Assembly (NCBI RefSeq): GCF_015864575.1
Contig: NZ_JADYWW010000001.1
Coordinates: forward strand, 1,821,719-1,885,718
Length of the DNA stretch: 64,000 nucleotides
DNA from: Salinibacterium sp. SWN248
GTDB lineage: Bacteria; Actinomycetota; Actinomycetes; Actinomycetales; Microbacteriaceae
Reading direction: 5' to 3'
Part shown: positions 1 to 64,000 of the stretch, piece by piece
Layout of the letters: each line of letters starts with the position of its first letter
Position numbering within the stretch: the stretch's first letter is position 1
Made by a program: the position numbers and the translations under genes
The notes under the pieces: model-generated
What the model was told of the DNA's origin: nothing
Databases searched by the model: none
The model's input: only the letters and a program-made list of their open reading frames with translations

Positions 1-43
1 CCTCGTCTTCGTATTCGACATCCTCGGAATTCAAGAGCAGTAA
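1..43 (+). CDS. FKBP-type peptidyl-prolyl isomerase, C-terminal end only
   Basis: The window opens inside a gene. The frame starting at base 2 reads LVFVFDILGIQEQ and then TAA. A run of hydrophobic residues ending in V-x-D-x-L-G-V/I-Q is typical of the last beta strand of actinobacterial FKBP-type prolyl isomerases. In related actinobacteria such a gene often lies just before pafB, which supports the call. Only 13 residues are visible, so catalytic residues, signal peptide and start cannot be judged. The stop lies 47 bases before pafB. Confidence 0.5.
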   Translation, partial: LVFVFDILGIQEQ

Positions 44-90
44 CCGCAACCCACGACACGGCCGGGTGTCAGAGACATAGGATTTGACTC

Positions 91-1074
91 GTGCCAACAC
101 CGAAAGTTCCCAACGAAGAACGGCTCTTTAGCCTCGTTTTGGCGTTGCTTTCCACCGAAAATGGGCTCACAAAGAGTGAGATCCTGTCGACGGTGCAGGG
201 CTATCGCCAACGCTTCGTACACTCGGGGGATAACGCGAACCTTGAGCGCCAGTTTGAGCGCGATAAGGACGACATTCGCGAACTGGGGGTTCCGCTCGAA
301 ACGATCGAGCCTCCCGAGCAGGCTGGTAATAACCAGAATCTTCGCTACCGCATCCCTCGCGTCGACTACGAACTTCCCGAGGACATCAAGTTTTCGGCGG
401 AGGAGTCCACGCTTCTCGGTCTCGCCGCGATGGTGTGGCGTGAGGGTTCTCTCTCTGAGGGTTCACGCCGTGCCATGGTGAAACTCCGATCGCTCGGCAT
501 CGAGACGGCGGAGCCGGTCCTCAGCTACGCGCCACAATTGCGGGTGCGCGATGCATCTTTCGAACCGCTCCGCGAAGCGATGGATCGGCGCGTGCTTGTC
601 AGCTTCGAGTATTTGAAGCCGGGGGAGCAGTCATCGACTACTCGGCTCGTAGCGCCACTCGCGCTCGTGCAACATCAGGGCCGCTGGCACCTGTATGCCA
701 AAGACCCGAAGACGGAACAGTTCAAGACGTTCCTCTTGCGACGCATCGTCAGCGACATCCAGCGCAGTAAAAAGACATTCGACTACGTAACGGATGACGC
801 CGCTGCTCAGGCCTTGTCTGGGCTTGAGCAGGTCTGGCAGTCCAACGTCGCTGTGCTGCGGGTGGAACCCGGCACCGACGCCGCTACTCGTCTGGGCAAA
901 CGTCGCGGAGCGGTGTTGCAGCCGGATTGCATGCTTGAGGTCAACTTCACTGACGTCAACATCATGGCCGACGAACTGGCCAGTTTTGGGCCCGAGGTTG
1001 TTGCAGTGTCTCCGCCCCATTTGCGGTCCGCCGTTATTGAACGACTCACGAGAACGGTGGCAGACCATGGCTAA
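91..1074 (+). CDS. pafB: PafB, WYL-domain transcriptional regulator
   Basis: The 327-residue protein starts at GTG 91. The N-terminus (about residues 8-70) reads as a winged-helix DNA-binding domain. A WYL ligand-sensing domain follows from about residue 160, with R-V-L-V-S-F-E-Y and the WHLYA strand that carries the family's W-x-L motif. PafB forms a heterodimer with PafC, and in mycobacteria the pair activates LexA-independent DNA-damage genes. The next gene is pafC, and its ATG at 1067 lies inside this gene's last codons (8-bp overlap), so the two are translationally coupled. The order pafB-pafC-tatA-tatC-helY matches other actinobacteria. No proteasome genes are visible here. Confidence 0.93.
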   Translation: MPTPKVPNEERLFSLVLALLSTENGLTKSEILSTVQGYRQRFVHSGDNANLERQFERDKDDIRELGVPLETIEPPEQAGNNQNLRYRIPRVDYELPEDIKFSAEESTLLGLAAMVWREGSLSEGSRRAMVKLRSLGIETAEPVLSYAPQLRVRDASFEPLREAMDRRVLVSFEYLKPGEQSSTTRLVAPLALVQHQGRWHLYAKDPKTEQFKTFLLRRIVSDIQRSKKTFDYVTDDAAAQALSGLEQVWQSNVAVLRVEPGTDAATRLGKRRGAVLQPDCMLEVNFTDVNIMADELASFGPEVVAVSPPHLRSAVIERLTRTVADHG

Positions 1075-2050
1075 AAAAATTCCGCCGCTGCGCGCTCAAG
1101 ACAAGCTGGTCTTTTTGCTCGCGCTCGTGCCTTATCTCATGGACCGTGACCGCGTCAGTGTCGCAGAAACAGCTCTTCACTTTGGCGTGCCCGAGCAGAA
1201 CATTCGCGACGCAGTACGACTCATCGCGGTTTCAGGAATCCCTGGCGATACCGCTACCTATCAGGCAGGCGATCTCTTCGATATTGCCTGGGACGACTTC
1301 GAAGATAACGACCAGATCGTGTTGACGCACCTGGTCGCTATCGATGACACGCCACGTTTCTCCGCTCGAGAAGCGTCTGCGCTCATCGCGGGCTTGCAGT
1401 ACCTCTCGAGCCTGCCCGAGCATGCTGATCGCGAAGCTATCGCAACCCTCACCTCGAAGCTATCACGGGGAGCATCCGCGCAACCAACGGCCGTCGCGGT
1501 GGAGTCGAGCGCGCTCGACGAGACGCTTGCCCTCATCCGTGAGTCCGTAGCAGCGGGTACCCAAATTGAGTTTGACTATCGCAACTCGCGCGGCGAGTCC
1601 GAGCGGCGCCGGATTGACCCGCTCCGGGTTGAATCAGTGGATGCGGACTGGTACGTGCGTGGCTGGTGCCATTCACGGGAGGATGTGCGCACCTTCCGTC
1701 TCGACCGCATCTCCAAACCGGCGATGACAACCGAGGCGATTACGCACACTGCTGGCGATGTGAACTTGCCGGAAACGCTCTTCGATACTTCTGCCGAAGA
1801 CATTGAGGTCACCGTCGAGGTGGCCCGGAGCGCCATCGGCCTGCTGGGGGACTACGTGCCCGAAGATGCTGTTCTGGTACCCGCGGGGGATCGCGTGCGC
1901 ACGGTGGTTCGTGTTCCCCACTTTCACGGTCTCAAGCGACTCATCGCTGGCCTCCCCGGCGTCGTAACCGTCGTGGCGCCCGACGAGGCCCGACGTGCGG
2001 TAGCGGGCTGGGCCCAGGCTGGGTCCGACCTCTACGCGGAACAGCGATAG
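1067..2050 (+). CDS. pafC: PafC, WYL-domain transcriptional regulator
   Basis: I start this 327-residue protein at ATG 1067 (MAKKIPPLRAQDKL). The frame is open further upstream, but only inside pafB. The N-terminal part is a helix-turn-helix region. A WYL domain follows at about residues 155-260, with I-E-F-D-Y, the core D-W-Y-V-R-G-W (around residue 195) and the R-T-F-R-L-D-R-I segment that usually follows it. It is the partner subunit of PafB in the DNA-damage response regulator. The 8-bp overlap with pafB implies equal synthesis of the two. The rest is a WYL C-terminal extension of the usual length. Confidence 0.93.
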   Translation: MAKKIPPLRAQDKLVFLLALVPYLMDRDRVSVAETALHFGVPEQNIRDAVRLIAVSGIPGDTATYQAGDLFDIAWDDFEDNDQIVLTHLVAIDDTPRFSAREASALIAGLQYLSSLPEHADREAIATLTSKLSRGASAQPTAVAVESSALDETLALIRESVAAGTQIEFDYRNSRGESERRRIDPLRVESVDADWYVRGWCHSREDVRTFRLDRISKPAMTTEAITHTAGDVNLPETLFDTSAEDIEVTVEVARSAIGLLGDYVPEDAVLVPAGDRVRTVVRVPHFHGLKRLIAGLPGVVTVVAPDEARRAVAGWAQAGSDLYAEQR

Positions 2051-2058
2051 GTGCCGCG

Positions 2059-2406
2059 ATGATTGCATGGTGGGGCTGGCTGCTCATCTGGGTGGGGCTC
2101 GTACTCATCTTGGTCGCGATGCTGGGCGTCGTTGCGTGGATCTTGTTCCGTAAGGCAATGGTTCTGATGAAGGATCTTTCGGATGTCGTCGAGAAGACGT
2201 CGATTCTGGATGTCGAGTCGGAGAAACTCAGCAAGCCACAAGTGGCAATTCTTACCGAGATGGTGGAGATTCGCGATCGCCATGAAGCGCTCAAGCGCCA
2301 GCGCGCTGAAGTCAAGCTCGCTAGGCACGAACGCCGCATTGCTCGCGCTAAGACAATCACTAAGCGCGACGCTTCTCAGATGCGGTGGCCCAAGGAGTGG
2401 TCGTAG
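2059..2406 (+). CDS. Small membrane-anchored hypothetical protein
   Basis: This 115-residue protein starts at ATG 2059, eight bases after pafC. Residues 4-30 form one strongly hydrophobic helix rich in W, G, L and V. It is followed by a charged, probably coiled-coil tail rich in K, R and E (from about residue 38). That gives a bitopic membrane protein with a cytoplasmic tail. I do not recognise the family. It is tightly packed between pafC and another small membrane protein, whose start directly abuts its stop, so all are probably one transcript leading into tatA-tatC. Confidence 0.7.
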   Translation: MIAWWGWLLIWVGLVLILVAMLGVVAWILFRKAMVLMKDLSDVVEKTSILDVESEKLSKPQVAILTEMVEIRDRHEALKRQRAEVKLARHERRIARAKTITKRDASQMRWPKEWS

Positions 2407-2778
2407 GTGGGCTGGGTCTTTGCTGCTGGCCTGATTCTCATCGCTCTGCTCTGGTTCGCAACGTGGTTGCGACGCCGGACTATCCGGGCGTATTTGCTCA
2501 CGGCCGGCGCGCAGACAGCGGGCATCAGTAGCGAGTATCGTCGCCGACGGCGAGCTCCCCGCATTGCGGTGCGCTACACCGACAGCGCGGGAATCGAGCG
2601 AGTAGTCGTGAAGTCGTTGGTGAGCGCGGGCGATGCGCAATTGCTCGCGAAACCCGCGGTGGTGCTTTACCACCCCAAGCATCGCAGCCGTTCTGATTAC
2701 GTTCTTCTCGGCTTTGGGCGACAGCCTCAACGGTGGTTTCCTGTTGAGTTCGCACCGCGCGAATCATCAGCCCGATAA
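2407..2778 (+). CDS. DUF3592-like membrane protein
   Basis: This 123-residue protein starts at GTG 2407, immediately after the TAG of the previous gene. One N-terminal membrane helix (residues 2-18) precedes a basic stretch (about 21-50). A beta-rich domain follows, with I-A-V-R-Y-T-D-S-A-G, then V-V-L-Y-H-P-K-H-R. The pattern 'membrane helix, then V-x-Y-x-P' resembles DUF3592 proteins, but the match is by eye and weak. Function is unknown. Its place in the pafC-tatA interval points to co-transcription, not to a specific role. Confidence 0.6.
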   Translation: MGWVFAAGLILIALLWFATWLRRRTIRAYLLTAGAQTAGISSEYRRRRRAPRIAVRYTDSAGIERVVVKSLVSAGDAQLLAKPAVVLYHPKHRSRSDYVLLGFGRQPQRWFPVEFAPRESSAR

Positions 2779-2813
2779 CTGTTCATTGTTCGGCGCATCA
2801 CGGCGAATCTAGG

Positions 2814-2819
2814 TATGAT
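2814..2819 (+). promoter_or_regulatory. Possible -10 element upstream of tatA
   Basis: TATGAT lies 37 bases before the tatA ATG, inside the 78-bp gap after the preceding gene. No convincing -35 hexamer sits 16-18 bases upstream, so this is only a suggestion that tatAC has its own promoter besides read-through from pafBC. Confidence 0.25.
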
Positions 2820-2856
2820 TGGCCAACGCAGCCTTCGATTTTTAAGGAAGTTCTCC

Positions 2857-3072
2857 ATGCTCGGCAATCTCAGCGGTTGGCACCTCGTTATTCTCTTGGT
2901 CGTCATCCTCTTGCTCTTCGGTGCACCGAAACTTCCTGGGCTTGCGCGCAGTCTCGGCCAGTCAATGCGCATCTTCCGCAGCGAGGTCAAGACGATGAAA
3001 GACGAGAACAGTTCCGATTCCCCAGCCGACACTTCGGCGGATTCGAACAGCGACACTCCTCCTAAGTCCTAG
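2857..3072 (+). CDS. tatA: Sec-independent translocase subunit TatA
   Basis: The 71-residue protein begins at ATG 2857, chosen because AAGGAAG sits 6 bases upstream; an in-frame ATG at 2815 lacks a good site. It shows the TatA layout: a short periplasmic N-terminus, a single membrane helix (residues about 6-22) ending in L-F-G-A-P-K-L-P, an amphipathic helix from about residue 27, and an acidic, serine-rich tail. TatA multimerises with TatC to carry folded twin-arginine substrates across the membrane. tatC follows after 5 bases. A likely client in this window is the twin-arginine-like DUF305 protein at 27805. Confidence 0.93.
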   Translation: MLGNLSGWHLVILLVVILLLFGAPKLPGLARSLGQSMRIFRSEVKTMKDENSSDSPADTSADSNSDTPPKS

Positions 3073-3077
3073 CCCCT

Positions 3078-3881
3078 ATGGCAGTTCGCGCCGAGAGGTG
3101 GCGTTCCAAGAGTGAAGAACGGATGTCACTCGGCGCGCACCTCGTAGAGCTCAAGAAGCGGTTGTTCATTTCCGCGATTGCGATCATTGTGACCGCTATC
3201 GCAGGTTTTATCTTTGCGAATTTCTTTATCGACGCCTTGCGCGCACCGATTACCAACATCGCTGACGCAACCGGCCGCGGTGCCGCTCTCAACTATGACG
3301 CGGTAACTCAAGCATTCGATATCCGTATGCAGATCGCGTTCACGGTGGCGATCGTCGCCGCAAGCCCGGTGTGGCTGTACCAAGTCTGGGCGTTTTTGGT
3401 TCCCGGCCTTGTGCGCAAAGAAAAGCAATATGCAATTGGCTTTTTAGCAACCGCGATTCCCCTGTTTCTCGCAGGGTGTGCCGCCGGCTGGTATGTAATG
3501 CCGAACATCATCACGCTCATGTTGGGCTTCGCGGGTGACCAAGATCTCTCCAATCTGAACGCAAAGTACTACTACGACTTCATCGTGAAGCTGCTGCTCT
3601 CGGTTGGGATCGCTTTCGTATTGCCCGTTTTTGTGGTGCTTCTCAACTTGGTGGGGGTGCTGTCGGCGAATGCAATTCTCAAGGGGTGGCGCGTCGCCAT
3701 TTTGACGATCTGCATCTTCACCGCAATCGCTACGCCTGCCGCCGACGTCATTTCAATGTTCCTGCTCGCCATTCCGATGATCATTCTCTACTTCATCGCA
3801 GCACTGATTGCGTGGCTTCATGATCGACGTGCGGCCAAGAAAGCTGCCGCCGTTGACGCCGAGTTGCGAGCAGAAGGCTAA
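3078..3881 (+). CDS. tatC: Sec-independent translocase subunit TatC
   Basis: This is a 267-residue multipass membrane protein. The N-terminal signature M-S-L-G-A-H-L-V-E-L-K-K-R-L (from about residue 16) is the TatC entry motif that contacts twin-arginine signal peptides. Six hydrophobic segments follow, including F-L-V-P-G-L and Y-A-I-G-F in the second and third helices. A short basic tail ends the protein. TatC is the receptor of the Tat translocase. The upstream tatA is five bases away, and helY starts 25 bases downstream. The length is normal for actinobacteria. Confidence 0.95.
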   Translation: MAVRAERWRSKSEERMSLGAHLVELKKRLFISAIAIIVTAIAGFIFANFFIDALRAPITNIADATGRGAALNYDAVTQAFDIRMQIAFTVAIVAASPVWLYQVWAFLVPGLVRKEKQYAIGFLATAIPLFLAGCAAGWYVMPNIITLMLGFAGDQDLSNLNAKYYYDFIVKLLLSVGIAFVLPVFVVLLNLVGVLSANAILKGWRVAILTICIFTAIATPAADVISMFLLAIPMIILYFIAALIAWLHDRRAAKKAAAVDAELRAEG

Positions 3882-3906
3882 GCAATCACCGTTTAGGCTG
3901 TAGTCA

Positions 3907-6339
3907 ATGACTGAACTGTCTCCCGCCGAACGGTACGCCGCGGCAAAGAAGCGTCGGGGATACCCCGTTCTTGAAGCCTTTCGCGCCAGCCAGCGCTTCG
4001 ATCTCGATGAGTTTCAGATCTCAGCCTGCCAAGTTGTCGAAGACGACAAGAGTGTCCTCGTCGCGGCACCGACTGGAGCCGGCAAGACGATCATCGCTGA
4101 GTTCGCTATCTACCGAGCCATGCAACTCGATGGGCCGAAGGTGTTTTACACCGCGCCGATGAAAGCGCTGAGCAATCAGAAATTTCAGGAGCTCGTCGCC
4201 GAGTACGGTCCCGAGAACGTAGGGCTGCTCACCGGTGACACAAACGTCAATGCCAGCGCGCGCATTGTGGTCATGACCACCGAAGTGCTGCGCAACATGC
4301 TCTACGCCAAGTCTGACCTGTTGAAGAACCTCAGCACAGTCGTGATGGATGAGGTGCACTTCCTGGGCGATCGCTTCCGCGGCGCCGTGTGGGAAGAAGT
4401 GATCATCCATTTGCCTGAGGACGTTCACATGGTCTCGCTGAGCGCGACTGTGTCGAACGCTGAGGAGTTTGGTGACTGGCTGCAGGCCGTTCGGGGCGAT
4501 ACCGAAGTAATCGTCTCAGAAGACCGCCCAGTGCCTCTGGAGCAGCATGTGCTCGTGGGCACGAAGCTCATTGACCTGTTCGACTCGTCAGGCTTGGCCG
4601 CAACGAACCGCGTGAATCCAGAACTCGCGCAGATGGCGCGCTTCGGTGGTCGAAGCCAGAGTGTCGGCAATCGCAGAAAGAGTAGTCGCCATGACTCTCG
4701 TGGCGGTCGCCCGGCACGTTCTCGCATGGATCGCGCCGATGTCGTCGCAATGCTTTCGTCAAAGAATCTTGTGCCAGCCATTTTCTTCATTTTCAGTCGC
4801 ATGGGCTGTGATCAGGCGGTGAATCAAGTTTTGCGTGCCGGTGTTCGCCTAACGACGTCCGAGGAGCGTGACGAGATCCGCGAGATCGTCGAGTCTCGCT
4901 GCCGCACGCTTCTCGATGAAGATCTGGCTGTTCTCGGCTATTGGGATTGGCTCAGCGGCCTCGAGCGGGGCGTTGCTGCCCATCACGCTGGCCTTCTTCC
5001 CGCGTTCAAAGAGGTCGTGGAGGAGCTTTTCCAAAAGAAGCTTGTCAAGGCTGTTTTTGCGACAGAGACGCTCGCGCTCGGCATCAATATGCCGGCCCGC
5101 ACCGTTGTGCTCGAAAAGCTTGAAAAGTTCAATGGTGAGGCGCGCGTTCCGATTACCCCAGGGGAGTACACCCAGCTCACTGGTCGTGCCGGCCGACGCG
5201 GCATCGACATCGAGGGTCACTCGGTTATCCAGTGGGTGGACGGGCTCGACCCGCAGGCGGTAGCATCCCTCGCGTCACGCCGCACCTACCCGTTGAACTC
5301 GAGCTTCAAGCCGACATACAACATGGCTGTGAACCTCATCGAGCTGTTCGGTCGGGAGCACACTCGCGAGATTCTGGAATCGAGCTTCGCGCAATTCCAA
5401 GCCGACCGCGCTGTTGTTGATTTGGCTCGCAAGGTTCGTTCGCAGAAGAACTCGCTCGACGGCTATGCAAAGTCCATGGAGTGCCACTTGGGCGACTTTG
5501 GCGAGTACTCCCGCATCCGTCGTGAACTCAATGATCTTGAAAAGAAGTCGCAGCCCAAGAACGATGCGGGTCACCGCGCCGAGCGTGAACGGCGTCAGCG
5601 CAAGCTCGCCGATCTGCGTCGCCAAATGCGCAAACATGAGTGCCATGCCTGTCCGGAGCGCGAATCTCACGCACGCTGGGCCGAACGCTGGTGGCGCCTG
5701 AAGCGCGAGACAGATCAGCTGACTCGCCAGATTCAGAACCGCACAGGAGCGGTTGCCAAGATCTTCGACCGCGTCACCGATGTGTTGACCAAGCTCGGTT
5801 ACATCGAGCCGGGAGCCAACGGTGAGATGACGATCAACTCCTACGGCCGCACGCTGCGACGCATCTATGGAGAACGCGACCTCCTCGTTGCCGAATCACT
5901 GCGACACGGGTTCTGGAACGAGCTCGACGCTTCCTCTTTGGCCGCTATGGCTACGACGCTGGTGTACGAGCCCCGTCGCGACGAAGGTGACCTCAGCGAT
6001 CGTTACCTCCCGCGTGGTGCCTTCCGTGAGGCCTTCGACAAGACGACCACGCTGTGGGCAGAGCTCGACGATCTCGAGCGTGATAACCGTCTGCCCGGAA
6101 GCCAACCACTCGCGGCTGGGCTCGCGCTCGCTATGTACCGCTGGGCGAATGGAGCCAACCTTGACTCCGTGCTCGATCTCGCGGATATGGCTGCGGGTGA
6201 CTTTGTGCGCGTCACCAAACAGACCATCGACCTTCTTGACCAGCTCTCGGTCGTCGCTGATGGCAACGTCGGCCCGACCGCGCGCAAGGCGCTCGACGGC
6301 ATCCGTCGCGGAATCGTCGCCTACAGTTCTGTCGCTTAG
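3907..6339 (+). CDS. helY: HelY-like Ski2/Mtr4-type DEVH-box RNA helicase
   Basis: The 810-residue protein starts at ATG 3907. Motif I is APTGAGKT near residue 53, motif II is DEVH near 148, S-A-T lies near 182, and motif VI QLTGRAGRRG is near 423. These place it in superfamily 2 with the Ski2/Mtr4 exosome helicases. A basic insert rich in R, S and G lies near residues 245-278. The C-terminal half holds a DSHCT-like helical domain with an internal cysteine pair (C-H-A-C, about 579-582). Mycobacterial HelY sits at the same place beside tatC, pafC and pafB. The substrate is unproven; RNA remodelling or decay is an inference from the family. Confidence 0.9.
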   Translation: MTELSPAERYAAAKKRRGYPVLEAFRASQRFDLDEFQISACQVVEDDKSVLVAAPTGAGKTIIAEFAIYRAMQLDGPKVFYTAPMKALSNQKFQELVAEYGPENVGLLTGDTNVNASARIVVMTTEVLRNMLYAKSDLLKNLSTVVMDEVHFLGDRFRGAVWEEVIIHLPEDVHMVSLSATVSNAEEFGDWLQAVRGDTEVIVSEDRPVPLEQHVLVGTKLIDLFDSSGLAATNRVNPELAQMARFGGRSQSVGNRRKSSRHDSRGGRPARSRMDRADVVAMLSSKNLVPAIFFIFSRMGCDQAVNQVLRAGVRLTTSEERDEIREIVESRCRTLLDEDLAVLGYWDWLSGLERGVAAHHAGLLPAFKEVVEELFQKKLVKAVFATETLALGINMPARTVVLEKLEKFNGEARVPITPGEYTQLTGRAGRRGIDIEGHSVIQWVDGLDPQAVASLASRRTYPLNSSFKPTYNMAVNLIELFGREHTREILESSFAQFQADRAVVDLARKVRSQKNSLDGYAKSMECHLGDFGEYSRIRRELNDLEKKSQPKNDAGHRAERERRQRKLADLRRQMRKHECHACPERESHARWAERWWRLKRETDQLTRQIQNRTGAVAKIFDRVTDVLTKLGYIEPGANGEMTINSYGRTLRRIYGERDLLVAESLRHGFWNELDASSLAAMATTLVYEPRRDEGDLSDRYLPRGAFREAFDKTTTLWAELDDLERDNRLPGSQPLAAGLALAMYRWANGANLDSVLDLADMAAGDFVRVTKQTIDLLDQLSVVADGNVGPTARKALDGIRRGIVAYSSVA

Positions 6340-6352
6340 GCTCGAACGCGTG

Positions 6353-7918
6353 ATGCCCGATAAACCCGTTGCTGTGCTGCCCTTCTGGGCTGCGATTGTG
6401 GTTGCACTGGCATCCGGCCCCATTTTGGATGCAGGGTTCCCAGACAAGAGCGTCTGGCCGATGACCTTTGTCGGCATCGCGCTCGTGCTCATCGCCCTTC
6501 GCGGGCGGAGCTCCCGTGGGGCATTTCTCGTCGGTTTTCTTGGCGGAATGGCGTTCTATTTGACGCACATTTCCTGGGCATCTCTCTTTTTGGGCCCTGT
6601 GCCGATGCTGGCACTGTCGTTTCTTGAGTCGCTGTTCGTCGCGCTCGGCGGGCTCGCAATCACCCTGGCCTATCGCTGGTTGCCGCGCGCTTTTGGAGCG
6701 GGCTGGGGAGCAACGCTGGGCCTCGCCGTTGTGGTTTCAGGCCTCTGGACAGCGCGCGAAGCGTGGATGAGCGTCTGGCCCTATGGCGGCTTCTCCTGGG
6801 GCCGCGTTGCTCTATCTCAGTCGGAGAGCCCGCTTGCAGCCCTCTTCCCGTGGCTCGGCGTCTCGGGCGTCAGCTTCGTAATGGTTCTTGTTGTCGCGCT
6901 TTCGCTTGCCGCCGCCGAATACACCTGGCGTCACTACCGCGAACTTCCCTTGGACGAACGCGCCCAGCACCTCTCGAGGGCGCTACGCACCGCCTTCGTA
7001 CCGGTAACGGTCGTCACTCTGCTGCTGAACGCACCCTCGTGGCACGCGACCCTCGACGGAACACTCCGCGTCGGCGCAGTCCAAGGAAATGGAAAAGCCG
7101 CCTATTTCGACGAGCGCGACCGCGGTGACCTACTTCAGGCGCAACTCACCGCCACCGAGCCGCTCTACGGCCAGGATCTCGATCTCGTGGTGTGGCCCGA
7201 GGGCGGCACCGATCTCTCACCGCTGAGCAATAGTTACGCGGCAGCAGCCTTCGATTACGTCGTCGATAACGCCAATGCACCGCTGATTTCCGGCGACATC
7301 ACCGAGCGTGACGGAAACATCTATAACAGTCAGTTGTTGTGGATGCCGGGGGAGGGCGTCGTCGATATTTACGACAAACGCCATCCCGTTCCCTTTGGCG
7401 AGTATGTCCCCAACCGCGAGATCTGGGAGCAGTTTGCGCCCGACCTCATCGGGCTCATTGGGCGCGACTATTCAATCGGCAGCACCGATATGGTCTTCGA
7501 TGTGAACGGTGTGACCCTCGGCGTCAACATCTGTTTCGACATCGTCGACGACCAGATCCTTACAGAGTCCGTCGAAGAGGGCGCTCAGCTCATCATCGCG
7601 TCCTCCAACAACGCGGATTTCGGCCGCACCGATGAGAGCGCCCAACAGCTGGCAATGGCCCGCATTCGCGCGCTCGAACTCGGCCGCAGTGTCGTCAATA
7701 TCTCGACCGTCGGTTTGAGCGCCATCATCGCCCCCGACGGAACCACAATAGCTGAAGTGCCGTGGTACACGGCGGCCACCATGGTCGAAGACGTGCCGCT
7801 CTCCACCAGCATCACTCCGGCCGTTGTCTGGGGTCGCGAGCTCGAGTGGCTCGTGTCAGGAATAGGGCTCGGCGCACTCATCGTCGCAGCAGTGGCCGGT
7901 CGGAGAAAAAATGCCTAA
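6353..7918 (+). CDS. lnt: Apolipoprotein N-acyltransferase Lnt
   Basis: I start this 521-residue protein at ATG 6353; the preceding GTG at 6350 is possible. The N-terminal 210 residues or so hold several membrane helices. The C-terminal half is a carbon-nitrogen-hydrolase domain with the expected triad: Glu in W-P-E-G-G-T-D (about 283), Lys in Y-D-K-R-H-P-V-P-F-G-E-Y (about 342) and Cys in N-I-C-F-D (about 394). Lnt adds the third acyl chain to lipoproteins, several of which are encoded in this window. The stop overlaps the next gene by 8 bp. In mycobacteria this domain is fused to or paired with the mannosyltransferase that follows (Ppm1). Confidence 0.93.
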   Translation: MPDKPVAVLPFWAAIVVALASGPILDAGFPDKSVWPMTFVGIALVLIALRGRSSRGAFLVGFLGGMAFYLTHISWASLFLGPVPMLALSFLESLFVALGGLAITLAYRWLPRAFGAGWGATLGLAVVVSGLWTAREAWMSVWPYGGFSWGRVALSQSESPLAALFPWLGVSGVSFVMVLVVALSLAAAEYTWRHYRELPLDERAQHLSRALRTAFVPVTVVTLLLNAPSWHATLDGTLRVGAVQGNGKAAYFDERDRGDLLQAQLTATEPLYGQDLDLVVWPEGGTDLSPLSNSYAAAAFDYVVDNANAPLISGDITERDGNIYNSQLLWMPGEGVVDIYDKRHPVPFGEYVPNREIWEQFAPDLIGLIGRDYSIGSTDMVFDVNGVTLGVNICFDIVDDQILTESVEEGAQLIIASSNNADFGRTDESAQQLAMARIRALELGRSVVNISTVGLSAIIAPDGTTIAEVPWYTAATMVEDVPLSTSITPAVVWGRELEWLVSGIGLGALIVAAVAGRRKNA

Positions 7919-8636
7919 CGTCGTCGTGGTCGTCCCGACCTATAACGAGATCGAGAACATTTCCGCGATCGTTGGTCGGCTCCGGCAAGCAGTGCCACGA
8001 GCCCACGTGCTCGTGGTCGATGATTCCAGCCCCGATGGCACGGGGGAGCGCGCCGAAGAGCTCGCCGCCGCCGATCCGGGCATCACTGTGCTGCACCGCG
8101 CCAAGAAAGAGGGACTCGGCAAGGCCTACCTCGCCGGCTTTGCGCTGGCCCTTGAGCGCGGTTATGACTACATCGCGGAGATAGACGCCGATGGTTCCCA
8201 TGATCCGTCAGATCTTCCGGCGATGATTGCTCTCGCCAAAGCAGGCAACGATCTTGTCATCGGTTCCCGCTGGGTGCCCGGCGGTTCCGTCAAGAACTGG
8301 CCATGGTTTCGGCACACCATTTCGCAAACGGGGAACGCCTATGCCCGCACGGTGCTGCACTCCGACATCCGGGACATCACTGCAGGGTTCAGAGTGTTTC
8401 GCGCGAGTGCGCTGCGAGAGTTAGGCCTCGACGGAGTCTCGTCGCAGGGCTACTGCTTTCAAGTAGAAATGGCCTGGAACTTGGAACGTGCGGGCTACCG
8501 AGTGGCGGAGCATCCGATCACGTTCGTTGAGCGCTCAACAGGCCGATCAAAAATGCATGCAGGAATTGTTGCAGAAGCACTGCTCAGGGTCACCGGCTGG
8601 GGAATAGCGGCGACCCTGAATGCAGCACGTCGTTAG
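7911..8636 (+). CDS. ppm1: Polyprenol monophosphomannose synthase (Dpm1/Ppm1 family)
   Basis: This 241-residue family-2 glycosyltransferase has V-V-P-T-Y-N-E near the start, V-V-D-D-S-S-P-D-G-T-G near residue 32 and E-I-D-A-D-G-S-H-D-P near residue 90. These motifs bind GDP-mannose and metal. There are no C-terminal membrane helices, as in the catalytic domain of mycobacterial Ppm1. It should make polyprenyl-phosphate-mannose, the lipid-linked donor for lipomannan/lipoglycan and protein mannosylation. The start lies within lnt, so the products are coupled as a split Ppm1. The TAG at 8634-8636 directly abuts the stop of convergent rbpA. Confidence 0.92.
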   Translation: MPNVVVVVPTYNEIENISAIVGRLRQAVPRAHVLVVDDSSPDGTGERAEELAAADPGITVLHRAKKEGLGKAYLAGFALALERGYDYIAEIDADGSHDPSDLPAMIALAKAGNDLVIGSRWVPGGSVKNWPWFRHTISQTGNAYARTVLHSDIRDITAGFRVFRASALRELGLDGVSSQGYCFQVEMAWNLERAGYRVAEHPITFVERSTGRSKMHAGIVAEALLRVTGWGIAATLNAARR

Positions 8637-9002
8637 TTAGGCGCCGATCTTCTGCTGGCCGCGACGGGCCCGCAAGAAGTCGAGACGCTCTTGGAGAAGT
8701 TCTTCCAATTCGGGGCGGGTGCGACGTTCGAGAAGCATGTCCCAGTGGCTACGGGGAACCTTCACGTCGACCTCATCAAGTTCTACCAGCTCGCCGTTGT
8801 CATCGAGGAGTGTTCCTTCGTGACCCGTCTTGGCGTCAAGCCACTGCTGGGGAACTTCGGCGTCAGACGAGAACATCACTTCAAACGTGGTGCCGTCGGC
8901 CGCCTTGTATACGCTCTTTTTCCGCGGGGAAAACTCGACACCCTCTTCGCTCTGTAAGCTCTGGGTACCAAGTCTCATGCCGCGCAAGCTGCGATCTGCC
9001 AT
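8637..9002 (-). CDS. rbpA: RNA polymerase-binding protein RbpA
   Basis: This 121-residue protein carries the RbpA hallmarks: M-A-D-R-S-L-R-G-M-R-L-G at the N-terminus, a central zinc-ribbon-like beta domain with the cysteines replaced, P-R-S-H-W-D-M-L at about residue 84, and the C-terminal sigma-interaction helix R-R-T-R-P-E-L-E-E-L-L-Q-E-R-L. RbpA binds principal sigma factors and stabilises the open promoter complex in actinobacteria. AAGGAGG lies 7 bases upstream of the ATG. A sigma-R/H-like promoter lies about 40 bases upstream. The stop abuts that of the convergent mannosyltransferase gene. Confidence 0.96.
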   Translation of the reverse strand: MADRSLRGMRLGTQSLQSEEGVEFSPRKKSVYKAADGTTFEVMFSSDAEVPQQWLDAKTGHEGTLLDDNGELVELDEVDVKVPRSHWDMLLERRTRPELEELLQERLDFLRARRGQQKIGA

Positions 9003-9041
9003 CGTGTGGCCTCCTTCAATTCGCGGTTTCTACAAGTAATA

Positions 9042-9067
9042 AACCCTCTTGCTGAACGTATGCTTCC
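9042..9067 (-). promoter_or_regulatory. Candidate sigma-R/SigH-type promoter of rbpA
   Basis: Read on the minus strand this is GGAAG, 18 bases, then GTT. It resembles the GGAAY-N18-20-GTT class used by the thiol-stress sigma factors SigR/SigH of actinobacteria, except for the fifth base. The GTT ends 39 bases before the rbpA ATG, leaving room for a short leader with its ribosome binding site. Streptomyces rbpA is a known SigR target, which makes the match more meaningful. Confidence 0.45.
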
Positions 9068-9146
9068 AAGGGCGCACTGTTCACAGCGACTTGTCAGCAT
9101 TTGCCAACATTTTCGCTGCCCAGAAGTGGAGTGTGCGCCGCCTTGA

Positions 9147-9929
9147 TCAGGCGCGCGATTTCACAACTTCGAGGGCGAGGTCTGCTCGATCGGTGACGAT
9201 TCCATCGACACCGAGGTCGAGCAGGTGACGCATTCGCTGCGGTTCATTGATAGTCCAGACGTGCATCTCGAGTCCGAGAGTGTGCACGCGGTCGATCATC
9301 CGCTGAGTGGTCACACGCAACCCTAGTGCCTTCTCGGGTACTTGGATGGCAACCAGTCCACTGAGCGCGCGGCGAACGGCGGGCGAAATTCCGGTCTTGG
9401 CGCTCAGCAGCGCCAAGATGAACCGTCGAGCGGATGCCGAACTTGCCACTCCTGGCAATTGTTCGACTGTGGCGGCACGGCGGGCCTCATCGAATGAGGT
9501 CACGAGCACTCGATCGATCGCGTGCATCTCGCGGATCGCGCGCGCGGTCGGCAGCACCGCGCCTTTGTTTTTGACGTCGACATTGAAGCGAGTCTCGGGA
9601 AAGGCATCGAGCGCCTCTCCCAACGAGCAGAAGCCTTGACCTTCGCCCAGATCAATTCGCCGCAACTCTGTCATCGTGAGCTGATCGACCATGATGTTCC
9701 GGCCGGCGACGCGAGTGAGACTCGGGTCGTGAGCGACCACCGCTACACCGTCGAGGCTGACGTGAACATCCGTCTCGATGTAGTGCGCACCCACCGCGAC
9801 AGCTTTCGCGAACGCGAGGAGCGTGTTCTCGGGTGCTTCCACCGCAAGCCCCCGGTGCGCGAGCACTCGGGGGCGAGCGGGGGAGAGGAACGACGAGTTG
9901 GCGCTAACGCGCGACTGGTCCTTTGCCAC
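9147..9929 (-). CDS. Glycerophosphodiester phosphodiesterase
   Basis: I start this 260-residue protein at GTG 9929, because AAGGA lies seven bases upstream; TTG 9947 is the longer alternative. The GDPD fold is marked by L-A-H-R-G with A-P-E-N-T (about residues 22-34), E-T-D-V-H-V-S-L-D-G (about 52) and V-V-A-H-D-P-S-L. Together these supply the catalytic histidines and metal-binding acids. It also has M-H-V-W-T-I-N near the C-terminus. It should hydrolyse glycerophosphodiesters to glycerol-3-phosphate and an alcohol, which glpK at 35735 could complement. No signal peptide, so cytoplasmic. It overlaps the end of the SPFH gene and was probably transcribed with it. Confidence 0.88.
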   Translation of the reverse strand: MAKDQSRVSANSSFLSPARPRVLAHRGLAVEAPENTLLAFAKAVAVGAHYIETDVHVSLDGVAVVAHDPSLTRVAGRNIMVDQLTMTELRRIDLGEGQGFCSLGEALDAFPETRFNVDVKNKGAVLPTARAIREMHAIDRVLVTSFDEARRAATVEQLPGVASSASARRFILALLSAKTGISPAVRRALSGLVAIQVPEKALGLRVTTQRMIDRVHTLGLEMHVWTINEPQRMRHLLDLGVDGIVTDRADLALEVVKSRA

Positions 9930-10818
9930 TAAAGAATCCTTCACCAATGCCCTTGAGCGCTTCCGTCAGTTCAGACGGGATAATCCACATCTTGTTGGAA
10001 TCACCTTCTGCAATCTTAGGCAGCGTCTGGAGGTACTGGTACGCCAGCAGCTTCGGGTCGGGGTCGCCCTCATGAATCGCGGCGAAGACTGTCTTAATCG
10101 CAGCAGCTTCACCATCAGCACGCAGCACAGCAGCTTTCGCTTCACCCTCCGCCTCAAGGATCGCTGCCTGGCGCGAACCCTCCGCTTCGAGAATCGCGGC
10201 CTGCTTGGTGCCCTCGGCGGTCAAGATCTGCGCCCGGCGGTCACGCTCGGCACGCATCTGCTTTTCCATCGAATCTTGGATTGAGAGGGGCGGGTCAATG
10301 GCCTTGAGCTCGACGCGTCCCACGCGAATGCCCCACTTGCCGGTCGCTTCGTCGAGGACCACGCGCAGTTGCGAATTGATGTTGTCGCGGCTCGTGAGGG
10401 CCTGTTCGAGGTTGAGGCCACCGACAACGTTTCGCAGCGTCGTGGTCGTCAACTGTTCAACGGCCCCGAGATAGTTGCCGATCTCGTAGGTCGCGGCACG
10501 GGCATCCGTTACTTGGAAGAAGACGACAGTGTCGATAGAGACGACGAGGTTGTCTTCGGTGATAACCGGCTGCGGCGGGAACGAGACGACCTGTTCACGC
10601 AAGTCGATGAGGGGCAGCATCCGGTCGATAAAAGGAACAAGGATATTGAGGCCGGGCAGCAAGGTCTTGCGGTACTTGCCGAGGCGTTCGACGACTCCGG
10701 CACGCGCCTGCGGAACAATGCGGATTGCACGGAACAACGTGACGATCACGAAGATCGCCAGAACGACGAGCAGAATAATCACAAAGATCTGGCCTACGAA
10801 GCCAGCGGGATCAGTCAC
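9904..10818 (-). CDS. SPFH/Band-7 membrane protein (stomatin/QmcA type)
   Basis: The 304-residue protein starts at GTG 10818. One membrane helix (about residues 9-30) is followed by an SPFH domain with R-A-G-V-V-E-R-L-G-K-Y and L-R-E-Q-V-V-S-F-P-P-Q-P-V-I-T-E-D-N. A coiled coil follows with near-repeats of A-I-L-E-A-E-G at about residues 210-240. Such proteins form oligomeric cages at the membrane and organise lipid domains or proteases. The upstream gene is NfeD-like, the standard partner, and the two overlap by GTGA. Residues after about 245 form the hydrophobic C-terminal region. Confidence 0.9.
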   Translation of the reverse strand: MTDPAGFVGQIFVIILLVVLAIFVIVTLFRAIRIVPQARAGVVERLGKYRKTLLPGLNILVPFIDRMLPLIDLREQVVSFPPQPVITEDNLVVSIDTVVFFQVTDARAATYEIGNYLGAVEQLTTTTLRNVVGGLNLEQALTSRDNINSQLRVVLDEATGKWGIRVGRVELKAIDPPLSIQDSMEKQMRAERDRRAQILTAEGTKQAAILEAEGSRQAAILEAEGEAKAAVLRADGEAAAIKTVFAAIHEGDPDPKLLAYQYLQTLPKIAEGDSNKMWIIPSELTEALKGIGEGFFSGKGPVAR

Positions 10819-11339
10819 TTTTCTTCCTTTCTCGGCGATTTTGTGGTCGCACGAGGTTGAGTGGAGCCGAGTTTGGCAGATTCAAGAATGACGACGGCCA
10901 TGGCACCTTCGATGGCCGTGACCGAAATTCGCTTGCCGACGGGAACCGCCGACGGTGGCGAGCTGTCTCCGATGCGGGCAGTCCAGGTTTCGCCATTGTC
11001 GAGTTTGACCTCGCCAATGCCATTGGCGAAGGGGCCTGTTACGCGACCGCCGAGATCATAGAGAGCGTCGACGTTGCTCTTTGCAGGGTCGGCTCCCTTT
11101 TCAAGATTCATCAGCAAAACCGGCCTGATGGTGAAGATGAGAAGGCCAGAGATCGCTGCGGCGAGAGCGATCTGGATGTACCACGGCCAGCCAAGAAGGT
11201 TGGAGCCGAGCCCACCGATGAGAGTGCCCGCGGAGATCATGAGGAATGTGAATTCGAGAGTCATGACTTCGATCACGATGAACAACACGACGAGGGCAAG
11301 CCAGAGAATCCAGAGGTACTGAGTCAGATCAATAAGCAT
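10815..11339 (-). CDS. NfeD-like membrane protein
   Basis: I start this 174-residue protein at ATG 11339 (MLIDLTQYLWILW), with GAAGGG about ten bases upstream; the frame is open further but has no better start. Three or four hydrophobic helices fill residues 5-80. A soluble OB-fold domain follows, containing G-R-V-T-G and G-E-V-K-L-D-N-G-E-T-W-T-A-R, which is typical of short NfeD proteins. NfeD proteins pair with SPFH proteins, and the next gene encodes one, with a 4-bp overlap. Membrane quality control or lipid-domain organisation is an inference from the pairing. Confidence 0.88.
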   Translation of the reverse strand: MLIDLTQYLWILWLALVVLFIVIEVMTLEFTFLMISAGTLIGGLGSNLLGWPWYIQIALAAAISGLLIFTIRPVLLMNLEKGADPAKSNVDALYDLGGRVTGPFANGIGEVKLDNGETWTARIGDSSPPSAVPVGKRISVTAIEGAMAVVILESAKLGSTQPRATTKSPRKEEK

Positions 11340-11441
11340 TGTTCCGGCGCCCTTCATCGTTGCGCAGTTCGACAAATCTTCAGTCCCGACGCTAGCACTT
11401 ACCTCACTGCACAGCACGGCATTGACCGCTAAAGTCGTAGG

Positions 11442-12218
11442 GTGAACAGCGATAATTCGAATCCTCTGGCAGCCCACTCGCTCGATGGCGCTCGCGCGCT
11501 CATCACTGGTTCTTCGCGGGGGATTGGCGCCGATACGGCCGCCTACTTCGCCGAAGCGGGCGCCCGCGTTGCCGTGAACTACCGCAACAAAGAGGCTCGC
11601 GCCCTCAAGCTTGTCGCTCAGCTCAACGAGACTGACGGTTCGGCGATTGCCATTGGCGCCGACCTCACTGACCCCGAGACTGTTTCTGCCCTGTTCGAGA
11701 CGGTGAAGACTGAGTTCGGCGGGCTCGAGATTCTGGTGCTCAATGCCTCCGGCGGCATGGAGGGTGGCATGGCTGAGGACTACGCCATGCAGCTCAACCG
11801 CGACGCTCAAGTCAATTTCTTGAAGACCATGATGCCGCTGCTGCACGAAGGTTCACGCGTTGTCTTCGTCACTAGCCACCAGGCGCACTTCATCCGCACC
11901 GTTGAGACGATGCCCGAATACGTTCCGGTCGCGCTCAGCAAGCGAGCCGGCGAGGATGCCCTACGCGAATTGATCCCTGAGCTTGAGGCTAAGGGCATCG
12001 GCTTTGTCGTCGTCTCGGGCGACATGATAGAGGGAACGATCACCGCGACGCTGCTGCAGCGCGCCAACCCTGGAGCGATCGAGGCTCGCAAAGAGGCTGC
12101 TGGCCGCCTGTACAACGTGAGCGAGTTCGCCGCCGAGGTTGCTTCTGCTGCCGTTGAGCCTGTGCCCGAGAACAACACTCGCTACGTCGGCGACGTCTCA
12201 GACTTTCTGAACAAGTAG
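11442..12218 (+). CDS. SDR-family protein lacking the catalytic tyrosine
   Basis: The 258-residue protein starts at GTG 11442. The NAD(P)-binding motif T-G-S-S-R-G-I-G (about residues 21-28) and L-N-A-S-G-G in place of N-N-A-G are present. The catalytic Tyr-x-x-x-Lys is not: the lysine of V-A-L-S-K is preceded four residues earlier by valine, and the nearest tyrosine is seven residues before it. The fold is thus SDR, but normal hydride-transfer chemistry is doubtful; it may be a binding or regulatory protein. A Nudix gene starts 10 bases downstream, so an operon with the next two genes is likely. Confidence 0.8.
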   Translation: MNSDNSNPLAAHSLDGARALITGSSRGIGADTAAYFAEAGARVAVNYRNKEARALKLVAQLNETDGSAIAIGADLTDPETVSALFETVKTEFGGLEILVLNASGGMEGGMAEDYAMQLNRDAQVNFLKTMMPLLHEGSRVVFVTSHQAHFIRTVETMPEYVPVALSKRAGEDALRELIPELEAKGIGFVVVSGDMIEGTITATLLQRANPGAIEARKEAAGRLYNVSEFAAEVASAAVEPVPENNTRYVGDVSDFLNK

Positions 12219-12228
12219 CGACCCGCGG

Positions 12229-12684
12229 ATGCCGGTGAACCGAACTACCAGCCGTGTGCTGTTGTTCGACCGCGAGCAGCGCTTCTTGCTTTTTCTGACG
12301 AAAGCGCCGGATACAAGCGGTGTCGCGCGCTGGCTGACGCCGGGTGGCGGCGTGGACCCGGGGGAGTCACACCACCAAGCGGCACTACGCGAACTTGAAG
12401 AAGAAACCGGACTTGTTATCGAGGATCTCGGTGCTCCCGTGTGGGCGCACGACTTCGTGGTGGAGTGGGATGCCGCTGATCATGACACCGGTCACGCCGA
12501 GTTCTACCTCGCTCACACGGATGCCTTCGAGCCGTCGCAAGAACAATGGACAGCCGACGAACGCGTCGACGTGTTGGCGCACCGATGGTGGACCATCGAT
12601 GAGTTGGCCGCCACATCCGATCGTTATGAGCCCGCCGAGCTTGTCGGCGTCATTCGAACGCACCTTCAGGAGATGAACCGATGA
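12229..12684 (+). CDS. Nudix hydrolase
   Basis: This 151-residue protein has a full Nudix box at about residues 40-62: G-G-V-D-P-G-E followed by R-E-L-E-E-E-T-G-L, matching G-x5-E-x7-R-E-x2-E-E-x-G. The glutamates of R-E-x-x-E-E bind the metal that activates water. Nudix enzymes cleave a nucleoside diphosphate linked to another moiety; the substrate cannot be read here. The C-terminal W-W-T-I-D-E-L is typical of the fold. It overlaps the next gene by ATGA and follows the atypical SDR by 10 bases. Confidence 0.9.
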   Translation: MPVNRTTSRVLLFDREQRFLLFLTKAPDTSGVARWLTPGGGVDPGESHHQAALRELEEETGLVIEDLGAPVWAHDFVVEWDAADHDTGHAEFYLAHTDAFEPSQEQWTADERVDVLAHRWWTIDELAATSDRYEPAELVGVIRTHLQEMNR

Positions 12685-13166
12685 GTCGTCCACTACCGCA
12701 CTACTCGGTGCCCGATGTCGAGTACTTGAATGAAATTGAGTTCGACACCATCACCAATGATGATGCTGTCGCGCTGGGGCTGATTGCCGTACAGGTAATT
12801 CAGGAATGGGATCTCAATCTCGCAGTTGAAATCGTTCTCCACGGTGACGTTGTCTTCAAGGCGAAGCTGAAGTCGACAAACGCAGACAACGACCCCTGGC
12901 TGGCGGGAAAAGCTGCAGTTGTGAACCATTTCGGCGAAGCGTCGCTCGTGGTCAAGCTGCGCCACCTCGCTGCCGGTACGCCGTTTGATGAACGAACGGA
13001 TGTCGACCACGACAGGTACAAGGCTCACGGTGGATCGATTCCGCTGTGGGTCGACGGCGCCATCATCGGCACAATGACCATGTCGGGGGAGCCGGACGCT
13101 ATCGATCACGAAGCCGCTGCTGAGGCGCTGGCGAGGTTCGTCAGCAGCCGTAATCCGAGTTTTTAG
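12681..13166 (+). CDS. UPF0303/GlcG-HbpS-like protein
   Basis: This 161-residue cytoplasmic protein starts at ATG 12681, overlapping the Nudix stop. It shows G-L-I-A-V-Q-V-I-Q-E-W-D-L-N near residue 35, K-A-A-V-V-N-H-F near residue 76 and G-G-S-I-P-L-W-V-D-G near residue 115. This is the pattern of UPF0303 proteins, a branch of the GlcG/HbpS (heme-degrading-like) fold. Members of the wider family bind heme or small cofactors, but the role of this branch is unsettled. It is last in an apparent SDR-Nudix-UPF0303 operon. Confidence 0.8.
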   Translation: MSRPLPHYSVPDVEYLNEIEFDTITNDDAVALGLIAVQVIQEWDLNLAVEIVLHGDVVFKAKLKSTNADNDPWLAGKAAVVNHFGEASLVVKLRHLAAGTPFDERTDVDHDRYKAHGGSIPLWVDGAIIGTMTMSGEPDAIDHEAAAEALARFVSSRNPSF

Positions 13167-13220
13167 TGTGGTGCTGCAGTGAGCACGGGTAGAACTTCAC
13201 GTCCCCAAACCGGAGCTTAG

Positions 13221-13250
13221 TTGACAGACTCTCATGTTTTTTGATAGCCT
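13221..13250 (+). promoter_or_regulatory. Sigma-A-type promoter for the lipoprotein at 13325
   Basis: TTGACA (13221-13226) is a perfect -35 hexamer. It is followed after 18 bases by TAGCCT (13245-13250), which keeps the TA...T of the -10 consensus. The lipoprotein ATG lies 75 bases downstream, so a leader of about 65 nt is predicted. Confidence 0.5.
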
Positions 13251-13324
13251 GTCTATGCGGCTCAAGCGTGAGCCTTCGACGCCAGCGCGAGGTGCAATCA
13301 CGAGTGATTAAGCGGGGGAGCGCC

Positions 13325-13804
13325 ATGAGCGCGGTACGCAGCGGGCTGTACATTGTTGCTGCTGCGGCCGTTATGGCGATGCTGACCGGGTGCACCGGCG
13401 CCTCAGAGGCAGACGTCGAAGTGAGAGTTCACGCGCCGGACCGCACAAACACGGCCAGTGATTCCGTTATGTCAGAAACTCCAGAATTGATGGCGTTCGA
13501 CACCGGGGGCGAAGTTGTCCTAGCGACGAGCACTAATGCCGGCGGCTCTATCGATGTGTCGCCATTCGCCCCCACAACAGGACGAATCGCAGTGTATTCA
13601 GATTGTGTTGGTCTTGGCCGCATGACAGCTTCGCTCGGTGACGTCGCACAGCCTTCTCACGACTGTCGCGAAAATTCAGATGACGCAGTCCACCTGGACG
13701 AGATGGACATCGATCCCAGCGGCAGCTATTCAATCGCAGTGACGACCGACAACCAGCAGCCCTGGACTGTGACGGTCGTTGCGTTGCCGCCGTTGCAGCC
13801 CTGA
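13325..13804 (+). CDS. Hypothetical lipoprotein
   Basis: I start this 159-residue protein at ATG 13325, preceded by GGGGGAG. Residues 1-24 are a lipoprotein signal peptide with the lipobox L-T-G-C, so the mature N-terminus is the lipid-modified Cys near 24. The rest is acidic and polar, with one Cys pair that could form a disulfide (Y-S-D-C-V-G and S-H-D-C-R). It ends in a beta-rich segment. I do not recognise the family. A sigma-A-type promoter precedes it and it stands alone, so it is probably a single-gene unit. Confidence 0.75.
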   Translation: MSAVRSGLYIVAAAAVMAMLTGCTGASEADVEVRVHAPDRTNTASDSVMSETPELMAFDTGGEVVLATSTNAGGSIDVSPFAPTTGRIAVYSDCVGLGRMTASLGDVAQPSHDCRENSDDAVHLDEMDIDPSGSYSIAVTTDNQQPWTVTVVALPPLQP

Positions 13805-13841
13805 CCCCTGCCGCCCCTCTCCGGGACGTATTCAGTATCCG

Positions 13842-13855
13842 ATAATGCACATTAT
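13842..13855. promoter_or_regulatory. Short palindrome ATAATG-CA-CATTAT
   Basis: Two perfect 6-base inverted arms are separated by CA. The site is 71 bases upstream of the 45-residue membrane peptide at 13927 and 37 bases after the lipoprotein stop. Its AT-rich symmetry suits a repressor operator, but no cognate regulator is adjacent. Confidence 0.3.
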
Positions 13856-13926
13856 GTCAGCTTAGAGAGATTTCAACACTCTCCAACGTTCAGCCGACCG
13901 GCTGGCAACGAACAAAGGATTCCGGA

Positions 13927-14064
13927 ATGGATTTCGTTTTCACCGTCGTCGCCGTCGTCCTTCTGTTTTATGTGCTGCACCGAGTCGTTCGCAGCGCCGT
14001 GCGTGATGGCATCCTCTTGGCTGACGAGGAACGCCAGTCAGTCGATCACCAGAAACCTGAATAA
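13927..14064 (+). CDS. 45-residue single-pass membrane peptide
   Basis: A short gene from ATG 13927 to TAA 14062-14064, preceded by AAAGGA with 7-base spacing. It has a hydrophobic helix (F-V-F-T-V-V-A-V-V-L-L-F-Y-V-L, about residues 3-17). A short basic stretch (H-R-V-V-R) and a charged tail of about 25 residues follow. That predicts a single membrane span with a cytoplasmic C-terminus. No family recognised. The start signal and clean hydrophobic/charged layout support a real gene. A palindrome at 13842 may control it. Confidence 0.55.
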   Translation: MDFVFTVVAVVLLFYVLHRVVRSAVRDGILLADEERQSVDHQKPE

Positions 14065-14139
14065 ATCTCTATCAAGATCTTGGTTCGAGAACAAAGAAAG
14101 GGAGCAGGCAGCCCGATCGGCCGCCCACTCCCCTGCGCC

Positions 14140-14158
14140 CTCGTCAGATAACGACGAG
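14140..14158. terminator. Weak hairpin between convergent genes
   Basis: CTCGTC, a 7-base loop, then GACGAG. It lies between the small membrane peptide (+) and the SDR gene (-). There is no T-run, so terminator function is tentative. Confidence 0.25.
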
Positions 14159-14165
14159 AGGTGAC

Positions 14166-14948
14166 CTAGTACTTGTAGGACTGCCCGCCATCGATCGGCA
14201 GAACGGTTGCGTTGACGTAGCTGGCGTCATCGCTCAGCAGGAATGCCACAACGGCCGCGATCTCAGGTGCTTCGCCAAAGCGCTTGGTCGGGTTTCCCTG
14301 AATGAACTGCTCGGCAGCGCCACGGGGGTTTTCGGCATCAAGCTGCTTCATCGAGTTTTCGACCATCGGCGTCCAGATGGCGCCTGGTGCGATCGCGTTG
14401 ATTCGGATGCCGTACTCAGCATATTCAATACCCGAGTTGCGAGTGAGACCCACGACGCCATGCTTGGCTGCTGCATAGCCGGACTGGTTTCCGATCCCGC
14501 GGATGCCGCCAACGCTCGCCGTGTTCACGACCATGCCGGAACCCTGCTCGCGCATGATCTTGAGAACCTTCTCGAGGCCCAAGAACACACCGCGCAGGTT
14601 AATGGCGACGACCTTGTCGAACTCTTCTGCGGAGAAATTTTCAGTGAGATTCTGCTTGCCTTCGATGCCGGCGTTATTGAAGAAGCCATCGATGCGACCG
14701 AAGCGTTCTACGGTCTCCGCGACGTAACGATCAACATCCGACTCTTTGGACACATCAGCAACGACGGTGAGAACTTCGGCGTCGGGCGCGGTCTCAGCGA
14801 TCGCGGTGACGGAGTCGGCCAAGCCGCTTTCGGATACATCGACGAGAGCGAGTTTGGCGCCCTCCCCCGCTAGTCGCACTGCGGCCGCCCGGCCGAGGCC
14901 TGACCCTCCGCCGGTGATGAGAACTACGCGGTCTGTGAAGCGATTCAT
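14166..14948 (-). CDS. SDR-family NAD(P)-dependent oxidoreductase
   Basis: This is a 260-residue classical short-chain dehydrogenase. It has T-G-G-G-S-G-L-G at residues 11-18, D-V at 37-38 (Asp suggests NAD rather than NADP preference), N-N-A-G near 92, a catalytic Ser in T-A-S-V, Y-A-A-A-K near 158-162, and the C-terminal I-D-G-G. All catalytic residues are intact, unlike the SDR at 11442. The substrate cannot be read; a 3-oxoacyl or sugar/cyclic alcohol role is possible. It stands alone, and a near-palindrome about 115 bases upstream could be its operator. Confidence 0.9.
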   Translation of the reverse strand: MNRFTDRVVLITGGGSGLGRAAAVRLAGEGAKLALVDVSESGLADSVTAIAETAPDAEVLTVVADVSKESDVDRYVAETVERFGRIDGFFNNAGIEGKQNLTENFSAEEFDKVVAINLRGVFLGLEKVLKIMREQGSGMVVNTASVGGIRGIGNQSGYAAAKHGVVGLTRNSGIEYAEYGIRINAIAPGAIWTPMVENSMKQLDAENPRGAAEQFIQGNPTKRFGEAPEIAAVVAFLLSDDASYVNATVLPIDGGQSYKY

Positions 14949-15061
14949 GAGTAACCTTTCGAGTGGTTGTCTGAGCCACCGCCACGCTGAGCGACGCTAG
15001 TTGGGCAAACTTTTCCGCACGATGCACCACTCGGGCTCGGTAGGTCGTGGCGGTGGATCGC

Positions 15062-15075
15062 ACTTGTATATAAGT
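15062..15075. promoter_or_regulatory. Near-palindrome upstream of the SDR gene
   Basis: ACTTGTATATAAGT is symmetric except for one base pair. It lies about 115 bases upstream of the minus-strand SDR start at 14948, in otherwise non-coding DNA. The TATA core could double as a -10 region. Function is inferred from symmetry and position only. Confidence 0.3.
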
Positions 15076-15125
15076 TTGACCATAGAACGCGCGTCTGGAC
15101 GTCGCCTCAATGTTGAATGCACGAA

Positions 15126-15153
15126 AGAGGCGCCGCCCAGTGGTGACGCCTCT
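15126..15153 (-). terminator. Terminator hairpin of a lost minus-strand gene
   Basis: AGAGGCG and CGCCTCT form a perfect 7-bp outer stem. The loop between them contains a second 4-bp stem (CGCC/GGTG with one wobble). On the minus strand it is followed by TTTCGTG. It sits 17 bases after the stop of the surface-protein remnant at 15170, where a terminator for that gene would be expected. Confidence 0.5.
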
Positions 15154-15169
15154 CCCCATTCAGAAGCTG

Positions 15170-15331
15170 TTAGTCGAGTACCAGCTCACGACGGTGGATC
15201 AAGACCAGCGCCAGACCTGAGAGCATGAGCATGAGCGTCAACTGGATAGCCAGCGCCATTGACGAGCCGGTGAACGCGAATCGACGCGAAAGTGCGCAAT
15301 CAATAGCCCCGACGGGCGTCCCATGAAGCCG
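15170..15331 (-). pseudogene. Orphan C-terminus of a cell-surface anchored protein
   Basis: On the minus strand an open frame runs from just after a stop at 15332-15334 to TAA at 15170-15172. It has no start codon or binding site suited to a full gene. It encodes F-A-F-T-G-S-S, then a hydrophobic helix of about 22 residues rich in L, A and M, then H-R-R-E-L-V-L-D. The order x-x-T-G, hydrophobic span, basic tail is that of a sortase-type or related C-terminal anchor. A terminator-like hairpin follows at once. I infer that a larger surface-protein gene was lost, leaving its 3' end. The rest of 14949-15408 shows no gene. Confidence 0.45.
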
Positions 15332-15408
15332 TCATAGAACTATCCGCTAGTATCAGCGGCGCTCGCGATCACCACCCGCGCGGCCAGATTCTTCTAGGGG
15401 CATGTGCC

Positions 15409-16398
15409 ATGATCACTCGCTCGATAACCTCACGCACAGCACTCGCTTTGTCGCTGGGGGGAATTCTCATCCTCTCCGCGTGTGCGTCAGGCGCTGCCGA
15501 CGACACGGCGACCGCTACCGCGACGCCGAGTATCGAGCCGAGCGCTGCAGCGTCTGCGATCGACATCCCGGATGCCTGGTCTGGCGTCATCGACGCCACT
15601 GCCATTCCGCTCGGAGACGACCGCACCTCCACCTCCCCCGCTGTCGACTATCTGTACTCCTGCAAGACCGACTTCAGCGGGCGCGGACCCGTGAACGGCG
15701 GACCGTGGATCGACTACGACGCTGGCACGTGGGATGCCACGACAAAGGACACCGTCGAGGGCGCCGTCTCGTGGCCACAGGCCTATTACGAGGAACAGGT
15801 CGGCCACGACACTCGCACCATCCTGACTGCCAATGTGCCGACCGAGCAAATGACCGGCACGTTCCCCATCGCCGATACCGACCCGGCAAAAGAATTCGAC
15901 CGCAACCCCAACGAGATTGACGAGAAGCTTGTTGAGCTCACTCTTAGCGTCGCTCCCACCGTTGCCGCCGAGCCAAGCTGTGTTGCGATGGGGGCCGTTG
16001 GAGTGCTCAAAAATGGCGTCTACCTCTATAACGCGGTGGATGCCTCGGGCGGGGATGCGGTCGCCCACGAAACCCAAGACCTGTGTGACGGGCATCCGGA
16101 TGGCGGCGATTATTACCATTACCACGGTGTGCCGTCGTGTCTCTTGAATGCCGCCCCTGAGACCGGATCGACCCTCGTCGGCTACGCCCTTGACGGTTTC
16201 GGCATCTACATCGAGCGCGACTCGAACGGCAATCTCCCCGCCAACGCTGACCTCGACGAATGCCACGGCCGCACCAGCACGGTGCTTTTCGACGGTGTTG
16301 AGCAGGAGATGTACCACTACAGCGCCACGATTGAGTTTCCGTTTACGGTCGGATGCTACGTCGGCGACCCTGCACCCGTGCCGTCACACGAGCACTGA
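15409..16398 (+). CDS. YHYH-domain lipoprotein
   Basis: This 329-residue protein has a lipoprotein signal (residues 1-25, lipobox L-S-A-C) and an Ala/Thr-rich linker. The remainder is a YHYH-type domain: D-Y-Y-H-Y-H-G-V-P-S-C near residue 227, L-V-G-Y-A-L-D-G-F-G-I-Y, D-E-C-H-G-R near 286, and Y-H-Y-S-A-T-I-E-F-P-F-T-V-G-C-Y near the end. The clustered His, Tyr and paired Cys suggest extracellular metal or cofactor binding; the family's function is not established. A related lipoprotein is at 26885. It faces the GntR gene, with 29 bases between stops. Confidence 0.85.
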   Translation: MITRSITSRTALALSLGGILILSACASGAADDTATATATPSIEPSAAASAIDIPDAWSGVIDATAIPLGDDRTSTSPAVDYLYSCKTDFSGRGPVNGGPWIDYDAGTWDATTKDTVEGAVSWPQAYYEEQVGHDTRTILTANVPTEQMTGTFPIADTDPAKEFDRNPNEIDEKLVELTLSVAPTVAAEPSCVAMGAVGVLKNGVYLYNAVDASGGDAVAHETQDLCDGHPDGGDYYHYHGVPSCLLNAAPETGSTLVGYALDGFGIYIERDSNGNLPANADLDECHGRTSTVLFDGVEQEMYHYSATIEFPFTVGCYVGDPAPVPSHEH

Positions 16399-16427
16399 GC
16401 ATCGGCCGCGTACGCTGCCGAAGTTCC

Positions 16428-16754
16428 TCAGGAACTCCAAGCGCTGCGGATGGCGGTGACCACATCCTCTTCGCGAACTTCATGCCCCTTCGCCTCGAAG
16501 ACCAGTTCACGGATGCGTGACACGATCGCCCCCGGCAACACGGCTGCGCCTTCTAAAACGCGGGTGCCAGCACCCGTGCGCGAGTAGACGAGCCCGTCAG
16601 CTTCGAGCATCTTGTATGCCTTGGCAGCAGTTCCGTTGGCGACCCCGAGATCGCTCGCAACCTGTCGCACCGTGGGGAGCCGCTCGCCGCTGCCGACCTG
16701 ACCCGACACGATCATCCCGCGGAATTGCTCGTAGATTTCGTTGGCGTCGGTCAC
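16428..16754 (-). CDS. GntR-family (YtrA-type) transcriptional regulator
   Basis: I start this 108-residue protein at GTG 16754 (VTDANEIYEQF), which overlaps the stop of the upstream membrane-protein gene by GTGA. Residues 1-70 form a GntR winged helix: L-P-T-V-R-Q-V-A-S-D-L-G-V-A-N-G-T-A-A-K-A-Y is the helix-turn-helix, followed by L-E-A-D-G-L-V and the wing G-A-G-T-R-V. The short C-terminal region is of the YtrA type, which usually represses its own operon with a membrane transporter. The palindrome at 17754-17775, upstream of the partner gene, is the likely operator. Confidence 0.88.
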   Translation of the reverse strand: MTDANEIYEQFRGMIVSGQVGSGERLPTVRQVASDLGVANGTAAKAYKMLEADGLVYSRTGAGTRVLEGAAVLPGAIVSRIRELVFEAKGHEVREEDVVTAIRSAWSS

Positions 16755-17737
16755 GAGCGCACCAACTCCGGAGAAGACACACGCGACCGCTTGCCGTGAA
16801 TTGCTGCCACGAGCATGAGCAGCGCGAGGGCCTGCAGCAGCGCACCGGTCACGGCGATCGCCGGGGCAAAGGACGCATACCCCAAGGACACGAGGTAGTC
16901 GTCGGAATCTAGGGTGGTGATCACGTTGGAGAACATCGCTGTTTGACCGATGAGGAGAAGAGCGCCGCCCAGCGGAAGCAATACTGCGGCGATGAAAAGT
17001 CGAAGCAGTACAGAAGATGCGCGCGTGCGCTCGCGAGTTTCCGCATCGACGGACGCCGGGCTCGCGAACGGGCGAACCGAGATGGTGCGCAAAACCCACC
17101 AGAGCTGCACTGCAAGTACCACAGCGAGGATTACGACGGGCACTGAATAAGCCCAGCCGTAGAAAGTGCTGGCTCCGTACTCATCCCAGGCAGCATCGGT
17201 GACGCCGACGGGTCGCGGCCCGCTGACCAGCGTGTGCAGCCCCAATCTGTCGGTGATCGAGTGCACTCCTGCAAATAGCGAGACGCTCACGAGCGCGCCG
17301 AGAGCGCTTGCCGCGCTTGCGAGCTCTTTACGACTGGCGAAACTAGCCCACCCACGCGGCTTCAATGACAACACCGGCGTCTCGACCGTCACGGACTTTC
17401 GTGCAACCCGCACCAAGACTACGGCCAGCACCACGACGGCGACGATCAACGGCAGCGGATAGCGCCACCACGCGTACGCCCACGGCTGGGGGCTGAAATC
17501 GACATTCAAGTTCGGCAACAGGTAACGCTGCGCCAAGTCGAGTAGCGGAAAGAACTGGACCGCGAGATGCACGATCAATACCGCGGCTGAACCTGTGACT
17601 GCGACTGAACGCATGAACGCACTGCGTCCTGGCACGACAGTTTCGGCGGTTCGCCCTCGCCTCGCGAAAAGGAAGATGACGATAGCGATTGTCGCCAGGA
17701 TGAGTGGAGACTGTAAGACGAGCAGTAGGTACGACAT
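16751..17737 (-). CDS. Multipass membrane protein paired with GntR regulator
   Basis: This 328-residue protein has about eight hydrophobic segments: residues 5-25, 42-65, 92-112, 140-160, 197-218, 240-265, 285-305 and nearby. Between the early helices is a conserved-looking motif, P-W-A-Y-A-W-W-R-Y-P-L-P. I recognise no family and no ATPase partner is adjacent, so transport is only a guess. It is first in a two-gene operon with the GntR regulator. The likely operator lies 17 bases upstream of the ATG at 17737. Confidence 0.75.
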   Translation of the reverse strand: MSYLLLVLQSPLILATIAIVIFLFARRGRTAETVVPGRSAFMRSVAVTGSAAVLIVHLAVQFFPLLDLAQRYLLPNLNVDFSPQPWAYAWWRYPLPLIVAVVVLAVVLVRVARKSVTVETPVLSLKPRGWASFASRKELASAASALGALVSVSLFAGVHSITDRLGLHTLVSGPRPVGVTDAAWDEYGASTFYGWAYSVPVVILAVVLAVQLWWVLRTISVRPFASPASVDAETRERTRASSVLLRLFIAAVLLPLGGALLLIGQTAMFSNVITTLDSDDYLVSLGYASFAPAIAVTGALLQALALLMLVAAIHGKRSRVSSPELVRS

Positions 17738-17753
17738 TGACGGCTCCTTTAAT

Positions 17754-17775
17754 TTGTGTCATCTGAATGATACAA
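17754..17775. promoter_or_regulatory. Palindromic operator for the GntR/membrane-protein operon
   Basis: Two 9-base arms, TTGTGTCAT and ATGATACAA, are separated by CTGA. Eight of nine positions pair. It lies 17-38 bases upstream of the ATG of the minus-strand operon that ends in the GntR regulator. That position and the arm pattern suit autorepression by a YtrA-type GntR protein. Confidence 0.6.
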
Positions 17776-17848
17776 GATTGAAGTGATCGATTGTCAACAC
17801 TTCAACGCTAGATCTTCCGTCATACTTGCGAAAAAATCACATACGTTA

Positions 17849-17868
17849 CACTTTCCAGATGGAAAGTG
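17849..17868. promoter_or_regulatory. Perfect palindrome over the start codon, with leaderless promoter
   Basis: CACTTTCC and GGAAAGTG form a perfect inverted repeat around AGAT. The ATG at 17859 lies at its centre. TACACT (17847-17852) overlaps the left arm as a -10 element and ends six bases before the ATG, so transcription probably begins at or near the ATG. A bound repressor would block the promoter. The winged-helix protein at 18755 is the obvious candidate. Confidence 0.55.
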
Positions 17869-18758
17869 ATTCCGCGGACTCCCCCGCCGCCCCAGATTCC
17901 GCCCCACAAACCACGCGGGTTGAAGCCTCTCGCCAACTCCAACAGCAACAAGAAGTGCGCGATTCGGTGAACCAGCGAGGGCCGTCCCGTGGCTTCGCTT
18001 GGTTCAGCCTCTGGAGCGCTCTGATGGCAGCGAGCTATATCGGCGTGTTTCTTTTCGCATTTTCCGTGAGCATCGGCACAGCCGGCGACAGCAACCCCGA
18101 CAAGTTCTCGCAGACATCGCTACTCCTCGTACCAATACTGGCCTTCACCACGATGACCACGGGCACCCGTGAACGGTTCGGCATCCGAAGAGCACTACCG
18201 CGAGCAGTATGGATTCCCTTGGCCCTCGCGATCATCGCGATGACCTTTCTGTCGGGTCTGTCGGTGTTCGACGTGCCCTACTCCCCGTGGCTCATCGCAC
18301 TCGTCGTTCTCGCCGTCTTCGTTCCTCTGGCCGCACCTGCCATAGCTCAACTGATCCGGGTGCCACGTTCACGCACCCCGGCGGGCCGCAGCCACGAACC
18401 GCTCAGCACACCCGTGCGCTGGAACACAGGGATCATGGGAGCGGTAGCGGGCTTGCTTATCTCATTCGGCACCGTTCCGATCGTCTCAGCACTGGTGATG
18501 ATCGCGGCGCTCGCGGGCATCGCGTTCACGTACGTGCTGAACGAATCTGCGTGGGTCTTGCCCCGCGTCGGTTTCGAATGGGGCTGGATACAGTGGACTG
18601 CCTTCGGCATCACCACGAGCACGCTCTTTGCATTTGCGATACTCGCTCCGCTGGCACAGTCCCCATCCCTCGCGGCAACGATAGCTGCCGGAATCGCGGT
18701 CTTTCTCGTCATGCTTGCGGCTTCCGCGCTGCCTGCGCACCGAGACGCACGTTCATGA
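17859..18758 (+). CDS. Multipass membrane protein in winged-helix operon
   Basis: I start this 299-residue protein at ATG 17859, which sits in the centre of a palindrome; the frame opens upstream at TTG 17826, but that lies in the promoter. Residues 1-45 are polar, Gln- and Pro-rich and probably cytoplasmic. About seven hydrophobic helices follow. A soluble loop with R-V-P-R-S-R-T-P-A-G-R lies in the middle. No family recognised. The stop overlaps the ATG of a winged-helix regulator (ATGA), so the two form an operon in which the regulator probably controls its own expression. Confidence 0.7.
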   Translation: MESDSADSPAAPDSAPQTTRVEASRQLQQQQEVRDSVNQRGPSRGFAWFSLWSALMAASYIGVFLFAFSVSIGTAGDSNPDKFSQTSLLLVPILAFTTMTTGTRERFGIRRALPRAVWIPLALAIIAMTFLSGLSVFDVPYSPWLIALVVLAVFVPLAAPAIAQLIRVPRSRTPAGRSHEPLSTPVRWNTGIMGAVAGLLISFGTVPIVSALVMIAALAGIAFTYVLNESAWVLPRVGFEWGWIQWTAFGITTSTLFAFAILAPLAQSPSLAATIAAGIAVFLVMLAASALPAHRDARS

Positions 18759-19054
18759 AACAGCATCCACGTCACCAGCTCAATGATGCGTTTCTTACTC
18801 CGATACGGCTCTCGCTGATGGCCGCGCTCGGCCCTAGGAACGAGATCGACTTCGCGACCCTGAAAGCGTTGCTCGAAGTCGAGGACTCGGCTCTCAGCAA
18901 AGCGATCAGCTATCTTGCGGATGCCTGCTACGTAAAAGTGATCAAGGGAACGGTCGGCAATCGTCCACGCACGTGGGTCACCTCGACGGCATCCGGGTAT
19001 CGCGCGTATCAGCAGCACCTGCTGGCATTGCGAGCGATCACAGAGCAGGGCTAG
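18755..19054 (+). CDS. Winged-helix transcriptional regulator
   Basis: This 99-residue protein starts at ATG 18755, overlapping the membrane-protein stop. L-T-P-I-R-L-S-L-M-A-A-L (about residues 14-25) begins the fold. D-S-A-L-S-K-A-I-S-Y-L is the recognition helix. V-K-V-I-K-G-T-V-G-N-R-P-R-T-W-V forms the wing. This is the small MarR/ArsR-like winged-helix family often encoded with a membrane protein. The palindrome at 17849-17868 is its likely site. There are no cysteines placed for metal sensing. Confidence 0.85.
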   Translation: MKQHPRHQLNDAFLTPIRLSLMAALGPRNEIDFATLKALLEVEDSALSKAISYLADACYVKVIKGTVGNRPRTWVTSTASGYRAYQQHLLALRAITEQG

Positions 19055-19111
19055 CCGCGCAGAAGTTAACCGCATCTTCGCCAAGAACTAGGGACTCGGC
19101 TGCCGATATTC

Positions 19112-19125
19112 GGGAGTGCGCTCCC
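19112..19125 (+). terminator. Possible terminator after the winged-helix gene
   Basis: GGGAG, loop TGCG, CTCCC. It lies 58 bases after the regulator stop, between it and the DUF3105 gene. The stem is short and no T-run follows at once, so this is weak evidence. Confidence 0.25.
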
Positions 19126-19210
19126 TAGGAGGGCTTTCACAAATTCGACCGAATAGGCTCGGACTGCACATCTGTTCCCTGCCCACGCACTCGACGACAG
19201 GACCACCTGA

Positions 19211-19900
19211 ATGCCACCCCGCGACTCGCAATCCTCCCCAAACGCATCATCCGGCGAAGACCTCACGGTGAAGCAGCAGCGCGATGCGCGCCGGGCCACA
19301 AAAGTCGCCGCGCTAAAAAAGAAACAAGCCGCCGAGAAGCGTCACCGTGTCATCGGTATCGTCATCAGCAGCGTCGCCGCGGTAGGCGTCCTAGCGTTGG
19401 TCATCGTAATGGTGGTGGCGAACGGAACTCCGCGAACTAGCCCCGAAGCCATCGAGATCGACGGCGTGCAGAATTATCCGAATCTGGTCGCCGGTCATGT
19501 TGAGGGCACCGTCGATTACGAGCAAAGCCCGCCGGTGGGCGGTGAGCACGCATCCGTGTGGCTGAATTGCGGTGTGTACACCGAGCCAGTGCCGAACGAA
19601 AACGCCGTGCACGCTCTTGAGCATGGTGCCGTGTGGGTGACGTACGACCCGGAGCAAATCTCGGGTGACGAACTGGAAGCGTTGCAGGATGCAGTTCCGT
19701 CGACCTATTCAGTGCTCTCGCCCTTCGAGGGCCTTCAGGCACCCATCGTGATTTCTGCGTGGGGAAACCAGGTTGAACTTGACGGGGCAGATGATCCCCG
19801 TATGCAGGACTTCGTTGACAAGTTCTGGCAGGGCGGCGAAGCACCTGAAATTGGGGCTTCGTGCTCCGGCGGAATCGACGGCGGCGGACGCATCGCATGA
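19211..19900 (+). CDS. DUF3105 membrane-anchored protein
   Basis: This 229-residue protein has a basic cytoplasmic N-terminus (about residues 20-45, with lysine-rich K-K-K-Q-A-A-E-K-R), one membrane helix (about 47-70) and an extracytoplasmic domain. That domain carries V-D-Y-E-Q-S-P-P-V-G-G-E-H near 105 and W-L-N-C-G-V-Y, then A-V-H-A-L-E-H-G-A-V-W-V-T-Y near 137. This is the DUF3105 signature, with several His, Glu and Cys suited to metal binding. It overlaps the following DUF305 gene by ATGA, so the products are coupled. Function is not established. Confidence 0.88.
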   Translation: MPPRDSQSSPNASSGEDLTVKQQRDARRATKVAALKKKQAAEKRHRVIGIVISSVAAVGVLALVIVMVVANGTPRTSPEAIEIDGVQNYPNLVAGHVEGTVDYEQSPPVGGEHASVWLNCGVYTEPVPNENAVHALEHGAVWVTYDPEQISGDELEALQDAVPSTYSVLSPFEGLQAPIVISAWGNQVELDGADDPRMQDFVDKFWQGGEAPEIGASCSGGIDGGGRIA

Positions 19901-20556
19901 CCGACGGCGACGGCGGTTCGCCACGTCACCCCTGGCTCCGCTTAAGCGCCATGGCGATCGCAGCGCTGCTGCTGGTTGGAGTCGGCGTTCTCGCTGGGCA
20001 AAAGTTGTTGCCCGCTGAATCCTCGGATCCCTTGACGACGAGCGCCGAAGCCGGTTTCGCGCGCGACATGCAGACGCACCATCTGCAGGCTGTCGACATG
20101 GCGATGATCATTCTGGAAAAGAGCGAGAATCAAACCATACGCACCTTGGCCTATGACATTGCGACGGCGCAGGGCCAGCAAGCGGGACAAATGTTCGCGT
20201 GGCTCATCATGTGGAATTTGCCGCAAGCCTCGAGCGAACCTGCGATGACGTGGATGCTGGATGACGGCGAACACGACTCTCACGGTACCTCGGATTCCGA
20301 CTCCTCGACCGCGATGACAATGCCCGGCCTCGCGACGTACGACCAGATGGAAGCTCTTAGAACGAGCACCACCGACGCTGACGCCATGTTTCTTGAGCTC
20401 ATGATTGCCCACCACGCGGGCGGTGTCGACATGGCCGAGGGTCTTCTCGAGCGGTCGACGAACGATGTAGTGACGTCGTTGGCCGCGGGAATGGTTGCCG
20501 CGCAAATGAGTGAGATCAACTACATGAACGAGTTGCTCGCAGGTCTTGAAGGATAG
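19897..20556 (+). CDS. DUF305 membrane-anchored protein
   Basis: I start this 219-residue protein at ATG 19897, overlapping DUF3105. A membrane helix (about residues 16-36) anchors a DUF305 domain. It holds two paired-histidine motifs: T-H-H-L-Q-A-V-D-M-A near 66 and A-H-H-A-G-G-V-D-M-A near 181, with many methionines between. The duplicated ferritin-like helices with His/Met suggest binding of a soft metal such as copper outside the membrane; that is an inference from composition. A second DUF305 gene is at 27805. It converges on the ABC permease gene with three bases between stops. Confidence 0.88.
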   Translation: MTDGDGGSPRHPWLRLSAMAIAALLLVGVGVLAGQKLLPAESSDPLTTSAEAGFARDMQTHHLQAVDMAMIILEKSENQTIRTLAYDIATAQGQQAGQMFAWLIMWNLPQASSEPAMTWMLDDGEHDSHGTSDSDSSTAMTMPGLATYDQMEALRTSTTDADAMFLELMIAHHAGGVDMAEGLLERSTNDVVTSLAAGMVAAQMSEINYMNELLAGLEG

Positions 20557-20559
20557 AAC

Positions 20560-22311
20560 TCAGACTCCACGGCGACGAAACAGCACCCACGCGATCGCTA
20601 GGCTTCCGGCAGCCCACAGAAACAGCGCCACCATGCTCGCGCCGGGTGGAAGCTGCAAAATATTTCCATACTGAAACCACGGCTGGAAGGTATTCGGGCC
20701 CAGCGTTTCCGCTGCGTCGCGCCCCGACGGGAATACTCGACCAATGTTAGTCAGCCAGACAAGCGGGGTGTCGACGGTTATGCGTTCCATTTGGCTCGTC
20801 AGCGTCGACACGACGACGAAGATCGTCGCCAAGGCGAAAAGTGCACCGGAGGCCGAACGCGCGATCATACCGACACCGCATCCGAGTGCCGCGACTAGCC
20901 CGAGCGCAATCGTCCCTTTGGCGATAGAGATCCATACGATGCTCGCTGACAAAGTGGCGGGGAAACCTTGGTCCTGCTGGATGGGCGTCGCCACTATCGC
21001 AGCCAGCAGTAACGCGATTGCCCCTACAGCCATCGCTGAGGTGACCGCGATCCCGGTTTTCGCCGCCAACATCCAACCGCGTAGCGGTACCGCAGCTAGC
21101 GCCGGGCGAATGTTGCCTGTAGCAAAATCTGAGGTTGCGATAGTCGCGCCAAAGGCTGCGATGAAGAATTGGCTCAGAGCCAGCCCACCAGCTATTGCTG
21201 TCATCTGCTCGTCAAAGGTCTGCGACGTTAGGTCCCACGCCGTAATTGGCGACACAAGGATGTCAGCTGGGATTCTTGCTAGTGCCCAGCGCCACGCCAA
21301 GAAAACCATCGCCCCCGCACTCAACGCCAGCAGCCATCGCGAGGACGGCAAGGTAAATGCCTTCAGCGCTTCTGATCGGACTACTCCGGCAAAGCTCAAT
21401 CCGCGGGCGGCGCCCGCAGCGCCTACCGTTGACCGCGATGCGCGCGACGCGCGGACTTTTCGCGAGACTTCGAGGTGCACCGACCGTCGGACGAATATGG
21501 CGATTGCAACGACGAGGAGAAGCGCTGCTCCAGACACAAGTACTACGAAGCCCGTGAACGGCTCCAGTTCCGAAGCGAGCGTCCCCTCTAATGCGAAGGG
21601 CTCTGCCGGTGCTCGCGTAGTGAGCGCTTGAAGCGCGCTGGCCGGGAGCAGCTCCGCGAGCCGAGGCACCCAGGATCCTCCGAGATAGAAGAGCGTGCTC
21701 GGCATCAACAAGATGATCCCCACGAAAAAAATTGCGGCCGACACTGCTGATCGCGCAAGCGCACCGAATGCAACGCCGAGAACCGCGAAACATGCAGCGC
21801 CCGCGACGACGCTGATCAACAACTCCGCCGAGCGATCGAGGCCGGGCACTGTATAACCACGCGATGTCAGCGTGATGGATGCCATCCAGCCGGCGACAGC
21901 CGTCCCCGCAGCCGTAGAAATAGCGGAGAGGCCAATGCTCGGAACGGTCTTCGCCACGATCAGCATCACTCGGGATGGCACTGCCGCCAATGATGCTGCC
22001 AACGAGTCGTCCGTGTACTCCGAGGTTATGGCGATGAGACCGAGCGTCGCCGACAGAACTGCCAGCGGAAGCGCACCCACTGAGATCGATTCGAAAAGTA
22101 TCGAGGTGCCATCGGTGTTCAGATCAGTTCCGACAATCAGCGGCACGAACAGCACGCGCACCGTTGCCAGCACAATTGGCAGGAGGAACATCAGCACCAC
22201 GATGAACCGCGGTGGACGAAGAGACCAGAGCTTGAGTGACTCCGAACGAACAACACCCCAGGCCCGAGTGAGCCTCTTAGTCTCGACTCCGCGTGCAACC
22301 GCGGAACTCAC
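20560..22311 (-). CDS. ABC exporter permease, two permease halves fused
   Basis: This 583-residue protein has about twelve membrane helices. It consists of two similar halves, each opening with a V-R-S-E-(S/A)-L-K segment, at about residue 21 and again near 310. This indicates fusion or duplication of an ABC-2-type permease. Between the halves is a charged cytoplasmic linker rich in R and A (about 280-305). It overlaps the upstream ATPase gene by ATGA, so one ATPase and one double permease make the exporter. The substrate is unknown; drug or lipid export is common for this type. Confidence 0.85.
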   Translation of the reverse strand: MSSAVARGVETKRLTRAWGVVRSESLKLWSLRPPRFIVVLMFLLPIVLATVRVLFVPLIVGTDLNTDGTSILFESISVGALPLAVLSATLGLIAITSEYTDDSLAASLAAVPSRVMLIVAKTVPSIGLSAISTAAGTAVAGWMASITLTSRGYTVPGLDRSAELLISVVAGAACFAVLGVAFGALARSAVSAAIFFVGIILLMPSTLFYLGGSWVPRLAELLPASALQALTTRAPAEPFALEGTLASELEPFTGFVVLVSGAALLLVVAIAIFVRRSVHLEVSRKVRASRASRSTVGAAGAARGLSFAGVVRSEALKAFTLPSSRWLLALSAGAMVFLAWRWALARIPADILVSPITAWDLTSQTFDEQMTAIAGGLALSQFFIAAFGATIATSDFATGNIRPALAAVPLRGWMLAAKTGIAVTSAMAVGAIALLLAAIVATPIQQDQGFPATLSASIVWISIAKGTIALGLVAALGCGVGMIARSASGALFALATIFVVVSTLTSQMERITVDTPLVWLTNIGRVFPSGRDAAETLGPNTFQPWFQYGNILQLPPGASMVALFLWAAGSLAIAWVLFRRRGV

Positions 22312-23216
22312 TTCTCCGATCCCTGCCGGTATTCGACACTCGAATCGGTGAGCTGACGATATGTCTCTTCGAGGGATTCCACCTGAGTGCGAAGCTCAAT
22401 CAGCGGAATACTCAATCGAGCCGCCAGCAAGCCGACTTCTTCGGCGGTCGAACCCTGAATGACCAGTGCGTCGCGCTCCTCAACCACCCGCGCCCCGGAC
22501 GCGGCGAGAGGCACGATCAATTCGCGCGCGTGAGGGCTCCGCACAACTACGCGTTCAACGCCCTGGAGGCGCGCAAGCTCTGGCAGCGGAGAATCAGCGA
22601 GCACCTTCCCGCGCCCGACGATCACCACGTGGTCGGCGGTCAGCGCGACCTCACTAATCAAATGCGAGGAAAGCAGCACTGTGCGCCCCTCCGCCGCAAA
22701 GTCGCGCACCAGCTCCCGAAACCACATCACGCCATCGGGATCTAAGCCGTTCACCGGCTCATCGAACACGAACACCTCGGGATCGCCGAGCATTGAAGCC
22801 GCGATGCCAAGGCGCTGGCGCATCCCCAGCGAATACCCTCCAATGCGACGAGAGGCCACACCGCTGAGCCCAACTTCTTCGAGCACGAATTCGACTCGCT
22901 CGTTAGATATCCCATGAGTGAGGGCAAGCGCCCGCAGGTGATCGAAGCCGGAGCGCCCCGGATGCGCGTTGCGAGCATCCAAGAGTGCGCCCACCTGAAA
23001 CAGCGGATTCTTTATCTTCCGATAAGGTTCGCCACTGACGAGAGCTTCCCCTGAATCCGCCGCTTCGAGGCCGAGCAGTATGCGCATCGTCGTGGTCTTG
23101 CCCGAGCCGTTAGGCCCCAGAAATCCTGTCACACGTCCAGACGCAGCCGTGAAACTGAGGTCATCGACCGCGAGCTTGTCGCCGAAACGTTTCGAGAGGT
23201 GACGAAACTCGATCAA
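22308..23216 (-). CDS. ABC transporter ATP-binding protein
   Basis: This 302-residue ATPase has Walker A G-P-N-G-S-G-K-T-T near residue 34, the signature Y-S-L-G-M-R-Q-R near 132 and Walker B V-F-V-F-D-E-P near 150, followed by N-G-L-D-P-D-G. A C-terminal extension of about 80 residues (from L-P-E-L-A-R) is typical of DrrA/CcmA-type drug and antibiotic exporters. It is coupled to the double permease downstream. The divergent neighbour encodes a short UvrA paralogue, an arrangement that recalls the DrrA-DrrB-DrrC daunorubicin resistance genes. Confidence 0.93.
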   Translation of the reverse strand: MIEFRHLSKRFGDKLAVDDLSFTAASGRVTGFLGPNGSGKTTTMRILLGLEAADSGEALVSGEPYRKIKNPLFQVGALLDARNAHPGRSGFDHLRALALTHGISNERVEFVLEEVGLSGVASRRIGGYSLGMRQRLGIAASMLGDPEVFVFDEPVNGLDPDGVMWFRELVRDFAAEGRTVLLSSHLISEVALTADHVVIVGRGKVLADSPLPELARLQGVERVVVRSPHARELIVPLAASGARVVEERDALVIQGSTAEEVGLLAARLSIPLIELRTQVESLEETYRQLTDSSVEYRQGSEK

Positions 23217-23375
23217 GCGCGGCCCCTATCGTGACGGATCATCACCTTAGAATCCCATAGCGGGAAGCTGAGAACTAGGGTCTCTCCACAATTGCCCGTA
23301 CTGTCGCAATAATGGTCACAAGCATCCGCGAACCCGCAGAGCCGCGACATCCGCACCGCTAGGGAGGCACCCACG

Positions 23376-25766
23376 ATGGCCAGTACAAGCAACCCCAGCT
23401 CCCCCGGTTCTCACGCGGCCGATAGCCACGACGTCATTCGGGTGCGAGGCGCTCGCGAGAACAACCTCGCTGACGTCAGTGTCGAGATCCCGAAACGTCG
23501 CCTCACGGTATTCACTGGCGTATCGGGCTCAGGCAAGAGTTCGCTCGTGTTCGGTACAATCGCTGCCGAGTCGCAGCGCATGATCAACGAGACGTACAGC
23601 GCATTCTTGCAAGGCTTCATGCCCTCGCTCGCCCGCCCCGATGTCGATGTGCTTGAGGGGCTCACAACGGCGATCATCGTTGACCAGGAGCGCATGGGCT
23701 CGAACGCCCGCTCCACCGTCGGCACCGCGACTGATGCAAACGCCATGCTGCGTATCGTCTTCAGCCGCCTCGGCGATCCCCATGTCGGCTCGCCACAAGC
23801 CTTCTCCTTCAACGTTGCCTCTATTTCGGGCGCAGGCGCTGTCACTTTTGAGAAGGCTGGCGTCACGACGAAAGAGCGTCGCGAGTTCAGCATCACCGGC
23901 GGCATGTGCCCGACGTGCGAAGGTCGCGGCAGCGTTAACGACATCGACCTCACGCAGCTCTACGACGACAGTAAGTCGCTCGCCGAGGGCGCGTTGACCA
24001 TCCCCAACTACACCGCCGATGGCTGGATGGTGCGCATCTTCACCGAGTCAGGCTTCCTCGATCCCGACAAGCCCATCAAGAAGTACACCAAGACTGAGTT
24101 GCACGACTTTCTCTACAAAGAGCCGGTCAAGGTCAAGATGCAGTCGATCAACATGACCTATGAAGGGTTGATCCCCAAGATTCAAAAGTCGATGCTGTCG
24201 AAAGACCGCGAAGCGATGCAGCCCCACATCCGGGCTTTTGTCGATCGCGCGGTCACGTTCACGGCCTGCGCCGATTGCGGCGGCACTCGACTCAACGAGG
24301 GTGCCCGAGCATCCACAATCGCTGGAATCAATATTGCGGATGCCTGTGCCATGCAGATCAGCGACCTGGCCGAGTGGGTGCGCGGGCTGAACGAACCATC
24401 CGTCGCCCCGCTGCTCGAAGCGCTGCAGCAGACGCTCGACTCGTTTGTGGAGATCGGCCTCGGCTATCTCTCCCTCGACCGCCCCGCCGGAACCCTCTCC
24501 GGCGGCGAAGCGCAACGCACCAAGATGATTCGCCACCTCAGTTCGTCGCTCACTGACATCACCTACGTTTTTGATGAGCCAACCATCGGTCTCCACCCGC
24601 ACGATATTCAGCGGATGAACGAGCTCCTGTTTCGCCTGCGCGACAAGGGAAACACCGTGCTCGTGGTTGAGCACAAGCCAGAAACGATCTCGATTGCCGA
24701 CCACATTATCGACCTTGGCCCTGGTGCCGGCACCGAGGGCGGCCAGATTTGCTTCGAGGGCAGTTTCGACGAGCTGCGCCAGAGCGACACCGTCACCGGC
24801 CACCACATTGACGACCGAGTCTCGGCCAAAAACGAAGTGCGCTCCCCCACCGGCATCATGGAGATTCGCGGCGCCGACTCCCACAATCTTAAGAACGTGG
24901 ATGTCGACATCCCGCTGGGCACCCTCGTCGTCGTGACGGGCGTTGCCGGTTCGGGCAAGAGCTCATTGATTCACGGATCGGTGGTGCCCCGCGACGGCGT
25001 TGTGTCCGTCGATCAGGTCGCAATCAAGGGATCACGCCGCAGCAACCCCGCCACGTACACCGGGATGCTCGAGCCCATTCGCAAAGCATTCGCCAAGGCC
25101 AATGGCGTCAAGCCCGCCCTGTTTAGCGCCAACTCCGAAGGCGCCTGCCCCAATTGCAACGGCGCCGGCGTCATCTACACCTACCTCGGCGTCATGGCCA
25201 CCGTCTCGACCCCGTGCGAGGTCTGCGAAGGAAAGCGCTTCATGGCTTCCGTGCTGGAGTACACGCTCGGCGGACACGACATCAGTGAAGTGCTCGGGAT
25301 GTCTGTCGCCGAGGCCGAAGCTTTCTTCGGCGAAGGCGAGGCACGCACTCCCGCGGCCCACGCCATCCTCGACCGGCTAGTTGATGTCGGGCTGGGCTAC
25401 CTGCGCCTCGGGCAACCACTGCCCACGCTCTCGGGCGGAGAACGTCAACGTCTCAAGCTCGCCACCCAAATGGCTGACAAGGGCGACATTTATGTTTTGG
25501 ATGAACCGACCACTGGCCTGCACTTGGCCGATGTTGAGCGGCTCCTCGGCCTGCTCGACCGCCTCGTCGATTCGGGAAAGTCCGTGACTGTCGTCGAGCA
25601 CCATCAGGCGGTCATGGCCCATGCAGACTGGATCATCGATCTCGGTCCTGGTGCCGGAAACGATGGCGGATCGATCGTTTTCGAAGGCACTCCGGCAGAT
25701 CTCGTCGCCGCCAAGTCAACCCTTACGGGCGAACACCTCGCGGCGTATGTGGGCGATGGCGGGTAA
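23376..25766 (+). CDS. UvrA paralogue without UvrB-binding domain (UvrA2/DrrC-like)
   Basis: This 796-residue protein has two ABC ATPase units: Walker A V-S-G-S-G-K-S-S near residue 50 with L-S-G-G-E-A-Q-R, and V-A-G-S-G-K-S-S near 527 with L-S-G-G-E-R-Q-R and D-E-P-T-T-G-L-H. Zinc-binding Cys pairs are C-P-T-C-E-G near 180, C-A-D-C-G-G near 298 and C-P-N-C-N-G with C-E-V-C-E-G near 590-620. It is about 150 residues shorter than housekeeping UvrA, missing most of the UvrB-binding insert of the first half, as in UvrA2/DrrC. Such proteins protect DNA against intercalating or alkylating drugs. GTG or other starts are unlikely; ATG 23376 follows GGGAGG. Confidence 0.9.
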   Translation: MASTSNPSSPGSHAADSHDVIRVRGARENNLADVSVEIPKRRLTVFTGVSGSGKSSLVFGTIAAESQRMINETYSAFLQGFMPSLARPDVDVLEGLTTAIIVDQERMGSNARSTVGTATDANAMLRIVFSRLGDPHVGSPQAFSFNVASISGAGAVTFEKAGVTTKERREFSITGGMCPTCEGRGSVNDIDLTQLYDDSKSLAEGALTIPNYTADGWMVRIFTESGFLDPDKPIKKYTKTELHDFLYKEPVKVKMQSINMTYEGLIPKIQKSMLSKDREAMQPHIRAFVDRAVTFTACADCGGTRLNEGARASTIAGINIADACAMQISDLAEWVRGLNEPSVAPLLEALQQTLDSFVEIGLGYLSLDRPAGTLSGGEAQRTKMIRHLSSSLTDITYVFDEPTIGLHPHDIQRMNELLFRLRDKGNTVLVVEHKPETISIADHIIDLGPGAGTEGGQICFEGSFDELRQSDTVTGHHIDDRVSAKNEVRSPTGIMEIRGADSHNLKNVDVDIPLGTLVVVTGVAGSGKSSLIHGSVVPRDGVVSVDQVAIKGSRRSNPATYTGMLEPIRKAFAKANGVKPALFSANSEGACPNCNGAGVIYTYLGVMATVSTPCEVCEGKRFMASVLEYTLGGHDISEVLGMSVAEAEAFFGEGEARTPAAHAILDRLVDVGLGYLRLGQPLPTLSGGERQRLKLATQMADKGDIYVLDEPTTGLHLADVERLLGLLDRLVDSGKSVTVVEHHQAVMAHADWIIDLGPGAGNDGGSIVFEGTPADLVAAKSTLTGEHLAAYVGDGG

Positions 25767-25799
25767 GACAAACCGCGCACTACACACTCCTGTTGCGGT

Positions 25800-26204
25800 C
25801 TACCAGCTATAGATTCGCGGAATGATCGCGTGGCGCGCCGACTCATCGGGTCCAGGAAACACCACGAAGATGGGCAAATGGTCAGGGTCTCGGCCCTCGA
25901 GGACCTCAATCCCATCGAGCTGTTCACGACGGACGTGGCTCGACTCTCGACGCATCGCATCTTCACACTGTTGCAATTCTTCCAGGGTGTCGGCACTCCA
26001 AATGAGGTACTGGATACCCACTGAGCCGAGTACGCGACTCGGCTGCGCATGCTTACCGCGAAGGTAGAGCTCATAGTTCTCAGGGCCAACCAACAGCGCT
26101 GCCGACTCATCAAGAATTGAGCATGTGAGCCCGAGGAGATCGCAATAGAACGCGACCGATCGATCAAGATCTGAAACAAATGCGACGGCGGATGAGAGAC
26201 GCAC
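25800..26204 (-). CDS. VOC-family (glyoxalase/bleomycin-resistance fold) protein
   Basis: This 134-residue protein opens with V-A-F-V-S-D-L-D-R-S-V-A-F-Y-C-D-L-L-G-L, the standard first beta-alpha-beta unit of the vicinal-oxygen-chelate fold. It repeats the unit in its second half (G-I-Q-Y-L-I-W-S-A-D, then F-V-V-F-P-G-P-D). Members include glyoxalases, dioxygenases and drug-sequestering proteins; the metal ligands are not clear here, so binding rather than catalysis is possible. It sits beside the UvrA paralogue and ABC exporter, hence a possible role in toxin or drug tolerance. Confidence 0.82.
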   Translation of the reverse strand: MRLSSAVAFVSDLDRSVAFYCDLLGLTCSILDESAALLVGPENYELYLRGKHAQPSRVLGSVGIQYLIWSADTLEELQQCEDAMRRESSHVRREQLDGIEVLEGRDPDHLPIFVVFPGPDESARHAIIPRIYSW

Positions 26205-26429
26205 GATAGCTCCTCACTGAACGATGGTGAGCTTCGCCGATTGGCGCGCTCACTCTGGCGGTGAGTAGTGGCACCAGCAGTTCGCTCGCTATTCAAGGTA
26301 CGCTCACGATGCCCGAGCAGCGAGGCTCTTCACCGTTTCCTCAGGCGGCGTTCAGATTCGATGCCGCCCGAGACGCTGTCGACGCCGAAGCCGTACGCTT
26401 AGTGCACGCCACCTAGCTGGGGAGAGATC

Positions 26430-26831
26430 GTGACATTTTTTGAGTCCATCGCCACCGTATTCCGCAAGTACGCGGACTTTACCGGGGTCGCAAGCCGCCC
26501 CGAGTACTGGTGGTTCGCGCTCTTCTCCTTCATCACGTCGGGAATCGCTGCTTCGCTTGACCCGAGCAGTGGCAACGATTTTGGTCACATGGGAGCAAAC
26601 TTCGGGCTTTCAGTGGGTCTGAGCGCCGCCTGGTCGCTCGCTCTCCTCGTTCCTCAACTCGCCGTCACCGTTCGCCGTTTGCGCGACACTGGCCGCAATT
26701 GGACGAACATTTTCTGGATACTGGTTCCGATCGCCGGTGCGATCGTTCTGATCGTTTTCCTGACTCAGCCGAGCGTTACGCAGCAGAGCGTTGCCGGGCA
26801 AGTTCCCCCGCAGGTCGCAGAGACTTCATAA
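26430..26831 (+). CDS. DUF805 membrane protein
   Basis: This 133-residue protein starts at GTG 26430 with GGGGAG 6 bases upstream. It shows the DUF805 pattern: F-R-K-Y-A-D-F-T-G-V-A-S-R-P-E-Y-W-W-F-A-L-F near residues 11-32, and P-Q-L-A-V-T-V-R-R-L-R-D-T-G-R-N-W near 73-90. Three membrane helices are predicted, at about 28-45, 62-80 and 93-113. The family is widespread, with no settled function. It is a single gene, followed 53 bases later by the YHYH lipoprotein. Confidence 0.9.
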   Translation: MTFFESIATVFRKYADFTGVASRPEYWWFALFSFITSGIAASLDPSSGNDFGHMGANFGLSVGLSAAWSLALLVPQLAVTVRRLRDTGRNWTNIFWILVPIAGAIVLIVFLTQPSVTQQSVAGQVPPQVAETS

Positions 26832-26884
26832 GGAATCCATAGACTTCTGGGCCAACATGGCTCTCCTCACGATCAGGAGAAACC

Positions 26885-27808
26885 ATGAATCGACTTGTCA
26901 CAACCGTGGCCACTGCAAGTGTTCTGCTGCTAGCGCTTGCCGCCTGCACTACTGCTTCAGTAGAACCCGCCGAAACCGCCGAAGCAACCCCAGAATCGAC
27001 CGAGACGGCTACAGCCTCGACAGCCACCTTTGCGGCATCCACGGGTGATTGCGACGCCATGGCTGCGACACTCCGTGATGTCGAAAGTGCGAACTCTGAG
27101 CTCGTGGACCCCGAGCTCACCGCTGTCTGTGATGGCGACACCCTCACCATCAGCAGCAACAGCATCCCCGACTATCTCTACATCGCGACGACACCGGGCT
27201 CGCCCAAGGTGTCCGAACTCACTATGACGATCCCCGTCACCCCCACGGAAGCTGACGAACCCGGCTCCGTGCCGTACCTCGGTGCTCTCGGAGTTGCCGT
27301 CAATGGAGTTCCCATCTACGGGCCGACCGAAGGCACCGGTGGAGACGTTCAATCCCTAGAAGGCGCGCTCTCGGAATGCGGTAGCCACAGCGGCCCCACT
27401 GACTTCCACATCCACTGGTTTGGTTACGCCGATGGGGTCGACTGCCTCTACGACGCTGACGAAGTTGAAACCGGTGAATCACTCGTCGTTGGATGGGCTG
27501 CCGACGGCTACCCCATCATGTCCGGAGTCGTGTGCTCAGATGACGACTGCAGCGAGGTTGTTCAGCTCACGAGCAGTTGGCAACTCACCGACGAATCTCA
27601 ATTCGCCACTGACACTTGGGCGGCCCACAGCTACGTTGAAGGCTCCGGTGACCTCGATGAGTGCAACGGACGCGTCGATAGCGACGGCCAGTACCGTTAC
27701 TACTCCACCACCACGTTCCCTTACTTCCTCGGCTGCTACTACGGCGATGTGGCAGATGACGCTTTGAGCGGCAACAACGCCGCAGCTCCCGGTGGCGGCC
27801 CTGCGTGA
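26885..27808 (+). CDS. YHYH-family lipoprotein with FHIH variant
   Basis: This 307-residue protein has a lipoprotein signal (residues 1-22, lipobox L-A-A-C) and an Ala/Glu/Thr-rich linker. Its domain is related to that at 15409: G-V-P-I-Y-G-P-T-E-G near 140, F-H-I-H-W (about 171) where YHYH would stand, W-A-A-D-G-Y-P-I-M, C-S-D-D-D-C-S, D-E-C-N-G-R near 260 and Y-Y-S-T-T-T-F-P-Y-F-L-G-C-Y. Paired cysteines fit extracellular disulfides. The stop overlaps the DUF305 gene by GTGA, so this and DUF305 are made together and are probably functional partners. Confidence 0.83.
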   Translation: MNRLVTTVATASVLLLALAACTTASVEPAETAEATPESTETATASTATFAASTGDCDAMAATLRDVESANSELVDPELTAVCDGDTLTISSNSIPDYLYIATTPGSPKVSELTMTIPVTPTEADEPGSVPYLGALGVAVNGVPIYGPTEGTGGDVQSLEGALSECGSHSGPTDFHIHWFGYADGVDCLYDADEVETGESLVVGWAADGYPIMSGVVCSDDDCSEVVQLTSSWQLTDESQFATDTWAAHSYVEGSGDLDECNGRVDSDGQYRYYSTTTFPYFLGCYYGDVADDALSGNNAAAPGGGPA

Positions 27809-28446
27809 TCCCCGCGACTGAACGCGCGACAAACGCCGTAAATCCGGCCCGCCGTAACTTTCTCGCGTTCGGGTTACTCGCCCTCACCGGCACAGCGCTC
27901 GCCGCCTGCACAACCGCCGCCGCTGACGACGACGACGACACCAGCGCAGCTGAAGAAACGCCTAACGACACCGATATCGGTTTCTTCACGGACATGGCTC
28001 TACACCACGAACAAGCCCTCGCCATGTGCCAACGCGTGCTCGGTCGCGACAACGGCGACTCTGTGCAGTCGCTCGCCGCCGACATCCTTCAGAATCAATC
28101 GTTCGAACGGGGCGTCATGCACACGTGGCTCACGGTGTGGGGCGAGAGCACTGCGCCACCAGAGACGGTGATGGCTTGGATGGGAATGGAGATGCCCGCA
28201 GCCGAGATGACGGGTCTCGCCACTGACGAACAGATGAGCTCCCTCTCGACCACAACCGGGATGGACCAAGGGCGACTCTTCTTGAACCTCATGCGCGCGC
28301 ACCACGTCGGCGGTGTCCACATGGCGGCCTATGCGAACGAGCACGCCGCGGTGAGCACAGTGCGGGCAACAGCCGAGCGGATGGATGTCATCCAAACCTA
28401 TGAGATTGGGATCATCGACCAGCTGCTCTCGACCACCTACCTCTAA
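27805..28446 (+). CDS. DUF305 protein with twin-arginine lipoprotein signal
   Basis: This 213-residue protein starts at GTG 27805. Its signal peptide reads A-R-R-N-F-L-A-F-G, then a hydrophobic run ending A-L-A-A-C (residues 15-38). That gives both a Tat-like pair and a lipobox, so it may travel folded through TatAC and then be lipidated. The DUF305 domain has L-H-H-E-Q-A-L-A-M near 70 and A-H-H-V-G-G-V-H-M near 172, with many Met. It may bind metal outside the cell; this is inferred. Like the DUF305 at 19897, it is coupled to a gene upstream (here YHYH, there DUF3105). Confidence 0.87.
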   Translation: MIPATERATNAVNPARRNFLAFGLLALTGTALAACTTAAADDDDDTSAAEETPNDTDIGFFTDMALHHEQALAMCQRVLGRDNGDSVQSLAADILQNQSFERGVMHTWLTVWGESTAPPETVMAWMGMEMPAAEMTGLATDEQMSSLSTTTGMDQGRLFLNLMRAHHVGGVHMAAYANEHAAVSTVRATAERMDVIQTYEIGIIDQLLSTTYL

Positions 28447-28506
28447 CGGGCCGCTCTTATTCAGAGTGATAGCCTCGATTGAGATACCCCCTCAGCCAAG
28501 GCCATC

Positions 28507-29190
28507 ATGCTTTCGAATCCAAAAATAGCCGGAACACAAGCGTCCGCTGATGACTGCCTGTGTTCACCTTTCGTGACTGCGCTTGACGTTTCGGGCGCCG
28601 CTATCTCGGTCATCGGCGAACACGGTAACCAATCGACGGTGTGTGTGAGCGGCCGCCTCGCTGGCCGACTGGATGCTCTCCAGTTCGAACTCGGCGAGGG
28701 TCCAGGCCTGCAAGCACTCACTACCCGATCCCCTGTTCTCTGTTCCGACCTCGCTCACGTCTCCGACTCGGCCTGGCCCGTGTTTCTGGGTGCCGCACGG
28801 GAGCTCGGCGTTGGCGCTATTTTTAGTTTCCCGATGATGCTGGGCACCGCGGTAGTCGGAGTGGTCGATTTGATCACCACGACACCTCGACCCGTTGACG
28901 CCGAGTTCATCTCGAGGGCCCAAGCGCTGACCCGTGATGTGGCGCTCACTGCCGTCGAACGAGCACTCTCGGCCGCGCAACAACACAGCTCGCCCGAGTC
29001 TGATCAATCACCGGCGCTGCGACGCGAAGTCCACCAGGCGACAGGCATCATCATTTCGCAGCTGGCGCTCTCGGCACCGGATGCGTTTGCCCGACTACAG
29101 GCCCACGCATTCTCGACTGGGCGCTCCATCGACGATGTAGCACGTGACATAGTTACGCGCGTGCTTGAGTTCGATCCCCTCACCGAATAA
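28507..29190 (+). CDS. GAF-ANTAR regulator, first of two
   Basis: The first ~160 residues of this 227-residue protein read as a GAF sensor domain, with L-G-E-G-P-G-L-Q-A and A-I-F-S-F-P-M-M-L-G. The last ~55 residues are an ANTAR RNA-binding domain, with R-E-V-H-Q-A-T-G-I-I-I-S-Q-L, D-A-F-A-R-L-Q-A-H-A-F and S-I-D-D-V-A-R-D-I-V. ANTAR proteins dimerise on paired hexaloop RNA hairpins and stop termination or bury sites. Compared with the next gene, the ANTAR start is less canonical (H-Q-A-T-G instead of E-Q-A-K-G). The ligand is unknown. The two genes lie 29 bases apart, suggesting one operon. Confidence 0.88.
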   Translation: MLSNPKIAGTQASADDCLCSPFVTALDVSGAAISVIGEHGNQSTVCVSGRLAGRLDALQFELGEGPGLQALTTRSPVLCSDLAHVSDSAWPVFLGAARELGVGAIFSFPMMLGTAVVGVVDLITTTPRPVDAEFISRAQALTRDVALTAVERALSAAQQHSSPESDQSPALRREVHQATGIIISQLALSAPDAFARLQAHAFSTGRSIDDVARDIVTRVLEFDPLTE

Positions 29191-29219
29191 CCACCTCCCC
29201 CGCAGGAAAGAAGCTTCAG

Positions 29220-29960
29220 ATGGATGGAACAACCCGCGAGGCCCAGATCAGCGCCGCATTCGTCACTGTTGCGGAAACGCTCACTGTCGACCATGACCTG
29301 GTCGACGTGCTTCACACGTTTGTCGAGCGTTGCGCAGAGATCGTTCGGATGGATGCTGGCGGGCTCGTTCTGGTTAACGACGCTGGTGAACTTCAACTCA
29401 TGACATCCACGAACGAAGCGGCCGTCATGCTCGAGAGTATGCAACTTGAGGCAGCCGAAGGACCATGCCTCGATTGTTTCCGCACCGGAAATGCGGTGGC
29501 GATCGACAATATTTCAGCGTCCGAGGCGTCGACCGAATTTCGTGCCGCCGCCGTTGCCCAAGGCTTCAACTCGCTGTTGTCGATCCCCATGAAGGTCCAA
29601 GGCGCAGTTATCGGCACCATGAACCTCTTTCGTGCAACGACCGAAGCCGTCAGCTCTCGAGACGCTGCGGTAGCTCAAGCGCTCGCGGACGTCGCGACGA
29701 TCGGCATAACCCACGAACGCGCACTCCAGCACGCTCACCTCGTCGAGGAACAGTTGCACAACGCTCTCAACAGCAGAATTGCCATCGAACAGGCGAAGGG
29801 CGTCGTCGCAAACGGCTTGTCCCTCAGCATGGACGATGCCTTCGCACTCCTGCGCAAGTATTCCCGCGACTGCAACCGAACGATTCGGACAACCTCCGAA
29901 ATGGTCAGTCGGCGCGAGATTACGGTGCAGCAGATTGTCGAAGCCGCAACCAAGAGATAG
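29220..29960 (+). CDS. GAF-ANTAR regulator, second of two
   Basis: This 246-residue protein has a GAF domain at about residues 20-165 (E-A-A-E-G-P-C-L-D-C-F and L-L-S-I-P-M-K-V-Q-G). A canonical ANTAR follows: S-R-I-A-I-E-Q-A-K-G-V-V-A near 185, then M-D-D-A-F-A-L-L-R-K-Y-S-R, then I-V-E-A-A. It has no DNA-binding or kinase domain, so it is a one-component RNA antiterminator. The two cysteines C-L-D-C at the GAF pocket could be redox-sensitive; this is a guess. The transhydrogenase operon starts about 100 bases downstream, after an RNA hairpin that could be its target. Confidence 0.9.
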   Translation: MDGTTREAQISAAFVTVAETLTVDHDLVDVLHTFVERCAEIVRMDAGGLVLVNDAGELQLMTSTNEAAVMLESMQLEAAEGPCLDCFRTGNAVAIDNISASEASTEFRAAAVAQGFNSLLSIPMKVQGAVIGTMNLFRATTEAVSSRDAAVAQALADVATIGITHERALQHAHLVEEQLHNALNSRIAIEQAKGVVANGLSLSMDDAFALLRKYSRDCNRTIRTTSEMVSRREITVQQIVEAATKR

Positions 29961-30026
29961 TGCTCTCAGCATTTCTTCAGAATCCGGTCACAAGCCCGGG
30001 TGTACGCTTTAAGTAGTTGCTCCAGA

Positions 30027-30061
30027 CCTTGGCAACGGAATTTGTTCCGTTTCGACCAAGG
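30027..30061 (+). promoter_or_regulatory. Leader hairpin that can bury the pntAA ribosome binding site
   Basis: CCTTGG (30027-30032) pairs with CCAAGG (30056-30061). Inside, ACGGAA pairs with TTCCGT around a TTTG loop. The last bases of the outer stem, AAGG, are the pntAA Shine-Dalgarno (AAGGA 30058-30062, 5 bases before ATG 30068). The structure could therefore control translation. Whether an ANTAR protein, a metabolite or nothing acts on it is unknown. Confidence 0.5.
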
Positions 30062-30067
30062 ATGGCA

Positions 30068-31264
30068 ATGTCCAACTCAGACAACAGCCTCACCATCGGG
30101 GTTCTCTCCGAACAAAACTCTCGCGAGCATCGGGTCGCTCTCGATCCAACCGCGACCAAACACCTCGTTCACGCGGGCTTCACAGTGCTCGTCGAAGCGG
30201 GGTGCGGATCCGGGGCGAGCTTTACCGATGAAAACTACGTCGCCGCCGGAGCCACCCTCACTACCTCGTCTCAGATAATCGCTACGTGCGATGTACTCGC
30301 TTCTCTCTCGCTTCCCTCGTCGGATGTTACTGACGGTCTCACCGCGGGGCGGACCGTTATCGGCCTTCTCGACCCGCTGAACAATCTCAGCCGAGTGTCA
30401 GCGCTTGCTGGCCAGGGAATCACTCTCGTAGCGCTCGAGCTTCTCCCCCGAACGCTCAGCCGTGCCCAATCGATGGATGCTCTGAGTTCGCAGTCAAGCG
30501 CTGCGGGCTACCGCGCGGCTATCGTGGCCGCCGAAAAATTCGGACGCTACCTCCCGATGATGATCACGGCATCCGGCACTGCAACTCCGGCGAAGGCGAT
30601 CGTTATTGGCACCGGCGTCGCCGGACTCCAAGCAATCGCCACGGTGAAGCGACTTGGTGCTGTCGTTACGGGCTACGACGTGCGGGACGCATCCCGCACC
30701 GAGGTCGAGTCGCTCGGAGCTAAATTTCTCACGTCCTCGGTAGCTGCTGGTGCCGGAGAGGGCGGCTATGCCCGACCGATGACTGCGGCTGAGCAAGTCG
30801 TCCAGCAGAAAGAACTTGCGGATGCCCTCGTGAGCTTTGACATCATCATTACGACCGCAAAGGTGCCGGGTCGCACTCCCCCGCTGCTGGTCTCGCAAGA
30901 CACTCTCGCCGCGCTGAAGCCGGGCACGGTGTGCGTCGACCTTGGCGCCAGCGACAAGGGCGGCAACGTATTCGGCTCGAGTGATGGTGAATCCTCAACG
31001 ACCGTAAATGGCGTCGTAGTCGTCGGCGCCGGCAACCTTGCCGCCGACCTTCCTGCCTCGTCGTCTCTGATGTACGGCCGAAACGTCGCTGCTGTTCTCG
31101 AAGCGCTCGCCCCTGAAGGCGCAATCGCGATAGATCCCAGCGACGAAGTCCACAGTGCCATCGTCGTTTCCCATGCAGGAGATGTCACGAGTGCCACCGT
31201 GCGTACAGCCCTCAATCTTGAGCCGCTCGGCTCCACCGAACCTCTGAAAGCTCAGGCCAACTGA
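30068..31264 (+). CDS. pntAA: NAD(P) transhydrogenase subunit alpha, NAD-binding part
   Basis: I start this 398-residue protein at ATG 30068, because AAGGA is 5 bases upstream; ATG 30062 is too close. It shows N-S-R-E-H-R-V-A-L-D-P (about 11-21), the NAD-binding stretch G-T-G-V-A-G-L-Q-A-I-A-T-V-K-R-L-G-A near 180, and the R-T-P-P-L-L-V segment near 275. It lacks the membrane part, which is the next gene, so this is the three-gene actinobacterial form. The complex uses the proton gradient to pass hydride from NADH to NADP. The stop overlaps pntAB. Confidence 0.95.
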   Translation: MSNSDNSLTIGVLSEQNSREHRVALDPTATKHLVHAGFTVLVEAGCGSGASFTDENYVAAGATLTTSSQIIATCDVLASLSLPSSDVTDGLTAGRTVIGLLDPLNNLSRVSALAGQGITLVALELLPRTLSRAQSMDALSSQSSAAGYRAAIVAAEKFGRYLPMMITASGTATPAKAIVIGTGVAGLQAIATVKRLGAVVTGYDVRDASRTEVESLGAKFLTSSVAAGAGEGGYARPMTAAEQVVQQKELADALVSFDIIITTAKVPGRTPPLLVSQDTLAALKPGTVCVDLGASDKGGNVFGSSDGESSTTVNGVVVVGAGNLAADLPASSSLMYGRNVAAVLEALAPEGAIAIDPSDEVHSAIVVSHAGDVTSATVRTALNLEPLGSTEPLKAQAN

Positions 31265-31590
31265 TGGAAACCCTCTACAGCAATCTCGCCATCTTCGTTC
31301 TCGCGCTTCTCGTGGGTGTTGAAGTGATCGGCAAGATTCCCTCGACCCTGCACACCCCGATGATGTCGGGATCAAATGCCATCCACGGGGTCGTGATCGC
31401 TGGTGCCGTTGTCACGGCATCGCTCGCTGACTCCCCTACCGGCTACATCCTGACCTTCATTGCGGGTGCCTTCGCGGCCGCGAACGTCTTCGGAGGCTAT
31501 GTCGTTACTGACCGGATTCTGAAAATGTTCACGAGGCCGACGCCTCCCAAGACCGCTGAAACCAGCAGCACCACGGAGGACGCATCATGA
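31264..31590 (+). CDS. pntAB: NAD(P) transhydrogenase subunit alpha, membrane part
   Basis: This 108-residue protein's ATG shares a base with the TGA of pntAA (TGATG). Three hydrophobic helices follow, with H-T-P-M-M-S-G-S-N-A-I-H-G-V-V-I-A-G near residues 31-48, the conserved loop of this subunit. A short cytoplasmic tail rich in T, P and S ends it. It forms half the proton channel with PntB. The ATG of pntB lies in its last codons. Confidence 0.95.
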   Translation: METLYSNLAIFVLALLVGVEVIGKIPSTLHTPMMSGSNAIHGVVIAGAVVTASLADSPTGYILTFIAGAFAAANVFGGYVVTDRILKMFTRPTPPKTAETSSTTEDAS

Positions 31591-33008
31591 CCGGCTTCGA
31601 GTTTCTCGTCGGAATTCTCTACTTACTCTCGGCGTCGCTCTTCGTCGTCGGCCTTCACATGATGCGGGCACCCGCGACCGCCCGAAACGGTAACCGCATC
31701 TCTGCTGTCGGTATGATTATTGCCGTCCTAGCGACGATTGTGCTTGCCCTCGTTGTCGATGGCGGCGAATGGATTGCGTGGGTTGCCCTGACCGCAGGCG
31801 TGCTGGTCGGTGCAGTGTTCGGGGTCTATCGTGCTCGCACCGTAAAGATGACCGATGTCCCTCAGCTCGTAAGCGTGTTCAACGCCGTCGGAGGCAGCGC
31901 GGCTGCCGCAATTGCCTTCGCCGCGTTCATTCTCGCGACGAGTGCCGATCCCTTGGAATTGACGGTCTCTATCCCCGTCGTGCTCGATGTCCTCATCGGC
32001 TCAATTACCTTCTCCGGCTCGCTCATCGCGGCCGGAAAGCTGCAGGGCATCATCCCCGGCAATCCCGTCACGTTCCCCGGTTCCCGTCTGCTCAACGCGC
32101 TGGTTGCAGCGATCGCGCTCGGTGCGAGTGTTGCGGCAGTGATGCTTCCCCACAACACGCTGTTGCTCTTGGTGGTGCTCGTGACCGCGCTCATCCTCGG
32201 CATTCTCATGGTGTTGGCGATTGGTGGCGCCGATGCTCCCGTCGTCGTTTCACTCCTCAACGCCCTGACCGGCCTCGCCGTGGCCATGGCTGGCTTTGCG
32301 ATCGACAATCAGGCGCTCATCATCGCGGGTGCTTTGGTCGGCGCAGCGGGTACCATCCTGACGCTGCAAATGGCGCAAGCGATGAATCGCTCCGTGCTCT
32401 CGATCATCGTCGGCGGCTTCGGCACCGGCGACACTACGGCGACAGCAGGACCCGCGGATGAGGATCTCACCAATGTGCGGAGCCTCACCTCCGATGATGT
32501 CGCCATTCAGCTCGCCTATGCGCAACACGTGCTGATCGTGCCCGGCTACGGACTCGCCGCCGCCCAAGCCCAACACGAAGTCGCGGAGCTTGCCGCGTTG
32601 CTCATGGCCCACAACATCGACGTCAAGTACGCGATTCACCCGGTTGCCGGCCGTATGCCAGGCCACATGAATGTGCTGCTGGCCGAAGCCAACGTGCCTT
32701 ACGAACAAATGCTCCAGCTCGACGAGGCAAATGCAGCATTCGATAACTGCGATGTTGCTCTTGTAATCGGCGCCAACGACGTCTGCAACCCGGATGCTCG
32801 AAAGCCGGGTGATGCCGTCTCCGGGATGCCCATTCTCGACGCCGACCATGCCAAAGCCGTTGTCGTTATCAAGCGGTCAATGCGGCCTGGCTATGCCGGC
32901 ATCACGAACCCGCTGTTCACCGATCCCAAGACGGGAATGCTCTTTGCGGACGCTAAAAAGGCACTCAAGGACATCACCGTCGCTGTCAAAGAATACGTCT
33001 CGGCCTAA
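31587..33008 (+). CDS. pntB: NAD(P) transhydrogenase subunit beta
   Basis: The 473-residue protein has about nine membrane helices in the first 265 residues. A soluble NADP domain follows, with V-P-G-Y-G-L-A-A-A-Q-A-Q near 313, H-P-V-A-G-R-M-P-G-H-M-N-V-L-L-A-E near 350, G-A-N-D-V-C-N-P near 397 and I-K-R-S-M-R-P-G-Y-A-G. All key motifs are intact. It binds NADP and carries protons. It overlaps pntAB by ATGA, ending a tightly coupled three-gene operon that may continue into doxX 54 bases later. Confidence 0.96.
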   Translation: MTGFEFLVGILYLLSASLFVVGLHMMRAPATARNGNRISAVGMIIAVLATIVLALVVDGGEWIAWVALTAGVLVGAVFGVYRARTVKMTDVPQLVSVFNAVGGSAAAAIAFAAFILATSADPLELTVSIPVVLDVLIGSITFSGSLIAAGKLQGIIPGNPVTFPGSRLLNALVAAIALGASVAAVMLPHNTLLLLVVLVTALILGILMVLAIGGADAPVVVSLLNALTGLAVAMAGFAIDNQALIIAGALVGAAGTILTLQMAQAMNRSVLSIIVGGFGTGDTTATAGPADEDLTNVRSLTSDDVAIQLAYAQHVLIVPGYGLAAAQAQHEVAELAALLMAHNIDVKYAIHPVAGRMPGHMNVLLAEANVPYEQMLQLDEANAAFDNCDVALVIGANDVCNPDARKPGDAVSGMPILDADHAKAVVVIKRSMRPGYAGITNPLFTDPKTGMLFADAKKALKDITVAVKEYVSA

Positions 33009-33062
33009 ACCGAGCAGAAGCCGCCTGGTTTCGCTATCACCCATCCCTGAAGGAGCACGACG

Positions 33063-33647
33063 ATGACTACACGCCCAGCCACCGCCCCCACTAGCTCGCT
33101 CCACGAGACGCCGAAGGCGGTGGCACTCGAGAGCGATCTCGTAATCTCCGTCACCGGTCGTCGCGTTCTGGCAGCGTTGCGCCTTGCCACAGGATTCCTC
33201 TTCCTGTGGGCGTTCCTCGATAAGACCTTCGGGCTCGGTTTTTCTACCCCGGCCGAACGAGCATGGATCAACGGCGGCGGCCCGAGTCAGGGTTTCTTGA
33301 CCGGTGACGCGGTTGTCGGCCCTCTAAAACCGGCGTTTGCCGCAATCGCGAGCCCCGCCTCCGACATTCTTTTTATGCTCGGGATGATCGGAATCGGTGT
33401 CGCAGTGATGCTGGGCATAGGCCTACGCATCAGTGCCGTCGCCGGAACCATCATGATGCTCCTGATGTATCTGGCGGAGTGGCCGTTCGCCGCGAACGCC
33501 GGCTCCACTAACCCGCTGGTGGATTACCACATCATCTACGCCCTCGCACTCATCACCATCGCTGTTCTGTCAGCCGGGGATACCTGGGGCGTTGGCCGGG
33601 CGTGGAAGCGCCTCAGCATTGTGCAGAAAATGCCGTGGCTCGTTTAG
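33063..33647 (+). CDS. DoxX-family membrane protein
   Basis: This 194-residue protein starts at ATG 33063 with AAGGAG 8 bases upstream. It has a polar N-terminus of about 30 residues, then four membrane helices. L-R-L-A-T-G-F-L-F-L-W-A-F-L-D-K near residues 39-54 begins the DoxX domain. An extracytoplasmic loop has W-I-N-G-G-G-P-S-Q-G-F-L. N-P-L-V-D-Y-H-I-I-Y-A precedes the last helix. DoxX proteins are linked to redox or sulfur metabolism and membrane oxidoreductases, without one fixed role. It sits between the transhydrogenase and a zinc dehydrogenase. Confidence 0.85.
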   Translation: MTTRPATAPTSSLHETPKAVALESDLVISVTGRRVLAALRLATGFLFLWAFLDKTFGLGFSTPAERAWINGGGPSQGFLTGDAVVGPLKPAFAAIASPASDILFMLGMIGIGVAVMLGIGLRISAVAGTIMMLLMYLAEWPFAANAGSTNPLVDYHIIYALALITIAVLSAGDTWGVGRAWKRLSIVQKMPWLV

Positions 33648-33705
33648 CAATTCGACCTTGCAACTGACAACCAACCCTTAATCGCTCAGGAGAAAGAAGA
33701 AAACC

Positions 33706-34779
33706 ATGAAGGCAGCACGTTTCCACGGACGCAAAGACATCCGTATCGATGACATTCCGGAACCAGAGCTTCGGCCCGGCGCAGTCGCTATTGATGTCGC
33801 GTGGTGCGGCATCTGCGGCACTGACCTTCACGAATATCTCGAAGGCCCGATCTTCATCCCAGCAGCGGGGCATCCGCACCCACTGACTCACGAAGAAGTT
33901 CCCGTGACTATGGGTCACGAATTCTCGGGAACAATAACTGCTCTTGGCGAAGGGGTCACCGACCTCACGGTCGGAGAGAACGTTGTCGTGGAGCCGTACT
34001 TTGTGTGCGGCGAGTGCGCCCCCTGTCGCGCCGGCAACTACAACCTCTGCACAAAAATGGGCTTCATCGGGCTGGCTGGTGGGGGCGGTGGCTTGAGTGA
34101 AAAGATCGTCGTCGAACGTCGCTGGGTTCACCCGATCGGTGACATCCCCCTCGATCAGGCCGCGCTCATCGAACCCCTTGCTGTCGGCCATCACGCGTTC
34201 GTGCGCAGTGGCGCTAAAGCCGGAGATGTCGCGTTCATCGGTGGCGGTGGCCCTATCGGTCTTCTGCTCGCCGCCGTGCTCTCCGCCGAGGGAATCACCG
34301 TCATCATGTCTGAGCCAGGCACAGCGCGCCGCGAAATGGCGACCTCGACGGGGGTCGCCGATCACGTCATCGACCCCAGCGTCGAGGATGCCGTAGCCAG
34401 AGTCATGGAATTGACCAACGGAGTCGGCGCCGACGTCGCATTCGAGTGCTCGAGCATCAACGCCGTACTCGATCAGCTTTTTGATGCGGTAAAGCCGACT
34501 GGCGTAATTGTGAACGTCTCCATCTGGGGTCACCCTGCGCAACTCAATATGCAAAAGCTCGTACTCAAAGAGATTGACCTGCGCGGCACGATTGCCTACG
34601 CCCACGACCACCCTGCAACCATCAAGCTCGTTCAGGATGGCAAGGTCAATCTTGAACCGTTCATCACCGGTCGGATTCATCTCGACAAGCTCATCGACGA
34701 GGGCTTCATGACCCTTATCGATCACAAGGAGACCGCCGTGAAAATCATTGTTCGTCCGGAGGTCAGCAATGTCTCATGA
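33706..34779 (+). CDS. Zinc-dependent alcohol dehydrogenase, 2,3-butanediol type
   Basis: This 357-residue MDR-family enzyme binds catalytic zinc through C-G-I-C-G-T-D near 37 and G-H-E-F-S-G near 70. Structural zinc is held by C-G-E-C-A-P-C-R-A-G-N-Y-N-L-C near 105-119. The cofactor motif is I-G-G-G-G-P-I-G near 181. The spacing, the G-P-I-F-I-P insert after the first zinc ligand and the length suit (R,R)-butanediol or sorbitol-type dehydrogenases. It should oxidise secondary alcohols with NAD(P). Its 3' end overlaps the next gene's start, so it is coupled to the PNPOx-fold protein. Confidence 0.88.
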   Translation: MKAARFHGRKDIRIDDIPEPELRPGAVAIDVAWCGICGTDLHEYLEGPIFIPAAGHPHPLTHEEVPVTMGHEFSGTITALGEGVTDLTVGENVVVEPYFVCGECAPCRAGNYNLCTKMGFIGLAGGGGGLSEKIVVERRWVHPIGDIPLDQAALIEPLAVGHHAFVRSGAKAGDVAFIGGGGPIGLLLAAVLSAEGITVIMSEPGTARREMATSTGVADHVIDPSVEDAVARVMELTNGVGADVAFECSSINAVLDQLFDAVKPTGVIVNVSIWGHPAQLNMQKLVLKEIDLRGTIAYAHDHPATIKLVQDGKVNLEPFITGRIHLDKLIDEGFMTLIDHKETAVKIIVRPEVSNVS

Positions 34780-35215
34780 CATGACGGAGGCCGGCTGGTC
34801 TCCACAGGGACCGGTCGTCGAGTTGTCCGATCAGGCAAGTCTGGATCTGCTTGCCAGCAAGAGCTTCGGTCATCTCGCTCTGAGCAATGATGGGCGGCCG
34901 GATATCTTCCCGGTCAACTACTACTGCGACAAGAAGACGATCCTGTTTCGCACTGCGTCAGGCTCAAAACTTCACGAGCTCACCGAGAACATGCATGTGG
35001 CTTTTGAAGTCGATGTGAAGACTCCCGACGACGTGTGGAGCGTCGTAGTCAGAGGTCTGGCAACGGTTCTTGACGATGCCTCTCAGGTGACTGCTCAGGC
35101 GCTGAAGACCCTCCCCGATTGGGTTCCCATCGAGTCATTTGTCTACATCCTGATCGAACCAGAATCTATCCGCGGCCGCCTCTTCGAACGCCGCCTTCCG
35201 ATAGGACACAGCTAA
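34769..35215 (+). CDS. Pyridoxamine 5'-phosphate oxidase-fold protein
   Basis: I start this 148-residue protein at ATG 34769, which has GGAGG 6 bases upstream and overlaps the dehydrogenase end by 11 bases. The fold is marked by L-L-A-S-K-S-F-G-H-L-A-L, G-R-P-D-I-F-P-V-N-Y-Y (about 43-53), I-L-F-R-T-A-S-G-S-K-L and V-A-F-E-V-D. This is the split-barrel flavin or F420-binding type, not the vitamin B6 enzyme itself. The ligand is unknown. Being coupled to an alcohol dehydrogenase and downstream of transhydrogenase suggests a redox role. Confidence 0.85.
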   Translation: MSHDMTEAGWSPQGPVVELSDQASLDLLASKSFGHLALSNDGRPDIFPVNYYCDKKTILFRTASGSKLHELTENMHVAFEVDVKTPDDVWSVVVRGLATVLDDASQVTAQALKTLPDWVPIESFVYILIEPESIRGRLFERRLPIGHS

Positions 35216-35227
35216 CGCTCAGCACTA

Positions 35228-35269
35228 CAACGATGGTCGGCCGCTTCTCTGAGCGACCGACCATTGTTG
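35228..35269 (+). terminator. Strong hairpin after the PNPOx-fold gene
   Basis: CAACGATGGTCGG pairs with CCGACCATTGTTG over 13 bases with one G-T wobble. An inner CGCT/AGCG stem extends it. It lies 12 bases after the stop at 35215. No T-run follows, so it may be a terminator or an mRNA-stabilising hairpin. Confidence 0.55.
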
Positions 35270-35339
35270 CGTCCCGGCGAAACCCGGTTGAGCCGCCGCG
35301 AGAGAAGCGCACTGCACGGCAACTAGTTACGCTGGGGGG

Positions 35340-35711
35340 ATGAACGCATGCCCGTGCCAATCGTCCGAAACCTACGACGATTGTTGCGGCCGCTTCCATC
35401 GCGGTGAGGCACTGGCCCCCACCGCTGAACGGCTGATGCGTTCGCGCTATAGCGCCTACGTGCGTGGCGAAACCGATTACCTCCTGAAGACCTGGCATTC
35501 GTCTACCCGCCCGACAACGCTTGAGCTTGATCCGGATGTGCGCTGGTACCGTCTCGATATCGTCGCGCGCACGGGCGGCAGCCTGTTCGACACGGCGGGT
35601 ACTGTCGAGTTTCGGGCCCACTATCGCTTCGATGGCGGAGCCGACCAGCAACATGAGAACAGCAGATTTGTGCGCGAAAATTGCGCCTGGCTTTACGTTG
35701 ATGCCGTCTAA
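35340..35711 (+). CDS. YchJ-like SEC-C/UPF0225 protein
   Basis: This 123-residue protein has C-P-C-x(8)-C-C-G-R at residues 4-16, a SEC-C-type zinc motif also found at the SecA tail. An NTF2-like domain follows: [10 protein letters not shown] near 32, W-H-S-S-T-R-P near 51, and V-E-F-R-A-H-Y. This is the YchJ family. It has no defined role, but zinc binding and an NTF2-like cavity are expected. The TAA shares its last base with the ATG of an alternative glpK start. Confidence 0.9.
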
Positions 35712-35734
35712 TGAGTGAGAACCAAGGAGAACCG

Positions 35735-37243
35735 GTGAACTACATACTCTCGATCGATCAGGGCACCACCAGCACCCGTGCGATCATCTTTGATCACGAT
35801 GGCAAGCCGGTCACCTCTGGCCAGCTTGAGCATGACCAGATTTTCCCGAAAGCGGGCTGGGTCGAGCACGATGCGGCCCAAATTTGGAACAACACTCGAG
35901 AAGTAATTGGTCAGGCACTCTCCAAAGCGAACGTCACGCGCCACAGCATTGCCGCTGTCGGCATCACTAATCAGCGCGAAACTGCCATCATCTGGGACCG
36001 CGCGACCGGCAAGCCCGTGTACAACGCCATCGTCTGGCAAGACACGCGCACCCAGGCGATCATCGATCGCATTGCGGACGGCGACACCAACAAGTTCAAA
36101 AAGATCACCGGGCTCCCCCTCGCCACCTATTTTTCGGCATCCAAAATTGTGTGGATGCTCGAGAACGTCGACGGAGTTCGTGAGCGTGCCGAGGCGGGCG
36201 AGCTTGCCTTCGGAACCCCCGACACCTGGCTGCTGTGGAATCTCACCGGCGGGCCTGACGGCGGAGTTCACGCCACCGACGTCACTAATGCGAGCCGCAC
36301 GCTGCTCATGGATCTCGAAACCCGCACGTGGAGCGAAGATATTCTCGCGGAACTGGACATTCCTGCGTCGCTCATGCCCGACATCCGCAGTTCTTCCGAG
36401 GTCTACGGCACCGTTTCCACGTCGAGTTTGCTGCGCGAGGTGCCCGTTGCGGGCATTTTGGGCGACCAGCAGGCCGCGACGTTCGGGCAGGCTGCGTTCG
36501 ATGCCGGCGAATCGAAAAACACTTACGGCACAGGCAACTTTCTGCTGACCAACACGGGCACTGACATCGTGCATTCCGAAAACGGCCTCATCACGACGCT
36601 CGCCTATCAGCTCGGCGACGATGCACCCCGCTACGCCATCGAAGGCTCGATTGCCGTGACGGGTTCACTCATTCAGTGGCTGCGCGACAATCTCGGCATC
36701 ATTTCTCGGTCTGAAGAGGTTGAGACCCTCGCCGCCTCAGTCGACGACAATGGTGGCGTCTACTTTGTGCCAGCCTTCTCTGGCCTTTTTGCGCCTCATT
36801 GGCGTCCGGATGCCCGGGGAGCGATTCTCGGACTCACTCGTTTCGCCAACAAGGGCCACATAGCTCGCGCCGCGCTCGAAGCCACTGCGTTCCAGACCAG
36901 CGACGTCATCGAAGCCGCCAATGCGGATGCCGATGTTGCGATGACAGAGTTGCGGGTAGATGGTGGCATGGTCGCCAATTCCGCGCTCATGCAATTCCAA
37001 GCGGACATCCTCAACATGCCGGTCATCCGACCTGAGGTCGCAGAGACGACAGCATTGGGCGCTGCCTACGCTGCGGGCCTTGCGGTCGACTATTGGAGTG
37101 GCCTCGATGAGCTGCGCGATCGCTGGAGCGAGGGCGAACGGTGGGAACCGACCATGGACGATGCCGAACGTGAGCGCCTCATCCGCAATTGGAAGAAGGC
37201 CATCACGAAGACTCTGGATTGGGTCAACGAAGACACCGACTAG
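35735..37243 (+). CDS. glpK: Glycerol kinase
   Basis: I start this 502-residue protein at GTG 35735, because AAGGAG is 5 bases upstream and the family starts just before [14 protein letters not shown] 35711 would add eight residues without a good site. FGGY kinase motifs are D-Q-G-T-T-S-T-R near 7, V-W-Q-D-T-R near 98, I-L-G-D-Q-Q-A-A near 243 and [10 protein letters not shown] near 445. It phosphorylates glycerol to sn-glycerol-3-phosphate. A glycerophosphodiesterase is in the window at 9147. It converges on trpD with 6 bases between stops. No glpF or glpD adjacent. Confidence 0.95.
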
Positions 37244-37249
37244 ACGGTT

Positions 37250-38305
37250 CTAGCGGTTGGTGGCAGCGACCCACTCGTCGAGCTTGCTCGCGGCAAGTCC
37301 TGAATCAACGACGTGTTCGGCGCGCTCAAGTTGTTCTTTCAAGCGTGCCAGCAGCGGACGCTGACTCTGCTCTGGATCCTTCGCCAGCTCGAACGAGGCG
37401 AAGCCTGCCGCGGCGTTCAGCAACACAACGTCGCGGGCCGGCGACTTTTCGCCAGCGAGAATCGAGCGGATGACCTGGGCGTTGTACTCGGGGTCCTTGC
37501 CCAGTAGCGCCTCGATCGGCGCCCGCGGGATACCCAACTCCAGCGGGTCAAGATCGTGTTCGGTAACGAAACCGCGCGACACTTCCCAGACGTGGCTGTG
37601 CCCCGTGGTGGTCAGTTTGTCGATCCCATCGTCACCGCGGTACACCAGCGCCGTCGCTCCGCGAGTCTGGAACACTCCGACAAGGAGACTGACACGTTCG
37701 CGGCTGCCGACACCGACCGCCGAGGCTTGCGGGCGGGCGGGGTTGCACAGTGGACCAAGAATGTTGAACAGCGTGGGGATTCCTAGCTCGCGCCGTGTCG
37801 GGCCGGCGTGCGCAAAACCAGGGTGGAACAGCGCAGCGTAAACGAACGTGATGCCGACCTCTTCTAGCACTTCGGCTACCCGCTCGGGCGTGAGATCCAG
37901 CTTGAGCCCCAGCGCGCTCAGAACATCGGATGCTCCACTCTTGCTGCTCGCGGCACGATTGCCGTGCTTAATCACGGGCACGTCCCCCGCTGCCGCGATG
38001 ATCGAGGCAACGGATGAGATGTTCAGCACGGCGCCGTAGGGGTCGCCACCGGTACCGACGATGTCCAACGCCATGGGATTCACGGGCAGCGGCACGGCAC
38101 TCGCCAAAGCAGCATCCCGAAAACCAACAATCTCGTCGACTGTCTCACCCTTGATCCTCAAAGCGATCAACATCGCTGCTAATTGAGCGGATGTTGCTTC
38201 TCCGTTCATAACGGATTTCATCGCCCACTCAGCTTGGCTGATTGACAAATCAGTGCCGGAAACAAGGGTTGTAAGGATTTCTGGCCAAGTTGGGGATGCA
38301 GACAT
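37250..38305 (-). CDS. trpD: Anthranilate phosphoribosyltransferase
   Basis: This 351-residue enzyme has D-I-V-G-T-G-G-D (about residues 80-87) and K-H-G-N-R-A-A-S-S-K-S-G near 112, which bind phosphoribosyl pyrophosphate and anthranilate. H-P-G-F-A-H-A-G-P-T-R-R-E-L-G near 160 follows. It catalyses the second committed step of tryptophan synthesis. No other trp genes are near; in actinobacteria trpD commonly sits alone beside ctaE, as here. It is divergent from ctaE across a 78-bp gap. Confidence 0.95.
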   Translation of the reverse strand: MSASPTWPEILTTLVSGTDLSISQAEWAMKSVMNGEATSAQLAAMLIALRIKGETVDEIVGFRDAALASAVPLPVNPMALDIVGTGGDPYGAVLNISSVASIIAAAGDVPVIKHGNRAASSKSGASDVLSALGLKLDLTPERVAEVLEEVGITFVYAALFHPGFAHAGPTRRELGIPTLFNILGPLCNPARPQASAVGVGSRERVSLLVGVFQTRGATALVYRGDDGIDKLTTTGHSHVWEVSRGFVTEHDLDPLELGIPRAPIEALLGKDPEYNAQVIRSILAGEKSPARDVVLLNAAAGFASFELAKDPEQSQRPLLARLKEQLERAEHVVDSGLAASKLDEWVAATNR

Positions 38306-38371
38306 GAGTGAAATCCTACCGATCCTGAGCCGACAGGCCGGAGATTGAAAAACTTACGCCCAGTTATCAGC

Positions 38372-38384
38372 CATAATAGATACG
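38372..38384 (+). promoter_or_regulatory. Possible leaderless promoter of ctaE
   Basis: CATAAT (38372-38377) lies six bases before the GTG start at 38384, the spacing expected if transcription starts at the start codon. The GTG has no Shine-Dalgarno, which fits. No clear -35 hexamer. Confidence 0.3.
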
Positions 38385-39019
38385 TGACCACAGCTGCCCT
38401 CAACCGCTCTCTTGGAGCCCAGTCTGTCCAGCGACCGAACACTGTTGCGGTCGGTACCATCGTTTGGCTTGGTAGCGAGGTGATGTTCTTCGCCGGCCTT
38501 TTCGCCATCTACTTCACTCTGAAGTCGACGTCCCCCGAATTGTGGGCGGAGCAAACTGCCAAGCTCAATGTGCCATTTGCGACCCTGATCACGATCATCC
38601 TCGTGCTCTCATCGGTCACGTGCCAGTTTGGCGTCTTCGCCGCTGAGCGCATGCAAGTGCGTCGCACAGGCAAGCTCTTCGACATGCGCAAGTGGGGCAT
38701 GACGGAATGGTTCTTCCTTACCTACTCCATGGGTGCTGTCTTCGTAACCGGTCAGGTCTTCGAGTACGCCACGCTGGTTTCTGAACACGTGAGCCTCTCG
38801 AGCGACTCCTACGGCTCGGCGTTCTACATCACCACCGGGTTCCACGGACTTCACGTCGCCGGTGGCCTCATCGCCTTCTTGCTGGTTCTCGGTCGCGGAT
38901 TCGCAGTCAAGAACTTCGGACACAAAGAGGCAACAAGCGCAATTGTTGTTTCCTACTACTGGCACTTTGTCGACGTAGTGTGGATCGGCCTCTTCCTCAT
39001 CATCTACGTGCTCAAATAA
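38384..39019 (+). CDS. ctaE: Cytochrome c oxidase subunit III
   Basis: I start this 211-residue protein at GTG 38384 (VTTAALNRS), matching the usual actinobacterial N-terminus; an in-frame TTG at 38345 has no support. Five membrane helices are predicted. [15 protein letters not shown] (about 25-39) holds the conserved Glu of subunit III. F-H-G-L-H-V near 164 and the C-terminal [10 protein letters not shown] are family marks. It belongs to the aa3 oxidase that docks on the bc1 complex. It heads an operon with qcrC, qcrA and qcrB. Confidence 0.95.
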
Positions 39020-39035
39020 GAACGGAATAGACGTA

Positions 39036-39848
39036 ATGGCCACCAAGGCAGCTCGCGCGTCACGCAGGTCACAACCTGTCGGTCGACGCCATCCTCTTGC
39101 GACTGTAGCCCTCCTGCTCGTTGGTTTACTGGGAACGGGCGGCGCATACGCGCTGTTCACCTCGAGTGCAACGGCAGAGACCAGCGCATCCGCCGAAGCA
39201 CTTGTTGAAGAAGGCGGAAAGCTTTTCGCCGCTAACTGTGCAACGTGTCACGGTCTGGACCTCGAAGGCACCACCCAAGCCCCTACGCTGATCGGCGTTG
39301 GCGCTGCAGCGACCGACTTCCAAGTGGGTACTGGCCGCATGCCACTAGCCATTTCGGGCCCGCAAGCAGAACAGAAGCCCGTTCAGTTCACTGAAGAGCA
39401 GATTCAGGCTCTCGCGGTCTATGTTGCTTCCCAAGGCCCCGGCCCAGCGATTCCCGCTGACATGTACCTCACCGGGGAAGGCTATGACGTCTCCAACGGT
39501 GCCGAACTGTTCCGCATCAACTGCGCAATGTGCCACAACGTTGCCGGTGCTGGTGGCGCGCTTACCGAGGGCAAGTTCGCTCCAGCGCTCGCTGACGTGA
39601 CTGCCAAGCACGCCTACGAGGCAATGCTGACGGGCCCGCAGAACATGCCCGTGTTCAACGACACGAATCTCACGCCTGAAGAAAAGGCCGACATCATCAC
39701 GTACCTCAAGTACCTCGATGAGACGCCCTCTGTTGGTGGATTCACGCTTGGATCACTTGGCCCCGTTTCTGAGGGTCTGTTCATCTGGATCTTCGGCCTT
39801 GGCGCGATCGTGGCAATCACGGTCTGGCTCACGGCTAAATCAAACTAG
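39036..39848 (+). CDS. qcrC: Diheme cytochrome c of bc1 complex
   Basis: This 270-residue protein has an N-terminal membrane helix (about 25-48), C-A-T-C-H near residue 67, C-A-M-C-H near 163 and a C-terminal helix (about 245-265). The two CxxCH heme sites replace the separate soluble cytochrome c of other bacteria and wire bc1 directly to the aa3 oxidase in a supercomplex. Downstream are Rieske and cytochrome b. Distal methionine ligands are likely in R-M-P-L and N-M-P-V-F. It is 16 bases from ctaE. Confidence 0.95.
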   Translation: MATKAARASRRSQPVGRRHPLATVALLLVGLLGTGGAYALFTSSATAETSASAEALVEEGGKLFAANCATCHGLDLEGTTQAPTLIGVGAAATDFQVGTGRMPLAISGPQAEQKPVQFTEEQIQALAVYVASQGPGPAIPADMYLTGEGYDVSNGAELFRINCAMCHNVAGAGGALTEGKFAPALADVTAKHAYEAMLTGPQNMPVFNDTNLTPEEKADIITYLKYLDETPSVGGFTLGSLGPVSEGLFIWIFGLGAIVAITVWLTAKSN

Positions 39849-39887
39849 TTAGCGACCGCTGTACAGCGGACGGTTGAAGGGATAAGA

Positions 39888-40964
39888 ATGGCAGACGACC
39901 ACGGCGATACCGCCGGCAGCACCGCTGCGGGTAAGGACGTCGAGCAGCACGGGGCTCCTGCGCACAGCGCAGGTACCGCCGTCGTCGCAACCGACGAGGT
40001 ACCCAACCCGGGGTTCCCCCCGCATCGCCCACGCGTAACGGATCTCGACCCCAAGGTTGACAAGCAACAGGAACGCCGCGTTTCGACGATGTTCCTCCTC
40101 TCCATTGTGGGAAGTGTGCTTGCTGTTGTCGCTTACTTCGTGTTCCCGATTGAGCCCGGAAACATGCAGTCGGTGCGTAACAACACCCTGTTCCTGGGTC
40201 TCGGCATCACGCTGGGTCTACTCGGCATCGGCATCGGTGCCGTTCACTGGTCCAAGGCACTTATGCAGGGTCACGACCTTGTGGAGCAGCGCCACGGAAC
40301 TCGAGGCAGCGAAGAAACTCGCGCCAAGGCCGTCGAGGTATTCACTCTCGGCAACGAAGACTCCGGGTTTGGCCGTCGCACACTGTTGCGTCGCTCGCTC
40401 ATCGGTGCCCTCGTTGTCACCCCGCTTCCCGCAATCGTGTTGTTCCGTGATCTCGCTCCGGCCGACAACCCGGTCACGCTTCTCAAGCACACCTTCTGGG
40501 AAGAAGGCATGCGGTTGACGCGCGACCCAAGCGGAACCCCCATCAAAGCATCGGACCTCACCATTGGTTCAGCCTTCCAAGTCATCCCTGAAGGCCTCAA
40601 CGACTCTGAGCACCGCATCGAGGAGAAGGCGAAAGCCTCAGTTCTCCTCGTGCGCCTCAAGCCAGAAGATCTTGAGGTATCGGAGGGTCGCGAAGACTGG
40701 AACTACGACGGCATCGTTGCTTACTCCAAGATTTGCACTCACGTTGGATGCCCGGTTGCACTTTACGAACAGCAAACGCACCACCTGCTGTGCCCGTGCC
40801 ACCAATCACAGTTCGACATCAAGCGCGAAGCAGCCGTTATCTTCGGCCCAGCGAAGCGTCCACTTCCGCAATTGCCGATCACGGTCGACTCAGAGGGCTA
40901 CCTCATCGCTAAGAGCGACTTCACTGAGCCCATCGGTCCAAGCTTCTGGGAGCGCAAGCTATGA
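39888..40964 (+). CDS. qcrA: Rieske iron-sulfur subunit of bc1 complex
   Basis: This 358-residue protein has an acidic cytoplasmic N-terminus of about 65 residues, three membrane helices (about 66-85, 100-122, 170-192) as in actinobacterial QcrA, and a Rieske domain. C-T-H-V-G-C near 283 and C-P-C-H-Q-S near 304 hold the 2Fe-2S cluster. Most bacteria have one helix. The last helix ends in L-R-R-S-L-I-G-A-L. It overlaps qcrB by ATGA. Confidence 0.95.
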   Translation: MADDHGDTAGSTAAGKDVEQHGAPAHSAGTAVVATDEVPNPGFPPHRPRVTDLDPKVDKQQERRVSTMFLLSIVGSVLAVVAYFVFPIEPGNMQSVRNNTLFLGLGITLGLLGIGIGAVHWSKALMQGHDLVEQRHGTRGSEETRAKAVEVFTLGNEDSGFGRRTLLRRSLIGALVVTPLPAIVLFRDLAPADNPVTLLKHTFWEEGMRLTRDPSGTPIKASDLTIGSAFQVIPEGLNDSEHRIEEKAKASVLLVRLKPEDLEVSEGREDWNYDGIVAYSKICTHVGCPVALYEQQTHHLLCPCHQSQFDIKREAAVIFGPAKRPLPQLPITVDSEGYLIAKSDFTEPIGPSFWERKL

Positions 40965-42577
40965 CAACCACCCCCGCCCAGGACGTACAGCCCAAGACTC
41001 GCGGACAGCGTTTCACGGGAGCTGCTGCCAACTACATTGACGAGCGCACCAGCATCTCTGGCCTCGTCAAAGAGGTAGGTCGCAAGATCTTCCCCGACCA
41101 CTGGTCGTTCATGCTCGGAGAGGTTGCTCTCTACAGCTTCATCGTCATTCTTTTGTCGGGAACGTTCCTCACGTTCTTCTTCGAAGCCTCGATGGTTGAA
41201 GTCCACTACGAAGGCTCCTACGCGCCGCTCAAGGGCATCGAAATGTCGGCCGCTATGGCATCGACGCTCGATATCTCCTTCGACATCCGCGGCGGACTCC
41301 TGATGCGCCAGATCCACCACTGGGCAGCTCTGCTGTTCGTGGCATCCATCGGTCTGCACATGCTCCGCGTGTACTTCACCGGTGCATTCCGCAAGCCCCG
41401 TGAGATCAACTGGTTCATCGGCTTCGTACTCTTCGTACTCGCGATGGCCGAGGGCTTCACCGGCTACTCGCTCCCCGATGACCTGCTCTCCGGTAACGGT
41501 CTGCGCATCATCGATGGAATGGTCAAGGGAATTCCGGTCATCGGTACGTGGATCTCTTACCTGCTGTTTGGTGGAGAGTTCCCCGGCGTCGACATCGTCA
41601 GTCGCTTGTACATCCTGCACATCATGCTGCTGCCGGCGATCATCATCGCTGCAATCGGTATTCACATGCTGCTGCTCGTGATCAACAAGCACACCCAGTT
41701 CGCTGGCCCCGGTCGCACCAACGACAACGTCGTCGGTTCGCCCGTCATGCCTGGCTTCGCTGCGAAGGCTGGTGGATTCTTCTTCATCATCTTCGGCGTC
41801 ATCACGCTGATCGCATCCACGTTCTCGATCAACCCCGTGTGGGTCTACGGCCCCTACGACCCCTCCCCTGTTTCGGCAGGTACCCAACCTGACTGGTACA
41901 TCGGATTCGCCGACGGCGCTCTCCGACTCGTTCCGCCAGGGTGGGAAACCGAGTGGTTCGGCTTCACGTGGTCGTTCAACATCATCGCGCCGCTGGTGAT
42001 TCTGGGACTCTTCATCGCCATTGTGGCCTTCTACCCCTTCATCGAGGCGTGGGTTACTGGCGACAAGCGTGAGCACCACATCGCTGACCGTCCCCGTAAC
42101 GCTCCGACCCGTACCGCTATCGGTGCAGCCGGCGTCACGTTCTACGCAGTCCTCTGGGCCGCCGCGAGCTCTGACCTCATAGCAACTCACTTCAAGTTAT
42201 CTATCGAAGGCGTTATCCACTCCTGCCAGGCTCTCCTTATCTTCGGGCCGATCATTGCGTACTTCCTCACGAAGCGTGTGTGCATCGGGCTCCAGAAGAA
42301 GGACCGCGAGATCGCTCTTCACGGTTACGAGTCGGGTCGTATTGTGCGCCTGCCGCACGGTGAATACATTGAGGTGCACGAGCAGCTCGACGACTACGAA
42401 CTGTGGAAGCTCGTCAGCTACGACGACTACAAGCCGCTCATGGTGCGTCCGGATGCTCAAGGCCGCATCACCGTCGGACAGAAGTTCCGTGCGTCAGTGT
42501 CTCGCTGGTTCTTCGAAGACCGCATCGCGCCGGTCTCGCAGAAGGAAATCGAACAGTCCAAGGATGAGCACCACTAA
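40961..42577 (+). CDS. qcrB: Cytochrome b subunit of bc1 complex
   Basis: This 538-residue protein has eight or nine membrane helices. Heme-ligand histidines lie in Q-I-H-H-W-A-A-L-L-F near 115 with I-G-L-H-M-L, and in L-H-I-M-L-L-P near 220 with I-G-I-H-M-L. The quinol site shows P-D-W-Y-I-G-F near 311 (the PEWY variant). A C-terminal cytoplasmic extension of about 120 residues, from K-R-V-C-I-G-L, is normal in actinobacteria. It completes the ctaE-qcrCAB operon and is followed by a strong terminator at 42601. The target of cytochrome-bc1 inhibitors. Confidence 0.96.
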   Translation: MTTTPAQDVQPKTRGQRFTGAAANYIDERTSISGLVKEVGRKIFPDHWSFMLGEVALYSFIVILLSGTFLTFFFEASMVEVHYEGSYAPLKGIEMSAAMASTLDISFDIRGGLLMRQIHHWAALLFVASIGLHMLRVYFTGAFRKPREINWFIGFVLFVLAMAEGFTGYSLPDDLLSGNGLRIIDGMVKGIPVIGTWISYLLFGGEFPGVDIVSRLYILHIMLLPAIIIAAIGIHMLLLVINKHTQFAGPGRTNDNVVGSPVMPGFAAKAGGFFFIIFGVITLIASTFSINPVWVYGPYDPSPVSAGTQPDWYIGFADGALRLVPPGWETEWFGFTWSFNIIAPLVILGLFIAIVAFYPFIEAWVTGDKREHHIADRPRNAPTRTAIGAAGVTFYAVLWAAASSDLIATHFKLSIEGVIHSCQALLIFGPIIAYFLTKRVCIGLQKKDREIALHGYESGRIVRLPHGEYIEVHEQLDDYELWKLVSYDDYKPLMVRPDAQGRITVGQKFRASVSRWFFEDRIAPVSQKEIEQSKDEHH

Positions 42578-42600
42578 AGCTGCTCCCCGCTACGACTGCT

Positions 42601-42635
42601 GTGGGCCTCGCCGAATTCATTTCGGCGGGGCCCAC
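42601..42635 (+). terminator. Terminator of the ctaE-qcrCAB operon
   Basis: GTGGGCCTCGCCGAA and TTCGGCGGGGCCCAC form a 15-bp stem with one wobble around TTCAT. It begins 24 bases after the qcrB stop. This is the strongest hairpin in the window. The sequence after it (ACTCGTTTATG) has only a short T-run. Confidence 0.8.
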
Positions 42636-43399
42636 ACTCGTTTATGCACTCGGATGCCGCGCCGGTTGCTCCCCCACCGCGGGCCGGCAGGAGTCCGCTC
42701 CACAGCACACGTCACCGTGCGCCGACTCGCTTACGCCATGGCCGGCGACGGCGGCTCAACGCTGCTCAGCCAGGCCGCCGGACTGCCGGAGTGCGGGACT
42801 GCTGCTCCACCCGTGCGGTTAGTAACTAGCCCGACGAACCGCTTCGGAGACGTCATCTGATTGTCCATGCGGTCAATCCGCGACGCGGTCAATCCTCGAT
42901 GCGATTAGCCCGCGGCGCCAGAAACGCTCTGGCACCGAACGGACACCTCGGTAGCCGGGGCTGGGCTTCCCCTGTCGTCAGCGCGCGCGTGCCGCATCGC
43001 TCCCATACGCGCAGACGCAGAGTGCGGCACACAGGGAACTGGGCACGCCCTGGCACGGCACGGCACGGCACGGCACGGCACGGCCTGGCGCAACCCGACA
43101 CGGTTCGACACAGCTGGCAGCATGGCATTGCATGGCCTCTCACGGCCTAGCACGGCCCGACCGGGGAGACGGCACGGCACCACGGGCCTCGGCGCAGCGC
43201 GGAAACAACCCTCTACAGCCCCTAGTTGCCTATTGACGTGGCATGGCTGGACGGCCGCGACGCCGATTCCACCGTCTCGTCGCCCCGTAAGCATCCTGAG
43301 CCCCAACACCCAACACCCAACAGTGATCCGGGCACAGAATTCCGCGGAAACAAAAGACGGCGCAGACGCAGTTGGGGACGCTGGAGTCCCGTGGAGTTA
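42636..43399. other. Non-coding, repeat-bearing gap between respiratory operons
   Basis: About 760 bases between the qcrB terminator and the GNAT stop have no frame with a recognisable protein, codon pattern or start signal. The stretch is locally low in complexity, with many variants of GGCAC, GGCATGG and CACGGCC between 43040 and 43190. A perfect 10-base palindrome TTCCGCGGAA lies at 43340-43349 and a weak hairpin GGGAC/GTCCC at 43375-43390. Base use looks GC-rich and repetitive, unlike its neighbours. Confidence 0.6.
43052..43081. repeat. Six perfect tandem copies of GGCAC
   Basis: A 5-base unit is repeated six times without change and flanked by degenerate copies. A pentamer array in non-coding DNA can change length by slippage. 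It lies between convergent respiratory operons, far from any start codon, so phase variation of a gene is not evident. Confidence 0.85.
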
Positions 43400-43858
43400 C
43401 TAAAAGACGCGCTTGAGAAAGTCCGCCGTCGACATGTAGCCGATGCGCTCAAAGAAGTCTGCAGAGCCGCGGCTGGGCACCGTGAGCTGGCGCACGCCGC
43501 GCTCGAGACATACGGCCTCGACGGCTTCCACTAGTCGCGTACCGATTCCAGTGCTCTGAACAGTGCTATCGACGACAAGCTCCTGTAGTTGAGCGGAGCT
43601 GCCGTTAGTATGCAGCAGGTGCGCGATCGTCGCGAAAGCGTAGCCAACGACGGCACCTTCCGATTTCTCGGCAACGAGGAGGAGCGTTGTCGCCCGGTCA
43701 TCGACTGCATGTACAAATGCAGAGTCAAATGCCGATCGATCCGGTGCGTACTCAGTTCCGAGTTGCTTGAGCAACTCGAAGACTGAGGCAGCGTCGTTCG
43801 CGGTGGCAGGGCGAATCTGCACCGCCTTAGCGGGCGAAGTATCCGCGGTAGTACTCAT
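43400..43858 (-). CDS. GNAT-family N-acetyltransferase
   Basis: This 152-residue protein has a GNAT fold: V-Q-I-R-P-A-T-A-N-D-A near residue 13, L-Q-E-L-V-V-D near 92, and acetyl-CoA-binding S-T-G-I-G-T-R-L near 103, then F-F-E-R-I-G-Y near 137. The substrate is unknown. Its ATG at 43858 lies 32 bases inside the 3' end of ctaF. A GTG at 43822 is an alternative that removes the overlap but has a poorly spaced site. It is last in the ctaC-ctaD-ctaF unit. Confidence 0.88.
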   Translation of the reverse strand: MSTTADTSPAKAVQIRPATANDAASVFELLKQLGTEYAPDRSAFDSAFVHAVDDRATTLLLVAEKSEGAVVGYAFATIAHLLHTNGSSAQLQELVVDSTVQSTGIGTRLVEAVEAVCLERGVRQLTVPSRGSADFFERIGYMSTADFLKRVF

Positions 43859-44249
43859 ACGTCCACCCTACGAGGCTAACGACGAGGATACCTCCGCCGA
43901 TGAATGCAATCCAGGCTCCAATGGCAACACCCAGGAACACGAGCGAAGCTGCGCCGGCGAGAACGATCGGCCACCAGCTCCACGGGCTGTAGTGCCCTTG
44001 CTCGGCGTCGCCATCTTCGATGTTGGCGTCGAGGCGATCCTCAGCGAGTTCGCCGCCCTGAGCTGCGTGCACCTTGCTCAAGTAGAAACCGATGAGAAGG
44101 AACAGCAGCCCGCTCAGCAGGAGGGCAATCGTGCCCACCCACTCGACGCGCTGATGGCTTGCGTCCAGTAGCGACCACACCGTGTACAGCCCTGAGAGGA
44201 GAAGGAAGAAGACGGTCAGAATCCAGTAGAGCTTGACGTTTGCATTCAT
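43827..44249 (-). CDS. ctaF: Cytochrome c oxidase subunit IV, actinobacterial type
   Basis: This 140-residue membrane protein has four hydrophobic helices, at about residues 7-28, 38-58, 92-110 and 112-130. It shows L-L-S-G-L-L-F-L-L-I-G-F-Y-L, a charged loop with E-D-R-L-D-A-N, then Y-S-P-W-S-W-W-P-I-V-L-A near 86. This is the actinobacterial oxidase subunit IV (CtaF), unrelated to the small subunit IV of other bacteria. It starts 3 bases after ctaD ends. Confidence 0.93.
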   Translation of the reverse strand: MNANVKLYWILTVFFLLLSGLYTVWSLLDASHQRVEWVGTIALLLSGLLFLLIGFYLSKVHAAQGGELAEDRLDANIEDGDAEQGHYSPWSWWPIVLAGAASLVFLGVAIGAWIAFIGGGILVVSLVGWTYEYYRGYFAR

Positions 44250-44252
44250 CGG

Positions 44253-45932
44253 TTACTTCACCTTCTCGTCTGCGAGGTCGTAGACCGGTGCGTCAGGCGC
44301 ATCCTTGCCTGGACCGATGCCAACAGGGATACCCGCTTCGGGGTGGTTGAGGTCGAATGCCGGAGATTCTGAACGAATTCGTGGGATCGACGTGAAGTTG
44401 TGTCGCGGAGGCGGGCAGCTCGTAGCCCACTCGAGCGAGCGTCCGTAGCCCCACGGGTCGTTGACAGTGACCTTAGGCGCCTTGCGCGTGGTCATGTACA
44501 CGTTGAAGAGGAACGGAATCATCGACACTGCGAGGATGAACGCACCGATGGTTGACACTTGGTTCATCCACGTAACGCCATCTTCAGCAAGGTAGGTGCG
44601 GTAACGACGCGGAAGCGCGACTACACCGGCCCAGTGCTGGATGAGGAACGTCATGTGGAAGCCGATGAATAGCAACCAGAAGTGAATCTTGCCGAGACGC
44701 TCGTTGAGCATCTTGCCGGTCCACTTGGGCCACCAGAAGTAGAAACCGCTGAACATGGCGAACACGACGGTTCCAAATACGACGTAGTGGAAGTGAGCCA
44801 CAACGAAGTACGTGTCAGAGACGTGGAAGTCGAGCGGCGGGCTAGCGAGGATAACACCGGTGAGTCCACCGAAAGTGAAGGTCACGAGGAAGCCAATAGC
44901 CCAGAGCATTGGCGTTTCAAACGTGATGGAGCCCCGCCACATTGTGCCAACCCAGTTGAAGATCTTCACCCCTGTAGGCACTGCGATAAGCATTGTCATC
45001 AGAGAGAAGAACGGGAGCAACACAGAGCCCGTGACGTACATGTGGTGAGCCCACACCGTTACGGACAGCGCAGCAATCGAGATTGTTGCGTAGACCAGAG
45101 TGGTGTATCCGAAGATCGGCTTGCGGCTGAAGACCGGGAATACTTCAGAGACGATTCCGAAGAACGGAAGCGCAATGATGTACACCTCGGGGTGGCCGAA
45201 GAACCAGAAGAGATGCTGCCACAACAGAACTCCACCATTGGCGGGGTCATAGATATGAGCGTCGAACACACGGTCAGCACCGAGACCAAACATGGCCGCG
45301 GCCAGAACGGGGAACGCCATGAGGATCAGCAGCGACGTCACGAGGGTGTTCCAGGTGAAGATCGGCATGCGGAACATCGTCATGCCGGGAGCGCGCATCG
45401 TGATGATTGTCGTGATGAAGTTCACGCCACCCAAGATGGTACCGAAACCGCTCATCGCGAGACCGAATACCCAGAGGTTTCCACCGATTCCCGGGGAGAA
45501 CGTGGTGCTCGAAAGCGGTGCGTAGGCGAACCAACCGAAGGATGCCGCACCCTGCGGGGTGAGGAATCCAGCGACAGCAATCAGCGAACCGAAGCTGTAG
45601 AGCCAGTAGGCGAATGCGTTCAGTCGCGGGAAGGCAACGTCGGGAGCACCGATCTGAAGCGGCATGAGTACGTTCGCGAACCCAGCAAACAACGGGGTAG
45701 CAAACATCAGCAACATGATCGTGCCGTGCATGGTGAACAACTGGTTGTACTGCTCACCCGTTGCCACGATCGACAGTCCCGGCTCAAAGAGCTGGGCGCG
45801 GATGACAAGCGCCATCACCCCGCCGAGAAGGAAGTAGAAGAAAGAAGTGATCAGGTACATGTACCCGATTGTTTTGTGGTCGGTCGAGGTGATCCAGTTC
45901 ACCAGGACGTTGCCCTTACGTTCGACGCTCAT
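44253..45932 (-). CDS. ctaD: Cytochrome c oxidase subunit I
   Basis: This 559-residue protein has twelve membrane helices. [13 protein letters not shown] (about 12-24) starts the family. H-G-T-I-M near 69 holds a heme a ligand. [10 protein letters not shown] near 248 gives the CuB His with the cross-linked Tyr. H-H-M-Y near 295 gives the other CuB ligands, and V-A-H-F-H-Y near 382 the heme a and a3 ligands. It reduces oxygen to water and pumps protons. It is 5 bases from ctaC. Confidence 0.97.
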
Positions 45933-45937
45933 GAGCC

Positions 45938-46816
45938 CTATTCCTCGTCGCTGCTGCCGTTGCCGGGCAAGTTCTGGTTGACGTTGTAATCGAGACCGAG
46001 TTGACCCTCGAAGCCAGCAGCACGCTGGGCGTCAATGTAGTCCTCGTACTCAGCCTCGGAGACGACCTTCACAGTGAAGAGCATGAGCGAGTGGTATTCA
46101 CCACACAGCTCAGCGCACTTGCCCTGATAGGTGCCTTCCTTGGTGGGGATGAAGTACATGTAGTTGGTCTTGCCTGGCAGCATGTCCTTCTTGTACAAGA
46201 AGTCCACGACCCAGAACGAGTGAGCGACGTCGCGCGCCTCAACCTTGATCTCGACCTTCTTGTCGACAGGGAGAACCAGTTGGGGCAACGAGTCAACGTT
46301 GATGGTGCCATCCGGGTTGAAGTCTGCTTGAACACCGGGGCTGTAGACGTTTTCGTCAATGTAGTTGAAGTCCCACGCCCAGCGCTTTCCAATGACCTCA
46401 ATCTGAACATCCGGGTTGACTTCAACAGCTTCAATAGCCGCCTGGTCACGCGCGGTGAAGGCGAAGAAGCCCAGAACCAAGATGAGCGGTACAACCGTGT
46501 AGAAGATCTCAATCGGCATGTTGTAACGGAGCTGGACCGGAAGACCGGTCTGTCCGCGACGACGGCGGTACACAACCGCTGCCCAGATGATGAGGCCCCA
46601 GGTGATGACACCAACGACCAGCAGAACGATCCACGATGTGACCCAGAGGCCAATCACGCTACTCGTGTGGTTGGTGGTGTCTGGACTTCCTGGCAAATAT
46701 CCCTGCAACTGGTCCTGAGTACAGCCGGTCAGGACCAACATCGTAACCAGAGCGAGTGGAATCGCTGCCAATCGAATTCGGCGGTTAGAGCGCACCTGTG
46801 ACCTCTCGAAGAACAC
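45938..46816 (-). CDS. ctaC: Cytochrome c oxidase subunit II
   Basis: The 292-residue protein starts at GTG 46816; GTG 46795, with AGAGG six bases upstream, is an equally good start and gives a more compact signal. The signal ends in L-T-G-C, so the protein is a lipoprotein. Two membrane helices (about 55-78 and 100-120) precede a cupredoxin domain. The CuA site is [12 protein letters not shown] near 235, with an upstream His in V-A-H-S-F. It receives electrons from QcrC. Lipid modification would use lnt at 6353. Confidence 0.95.
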
Positions 46817-46887
46817 GGACTAATACCTTTCCAGTGTATATGCAGCGAGAGGGGGTAGTGATTACCGGCTCGCCCCGCACAAGCGAA

Positions 46888-46912
46888 AAGGTGCACCGAA
46901 TCGGCGCACCTT
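46888..46912 (-). terminator. Rho-independent terminator of erpA
   Basis: AAGGTGC, one mismatch, CCG, loop AAT and the complementary arm form an 11-bp stem. On the minus strand it is followed by TTTTCGC. It begins about 20 bases after the erpA stop and so separates erpA from ctaC. Confidence 0.7.
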
Positions 46913-46932
46913 CTCAAAAAATTGCTATGAAA

Positions 46933-47289
46933 TTAGTGGAAACTGTCGCCACAGGCACAACTGCCCTCGGCGTTGGGGTTGTCAATAGTGAACCCCTGCT
47001 TCTCGATGGTGTCTTCAAAATCGATGCTCGCACCTTCGAGGTACGGAACACTCATTTTGTCGACGACTACCTCGACACCCTCACCGAAGTCACGACTCAC
47101 GTCGCCGTCGAGGAAGCGCTCGTCGAAGTAGAGCTGATAGATGAGTCCCGAGCATCCGCCCGGCTGAACGGCAAGCCGAAGACGCAAGTCATCGCGCCCC
47201 TCTTGCGACATGAGGCTACGAACCTTGTTCGAGGCAGCCTCAGTCAGTGCAACACCGTGGGTGTCAGTTTCAACAGCGGAATCAGTCAT
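46933..47289 (-). CDS. erpA: Iron-sulfur cluster insertion protein (ErpA/HesB type)
   Basis: This 118-residue A-type carrier has the three cluster-binding cysteines: G-G-C-S-G near residue 46 and G-S-C-A-C-G near 111-116. E-A-A-S-N-K-V and the F-T-I-D-N-P-N-A segment are family features. It delivers Fe-S clusters to apoproteins; the Rieske protein (40.0 kb) is a plausible client, by inference. It stands between the oxidase operon and an M20 dipeptidase, both on the same strand. The terminator at 46888 ends its transcript. Confidence 0.93.
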   Translation of the reverse strand: MTDSAVETDTHGVALTEAASNKVRSLMSQEGRDDLRLRLAVQPGGCSGLIYQLYFDERFLDGDVSRDFGEGVEVVVDKMSVPYLEGASIDFEDTIEKQGFTIDNPNAEGSCACGDSFH

Positions 47290-47298
47290 GACGTAATT

Positions 47299-48717
47299 CT
47301 ACGCCCGACGTTCCAACTTTGCGAGCAGCAGCGCCTCCGTGAGGATAGCCCGCTTGAAAACGCCAAGGTGAAGCGACTCGTTGGGGCTGTGCGCCCGTGA
47401 CTCGGGATCTTCGACGCCAGTCACAAGAATCTGGGCTTCAGGGAAAACTTCAACAAGATCCGAAATGAACGGAATAGAGCCTCCAATCCCAGTCTCAAGC
47501 GGTTCGTTTCCCCACGCCTCGCGCATGGCTGACTTCACGACGTCTACAGCCCACCCGCTCGTATCGACGAGGAACGGGCTACCCGTGTCGACGTCGGAAA
47601 TTTCGAGATGCGCACCGAACGGCGCATGGGATTCAAGATGGCTGCGAAGCGCTTCGAACGCGTCATCCGCATCCTGTCCAGGGGCAATTCGTGCACTGAC
47701 TTTGACTGTTACGGTGGGCGCCAATGTGTTTGACGCGTTCTGGACGCTAGGCGCATCGATCCCGGTAACAGTGATTGCCGGCTTGTCCCACAGCCTGCTC
47801 AGCACGCTTCCCGAACCCACTGAGGTGACGCCCTCGAGCAACCCTGCCTCGTGACGAAGTTTTTCTTCACTGAACTCCGGAGTCTCGGATTCACGACTCG
47901 TCAACCCCTGAACAGCGACAGCACCGTTCTCGTCGTGCAGGGTCGCCAGCAGTTTGATGGTCGCAAGCATCGCATCCGGAACCGCTCCCCCGAACATTCC
48001 CGAGTGAGAGGCGTGCGCCAACGTGGACACCTTCAGCTTGAAGGTCACGTTGCCACGGAGGCCGACCGTGAGCGACGGTGTGTTCACATCCCAATTGTCC
48101 GAGTCGGCAACCACGATCACATCAGCCGCGAGCTTGTCGCGGTTCTCAACGATGAAGTTGGCGAATGATCGTGAACCGAACTCTTCTTCGCCCTCGAAGA
48201 AAGCAACAAGGCCGAGATCAAAGTCGGGCCCGACGGTGTCGACGAAAGCGCGGATCGCCGCAACATGCGCCATGATCCCCGCCTTGTCATCAGCCGCGCC
48301 GCGACCGTAGAGACGATCACCGCGCACTGTCGGCTCGAAGGGAGGTGAATCCCAATCGGCATCCTGACCGGGAGGCTGCACATCGTGGTGCGCATACAAC
48401 AGAATGGTGGGCTTTCCGTTCTTCGCCTTGCGCGTGGCAAGCACCGCCGGATGCCCGAGTGTGTCGCCATGAATCGGGGCCTGAGCCAGCTCAACGGTGT
48501 CGAAAATTCCAATACCGTCGATCAACGCTCGCGCAGCTTCAGCACTGCGAGCGACCTGATGTGCATCGAAGCCATCCCACGACACCGAAGGGATTCGAAC
48601 CAGAGTTGACAGCTCCGCAATCGTGGCCGGCAAAGCGCCGTCAACAGCCTCAGTAAGAGCAACGAGCAAAGGATCGGGAGTCGTCGACGCTGACGTCGGC
48701 TGCGGCGTGTGAGTCAT
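47299..48717 (-). CDS. M20-family dipeptidase
   Basis: I start this 472-residue protein at ATG 48717 (MTHTPQPTSAST); the frame opens further but overlaps the divergent gene. Metal ligands are in Y-A-H-H-D-V-Q-P near 105, G-R-G-A-A-D-D-K-A-G near 138, and E-G-E-E-E-F-G-S near 173, with V-V-A-D-S-D and a final His in S-P-N-E-S-L-H-L-G. It should cleave dipeptides with two zinc ions in the cytoplasm. The dimerisation domain interrupts the catalytic part at about 215-340. It is divergent from DUF3043. Confidence 0.92.
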   Translation of the reverse strand: MTHTPQPTSASTTPDPLLVALTEAVDGALPATIAELSTLVRIPSVSWDGFDAHQVARSAEAARALIDGIGIFDTVELAQAPIHGDTLGHPAVLATRKAKNGKPTILLYAHHDVQPPGQDADWDSPPFEPTVRGDRLYGRGAADDKAGIMAHVAAIRAFVDTVGPDFDLGLVAFFEGEEEFGSRSFANFIVENRDKLAADVIVVADSDNWDVNTPSLTVGLRGNVTFKLKVSTLAHASHSGMFGGAVPDAMLATIKLLATLHDENGAVAVQGLTSRESETPEFSEEKLRHEAGLLEGVTSVGSGSVLSRLWDKPAITVTGIDAPSVQNASNTLAPTVTVKVSARIAPGQDADDAFEALRSHLESHAPFGAHLEISDVDTGSPFLVDTSGWAVDVVKSAMREAWGNEPLETGIGGSIPFISDLVEVFPEAQILVTGVEDPESRAHSPNESLHLGVFKRAILTEALLLAKLERRA

Positions 48718-48755
48718 ACGAGTAATCTTAGATCGACACCAACGCAAGGAACCCC

Positions 48756-49337
48756 GTGGCAAAAACATCTTCGACCGAAAACACCCCCAATCCTGAGAAC
48801 TCCGACGCGAACGACAGCGTCAGTTCCGGCAAAGGACGTCCCACCCCCACGCGCAAAGAACGTGAGGCCGCAAACCTTCGCCCGCTGGTCTCCAACGACC
48901 GCAAAGAAGCTAAGCGTACGGCTCGGGCCCAAATGCAGGTCGAACGCGAACGAGCTCGCGTGGGCATGGCGAACGGTGAAGAAAAATACCTGCCGATCCG
49001 CGACCGCGGTCCGCAGAAGCGTTTCGTGCGCGACTACGTTGACGCACGTTTCAACGTGGGCGAGTTGCTTGTCCCCGTGATGTTCGCCGTGATTATCCTC
49101 ACGTTCATCAACGACCCCACGATTCAAGCCCTCGGCTTGCTCTTCCTGTGGGGCTTCTTCATCATCGCCGCAATCGACGCCGTTCTACTCGGATTGCGCT
49201 TGCGCAAACTGATCAACGCCAAATTTGGTGAGTCTCGCGCCGAGCGCGTGCGCTGGTACGCCGCGATGCGTTCGCTTCAGCTGCGCATCATGCGTTTGCC
49301 GAAGCCTCAGGTGAAGCGCGGCCAGTTCCCGAGCTAG
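48756..49337 (+). CDS. DUF3043 membrane protein
   Basis: This 193-residue protein starts at GTG 48756. A long polar N-terminus carries K-G-R-P-T-P-T-R-K-E-R-E-A-A (about 26-39), the family mark, with a basic coiled region. R-D-R-G-P-Q-K-R-F-V-R-D-Y-V-D-A-R near 82 follows, then two membrane helices (about 105-122 and 126-146) and a cytoplasmic tail. DUF3043 is confined to actinobacteria and has no known function. It is divergent from the dipeptidase by 38 bases and ends at a shared terminator with pyrD. Confidence 0.92.
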   Translation: MAKTSSTENTPNPENSDANDSVSSGKGRPTPTRKEREAANLRPLVSNDRKEAKRTARAQMQVERERARVGMANGEEKYLPIRDRGPQKRFVRDYVDARFNVGELLVPVMFAVIILTFINDPTIQALGLLFLWGFFIIAAIDAVLLGLRLRKLINAKFGESRAERVRWYAAMRSLQLRIMRLPKPQVKRGQFPS

Positions 49338-49348
49338 TCACGACGCCG

Positions 49349-49370
49349 GCCGGTTCCTTAGGGAATCGGC
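49349..49370. terminator. Bidirectional terminator between DUF3043 and pyrD
   Basis: GCCGGTTCC, loop TTAG, GGAATCGGC: a 9-bp stem with one wobble. It fills the 32-base gap between two convergent genes and so could end both transcripts. Confidence 0.55.
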
Positions 49371-50404
49371 TATGCAGCGTTCTCTGCGCGAAACAGTTTC
49401 GAGAGACCGCGATTGATTGAGCGCGCCCAGAACGGGCCGCGATAAATGAAGCCTGTGTAGCCCTGAACGAGCGTCGCTCCCTCGCGGAGACGCTCAGCGA
49501 CATCCGCAGCCGTTTCGACGCCGCCCACTGAAATCACACAGAAATCGGCGGGAACAACGGCGCGAATTACGCGCAAAAGCTCGAGCGAGCGAGCAGCGAC
49601 AGGCTTGCCCGACACTCCCCCGGCTCCGGCGGCCTCAACGACGTCGACAGGGGTCGCAAGGCCCTCTCGCGACAGCGTGGTGTTGGTGGCGATGATGCCG
49701 TCGAGTTCGTCGACCGCAAGCTGAGCAATGGCCCGAGCCTCGTCATCCGTGACATCGGGGGCAATCTTGACCAGCACGGGAGTCTGGCCAGCAGCCGACT
49801 TGACCGCAACCAACAGCGGCTTGAGCTTGTCGATCTCCTGAAGGCCACGTAGCCCCGGAGTATTGGGGGAACTGACGTTCACCACTAAGTAGTCTGCGAG
49901 CGGCGCGAGGGCACGAGTGCTCGAGAGGTAGTCTGCAACGGCATCCTCGACGGCAACAACACGCGACTTGCCGATGTTGATGCCGATGATCGGGCGCCCC
50001 GGGCGTTTACGAGCGCGCTCAATCACCATCGAGGCTTTGGACGCCCCCGCATTATTGAAGCCCATGCGGTTGATGACTCCGCGGTCGGCAACAAGCCGAA
50101 ACAACCGCGGCTTGGGGTTGCCAGGCTGCGGTAACGCCGTAATCGTGCCGACTTCAACATGGCTGAAGCCCAATTGTCCGAGCCCGTGGATGCCGGAACC
50201 CGACTTATCGAAGCCTGCTGCGACACCGAACGGTGAATCAAAGGTCAGCCCCAGAGCTTTCACCTGAAGCGCAGGATCCACCGGACGCTGCAGTAGCGTG
50301 CCCACACCAATCACCGGAAGCACCTTGATCACCGAAAAGGCCAGCGAATGAGCAAACTCAGGGTCGAGTCGTTTGAGAACAGTGCGGAAAAAGAAGTCGT
50401 ACAT
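49370..50404 (-). CDS. pyrD: Dihydroorotate dehydrogenase (quinone)
   Basis: This 344-residue class-2 enzyme begins with an amphipathic, membrane-associating region (F-F-R-T-V-L-K-R-L-D-P-E-x-A-H). The FMN barrel follows: G-V-A-A-G-F-D-K-S-G near 63, N-R-M-G-F-N-N-A-G near 112, V-N-V-S-S-P-N-T-P-G-L-R near 175 with the catalytic Ser that marks class 2, and G-V-S-G-K-P-V near 263. It oxidises dihydroorotate in pyrimidine synthesis, passing electrons to the quinone pool of the respiratory chain encoded nearby. It stands alone. Confidence 0.96.
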   Translation of the reverse strand: MYDFFFRTVLKRLDPEFAHSLAFSVIKVLPVIGVGTLLQRPVDPALQVKALGLTFDSPFGVAAGFDKSGSGIHGLGQLGFSHVEVGTITALPQPGNPKPRLFRLVADRGVINRMGFNNAGASKASMVIERARKRPGRPIIGINIGKSRVVAVEDAVADYLSSTRALAPLADYLVVNVSSPNTPGLRGLQEIDKLKPLLVAVKSAAGQTPVLVKIAPDVTDDEARAIAQLAVDELDGIIATNTTLSREGLATPVDVVEAAGAGGVSGKPVAARSLELLRVIRAVVPADFCVISVGGVETAADVAERLREGATLVQGYTGFIYRGPFWARSINRGLSKLFRAENAA

Positions 50405-50460
50405 AGCTAACGGTGCTCTCAGCGATAGAAGGCGGGAAACAGCGAAACCGGATGGTTTAG

Positions 50461-50919
50461 TTAGGAGGCGGTGCCGTGATCCAACCGCAGTTGGCTAATA
50501 GCAGCATCGAAATCGTCGAGCGAGTCAAACGCCTGATAAACGCTCGCGAAACGCAAGTAGGCGACCTCGTCTAGATCGCGCAGCGGCGAAAGAATCGCTA
50601 GGCCGATCTCGTTGGCATCAATCTGAGCAGCGCCTGTCGCACGAATGGCCTCTTCAACCTTCTGCGCCAACACTGCGAGGTCAGTATCCGTGACCGGGCG
50701 CCCCTGGCACGCTTTGCGCACGCCGCTCACGATCTTCTCGCGGCTAAAGGACTCGACAACACCGTTGCGTTTGATGACGTTCAACGAAGCGGTCTCGGTG
50801 GTCGAGAAACGGCGACCGCACTCGGGGCACTGCCGGCGACGACGGATCGAAAGACCATCATCGCTGGTGCGCGAATCAACAACCCTGCTGTCAGGATGCC
50901 TACAAAAAGGGCAATACAT
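50461..50919 (-). CDS. nrdR: Transcriptional repressor NrdR
   Basis: This 152-residue protein has the zinc ribbon C-P-F-C (residues 3-6) and C-P-E-C near 34-37, followed by the ATP-cone domain with V-I-K-R-N-G near 48. NrdR senses ATP/dATP and represses ribonucleotide reductase genes at NrdR boxes. No nrd genes are in the window. It is followed by pyrD on the same strand after 56 bases, and preceded by hisD; whether they share a transcript is unclear. Confidence 0.96.
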
Positions 50920-50939
50920 AGTGCCTTAAGAGTACCCGC

Positions 50940-52253
50940 TTAGCGGTCGCGGAATCGTTCACTCACAGCCGAACCGTGGGCAGGAAGATCCTCAGCAGAA
51001 CTCAACGCCACAATGTGCGGCTCCAGCTCGCGGAGAGCGTCGTGGCTGTAGCGAATGATCTGCTGCGGGCGAAGGAAGGTATACGCCCCGAGCCCGGAAG
51101 AGAAGCGAGATTGACCGCCTGTAGGAAGCACGTGATTGGAGCCAGCGAGGTAGTCCCCCAAGCTCACGGGTGACTGATCACCCAAGAAAATTGCTCCGGC
51201 GTTATCGATCATGTCGAGCACGGCACCAGACTCTTCCGTCTGAATCTCGAGGTGCTCCGGGCCATACGCATTGCTGAGCGCGGCAGCGGCTGCCATATCG
51301 CTCACGAGGACGATCGCTGATTGCTGGCCGTCGAGAGCGGCGCTCGCGCGAACGGAGTGTGGCGTCACGGCAAGCTGCTCGGCCAGGTGCGTGCGCACGG
51401 CATCCGCAAGTTCTTCTGAGTCTGTAACAAGCACGGCGGCCGCAAGTTCATCGTGCTCTGCTTGGCTCAGCAAGTCGGCAGCAACGAGGCGCGGATCAGC
51501 CGAACCATCAGCAATGATCAAAATCTCGGTAGGGCCGGCCTCGGAATCGATGCCAACCACACCACGAACGGCACGTTTCGCCGCCGCTACGTAGACATTT
51601 CCCGGACCAGTGATGATGTCAACAGGGTCGAGCCCCAACTCCTGAACGCCATAAGCAAACGCGCCAATCGCACCGGCACCGCCCATCGCGTAGACCTCAT
51701 CGACGCCAAGAAGACCGGCAGCGCCGAGGATCGTCGGGTGAACAGCTCCCCCAAAGGCTCGTTGAGGCGGAGAAGCCAAGGCCACGGAAGAGACACCAGC
51801 GACCTGCGCCGGAACGACGTTCATGATCACACTCGACGGGTACACGGCCTTGCCGCCGGGAACGTAGAGACCGACGCGGTTGACAGGCTGCCAGCGCTGA
51901 ATAATCTCGGCGCCGTCGCCCAACTGAGTCATCATCGCGGGCGGCACCTGCGCTTTGCTCGCCGTGCGCACTCGGTCGATAGCGAGTTCGAGAGCCTCGC
52001 GTACAGCAGGTTGGAGCGCCCGCGTGGCGCGAGTGATCTCATCCGCGTGAATTCGTACGCGCTCAGGAAGCACCCCATCGAGGCGCTCTGCTTGATCGAG
52101 CAACGCTTGCTCGCCGTGTTCGCGTACATCCTCAATCAGTTGGATGGCCGCGGCAGACGCAACAGACACGTCCATTTGGGCGCGAGGGATGACACGAGTG
52201 AGTTCCGCACGACTCAAAGCGGCGGACCGAAGATCAATAGTATTCAGCGACAT
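50940..52253 (-). CDS. hisD: Histidinol dehydrogenase
   Basis: This 437-residue enzyme shows V-G-L-Y-V-P-G-G near 125, the A-G-A-I-G-A-F-A-Y-G stretch near 195, G-P-G-N-V-Y-V near 216, D-S-E-A-G-P-T-E-I near 237, and S-Q-A-E-H-D near 267 with the zinc-binding pair. It catalyses the last two steps of histidine synthesis, oxidising L-histidinol with two NAD. No other his gene is next to it here, although in many actinobacteria hisD heads the his operon; the nrdR neighbour on this strand suggests that hisD is separate here. The gene starts 67 bases from the divergent flavin reductase. Confidence 0.95.
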   Translation of the reverse strand: MSLNTIDLRSAALSRAELTRVIPRAQMDVSVASAAAIQLIEDVREHGEQALLDQAERLDGVLPERVRIHADEITRATRALQPAVREALELAIDRVRTASKAQVPPAMMTQLGDGAEIIQRWQPVNRVGLYVPGGKAVYPSSVIMNVVPAQVAGVSSVALASPPQRAFGGAVHPTILGAAGLLGVDEVYAMGGAGAIGAFAYGVQELGLDPVDIITGPGNVYVAAAKRAVRGVVGIDSEAGPTEILIIADGSADPRLVAADLLSQAEHDELAAAVLVTDSEELADAVRTHLAEQLAVTPHSVRASAALDGQQSAIVLVSDMAAAAALSNAYGPEHLEIQTEESGAVLDMIDNAGAIFLGDQSPVSLGDYLAGSNHVLPTGGQSRFSSGLGAYTFLRPQQIIRYSHDALRELEPHIVALSSAEDLPAHGSAVSERFRDR

Positions 52254-52320
52254 AGCTCAACCATGCTAGTTCGTTATCTGCAAGGAATGCGCCTACTCCA
52301 ATTAGGGTTGTAGCAAGCAC

Positions 52321-52836
52321 ATGGAAAATTCAGAAGTAGCAGACGGAATCGACGCCTTTAAGGGCGCCTTCAGACGACACGCGGCCGGTGTCGCGGTGAT
52401 CACTTCGCTCGCGCCCGACGGCCATCCCGTCGGCTTCACCGCCACGTCTCTCGCCTCGCTTGCTGCCGTGCCACCGCTAGCCACCTTCAACATGGCTCAA
52501 GTCTCCAGTTCTTGGCCTGCCATCACCGTCGGCAACAGAGTTGCTATCCACATGCTCGGCCCGCGAAGCCGTCATCTGGCCGAGAAGATGGCGGCCGATC
52601 ATGACCTGCGATTTGTGGGCGACCACTGGAGCCCAGGCGAACACGGCCTCCCGCTGCTTGAGGAAGCGACCGCGATCGCGATCGGACACATCATTGAAGT
52701 GCATCCCGTGCATAACAATGCGATTGTCGTCGTCGAAATCGACCACGGCACCCTTGGCACCGAAGACGAAGCATTGCTCTACCACGAACGCACTTATATG
52801 CGTCCCGTCGAGCTCACGGACGACGAGCAGCGCTAA
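52321..52836 (+). CDS. Flavin reductase-like protein
   Basis: This 171-residue protein has F-K-G-A-F-R-R-H-A-A-G-V-A-V-I-T near 14, G-F-T-A-T-S-L-A-S-L near 39 and P-P-L-A-T-F-N near 51. This is the FMN-binding split barrel of flavin reductases that supply FMNH2 or FADH2 to monooxygenases. No monooxygenase partner is nearby, so it may reduce free flavin or have another role. It stands alone on the plus strand, divergent from hisD and convergent with dnaE (16 bases). Confidence 0.9.
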   Translation: MENSEVADGIDAFKGAFRRHAAGVAVITSLAPDGHPVGFTATSLASLAAVPPLATFNMAQVSSSWPAITVGNRVAIHMLGPRSRHLAEKMAADHDLRFVGDHWSPGEHGLPLLEEATAIAIGHIIEVHPVHNNAIVVVEIDHGTLGTEDEALLYHERTYMRPVELTDDEQR

Positions 52837-52852
52837 CGCGTTTCGTGCAGTC

Positions 52853-55800
52853 CTAGCCGAGGCAGCCCGGGCCAAGCAGCGACTTCAACTCTCCGTAGAG
52901 ATCTGCCGAAACTTTCACCCGATACGGGAGCTCAAAGACCCGCGCAACATCGTCACGCACGAGGCGCAATCGCACCTCGATATTTCCGGAATGACGGATG
53001 AGGACCTCGCCAAGTCCCGAAACAACCTCGGTCGTGGCTCGCTGTTCTTTTAGCGTCAGTACGATCGGCCCAGAACCCAAACTCGCACCTAGATCGGGCG
53101 AGAACATGCTCACTGCGTGCAGGTTCATGCCATCGTCGCGAGCACTCGCGCGACCGCGAACCACGACGATGGAGTCATTGACCAGCCCGGGCGCAAACTC
53201 TTGATAGGTCTTGCCCAAGAACATGACGTCGATTTCGCCGCCGAAGTCTTCGACGGTGACGATTCCGTACTGGTTACCGCTATTGCGGGCTACCCGGTGT
53301 TGCACACTCGTCACCAACCCGGCGATCGAAACATGCTCGCCATCCGCGACCACGTCGCCCGAAAGCACCTCAGTGATGGTGAAGTCTTGATGCTTCGCCA
53401 GCTGGATCTCAAGACCCGATAGCGGGTGATCAGAAACATACAGGCCCAGCATTTCGCGCTCAAACGCGAGCTTGTCGCGCTTCGACCACTCCGGCCGCTC
53501 GGGAACGCCATCCTCGTCTTCGTTGAAATCGAAGATTCCGCCGAAGAGGTCTACTTGACCGTTGGCTTCATTTCGTTTGAGGCTGACGGCTGAATCGCAC
53601 GCGTCTTCGTGAATCTCCAACAGGCCACGACGGGTCGCCCCGAGCGAATCGAAGGCTCCCGACTTGATCAGAGACTCGACCGTGCGCTTGTTGGCGACTT
53701 GGATCGATACCTTCCGCAAGAAATCGTGGAACGATTCGAAGCGCTCCTTTTCAGTGCGCGCCCGAACGATTTGCTCCACAACCGCAGCGCCCACGTTGCG
53801 CACTGCTCCGAGACCGAATCGGATGTCGCCAGCCACAGCGGTGAAGTTCACTGTCGACTCGTTAACGTCTGGCGCCAGAACCTTGATGCCCATGCGACGG
53901 CACTCGCTCAGGTACATGCCCAGCTTGTCTTTGGAGTCACCAACACTCGTCAACAGCGCTGCCATATATTCGGCGGGATAATTCGCCTTGAGGTACGCCG
54001 TCCAGTAGCTGAGCACGCCATAGCCGGCGCTGTGCGCCTTGTTGAAGGCGTAGTCGGCAAAGGGCATCAGGGTTTCCCAGAGGACCTTTACTGCCTCTTT
54101 ACTGAAGCCGTTGTCGAGCATTCCGGTTTCGAAGCCGATGAACTGCTTGTCGAGTTCTTCCTTCTTCTTCTTACCCATTGCGCGACGCAAAACGTCGGCT
54201 TGACCCAGCGTGAAGCCCGCGACCTTTTGCGCCACAGACATCACTTGCTCTTGGTACACGATGAGGCCGAAGGTCGTGCCGAGAATTTCTTTCAGCGGCT
54301 CTTCAAGCTCGGGGTGGATCGCATCGATCCCTTCCAAGCCGTTCTTACGCAGCGCGTACTTGGTGTGGGAGTTCATTCCCATAGGACCCGGGCGGTACAG
54401 CGCAATTACAGCCGAGATGTCTTCGAAGTTGGTGGGCTTCAGCTGCTTGAGCAGCGCTCGCATGGGGCCGCCATCGAGCTGGAACACCCCAAGAGTGTCA
54501 CCTCGCGCCAGCAGATCGTAGGTCTTCTGGTCGGCATCGAGATCGAGGTCTTCAATGATCAAAGGTGAACCAGTATTGGCAGCGATCATTTTGAGAGCAT
54601 CTTCGATCACCGTAAGGTTACGAAGACCCAAGAAGTCCATCTTGATCAGGCCGAGGCTCTCCAGCGGCGGCTGATCAAACTGGGTAATGATCGCGCCGTC
54701 ATCTTCACGACGCATGATGGGAAGCACATCGAGCAATGGCTCTGCAGACAGCACAACACCGGCGGCGTGCACGCCCCACTGGCGCTTGAGTCCCTCGAGG
54801 CCAACAGCGGTTTCGAAGACCTTCGCCGCTTCATGGTCCGTATCGAGAATTCCCCGGATGTCGGCGGCTTCTTTGTACCGTGCCGCATCTTTGTTGCGCA
54901 CATCGCCGAGGGAAATATCCTTTCCCATGATGGCGGGAGGCATCGCCTTCGTCAGCTTCTCGCCGACCGAGTACGGCATTCCGAGCACGCGAGCGGAGTC
55001 TTTGAGAGCTTGCTTGGCTTTAATCGTTCCGTAGGTGACGATCTGCGCAACCCGGTCGTCACCATACTTGTCGGTGACATAGCGAATGACTTCGCCGCGG
55101 CGCCGGTCATCAAAGTCGACGTCGACGTCGGGCATCGACACACGCTCGGGATTGAGGAAGCGCTCGAAGATGAGTCCGTGCGCAAGAGGGTCAAGTTCTG
55201 TGATGCCCACGGCATAGGACGCCATCGAGCCGGCGGCGGATCCACGCCCTGGTCCGACGCGGATGCCCTGGGACTTTGCCCATTCGATGAAGTCGGCGAC
55301 CACTAAGAAGTAGCCGGGAAACCCCATCTGCTGAATGACATCGACCTCGTATTTCGCCTGGGCGAGGTGCGCGTCAGACGGTGCGTTGTTGAACCGTTTG
55401 TTCATGCCACGGGCGACCTCTTTCTCGAACCAGGTCGCCTCGGTCTCCCCCTCGGGAACGGGGAAACGTGGCATGAGGTCGCGGCCTTCGAAGCTAATTT
55501 CACTGCGTTCGGCAATGAGCAGCGTGTTGTCGCAGGCTTCAGGATGTTCGCGGAACAGCGACCGCATCTCAGCAGCCGTCTTGAGGTAAAACTCGCTCGA
55601 GTCGAACTTGAAACGGTTCGGGTCGTCGAGCGTTGACGCTGACTGAACACACAGGAGCGCGGCGTGGGCCGTGGCGTCATGGGCATGCGTGTAGTGCAAG
55701 TCGTTCGTTGCGAGCAGAGGCATATCGAGCTCTTTAGCGAGCTTCAGAAGATCGAGCATTGTGCGGCGCTCGATATCGATGCCGTGATCCATGATTTCAG

Positions 55801-56377
55801 CGAAGAAGTTTTCTTTGCCGAAAATGTCTTGGAACTCAGCCGCGGCTATTTTCGCCTCGTCGTACAGGCCAAGACGGAGCTTCGTCTGAACCTCGCCACC
55901 GACACAGCCTGTCGTTGCCGTGATGCCCTTCGCATACTGGCTCAGAAGTTCGCGGTCCATACGCGGCTTGAAGTAGAAACCTTCAATAGACGCTCGCGAC
56001 GACAACCGGAAGAGGTTGTGCATGCCCTCGTTGTTCTGGGCAAGCAACGTCATGTGGGTGTAAGCACCGCTACCACCGACGTCATCACGAACCTGGTGGC
56101 TACCGCCCCAGCGCACGCGAGTCTTATCACTGCGCGATGTGCCCGGCGTGATGTACGCCTCGGTACCGATAATCGGCTTAATACCGCGGGCTGTCGCCTG
56201 TTTCCAGAAGTCGTAAGCACCGAACATGTTGCCGTGGTCGGTGATGGCGATCGCGGGCATGCCCTGCTCAACAGCGGCATCCAGCAGCGGACCGACACGG
56301 GCCGCTCCGTCGAGCATCGAGTACTCACTGTGAACGTGCAAATGCACAAACGAGTCGTTATTGGCAGCCAAAGACAC
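52853..56377 (-). CDS. dnaE: DNA polymerase III subunit alpha
   Basis: This 1174-residue replicative polymerase begins with a PHP domain (F-V-H-L-H-V-H-S-E-Y-S-M near residue 10). The catalytic aspartates lie in P-D-V-D-V-D-F-D-D near 415 and a later Asp in the palm. G-P-G-R-G-S-A-A-G-S near 379 binds the incoming nucleotide. The C-terminus holds a helix-hairpin-helix region and an OB-like domain (A-G-L-V-T-S-V-Q-H-R). It is normal DnaE1 size, not the shorter DnaE2. The neighbour upstream on this strand is the RluA-family gene. Confidence 0.97.
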   Translation of the reverse strand: MSLAANNDSFVHLHVHSEYSMLDGAARVGPLLDAAVEQGMPAIAITDHGNMFGAYDFWKQATARGIKPIIGTEAYITPGTSRSDKTRVRWGGSHQVRDDVGGSGAYTHMTLLAQNNEGMHNLFRLSSRASIEGFYFKPRMDRELLSQYAKGITATTGCVGGEVQTKLRLGLYDEAKIAAAEFQDIFGKENFFAEIMDHGIDIERRTMLDLLKLAKELDMPLLATNDLHYTHAHDATAHAALLCVQSASTLDDPNRFKFDSSEFYLKTAAEMRSLFREHPEACDNTLLIAERSEISFEGRDLMPRFPVPEGETEATWFEKEVARGMNKRFNNAPSDAHLAQAKYEVDVIQQMGFPGYFLVVADFIEWAKSQGIRVGPGRGSAAGSMASYAVGITELDPLAHGLIFERFLNPERVSMPDVDVDFDDRRRGEVIRYVTDKYGDDRVAQIVTYGTIKAKQALKDSARVLGMPYSVGEKLTKAMPPAIMGKDISLGDVRNKDAARYKEAADIRGILDTDHEAAKVFETAVGLEGLKRQWGVHAAGVVLSAEPLLDVLPIMRREDDGAIITQFDQPPLESLGLIKMDFLGLRNLTVIEDALKMIAANTGSPLIIEDLDLDADQKTYDLLARGDTLGVFQLDGGPMRALLKQLKPTNFEDISAVIALYRPGPMGMNSHTKYALRKNGLEGIDAIHPELEEPLKEILGTTFGLIVYQEQVMSVAQKVAGFTLGQADVLRRAMGKKKKEELDKQFIGFETGMLDNGFSKEAVKVLWETLMPFADYAFNKAHSAGYGVLSYWTAYLKANYPAEYMAALLTSVGDSKDKLGMYLSECRRMGIKVLAPDVNESTVNFTAVAGDIRFGLGAVRNVGAAVVEQIVRARTEKERFESFHDFLRKVSIQVANKRTVESLIKSGAFDSLGATRRGLLEIHEDACDSAVSLKRNEANGQVDLFGGIFDFNEDEDGVPERPEWSKRDKLAFEREMLGLYVSDHPLSGLEIQLAKHQDFTITEVLSGDVVADGEHVSIAGLVTSVQHRVARNSGNQYGIVTVEDFGGEIDVMFLGKTYQEFAPGLVNDSIVVVRGRASARDDGMNLHAVSMFSPDLGASLGSGPIVLTLKEQRATTEVVSGLGEVLIRHSGNIEVRLRLVRDDVARVFELPYRVKVSADLYGELKSLLGPGCLG

Positions 56378-56438
56378 TCCGAATTCTTTCGAAATCCAGC
56401 CTAAGCCAGCGGGCCGATGAGACTATAACTGACGCGCC

Positions 56439-57359
56439 CTAGTCGGCTCGAAGCACCTCAAGTGCTGCCTGAAGGTCGGCCGGATACGGCGACTCGAACG
56501 AGACCTGTTCGCCCGTTGCGGGATGCGCAAAACCGAGGTTGTGGGCATGCAACCACTGGCGAGTCAGACCCAAGCGAGATGAGATCGTAGGGTCGGCACC
56601 GTACATGGTGTCCCCAACACAGGGATGCCGTTGCGCGGCCATATGAACACGAATTTGATGCGTGCGCCCGGTCTCCAGGTGCACCTCGACCAGAGCGGCC
56701 GACGGGAACGCTTCCAACGTTTCGTAGTGGGTAATCGAGTCCTTACCGCCCGAGACAACCGCAAACTTCCAGCTCGAGCCCGGATGACGCCCGATCGGCG
56801 CATCGATGGTGCCGGCGAGCGGATCAGGATGTCCCTGTACGACGGAGTGATAGATCTTGGTGACCTCGCGGTCATGGAATGCACGCTTGAGTCCGGTGTA
56901 CGCGAGTTCAGATTTCGCGACGACCATCAGGCCACTTGTTCCAGCATCCAGACGGTGAACGACTCCCGCACGCTCCGCGGCGCCCGAAGTCGAGATGCGG
57001 TAGCCCGCGCCGGCTAGTGCGCCAAGAACTGTAACGCCATCCCAGCCAATTGATGGGTGGGCCGCTACTCCGGCCGGCTTATCGACAACAACAATGTGCT
57101 CGTCATCGTAAATAATGCCAAGAGAGTCAAGAACTACGGGAACGATCTGAGGCTCGGTCTTGGAAACCCACGACACTTCGAGCCAGGAACCGTCAACGAG
57201 GCGGTCAGACTTGCCGACCGCAACACCATCCATCGTCACCCCGCCACCGGCCGCTACCTCGGCGGCGAAAGTGCGGGAGAAACCCAGCAGTTTGGCGAGA
57301 GCAGCGTCAACGCGCTGCCCCGCAAGGCCCTCAGGAACCGGCAAGCTTCGGGTTTCCAT
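56439..57359 (-). CDS. RluA-family 23S rRNA pseudouridine synthase
   Basis: I start this 306-residue protein at ATG 57359 ([11 protein letters not shown]), since AAGGAG is 4 bases upstream. An S4 RNA-binding domain (about 9-60) precedes the synthase domain, with catalytic Asp in [10 protein letters not shown] near 138 and G-R-T-H-Q-I-R-V-H near 240. This is the RluD/RluA subgroup. It isomerises uridines in 23S rRNA, probably in the helix 69 region if it is RluD-like. In many actinobacteria lspA sits just upstream; here that gap holds only a terminator. Confidence 0.92.
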
Positions 57360-57436
57360 GATGCTCCTTGATAGTGATGCTCTTAAACGGACGTGTCGCA
57401 CTCCCCCAGCGCGGCTGGGATTGGTGCGAACACAGC

Positions 57437-57455
57437 AAAAGCCGCCAGCGGCGGC
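57437..57455 (-). terminator. Rho-independent terminator of divIVA
   Basis: On the minus strand GCCGCC, loop GCT, GGCGGC is followed by TTTT. It begins 46 bases after the divIVA stop and separates it from the RluA-family gene. Confidence 0.65.
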
Positions 57456-57500
57456 GGAGCCGAAGCTCTCACCGACCGACTGACGGCCATTGCAGAAAAA

Positions 57501-58316
57501 CTAGCTACCGGAGAATCCCGAGAAGCTGGCGGGAGGCTGCTGTGCCGACTGGGGCGTAGCGAAGTCTTCCGGAGTCAAGTGACCAGAAGGCTGCGATGCC
57601 GGAGCCTGGCCCTGCTGAGCTGCGGAACCACCAGCGGTGACGAGGCTCGAAGAATCGAGATCGTGAAGCTGGCCCTCAATGTAGCTCTTGAGCTTCTCGC
57701 GGTACTCACGCTCGAAGCTGCGGAGGGACTCGATGCGACCCTCAAGAGCTTCACGTTCGCGTTCGAGAGTGCCGATCTGCTCGCGCTGCTGCGCTTCAGC
57801 CTCGGCAACGAGCTCAGCGGCTGTTGCCTTGCTTGCAGCCACAACTTCGGCGGCAGATGCCTTGCCCTCAGCGAGAATCTCGGCAGCGGATGCCTGACCC
57901 TCAGCGATAAGAGCGTCGCGCTTCTGGACGCCTTCGCGGACGTGCTCTTCGTGCAAGCGACGCGCAAGCTGAAGAAGATTGTTGGTGCTACTAGCGTCGT
58001 CGAGAACCGACGAAGCCGGCTCGATGGCGGCGGGTGCAGCAGGAGCGGGCGCGCTTTCAATTGCAGCGGGCGCCGGAGCGGCAATCGCGGCAGGAGCAGC
58101 GGCAGCAGGAGCGCTACTCGCGTTCTGCTGAAGTTCAGTTGCGCGAGCCTCTGCAGCGCTCAAGCGCTGACGGAGCTCGTCGTTCTCTTGGTTAAGACGG
58201 CGCAATTCAACAACAACCTCGTCGAGGAAGTCATCGACGTCATCTTGGTCGTATCCCTCGCGGAATTTAGTTGATTCAAACCGCTTGTTGACCACGTCTT
58301 CTGGAGTCAAAGCCAT
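57501..58316 (-). CDS. divIVA: DivIVA/Wag31 polar growth protein
   Basis: I start this 271-residue protein at ATG 58316 (MALTPEDVVNKRF), with GAGGTGG upstream. Residues 1-60 are the conserved membrane-binding DivIVA domain (F-R-E-G-Y-D-Q-D-D-V-D-D-F-L-D). A variable Ala/Pro-rich linker (about 65-110) follows, then a long coiled coil with near-repeats of A-E-G-x-A-S-A-A-E (about 140-175) and an acidic, Gln/Ser-rich tail. It marks cell poles and septa, recruiting peptidoglycan synthesis. yggT and sepF lie upstream in the same cluster. Three CAACGT repeats are in its leader. Confidence 0.95.
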   Translation of the reverse strand: MALTPEDVVNKRFESTKFREGYDQDDVDDFLDEVVVELRRLNQENDELRQRLSAAEARATELQQNASSAPAAAAPAAIAAPAPAAIESAPAPAAPAAIEPASSVLDDASSTNNLLQLARRLHEEHVREGVQKRDALIAEGQASAAEILAEGKASAAEVVAASKATAAELVAEAEAQQREQIGTLEREREALEGRIESLRSFEREYREKLKSYIEGQLHDLDSSSLVTAGGSAAQQGQAPASQPSGHLTPEDFATPQSAQQPPASFSGFSGS

Positions 58317-58341
58317 TTCCGCCACCTCTAACACTTTCTTT

Positions 58342-58365
58342 CAACGTATACACAACGTTCAACGT
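58342..58365. repeat. Three CAACGT repeats upstream of divIVA
   Basis: CAACGT occurs at 58342, 58353 and 58360, within 50 bases of the divIVA ATG. They may be regulator sites or part of the promoter; the spacing of 11 and 7 bases is not regular. Confidence 0.3.
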
Positions 58366-58442
58366 TCGCATCACATCGTAGTAACGAAACCTGATTAGTT
58401 GCCGCATGCTCTCCGATAAGAGTACATCTGTCGCGGCTAGTT

Positions 58443-58736
58443 CTAAAAGCCCCGCAAAATGGAGGTAAGGATGATGCATACGAGCATGACCAGCATCCAC
58501 GATAAATCGAGTGCTCCGTTGCCGATTCGAATCATCGGGACAACTTTGCGAACCGCCTTGATCGGAGGATCAGTGATCGTGAACACAAGCTCAGAAAGAA
58601 CTAGTCCAATGCCGCTGGGGCGCCATCCTCGAGCGAAGACGACGACGAGATCGAGAATGAACCGAGCCCACATCGCGAACATGAACAAAGTGATGGCGTA
58701 GTAAGCCACCAGGGCGATAACAGAAACGGGATTCAC
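58443..58736 (-). CDS. YggT-family membrane protein
   Basis: This 97-residue protein has two membrane helices (about residues 5-25 and 72-94) joined by R-G-W-R-P-S-G-I-G-L-V-L-S-E-L-V-F and T-D-P-P-I-K-A-V-R-K-V-V-P. This is the YggT family. It lies in the conserved sepF-yggT-divIVA order of Gram-positive division clusters and is thought to help place septal or osmotic-shock functions; the mechanism is not settled. Confidence 0.93.
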   Translation of the reverse strand: MNPVSVIALVAYYAITLFMFAMWARFILDLVVVFARGWRPSGIGLVLSELVFTITDPPIKAVRKVVPMIRIGNGALDLSWMLVMLVCIILTSILRGF

Positions 58737-58780
58737 CCCTCTAGATTAGCGGGCTTCACATCACCCGCCGTGCAGTGTGG

Positions 58781-59242
58781 CTACTGAGCGAAGAAGGAAG
58801 CGTCGACGTCAGACTCAACTTCAGCCTGCTCGCCGCTCACGGCAACGTGTGCCGGAGAAAGCAAGAAGACCTTGCTGGTGACGCGCTCGATCTTGCCGTA
58901 GAGGCCCTGCGAGAGTCCGCTGGCGAAGTCCACGAGACGACGAGCATCCGGCTCGCTCATCTGAGACAGGTTGATGATCACGGGGATGCCCTCGCGGAAG
59001 TTCTCAGCAATGAGCTGAGCATCCTTGTACTGGCGCGGGTGCACCGTCAAAATCTCGTTCATCTCTGCCTCCGCAGTGCTGGGTGCAGCGCGACGCAACG
59101 GAGTAACCGGGGCACGGTTAGAACTCGCTGGTGCGGGTGCTGCTGCAACAGGAGCAGCCGGCGCGGCTGGTCCCTGCTCGTACTCGTAGTCCTCATCGGC
59201 GAGGCCGAGGTAGACCATTGTCTTGCGCAGTGGGTTGGCCAT
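58781..59242 (-). CDS. sepF: Cell division protein SepF
   Basis: This 153-residue protein begins with an amphipathic helix ([14 protein letters not shown]), which binds membrane. An Ala/Pro-rich linker (about 20-50) follows, then the SepF domain: [10 protein letters not shown] near 68, [11 protein letters not shown] near 84, R-R-L-V-D-F-A-S-G near 101 and V-F-L-L-S-P near 124. SepF bundles FtsZ filaments and tethers them to the membrane, replacing FtsA, which actinobacteria lack. It is between yggS and yggT. Confidence 0.95.
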
Positions 59243-59278
59243 GATAATCCTCCGAATGGTGAAGCTTCTGCTTCGAGA

Positions 59279-59965
59279 TTAACCATGGTCGGGTCGTTTT
59301 CCCGTGATTGCCGTGCCAATTCGTAGGTGTGTCGCGCCTTCGGCAATAGCCTCGGCGAAGTCTCCTGACATGCCCATAGACAGTGCTGCGGCATCCGGAT
59401 GGTTCACCTGCACGCGCTCGGACGACGCCCGCAGAGCGGCGAAGGCAGGCCGTGGGTCGCCGTTGAGCGGCGCAACGCCCATGAGGCCGCGTAACCGCAG
59501 CCCTGACGCGTCAGCGACGCGGTCGGCGAAGGCTTCCAGCTCAACGGGCACCACGCCACCGCGACCGGAATCATCGGTGAGGTTGACTTGAACGAACACA
59601 TCAAGCGCAGTGTCAGCGTCGTCATTGGCCAGCGCGGTGATCAATGAATCACGATCTACGGAGTGCACCGCCTGACAATAGGCGCGCACCTGGCGTGCTT
59701 TTTTGCTTTGCAACTGACCGACAAAGTTCCACCGCAAATCGAGGTCAGCCAACTCGGCAGCCTTCGGTTGCGCTTCCTGATGACGATTCTCGCCAATGTC
59801 ACGAACGCCCAATCCGTGCAGCTCTCGCACGAGGCTCGCCGGATGGAACTTGGTGATGACGATGCGTGTGATCGACGACAGATCGCGGGATGCCGCGCGT
59901 GCGGCATCCGCGATCGTGTCGTCGACCGCTGCGAGTCGTTCGCCTAACGGAGTCAGGTCGACCAT
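59279..59965 (-). CDS. YggS-family pyridoxal phosphate protein
   Basis: This 228-residue protein has V-I-T-K-F-H-P near 38 with the pyridoxal phosphate lysine, G-V-R-D-I-G-E-N-R near 53, W-N-F-V-G-Q-L-Q-S-K near 78, and S-M-G-M-S-G-D-F near 194. It belongs to the YggS/PROSC (PLPBP) family, which keeps free PLP and amino-acid balance and has no enzyme activity of its own known. It follows ftsZ after 5 bases and precedes sepF. Confidence 0.93.
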   Translation of the reverse strand: MVDLTPLGERLAAVDDTIADAARAASRDLSSITRIVITKFHPASLVRELHGLGVRDIGENRHQEAQPKAAELADLDLRWNFVGQLQSKKARQVRAYCQAVHSVDRDSLITALANDDADTALDVFVQVNLTDDSGRGGVVPVELEAFADRVADASGLRLRGLMGVAPLNGDPRPAFAALRASSERVQVNHPDAAALSMGMSGDFAEAIAEGATHLRIGTAITGKRPDHG

Positions 59966-59970
59966 TGCGA

Positions 59971-61128
59971 CTACTTCAGGAAGTCAGGAACGTCGAGATC
60001 GTTGTCGTTCTCGTCGTCATCATCGAAACTGCGATCGATCGGTGTCGCGGGAACCGCACTGGGCTGCGACTTCCAATCGGCTTCCTTGGTCGGAGCCTTC
60101 TCGTCAGCTGCGATGTGCTCGGCCGGGGGCTCGGGAACAACGTAATTGGTGCGGCGACCCTCAACAGGCTTAGCCGAGGGCTCTCCCCCGTCGAAGCCAG
60201 CGGCAATGACGGTGACGCGAACCTCGTCGCCCAGGGTGTCGTCGATGACGGCACCAAAGATGATGTTGGCCTCACGGTGAACGGCTTCTTGAACGAGACG
60301 AGCGGCATCGTTGATCTCGAAGATACCGAGGTTCGATCCGCCCTGAATCGAGAGCAGCACGCCGTGCGCTCCGTCAATGCTGGCTTCGAGCAACGGTGAC
60401 GCCACAGCAAGTTCTGCTGCTTTTATCGCCCGGTCGGCCCCGCGTGATGAGCCAATACCCATCAGTGCAGAACCGGCACCCTGCATGACCGACTTGACGT
60501 CGGCGAAGTCGAGGTTGATCAGACCCGGGGTCGTGATGAGGTCGGTAATGCCCTGAACGCCAGCAAGCAGAACCTGGTCGGCGGTCGAGAATGCTTCGAG
60601 CATGCTGATGCCGCGGTCGCTGATCTCAAGGAGGCGGTCGTTGGGAACGACGATGAGGGTGTCGACCTCGTTCTTGAGGGTCTCTACACCGATCTCTGCC
60701 TGAGACGAACGACGCTTGCCCTCGAAACCGAACGGCTTCGTGACAACACCAATCGTGAGCGCGCCGATCGACTTAGCGATGCGGGCGACGACGGGAGCAC
60801 CACCGGTGCCCGTTCCACCACCCTCGCCCGCGGTAACAAAGACCATGTCGGCGCCCGCAAGCGCCTCTTCGATCTCTTCGGCGTGATCCTCGGCAGCACG
60901 ACGGCCAACCTCAGGATCGGCGCCGGCTCCAAGTCCGCGCGTGAGTTCGCGACCGACGTCGAGCTTGACGTCTGCATCGCTCATGAGCAGCGCCTGGGCG
61001 TCGGTATTGATCGCAATAAACTCGACGCCTCGCAGGCCGAGCTCGATCATCCGGTTGACAGCGTTCACGCCACCGCCACCGATGCCGACTACCTTGATGA
61101 CTGCGAGGTAGTTCTGGTTTGATGTCAC
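59971..61128 (-). CDS. ftsZ: Cell division protein FtsZ
   Basis: I start this 385-residue protein at GTG 61128 ([10 protein letters not shown]), because GGAGG is seven bases upstream; the longer frame has no site. The tubulin signature [10 protein letters not shown] near 105 binds [15 protein letters not shown] near 14 and D-F-A-D-V-K near 210 complete the pocket. An acidic linker leads to a C-terminal D-V-P-D-F-L-K tail that binds SepF and other partners. It forms the Z ring. ftsQ is 177 bases upstream. Confidence 0.97.
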
Positions 61129-61153
61129 TTTTCGGCCTCCACTGGAAACTATC

Positions 61154-61170
61154 AACCTCGACTTGAGGTT
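61154..61170 (-). promoter_or_regulatory. Hairpin in the ftsZ leader
   Basis: AACCTC, a 5-base loop, GAGGTT, 26-42 bases upstream of the ftsZ start. It could affect mRNA stability or be part of the intergenic promoter region between ftsQ and ftsZ. No T-run follows. Confidence 0.3.
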
Positions 61171-61305
61171 TAAAGTTATGCTCAGTATGTATTTCTTTTG
61201 TTGAGAGTATGCGGACAGCACCCCACACGGATGCACAACTGGCCGCGTGTCGGAAAGTGTTCTGGCAATTAGCGGCCTTGCCTCACGCTCAGCGCTCGCG
61301 AAGGG

Positions 61306-62307
61306 CTAGCTGGGACGGAAAATGCCATTGCTGGGAGCCGACACGTCGAACTCGCCCGCTTCATCCGACGATCGAGTAGAGATGAGTGCTTCGAGCAAAG
61401 CTGCCTTTTCGTCCGAATCGCTAGCGCTTCCCCACACCACACGCTGACCGACTCCGGTCAACACAAAGGACACGTCATCCTTGGTGGTCGCAGAAACGCT
61501 TTCGACCCGCGCTCGAAGCTCGGTTGGCAGAGATAACAAAACCTCCGTCGCCGCGGTAAAGGCAGAACTCGAGACATCCGCTCCCCCAATATCGATCAGC
61601 GGCACTCCGGGAATCCGTTCTGCTGATTCCTGGATGGTGATTCCAGCGGGATCGAGCAACGTGAACACTCCGTCGATCTTCACTGACCCGATCGGTTCGC
61701 GTTCAACGATGTGCACGAGCAAAGTATCGGGCGGCACAATTTCGGTGACATAACTGCGGATCAACGGGAAGACCGACAGTTCTTCGTTGATGGCATCAAA
61801 GTCTAGGAGCGCGAGCGGCGTTCCCTGTTGGGTCTCCACGGCAGCTTGCACCTCAGCGGGATCGATGCGGTTCGTTCCGTCAACAACTACCGTGCGCAAC
61901 GCCAGAATCGGCGAGAACACAGCGACCGCGATGAGGGCGAGCAACACGGCGACGAGCCCAGAAACCGAGAGCCACACAAACTTACGCGTGCGTGCGCGAC
62001 GCGTAAACCGGCGAAGCTCCGCTTTTTCTGCACGCTTGCGAGCCCGCGCAGCACGACGAAGCTGTCGCTTCGCGTGAGCTTCAGGATTGGGTTCTCTGCG
62101 CTGCTTTGTGGGGCGCGGACGCGGGTCGGCCGCGGGCTTCGGCGCCGCTGTGGGCTTCGCTTCCGGCTTCGCTACGGATGGCCCGGGCTTCGGCGTGCGT
62201 GCGGATGTGGCGTCTTTCGCCGGCTGCGGCGAACGCTTTCGGCGAGACTTCGCCGGGGGCGGATCCGGCTGGGCAGCAGACTTATCAAACCCTTCAGGCC
62301 TCTTCAC
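61306..62307 (-). CDS. ftsQ: Cell division protein FtsQ
   Basis: I start this 333-residue protein at GTG 62307 (VKRPEGFDK), which overlaps the murC end by 14 bases. A long basic, Pro/Lys-rich cytoplasmic region fills about 1-110. One membrane helix follows (about 112-135). Then the POTRA domain ([12 protein letters not shown] near 140, with V-E-R-E-P near 205) and the FtsQ beta domain. FtsQ links the cytoplasmic ring to the FtsB-FtsL-FtsW-FtsI complex. The cytoplasmic region is longer than in E. coli, as usual in actinobacteria. Confidence 0.92.
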
Positions 62308-63739
62308 TCGGCACCTGATCTGCGACCGTCTCGGATGCCTCGACAACGGGATAACGATCGATCGCTGCGACAAGCTGCGGGATGATGCGATAAACATCAC
62401 CACAGCTCAGAGTCATGACAATGTCACCCTCCTGAGCAATCTCTGCGACACGTTGCGCCGCCAACTCCCAGTCGGGCTGGTAGTCAACCCGCGAAGGATC
62501 AACAAAACCGGACGAGACGAGTTCTCCGGTGACACCAGGAATCGGGTCCTCACGCGCACCGAACACTCCGAGAACAACGGTGTGGTCTGCCAAGCGTTCG
62601 TAAACCTCGGCAAATTCAGGTGCCATGTCGCGGGTGCGGCTAAAGAGATGCGGTTGATGCACAGCGATCAATCGGCCGCTGCCCAGCACACTGCGGGCAC
62701 CGCTGAGGGCTGCTTCGACCTCGGTCGGGTGATGAGCGTAGTCGTCGTACACGCTCACTCCATCGACAACAGCATGCAGCTCGAAACGGCGCTGCGTGCC
62801 CGCAAAAGTGGACACCGCGTCAATAGCGGCTCCCAGTTCATGCCCAAGACCGATCAGTACAGCGATCGCTCCTGCAGCGTTGAGGGCGTTGTGGTGCCCA
62901 GGCACAGCAAGTTGCACACGCTCTTCGCGACCGTCGACTACGACGGTGAATGCCACGGGCCCGAGAGACGTGACGGAATGGATGCGCACGGTCGCGTCAT
63001 CCGCTTCACCGAACGTCACCACATTGTCGTGCGTGAGTCGTTTGGTCACCCGAATTGCGCCAGCATCGTCGCTGGAGACGACGACGGCTTCAGTAGCCCG
63101 CGACGCAAACTCGACGAAAGCGTCATCGAAAGCCTCGTGGGAGCCGTAGTGGTCGAGGTGATCCGCATCGACGTTGGTAATCAGGGCGACAGCGGTGGAA
63201 TAGAGCAAAAATGAGCCATCAGACTCATCAGCTTCGACCACAAACAAATCATCGGTTCCTGAGCCCGAACTAGTGCCCAAGCCCTGAATTACGCCGCCGT
63301 TCACAAAGCTCGGAGACGTGCCCAGTTCGCGCAGCGCGGTGATGATCATTCCTGTCGACGTTGTCTTACCGTGGGCGCCGGCGACGGCAACCAGACGAGT
63401 CGAGCCCACGAGCCACGCGAGAGCTTGCGAGCGGTGGAGCACAGGAATGCCACGCTCAAGCGCAGCGAGGTACTCGGGGTTATCGGGCCAGAGCGCCCCC
63501 GTGTACACCAGCGCTTCCGCTTCACCGAGGTGAGCGGCGTCGTGGCCGATCGAGATCGTTGCACCCGCTGCGTTCAGCGATGCGGTGTTTGCGTTCGCGG
63601 CCTTGTCGGAACCGGTGACCGTAATTCCGGCATCCAAAAACATCTGGGCGATGCCGCTCATACCCGCGCCACCGACACCAACGAAGTGCGCCGAACGCAA
63701 TGGTCCGGGCAACGGCATAGACAAGTCGGGAAAGATCAT
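62294..63739 (-). CDS. murC: UDP-N-acetylmuramate-L-alanine ligase
   Basis: This 481-residue Mur ligase has G-V-G-G-A-G-M-S-G near residue 22 for UDP-MurNAc binding, G-A-H-G-K-T-T-S-T near 121 for [11 protein letters not shown] near 170, and D-D-Y-A-H-H-P-T-E near 330. It adds the first amino acid of the peptidoglycan stem peptide. It overlaps murG by ATGA and ftsQ by 14 bp, so all three are one operon. Confidence 0.96.
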
Positions 63740-64000
63740 GATGTCAATGGTAGATCGCGGCCGAGGGCCAGATCGACGAGTTCAAGCATCCGGTCGGTTC
63801 CGTCGAGTGAACCAACGCTCGAGGCGCGGGCAGCCATGTCCGCAATAAGGGCACGTTTGCGCAGCATCGGAACGAGTTCGGAACTGACCCATTGGGGCAC
63901 GAATCGGGAATCCGTGACGAGCACTGCGGCTCCGGCCTCTACTGCTGTACGAGCGTTGTATTTCTGCTCGCCATTGCCGACAGGGTACGGAACGTAAATC
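63736..64000 (-). CDS. murG: MurG, C-terminal part, cut by window edge
   Basis: The visible 87 residues run in frame from the window edge to TGA at 63736-63738. They begin with [16 protein letters not shown], the MurG donor-site stretch that binds UDP-GlcNAc, and go on to [13 protein letters not shown] and a C-terminal helix. MurG is the glycosyltransferase that converts lipid I to lipid II. It overlaps murC by 4 bases. The 5' two-thirds are outside the window. Confidence 0.85.

Follow-up and report, generated by a model that had tools for sequence, protein, structure and literature searches.

We identified two coupled gene pairs, DUF3105-DUF305 and YHYH-DUF305, within the window (the whole stretch of 64,000 nucleotides analysed here) which on balance appear to encode two dedicated extracytoplasmic metal-handling cassettes, copper being the favoured metal; we infer both the metal and the biochemistry. 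The observations comprise the genes and their order, a conserved coupling, three clades of DUF305, Cys and twin-arginine hallmarks in one of these clades and sets of candidate ligands.

Composition of the two cassettes

All five proteins cleared the Pfam cut-offs (25 bits for YHYH, 25 for DUF3105 and 27 for DUF305; Table 1). The junctions were read as an ATGA overlap between DUF3105 and DUF305 (19897-19900) and a GTGA overlap between YHYH and DUF305 (27805-27808), in agreement with the initial annotation, which had named the three families and both 4-bp stop/start overlaps. It had also placed every member outside the cytoplasm and a signal was seen by eye in each: one hydrophobic helix in the DUF3105 (19211) and DUF305 (19897) proteins, a lipobox in both YHYH proteins (15409 and 26885), and ARRNF plus a lipobox in the DUF305 protein at 27805. 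The motifs it listed are as described except that the first HH motif of this last protein has Cys in place of Ala. The YHYH gene at 15409, reported as unpaired, is indeed alone in the window, but its relative in S. amurskyense (DSM 16400, L117; 89 % identity over 226 aa) lies some 250 bases upstream of a DUF3105-DUF305 pair, and that strain carries both cassettes; in PHSC20C1 (L116) YHYH is absent from the 3.8 kb preceding the DUF3105 domain. The host of the cassettes is a marine actinobacterium.

Table 1 Cassette genes and associated features of the window
Feature	Position	Strand	Support
YHYH lipoprotein, 329 aa, lone in the window	15409..16398	+	PF14240 68.7 bits; YHYH and DECHGR by eye
Winged-helix regulator (HTH_34) immediately preceding the DUF3105 gene, possibly tied to the cassette	18755..19054	+	PF13601 66.3 bits
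DUF3105 protein, 229 aa, single N-terminal membrane helix	19211..19900	+	PF11303 152 bits
DUF305 protein, DUF3105-linked clade, 219 aa, N-terminal helix	19897..20556	+	PF03713 141.5 bits; PDB 2qf9 E=1.4e-39; tree
YHYH lipoprotein, cassette clade, 307 aa, FHIH replacing YHYH	26885..27808	+	PF14240 96.5 bits
DUF305 protein, YHYH-linked clade, 213 aa, twin-arginine motif and lipobox, HHEQALAMC	27805..28446	+	PF03713 118.1 bits; PDB 2qf9 E=2e-25

Conservation of the couplings and divergence of DUF305

The initial annotation had proposed a survey of the co-occurrence and order of YHYH, DUF305 and DUF3105, and both adjacencies proved to be conserved beyond this strain. Among 120 genomes of the family, DUF305 lay downstream of DUF3105 on the same strand and within 1 kb at 49/60 DUF3105 matches and upstream at none of the 60, an adjacency therefore beyond chance. 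This count excludes two DUF3105 matches below cut-off and fragmentary DUF305 matches, one of which adjoins a DUF3105 gene scored as a miss (G044). In the phylum sample, using a limit of 1.3 kb and excluding the weakest listed DUF305 rows, coupling was found at 42 of the 72 strongest DUF3105 matches, that is, at 42 of the top 47 and none of the next 25. No DUF3105 was found in viral contigs.

YHYH was followed by DUF305 at 35/40 assessable loci of one YHYH clade versus 0/38 more distant loci (Fisher p 4e-17, which is no true probability since the rows are related). The 80 fetched loci were divided into cassette clade and distant group after inspection of the list; L152 (37 %) was placed in the distant group, and L181 of the same group, whose sequence stops 36 bases past YHYH, was left out of the count. 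Several cassette loci are MAG contigs, those of Myxococcota and Granulosicoccus (L140, L148 and L149) possibly misbinned, although L148 and L149 have a G+C content of 43-47 %. At the YHYH stop the DUF305 frame had already opened in 31/34 pairs, which tells little as frames were taken from one stop to the next and the DNA is rich in G+C.

Phylogenetic analysis separated DUF305 into three clades matching three gene contexts, with support of 100/99 for the YHYH-linked clade (the context of rows L117_1545, L044, L061, L027 and L028 was assigned by hand from adjacency lists). The two DUF305 proteins of the window belong to different clades and are 30 % identical, so the earlier description of the same DUF305 partner for both families is inaccurate; each partner has a DUF305 clade of its own. 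A clade-specific Cys is present in 38/38 YHYH-linked DUF305 proteins and absent from 55 others, and a loose pattern for twin arginines before the hydrophobic stretch, predicting export, was matched by 37/38 (in the remaining one, L141, the motif was recognised by eye) compared with 5/32 and 2/23 in the other two clades. Such a Tat signal would imply folding in the cytoplasm before export, perhaps controlling which metal is carried. Mere clustering of secreted proteins with no joint function would accommodate the five cassette-clade YHYH loci with no DUF305 behind them (L124, L127, L146, L147 and L169), but it is very improbable given that gene order and strand are constant at the 35 YHYH-DUF305 loci, that YHYH-linked DUF305 forms a separate clade with unique residues and that conserved adjacency recurs across genomes related only at phylum level.

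Relationship to CopM and candidate metal ligands

Both DUF305 proteins of the window have a solved relative (Table 1) and both match the structure of the DUF305 protein CopM (5fej, E=6e-9 and 4e-9), while scoring 83.3 and 54.3 bits with the NCBIfam CopM metallochaperone model NF049983, below its curated cut-off of 90. They share with CopM of Synechocystis (sll0788) the DUF305 domain, an extracytoplasmic location, HH motifs and detectable homology. Unlike CopM, whose partner is CopRS, they fall under the NCBI cut-off and are paired with DUF3105 or YHYH, and the YHYH-linked clade carries its Cys and twin-arginine motif. CopM is reported to bind Cu(I) with a KD of 3.7e-16 M, its loss leading to copper sensitivity (PMC4335983), and the M. 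xanthus copper cluster curA is reported to include a DUF305 lipoprotein (PMC3707914).

The first gene of each pair supplies candidate ligands of its own. In DUF3105 His96, His113, His134, His138, Glu137 and Cys218 are invariant among 21 aligned sequences. In YHYH His168, His175, His177 and Asp207 are identical in 72/72 rows, made up of the cassette protein at 26885 plus 71 of the 80 loci fetched and excluding the 15409 protein. The cassette clade thus resembles other PF14240 proteins in its Pfam match and in retaining three His and the Asp, but differs in a mostly FHxH motif, a usual DUF305 partner and the additional residues Cys165, Cys187 and His248, which occur in 39/39 of its rows; among 33 distant rows Cys165 was found in two and Cys187 and His248 in none.

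An AlphaFold2 model of the YHYH protein at 26885 (pLDDT 86.3) matched phage and giant-virus YHYH proteins and no PDB structure below E=1.7; profile searches of the PDB returned only antibody chains for YHYH (E=0.18 or worse) and no match for DUF3105. A model of DUF3105, built from four close sequences, was discarded (pLDDT 38.3). The YHYH domain also occurs in phages, giant viruses and diatoms. Phage YHYH has been predicted to bind zinc from its three His and one Asp, and proposed as a possible tail-associated metal-dependent hydrolase (PMC7824862). The YHYH of the cassettes might likewise be a metal-dependent enzyme that hydrolyses, say, polymers of the cell wall or surface, with DUF305 merely supplying its metal. 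Its invariant residues and the viral matches of its model are in keeping with this; however no catalytic fold was recognised, and the couplings with DUF305 and with HupE/UreJ-type proteins (below) point to metal traffic rather than polymer, making a hydrolase an unlikely explanation.

Genomic context and the metal probably handled

We identified copper or oxidase-assembly genes (CopC, CtaG-type, SURF1, SCO, multicopper oxidase, ctaD, four-helix copper protein or heavy-metal ATPase) within 6-7 kb of DUF3105 in 12/15 plasmid records, hand-picked from listings of 89. In ten of the same plasmids such genes were found in 2/10 control windows 40 kb away versus 10/10 at the DUF3105 locus. Three of the 15 loci carry none, two of these having CDF or ZIP transporters; at two further plasmid loci DUF305 does not adjoin DUF3105. 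DUF3105 and DUF305 thus share plasmid loci with copper and oxidase-assembly clusters (CopC, CtaG, SCO, SURF1), unlike the pairs in the window, where these genes are not immediate neighbours. At 30 chromosomal DUF3105-DUF305 loci of the family no copper gene was recognisable within 1.5 kb on each side, and a cystathionine-beta-synthase-like gene was seen by eye near 13/30. No copper family was present among the 25 neighbours of YHYH-DUF305 listed out of 110; HATPase_c (5/95) and HisKA (4/95) near these cassettes are suggestive of CopMRS, too weakly for use. One copper-repressor-like palindrome gave 15 matches against 10.3 expected, none preceding the cassettes.

The aa3 oxidase, cited initially as local context, did not hold up as such: among 26 DUF3105 matches sharing a contig with COX1, only that of this genome lies within 60 kb (1/26). 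YHYH-DUF305 is also near COX1 in G082, of the same genus, but the two are separated by 0.78 Mb in G150 and by 1.4 Mb in G232, and G307 has them on different contigs. The oxidase was accordingly rejected as a conserved neighbour outside the genus on these distances. The idea of an oxidase link gains from plasmid DUF3105 copies, which are often near oxidase-assembly genes.

YHYH has a second type of partner, since 18/38 distant YHYH loci precede a HupE/UreJ-type gene, as does a second YHYH gene in this genome. Pfam confirmed the HupE/UreJ_2 domain in L182, L185 and the protein of this genome, and His directly follows the signal peptide in 18/18 partners by a pattern devised after viewing the sequences. 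These secreted, probably metal-binding partners encoded behind YHYH are candidate relatives of the Anglerase-HupE/UreJ-2 proteins (Ang-1 and Ang-2), a family different from DUF305 and reported to bind copper (PMC12537917); YHYH does not occur in the main text of that paper.

A metal role of the cassettes is therefore supported by CopM binding, the plasmid neighbours of DUF3105 and the HupE/UreJ-type partners. It is fairly unlikely that the cassettes serve iron, nickel, another metal or oxidative defence instead of copper. DUF305 is present in the iron-starvation protein ISIP3, termed ferritin-related (PMC13284251), HupE/UreJ-2 proteins are termed known nickel permeases, one tested domain also binding Ni2+ at 220 nM (PMC12537917), and the CDF and ZIP transporters of two plasmid loci fit other metals, but CopM, the sole DUF305 protein with measured binding that we encountered, binds copper (PMC4335983) and copper or oxidase-assembly genes predominate at the plasmid loci. 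The shared metal system initially proposed consequently stands in that several lines point to metal, mostly copper, and fails in lacking a common DUF305 partner.

In the copper cassettes that we favour, the second gene encodes a DUF305 protein related to the copper chaperone CopM, which would hold metal by a pair of HH motifs with Met or Cys behind each. The first gene would encode a dedicated partner with invariant His of its own, tethered through a membrane helix (DUF3105) or a lipid (YHYH). Metal, presumably copper, may pass between the two partners; YHYH could take it up or present it at its three-His/Asp site and DUF3105-DUF305 may assist in the metal loading of cuproenzymes, cytochrome oxidase for instance. 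More tentatively, YHYH could be a general extracytoplasmic copper-handling domain with exchangeable copper-capturing partners, forming with DUF3105-DUF305 an undescribed set of copper-delivery cassettes. In actinobacteria the partner would then be a DUF305 that contains Cys and is exported by Tat; in gammaproteobacteria, Deinococcus and also this genome it would be an N-terminal-His domain combined with a HupE/UreJ-2 permease. We consider this doubtful because only 2/13 genomes with YHYH in the phylum sample have it next to HupE/UreJ, and G210 and G307, with neighbouring YHYH genes, gave no HupE/UreJ_2 match.

In the literature searched no paper named DUF3105, yet it is present in 120/296 sampled genomes of the phylum, and none named YHYH together with DUF305. 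The couplings place three domain families with little or no known role in a concrete setting that can be tested. For mutagenesis, the Cys and the twin-arginine motif specific to YHYH-linked DUF305 are well-defined targets. What YHYH does may be approached through its coupling to two partners that are unrelated to each other and both associated with metal. The recurrence of the pairings in other bacteria suggests unrecognised metal-handling machinery, probably for copper.

Conserved gene pairs within the window

Both cassettes of the window are real, conserved and dedicated. The five proteins that the initial annotation attributed to YHYH (PF14240), DUF3105 (PF11303) and DUF305 (PF03713) were all assigned to these families by Pfam, each above the cut-off, and the 4-bp stop/start overlap reported in each pair was confirmed (Table). 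The best named relatives of the window YHYH protein are from Salinibacterium, and the genome encodes four YHYH, three DUF305 and one DUF3105 gene in total.

Adjacency within the pairs is retained beyond this strain. DUF3105 was present in 57 and DUF305 in 83 of 120 genomes of the family (window genome included), where 49 of 60 DUF3105 matches above cut-off had a same-strand DUF305 no more than 1 kb behind them and 0/60 had one ahead. Across 296 genomes of the phylum DUF3105 was found in 120 and DUF305 in 84, with DUF305 following 42 of the 72 strongest DUF3105 matches, spread over 35 genomes. Ranked by score, 42 of the top 47 of these 72 were coupled versus 0 of the next 25; the coupling therefore belongs to a high-scoring subset of DUF3105 proteins, and the weaker matches examined are uncoupled.

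YHYH is rare (8/120 family and 13/296 phylum genomes). The YHYH-DUF305 order is seen here, in the congeneric genome G082 and in three genomes related by phylum only (G150, G232 and G307); the remaining YHYH genes of both samples lack DUF305 behind them. Scanning one genome per species for 84,980 species with an alignment (A1) of five such YHYH proteins gave 116 relatives, the best 80 of which were retained and divided into a cassette clade (42 loci, identity ≥ 42 %, some fragments only) and a distant group (38 loci, 26-37 % identity except for two short matches at 40 and 43 %). Using a DUF305 profile made in this analysis, we identified DUF305 directly behind YHYH in 35 of the 42 cassette-clade loci among these best 80 of 116; five lacked it (L124, L127, L146, L147 and L169), while L129 and L132 end too early to judge. 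It was found behind none of the 38 distant loci, among them L181, whose sequence stops too soon to judge. The 35 pairs come from Salinibacterium and kin, Acidimicrobiia including Ilumatobacter, one 'Actinomycetes' MAG and three MAGs labelled Myxococcota or Granulosicoccus. Salinibacterium sp. G-O1 carries two YHYH-DUF305 cassettes on one contig (L118, L119).

Features located in the window and in fetched loci
Feature	Location	Strand	Remarks
DUF3105-DUF305 overlap	window 19897		ATGA
YHYH-DUF305 overlap	window 27805		GTGA
Third YHYH gene	window 15409
HbpS-like haem-related protein	window 12681-13166		upstream
ABC transporter pair and UvrA-like ABC protein	window 20560-25766		between both cassettes; by eye
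Two adjacent GAF-type proteins	window 28507-29960		first ANTAR and GAF by Pfam, second by eye
Third DUF305 gene of the genome	L110:9372-10478		free-standing lipoprotein; adjoins DUF6153 protein
Two tandem YHYH genes, then HupE/UreJ_2 protein	L111:7619-11786 (G000:C2)	minus	likely mature N-terminal His; histidine kinase, ApbE and ferric-reductase-like gene close by
YHYH domain lacking DUF305	L127:1-999		RTX-like, glycine-rich repeats in the same frame; by eye
Different small protein behind YHYH	L184:4801-5319		His after signal-peptide-like stretch; no Pfam match above cut-off
Different small protein behind YHYH	L186:8991-9509		His after signal-peptide-like stretch

Distinct DUF305 partners and the third YHYH gene

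The suggestion that both cassettes employ the same DUF305 partner was not borne out, as the two window proteins share 30 % identity and fall in separate clades. A tree of 93 DUF305 domains resolved YHYH-linked (38 rows, support 100/99), DUF3105-linked (32 rows, 99/94) and free-standing (23 rows, 100/98) clades, these contexts being given after reassigning the labels of five rows; long branches meet (tool warning), so that the split is relied on and the root is not. A Cys closing the HHxxA-x3-C motif was present in 38/38 YHYH-linked versus 0/32 DUF3105-linked and 0/23 free-standing domains; the latter two clades carry Ala, Ser, Gly or Val there. Twin-arginine motifs occur in 38/38 YHYH-linked proteins (37 by a loose pattern, one by eye), the same pattern matching 5/32 DUF3105-linked and 2/23 free-standing proteins, and a simple lipobox pattern matched 23/23 free-standing, 10/38 YHYH-linked and 0/32 DUF3105-linked proteins.

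The third YHYH gene, described as unpaired, proved less solitary than that. S. amurskyense (L117) has a relative with 89 % identity over 226 residues, and its end lies ~250 bases ahead of a DUF3105-DUF305 pair. G082 lacks both the DUF3105 gene and this YHYH. Evidence against a link comes from PHSC20C1 (L116), where DUF3105-DUF305 is present but the 3.8 kb ahead of the DUF3105 domain contain no YHYH.

A second YHYH partner

Of the 38 distant loci, 18 have a conserved secreted domain behind YHYH, alone or fused to HupE/UreJ_2, and in each of these a His comes after a signal-peptide-like stretch (presumed to be cleaved; pattern devised after viewing the sequences). In this genome two tandem YHYH genes stand ahead of a HupE/UreJ_2 protein (L111), an order that recurs in G082 and G411. 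In G210 and G307 YHYH genes also adjoin each other, but HupE/UreJ_2 gave no match. YHYH and HupE/UreJ_2 occur together in 2 of the 13 YHYH genomes of the phylum sample, this one and G411. Of two plasmid YHYH loci viewed, that of Deinococcus has an adjoining HupE/UreJ and that of Pacificitalea has no such partner. On the basis of the HupE/UreJ_2 fusion and the His, these partners may belong to the anglerases. Microbacterium, source of one assayed anglerase, belongs to the same family as the window organism. Anglerases are named as secreted N-terminal-His domains fused to HupE/UreJ-2; both of those assayed, the second a Microbacterium protein, bound Cu2+ (Kd 74 and 62 nM), and one also bound Ni2+ (220 nM) (PMC12537917, excerpts).

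Candidate ligands and the case for copper

YHYH residues His168, His175, His177 and Asp207 are invariant in 72 sequences (the 26885 protein of the window plus 71 from the 80 retained loci), with additional Cys165, Cys187 and His248 in 39/39 of the cassette group, and DUF3105 keeps His96, His113, His134, Glu137, His138 and Cys218 in 21/21 aligned sequences. The predicted YHYH structure is confident (pLDDT 86.3); comparison with solved structures gave nothing below E=1.7, and viral YHYH proteins were matched (best E=2e-13). In excerpts of published work, a hydrolase role is proposed for phage YHYH (PMC7824862) and DUF305 is linked to iron starvation in algae (PMC13284251). Copper is indicated by excerpts on the DUF305 protein CopM, which binds Cu(I) with a KD of 3.7e-16 M and whose mutant is copper-sensitive (PMC4335983), on its MxxHH peptide, which binds Cu(II) strongly (PMC11836926), and on the Myxococcus copper cluster curA, which includes a DUF305 lipoprotein (PMC3707914). 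Both window DUF305 proteins fall below the CopM cut-off.

In 15 plasmid records chosen by hand from 89 with DUF3105, this gene was directly ahead of DUF305 in 11 (with an annotated small antisense gene intervening in one), directly behind it in two and separate in two. A copper or oxidase-assembly gene lay within 6-7 kb in 12/15, all except L196, L199 and L200. In the four Rhodococcus records the DUF3105-DUF305 pair has CcdA and ResB on its upstream side and CopC on its downstream side; 3/4 also carry a CtaG-type gene and 2/4 ctaD. Windows of like size 40 kb off on ten of these plasmids contained such genes in 2/10 versus 10/10 at the locus, a contrast and not a test because the records are hand-chosen and related. 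No copper neighbours were recognised at the chromosomal loci of either pair, and the aa3 oxidase, earlier noted as encoded in the same window, is no conserved neighbour outside the genus.

Within the literature searched, whose scope omits preprints and most subscription journals, no paper named DUF3105, or YHYH and DUF305 together. The cassettes are likely to handle a metal outside the membrane, for which copper is our best guess.
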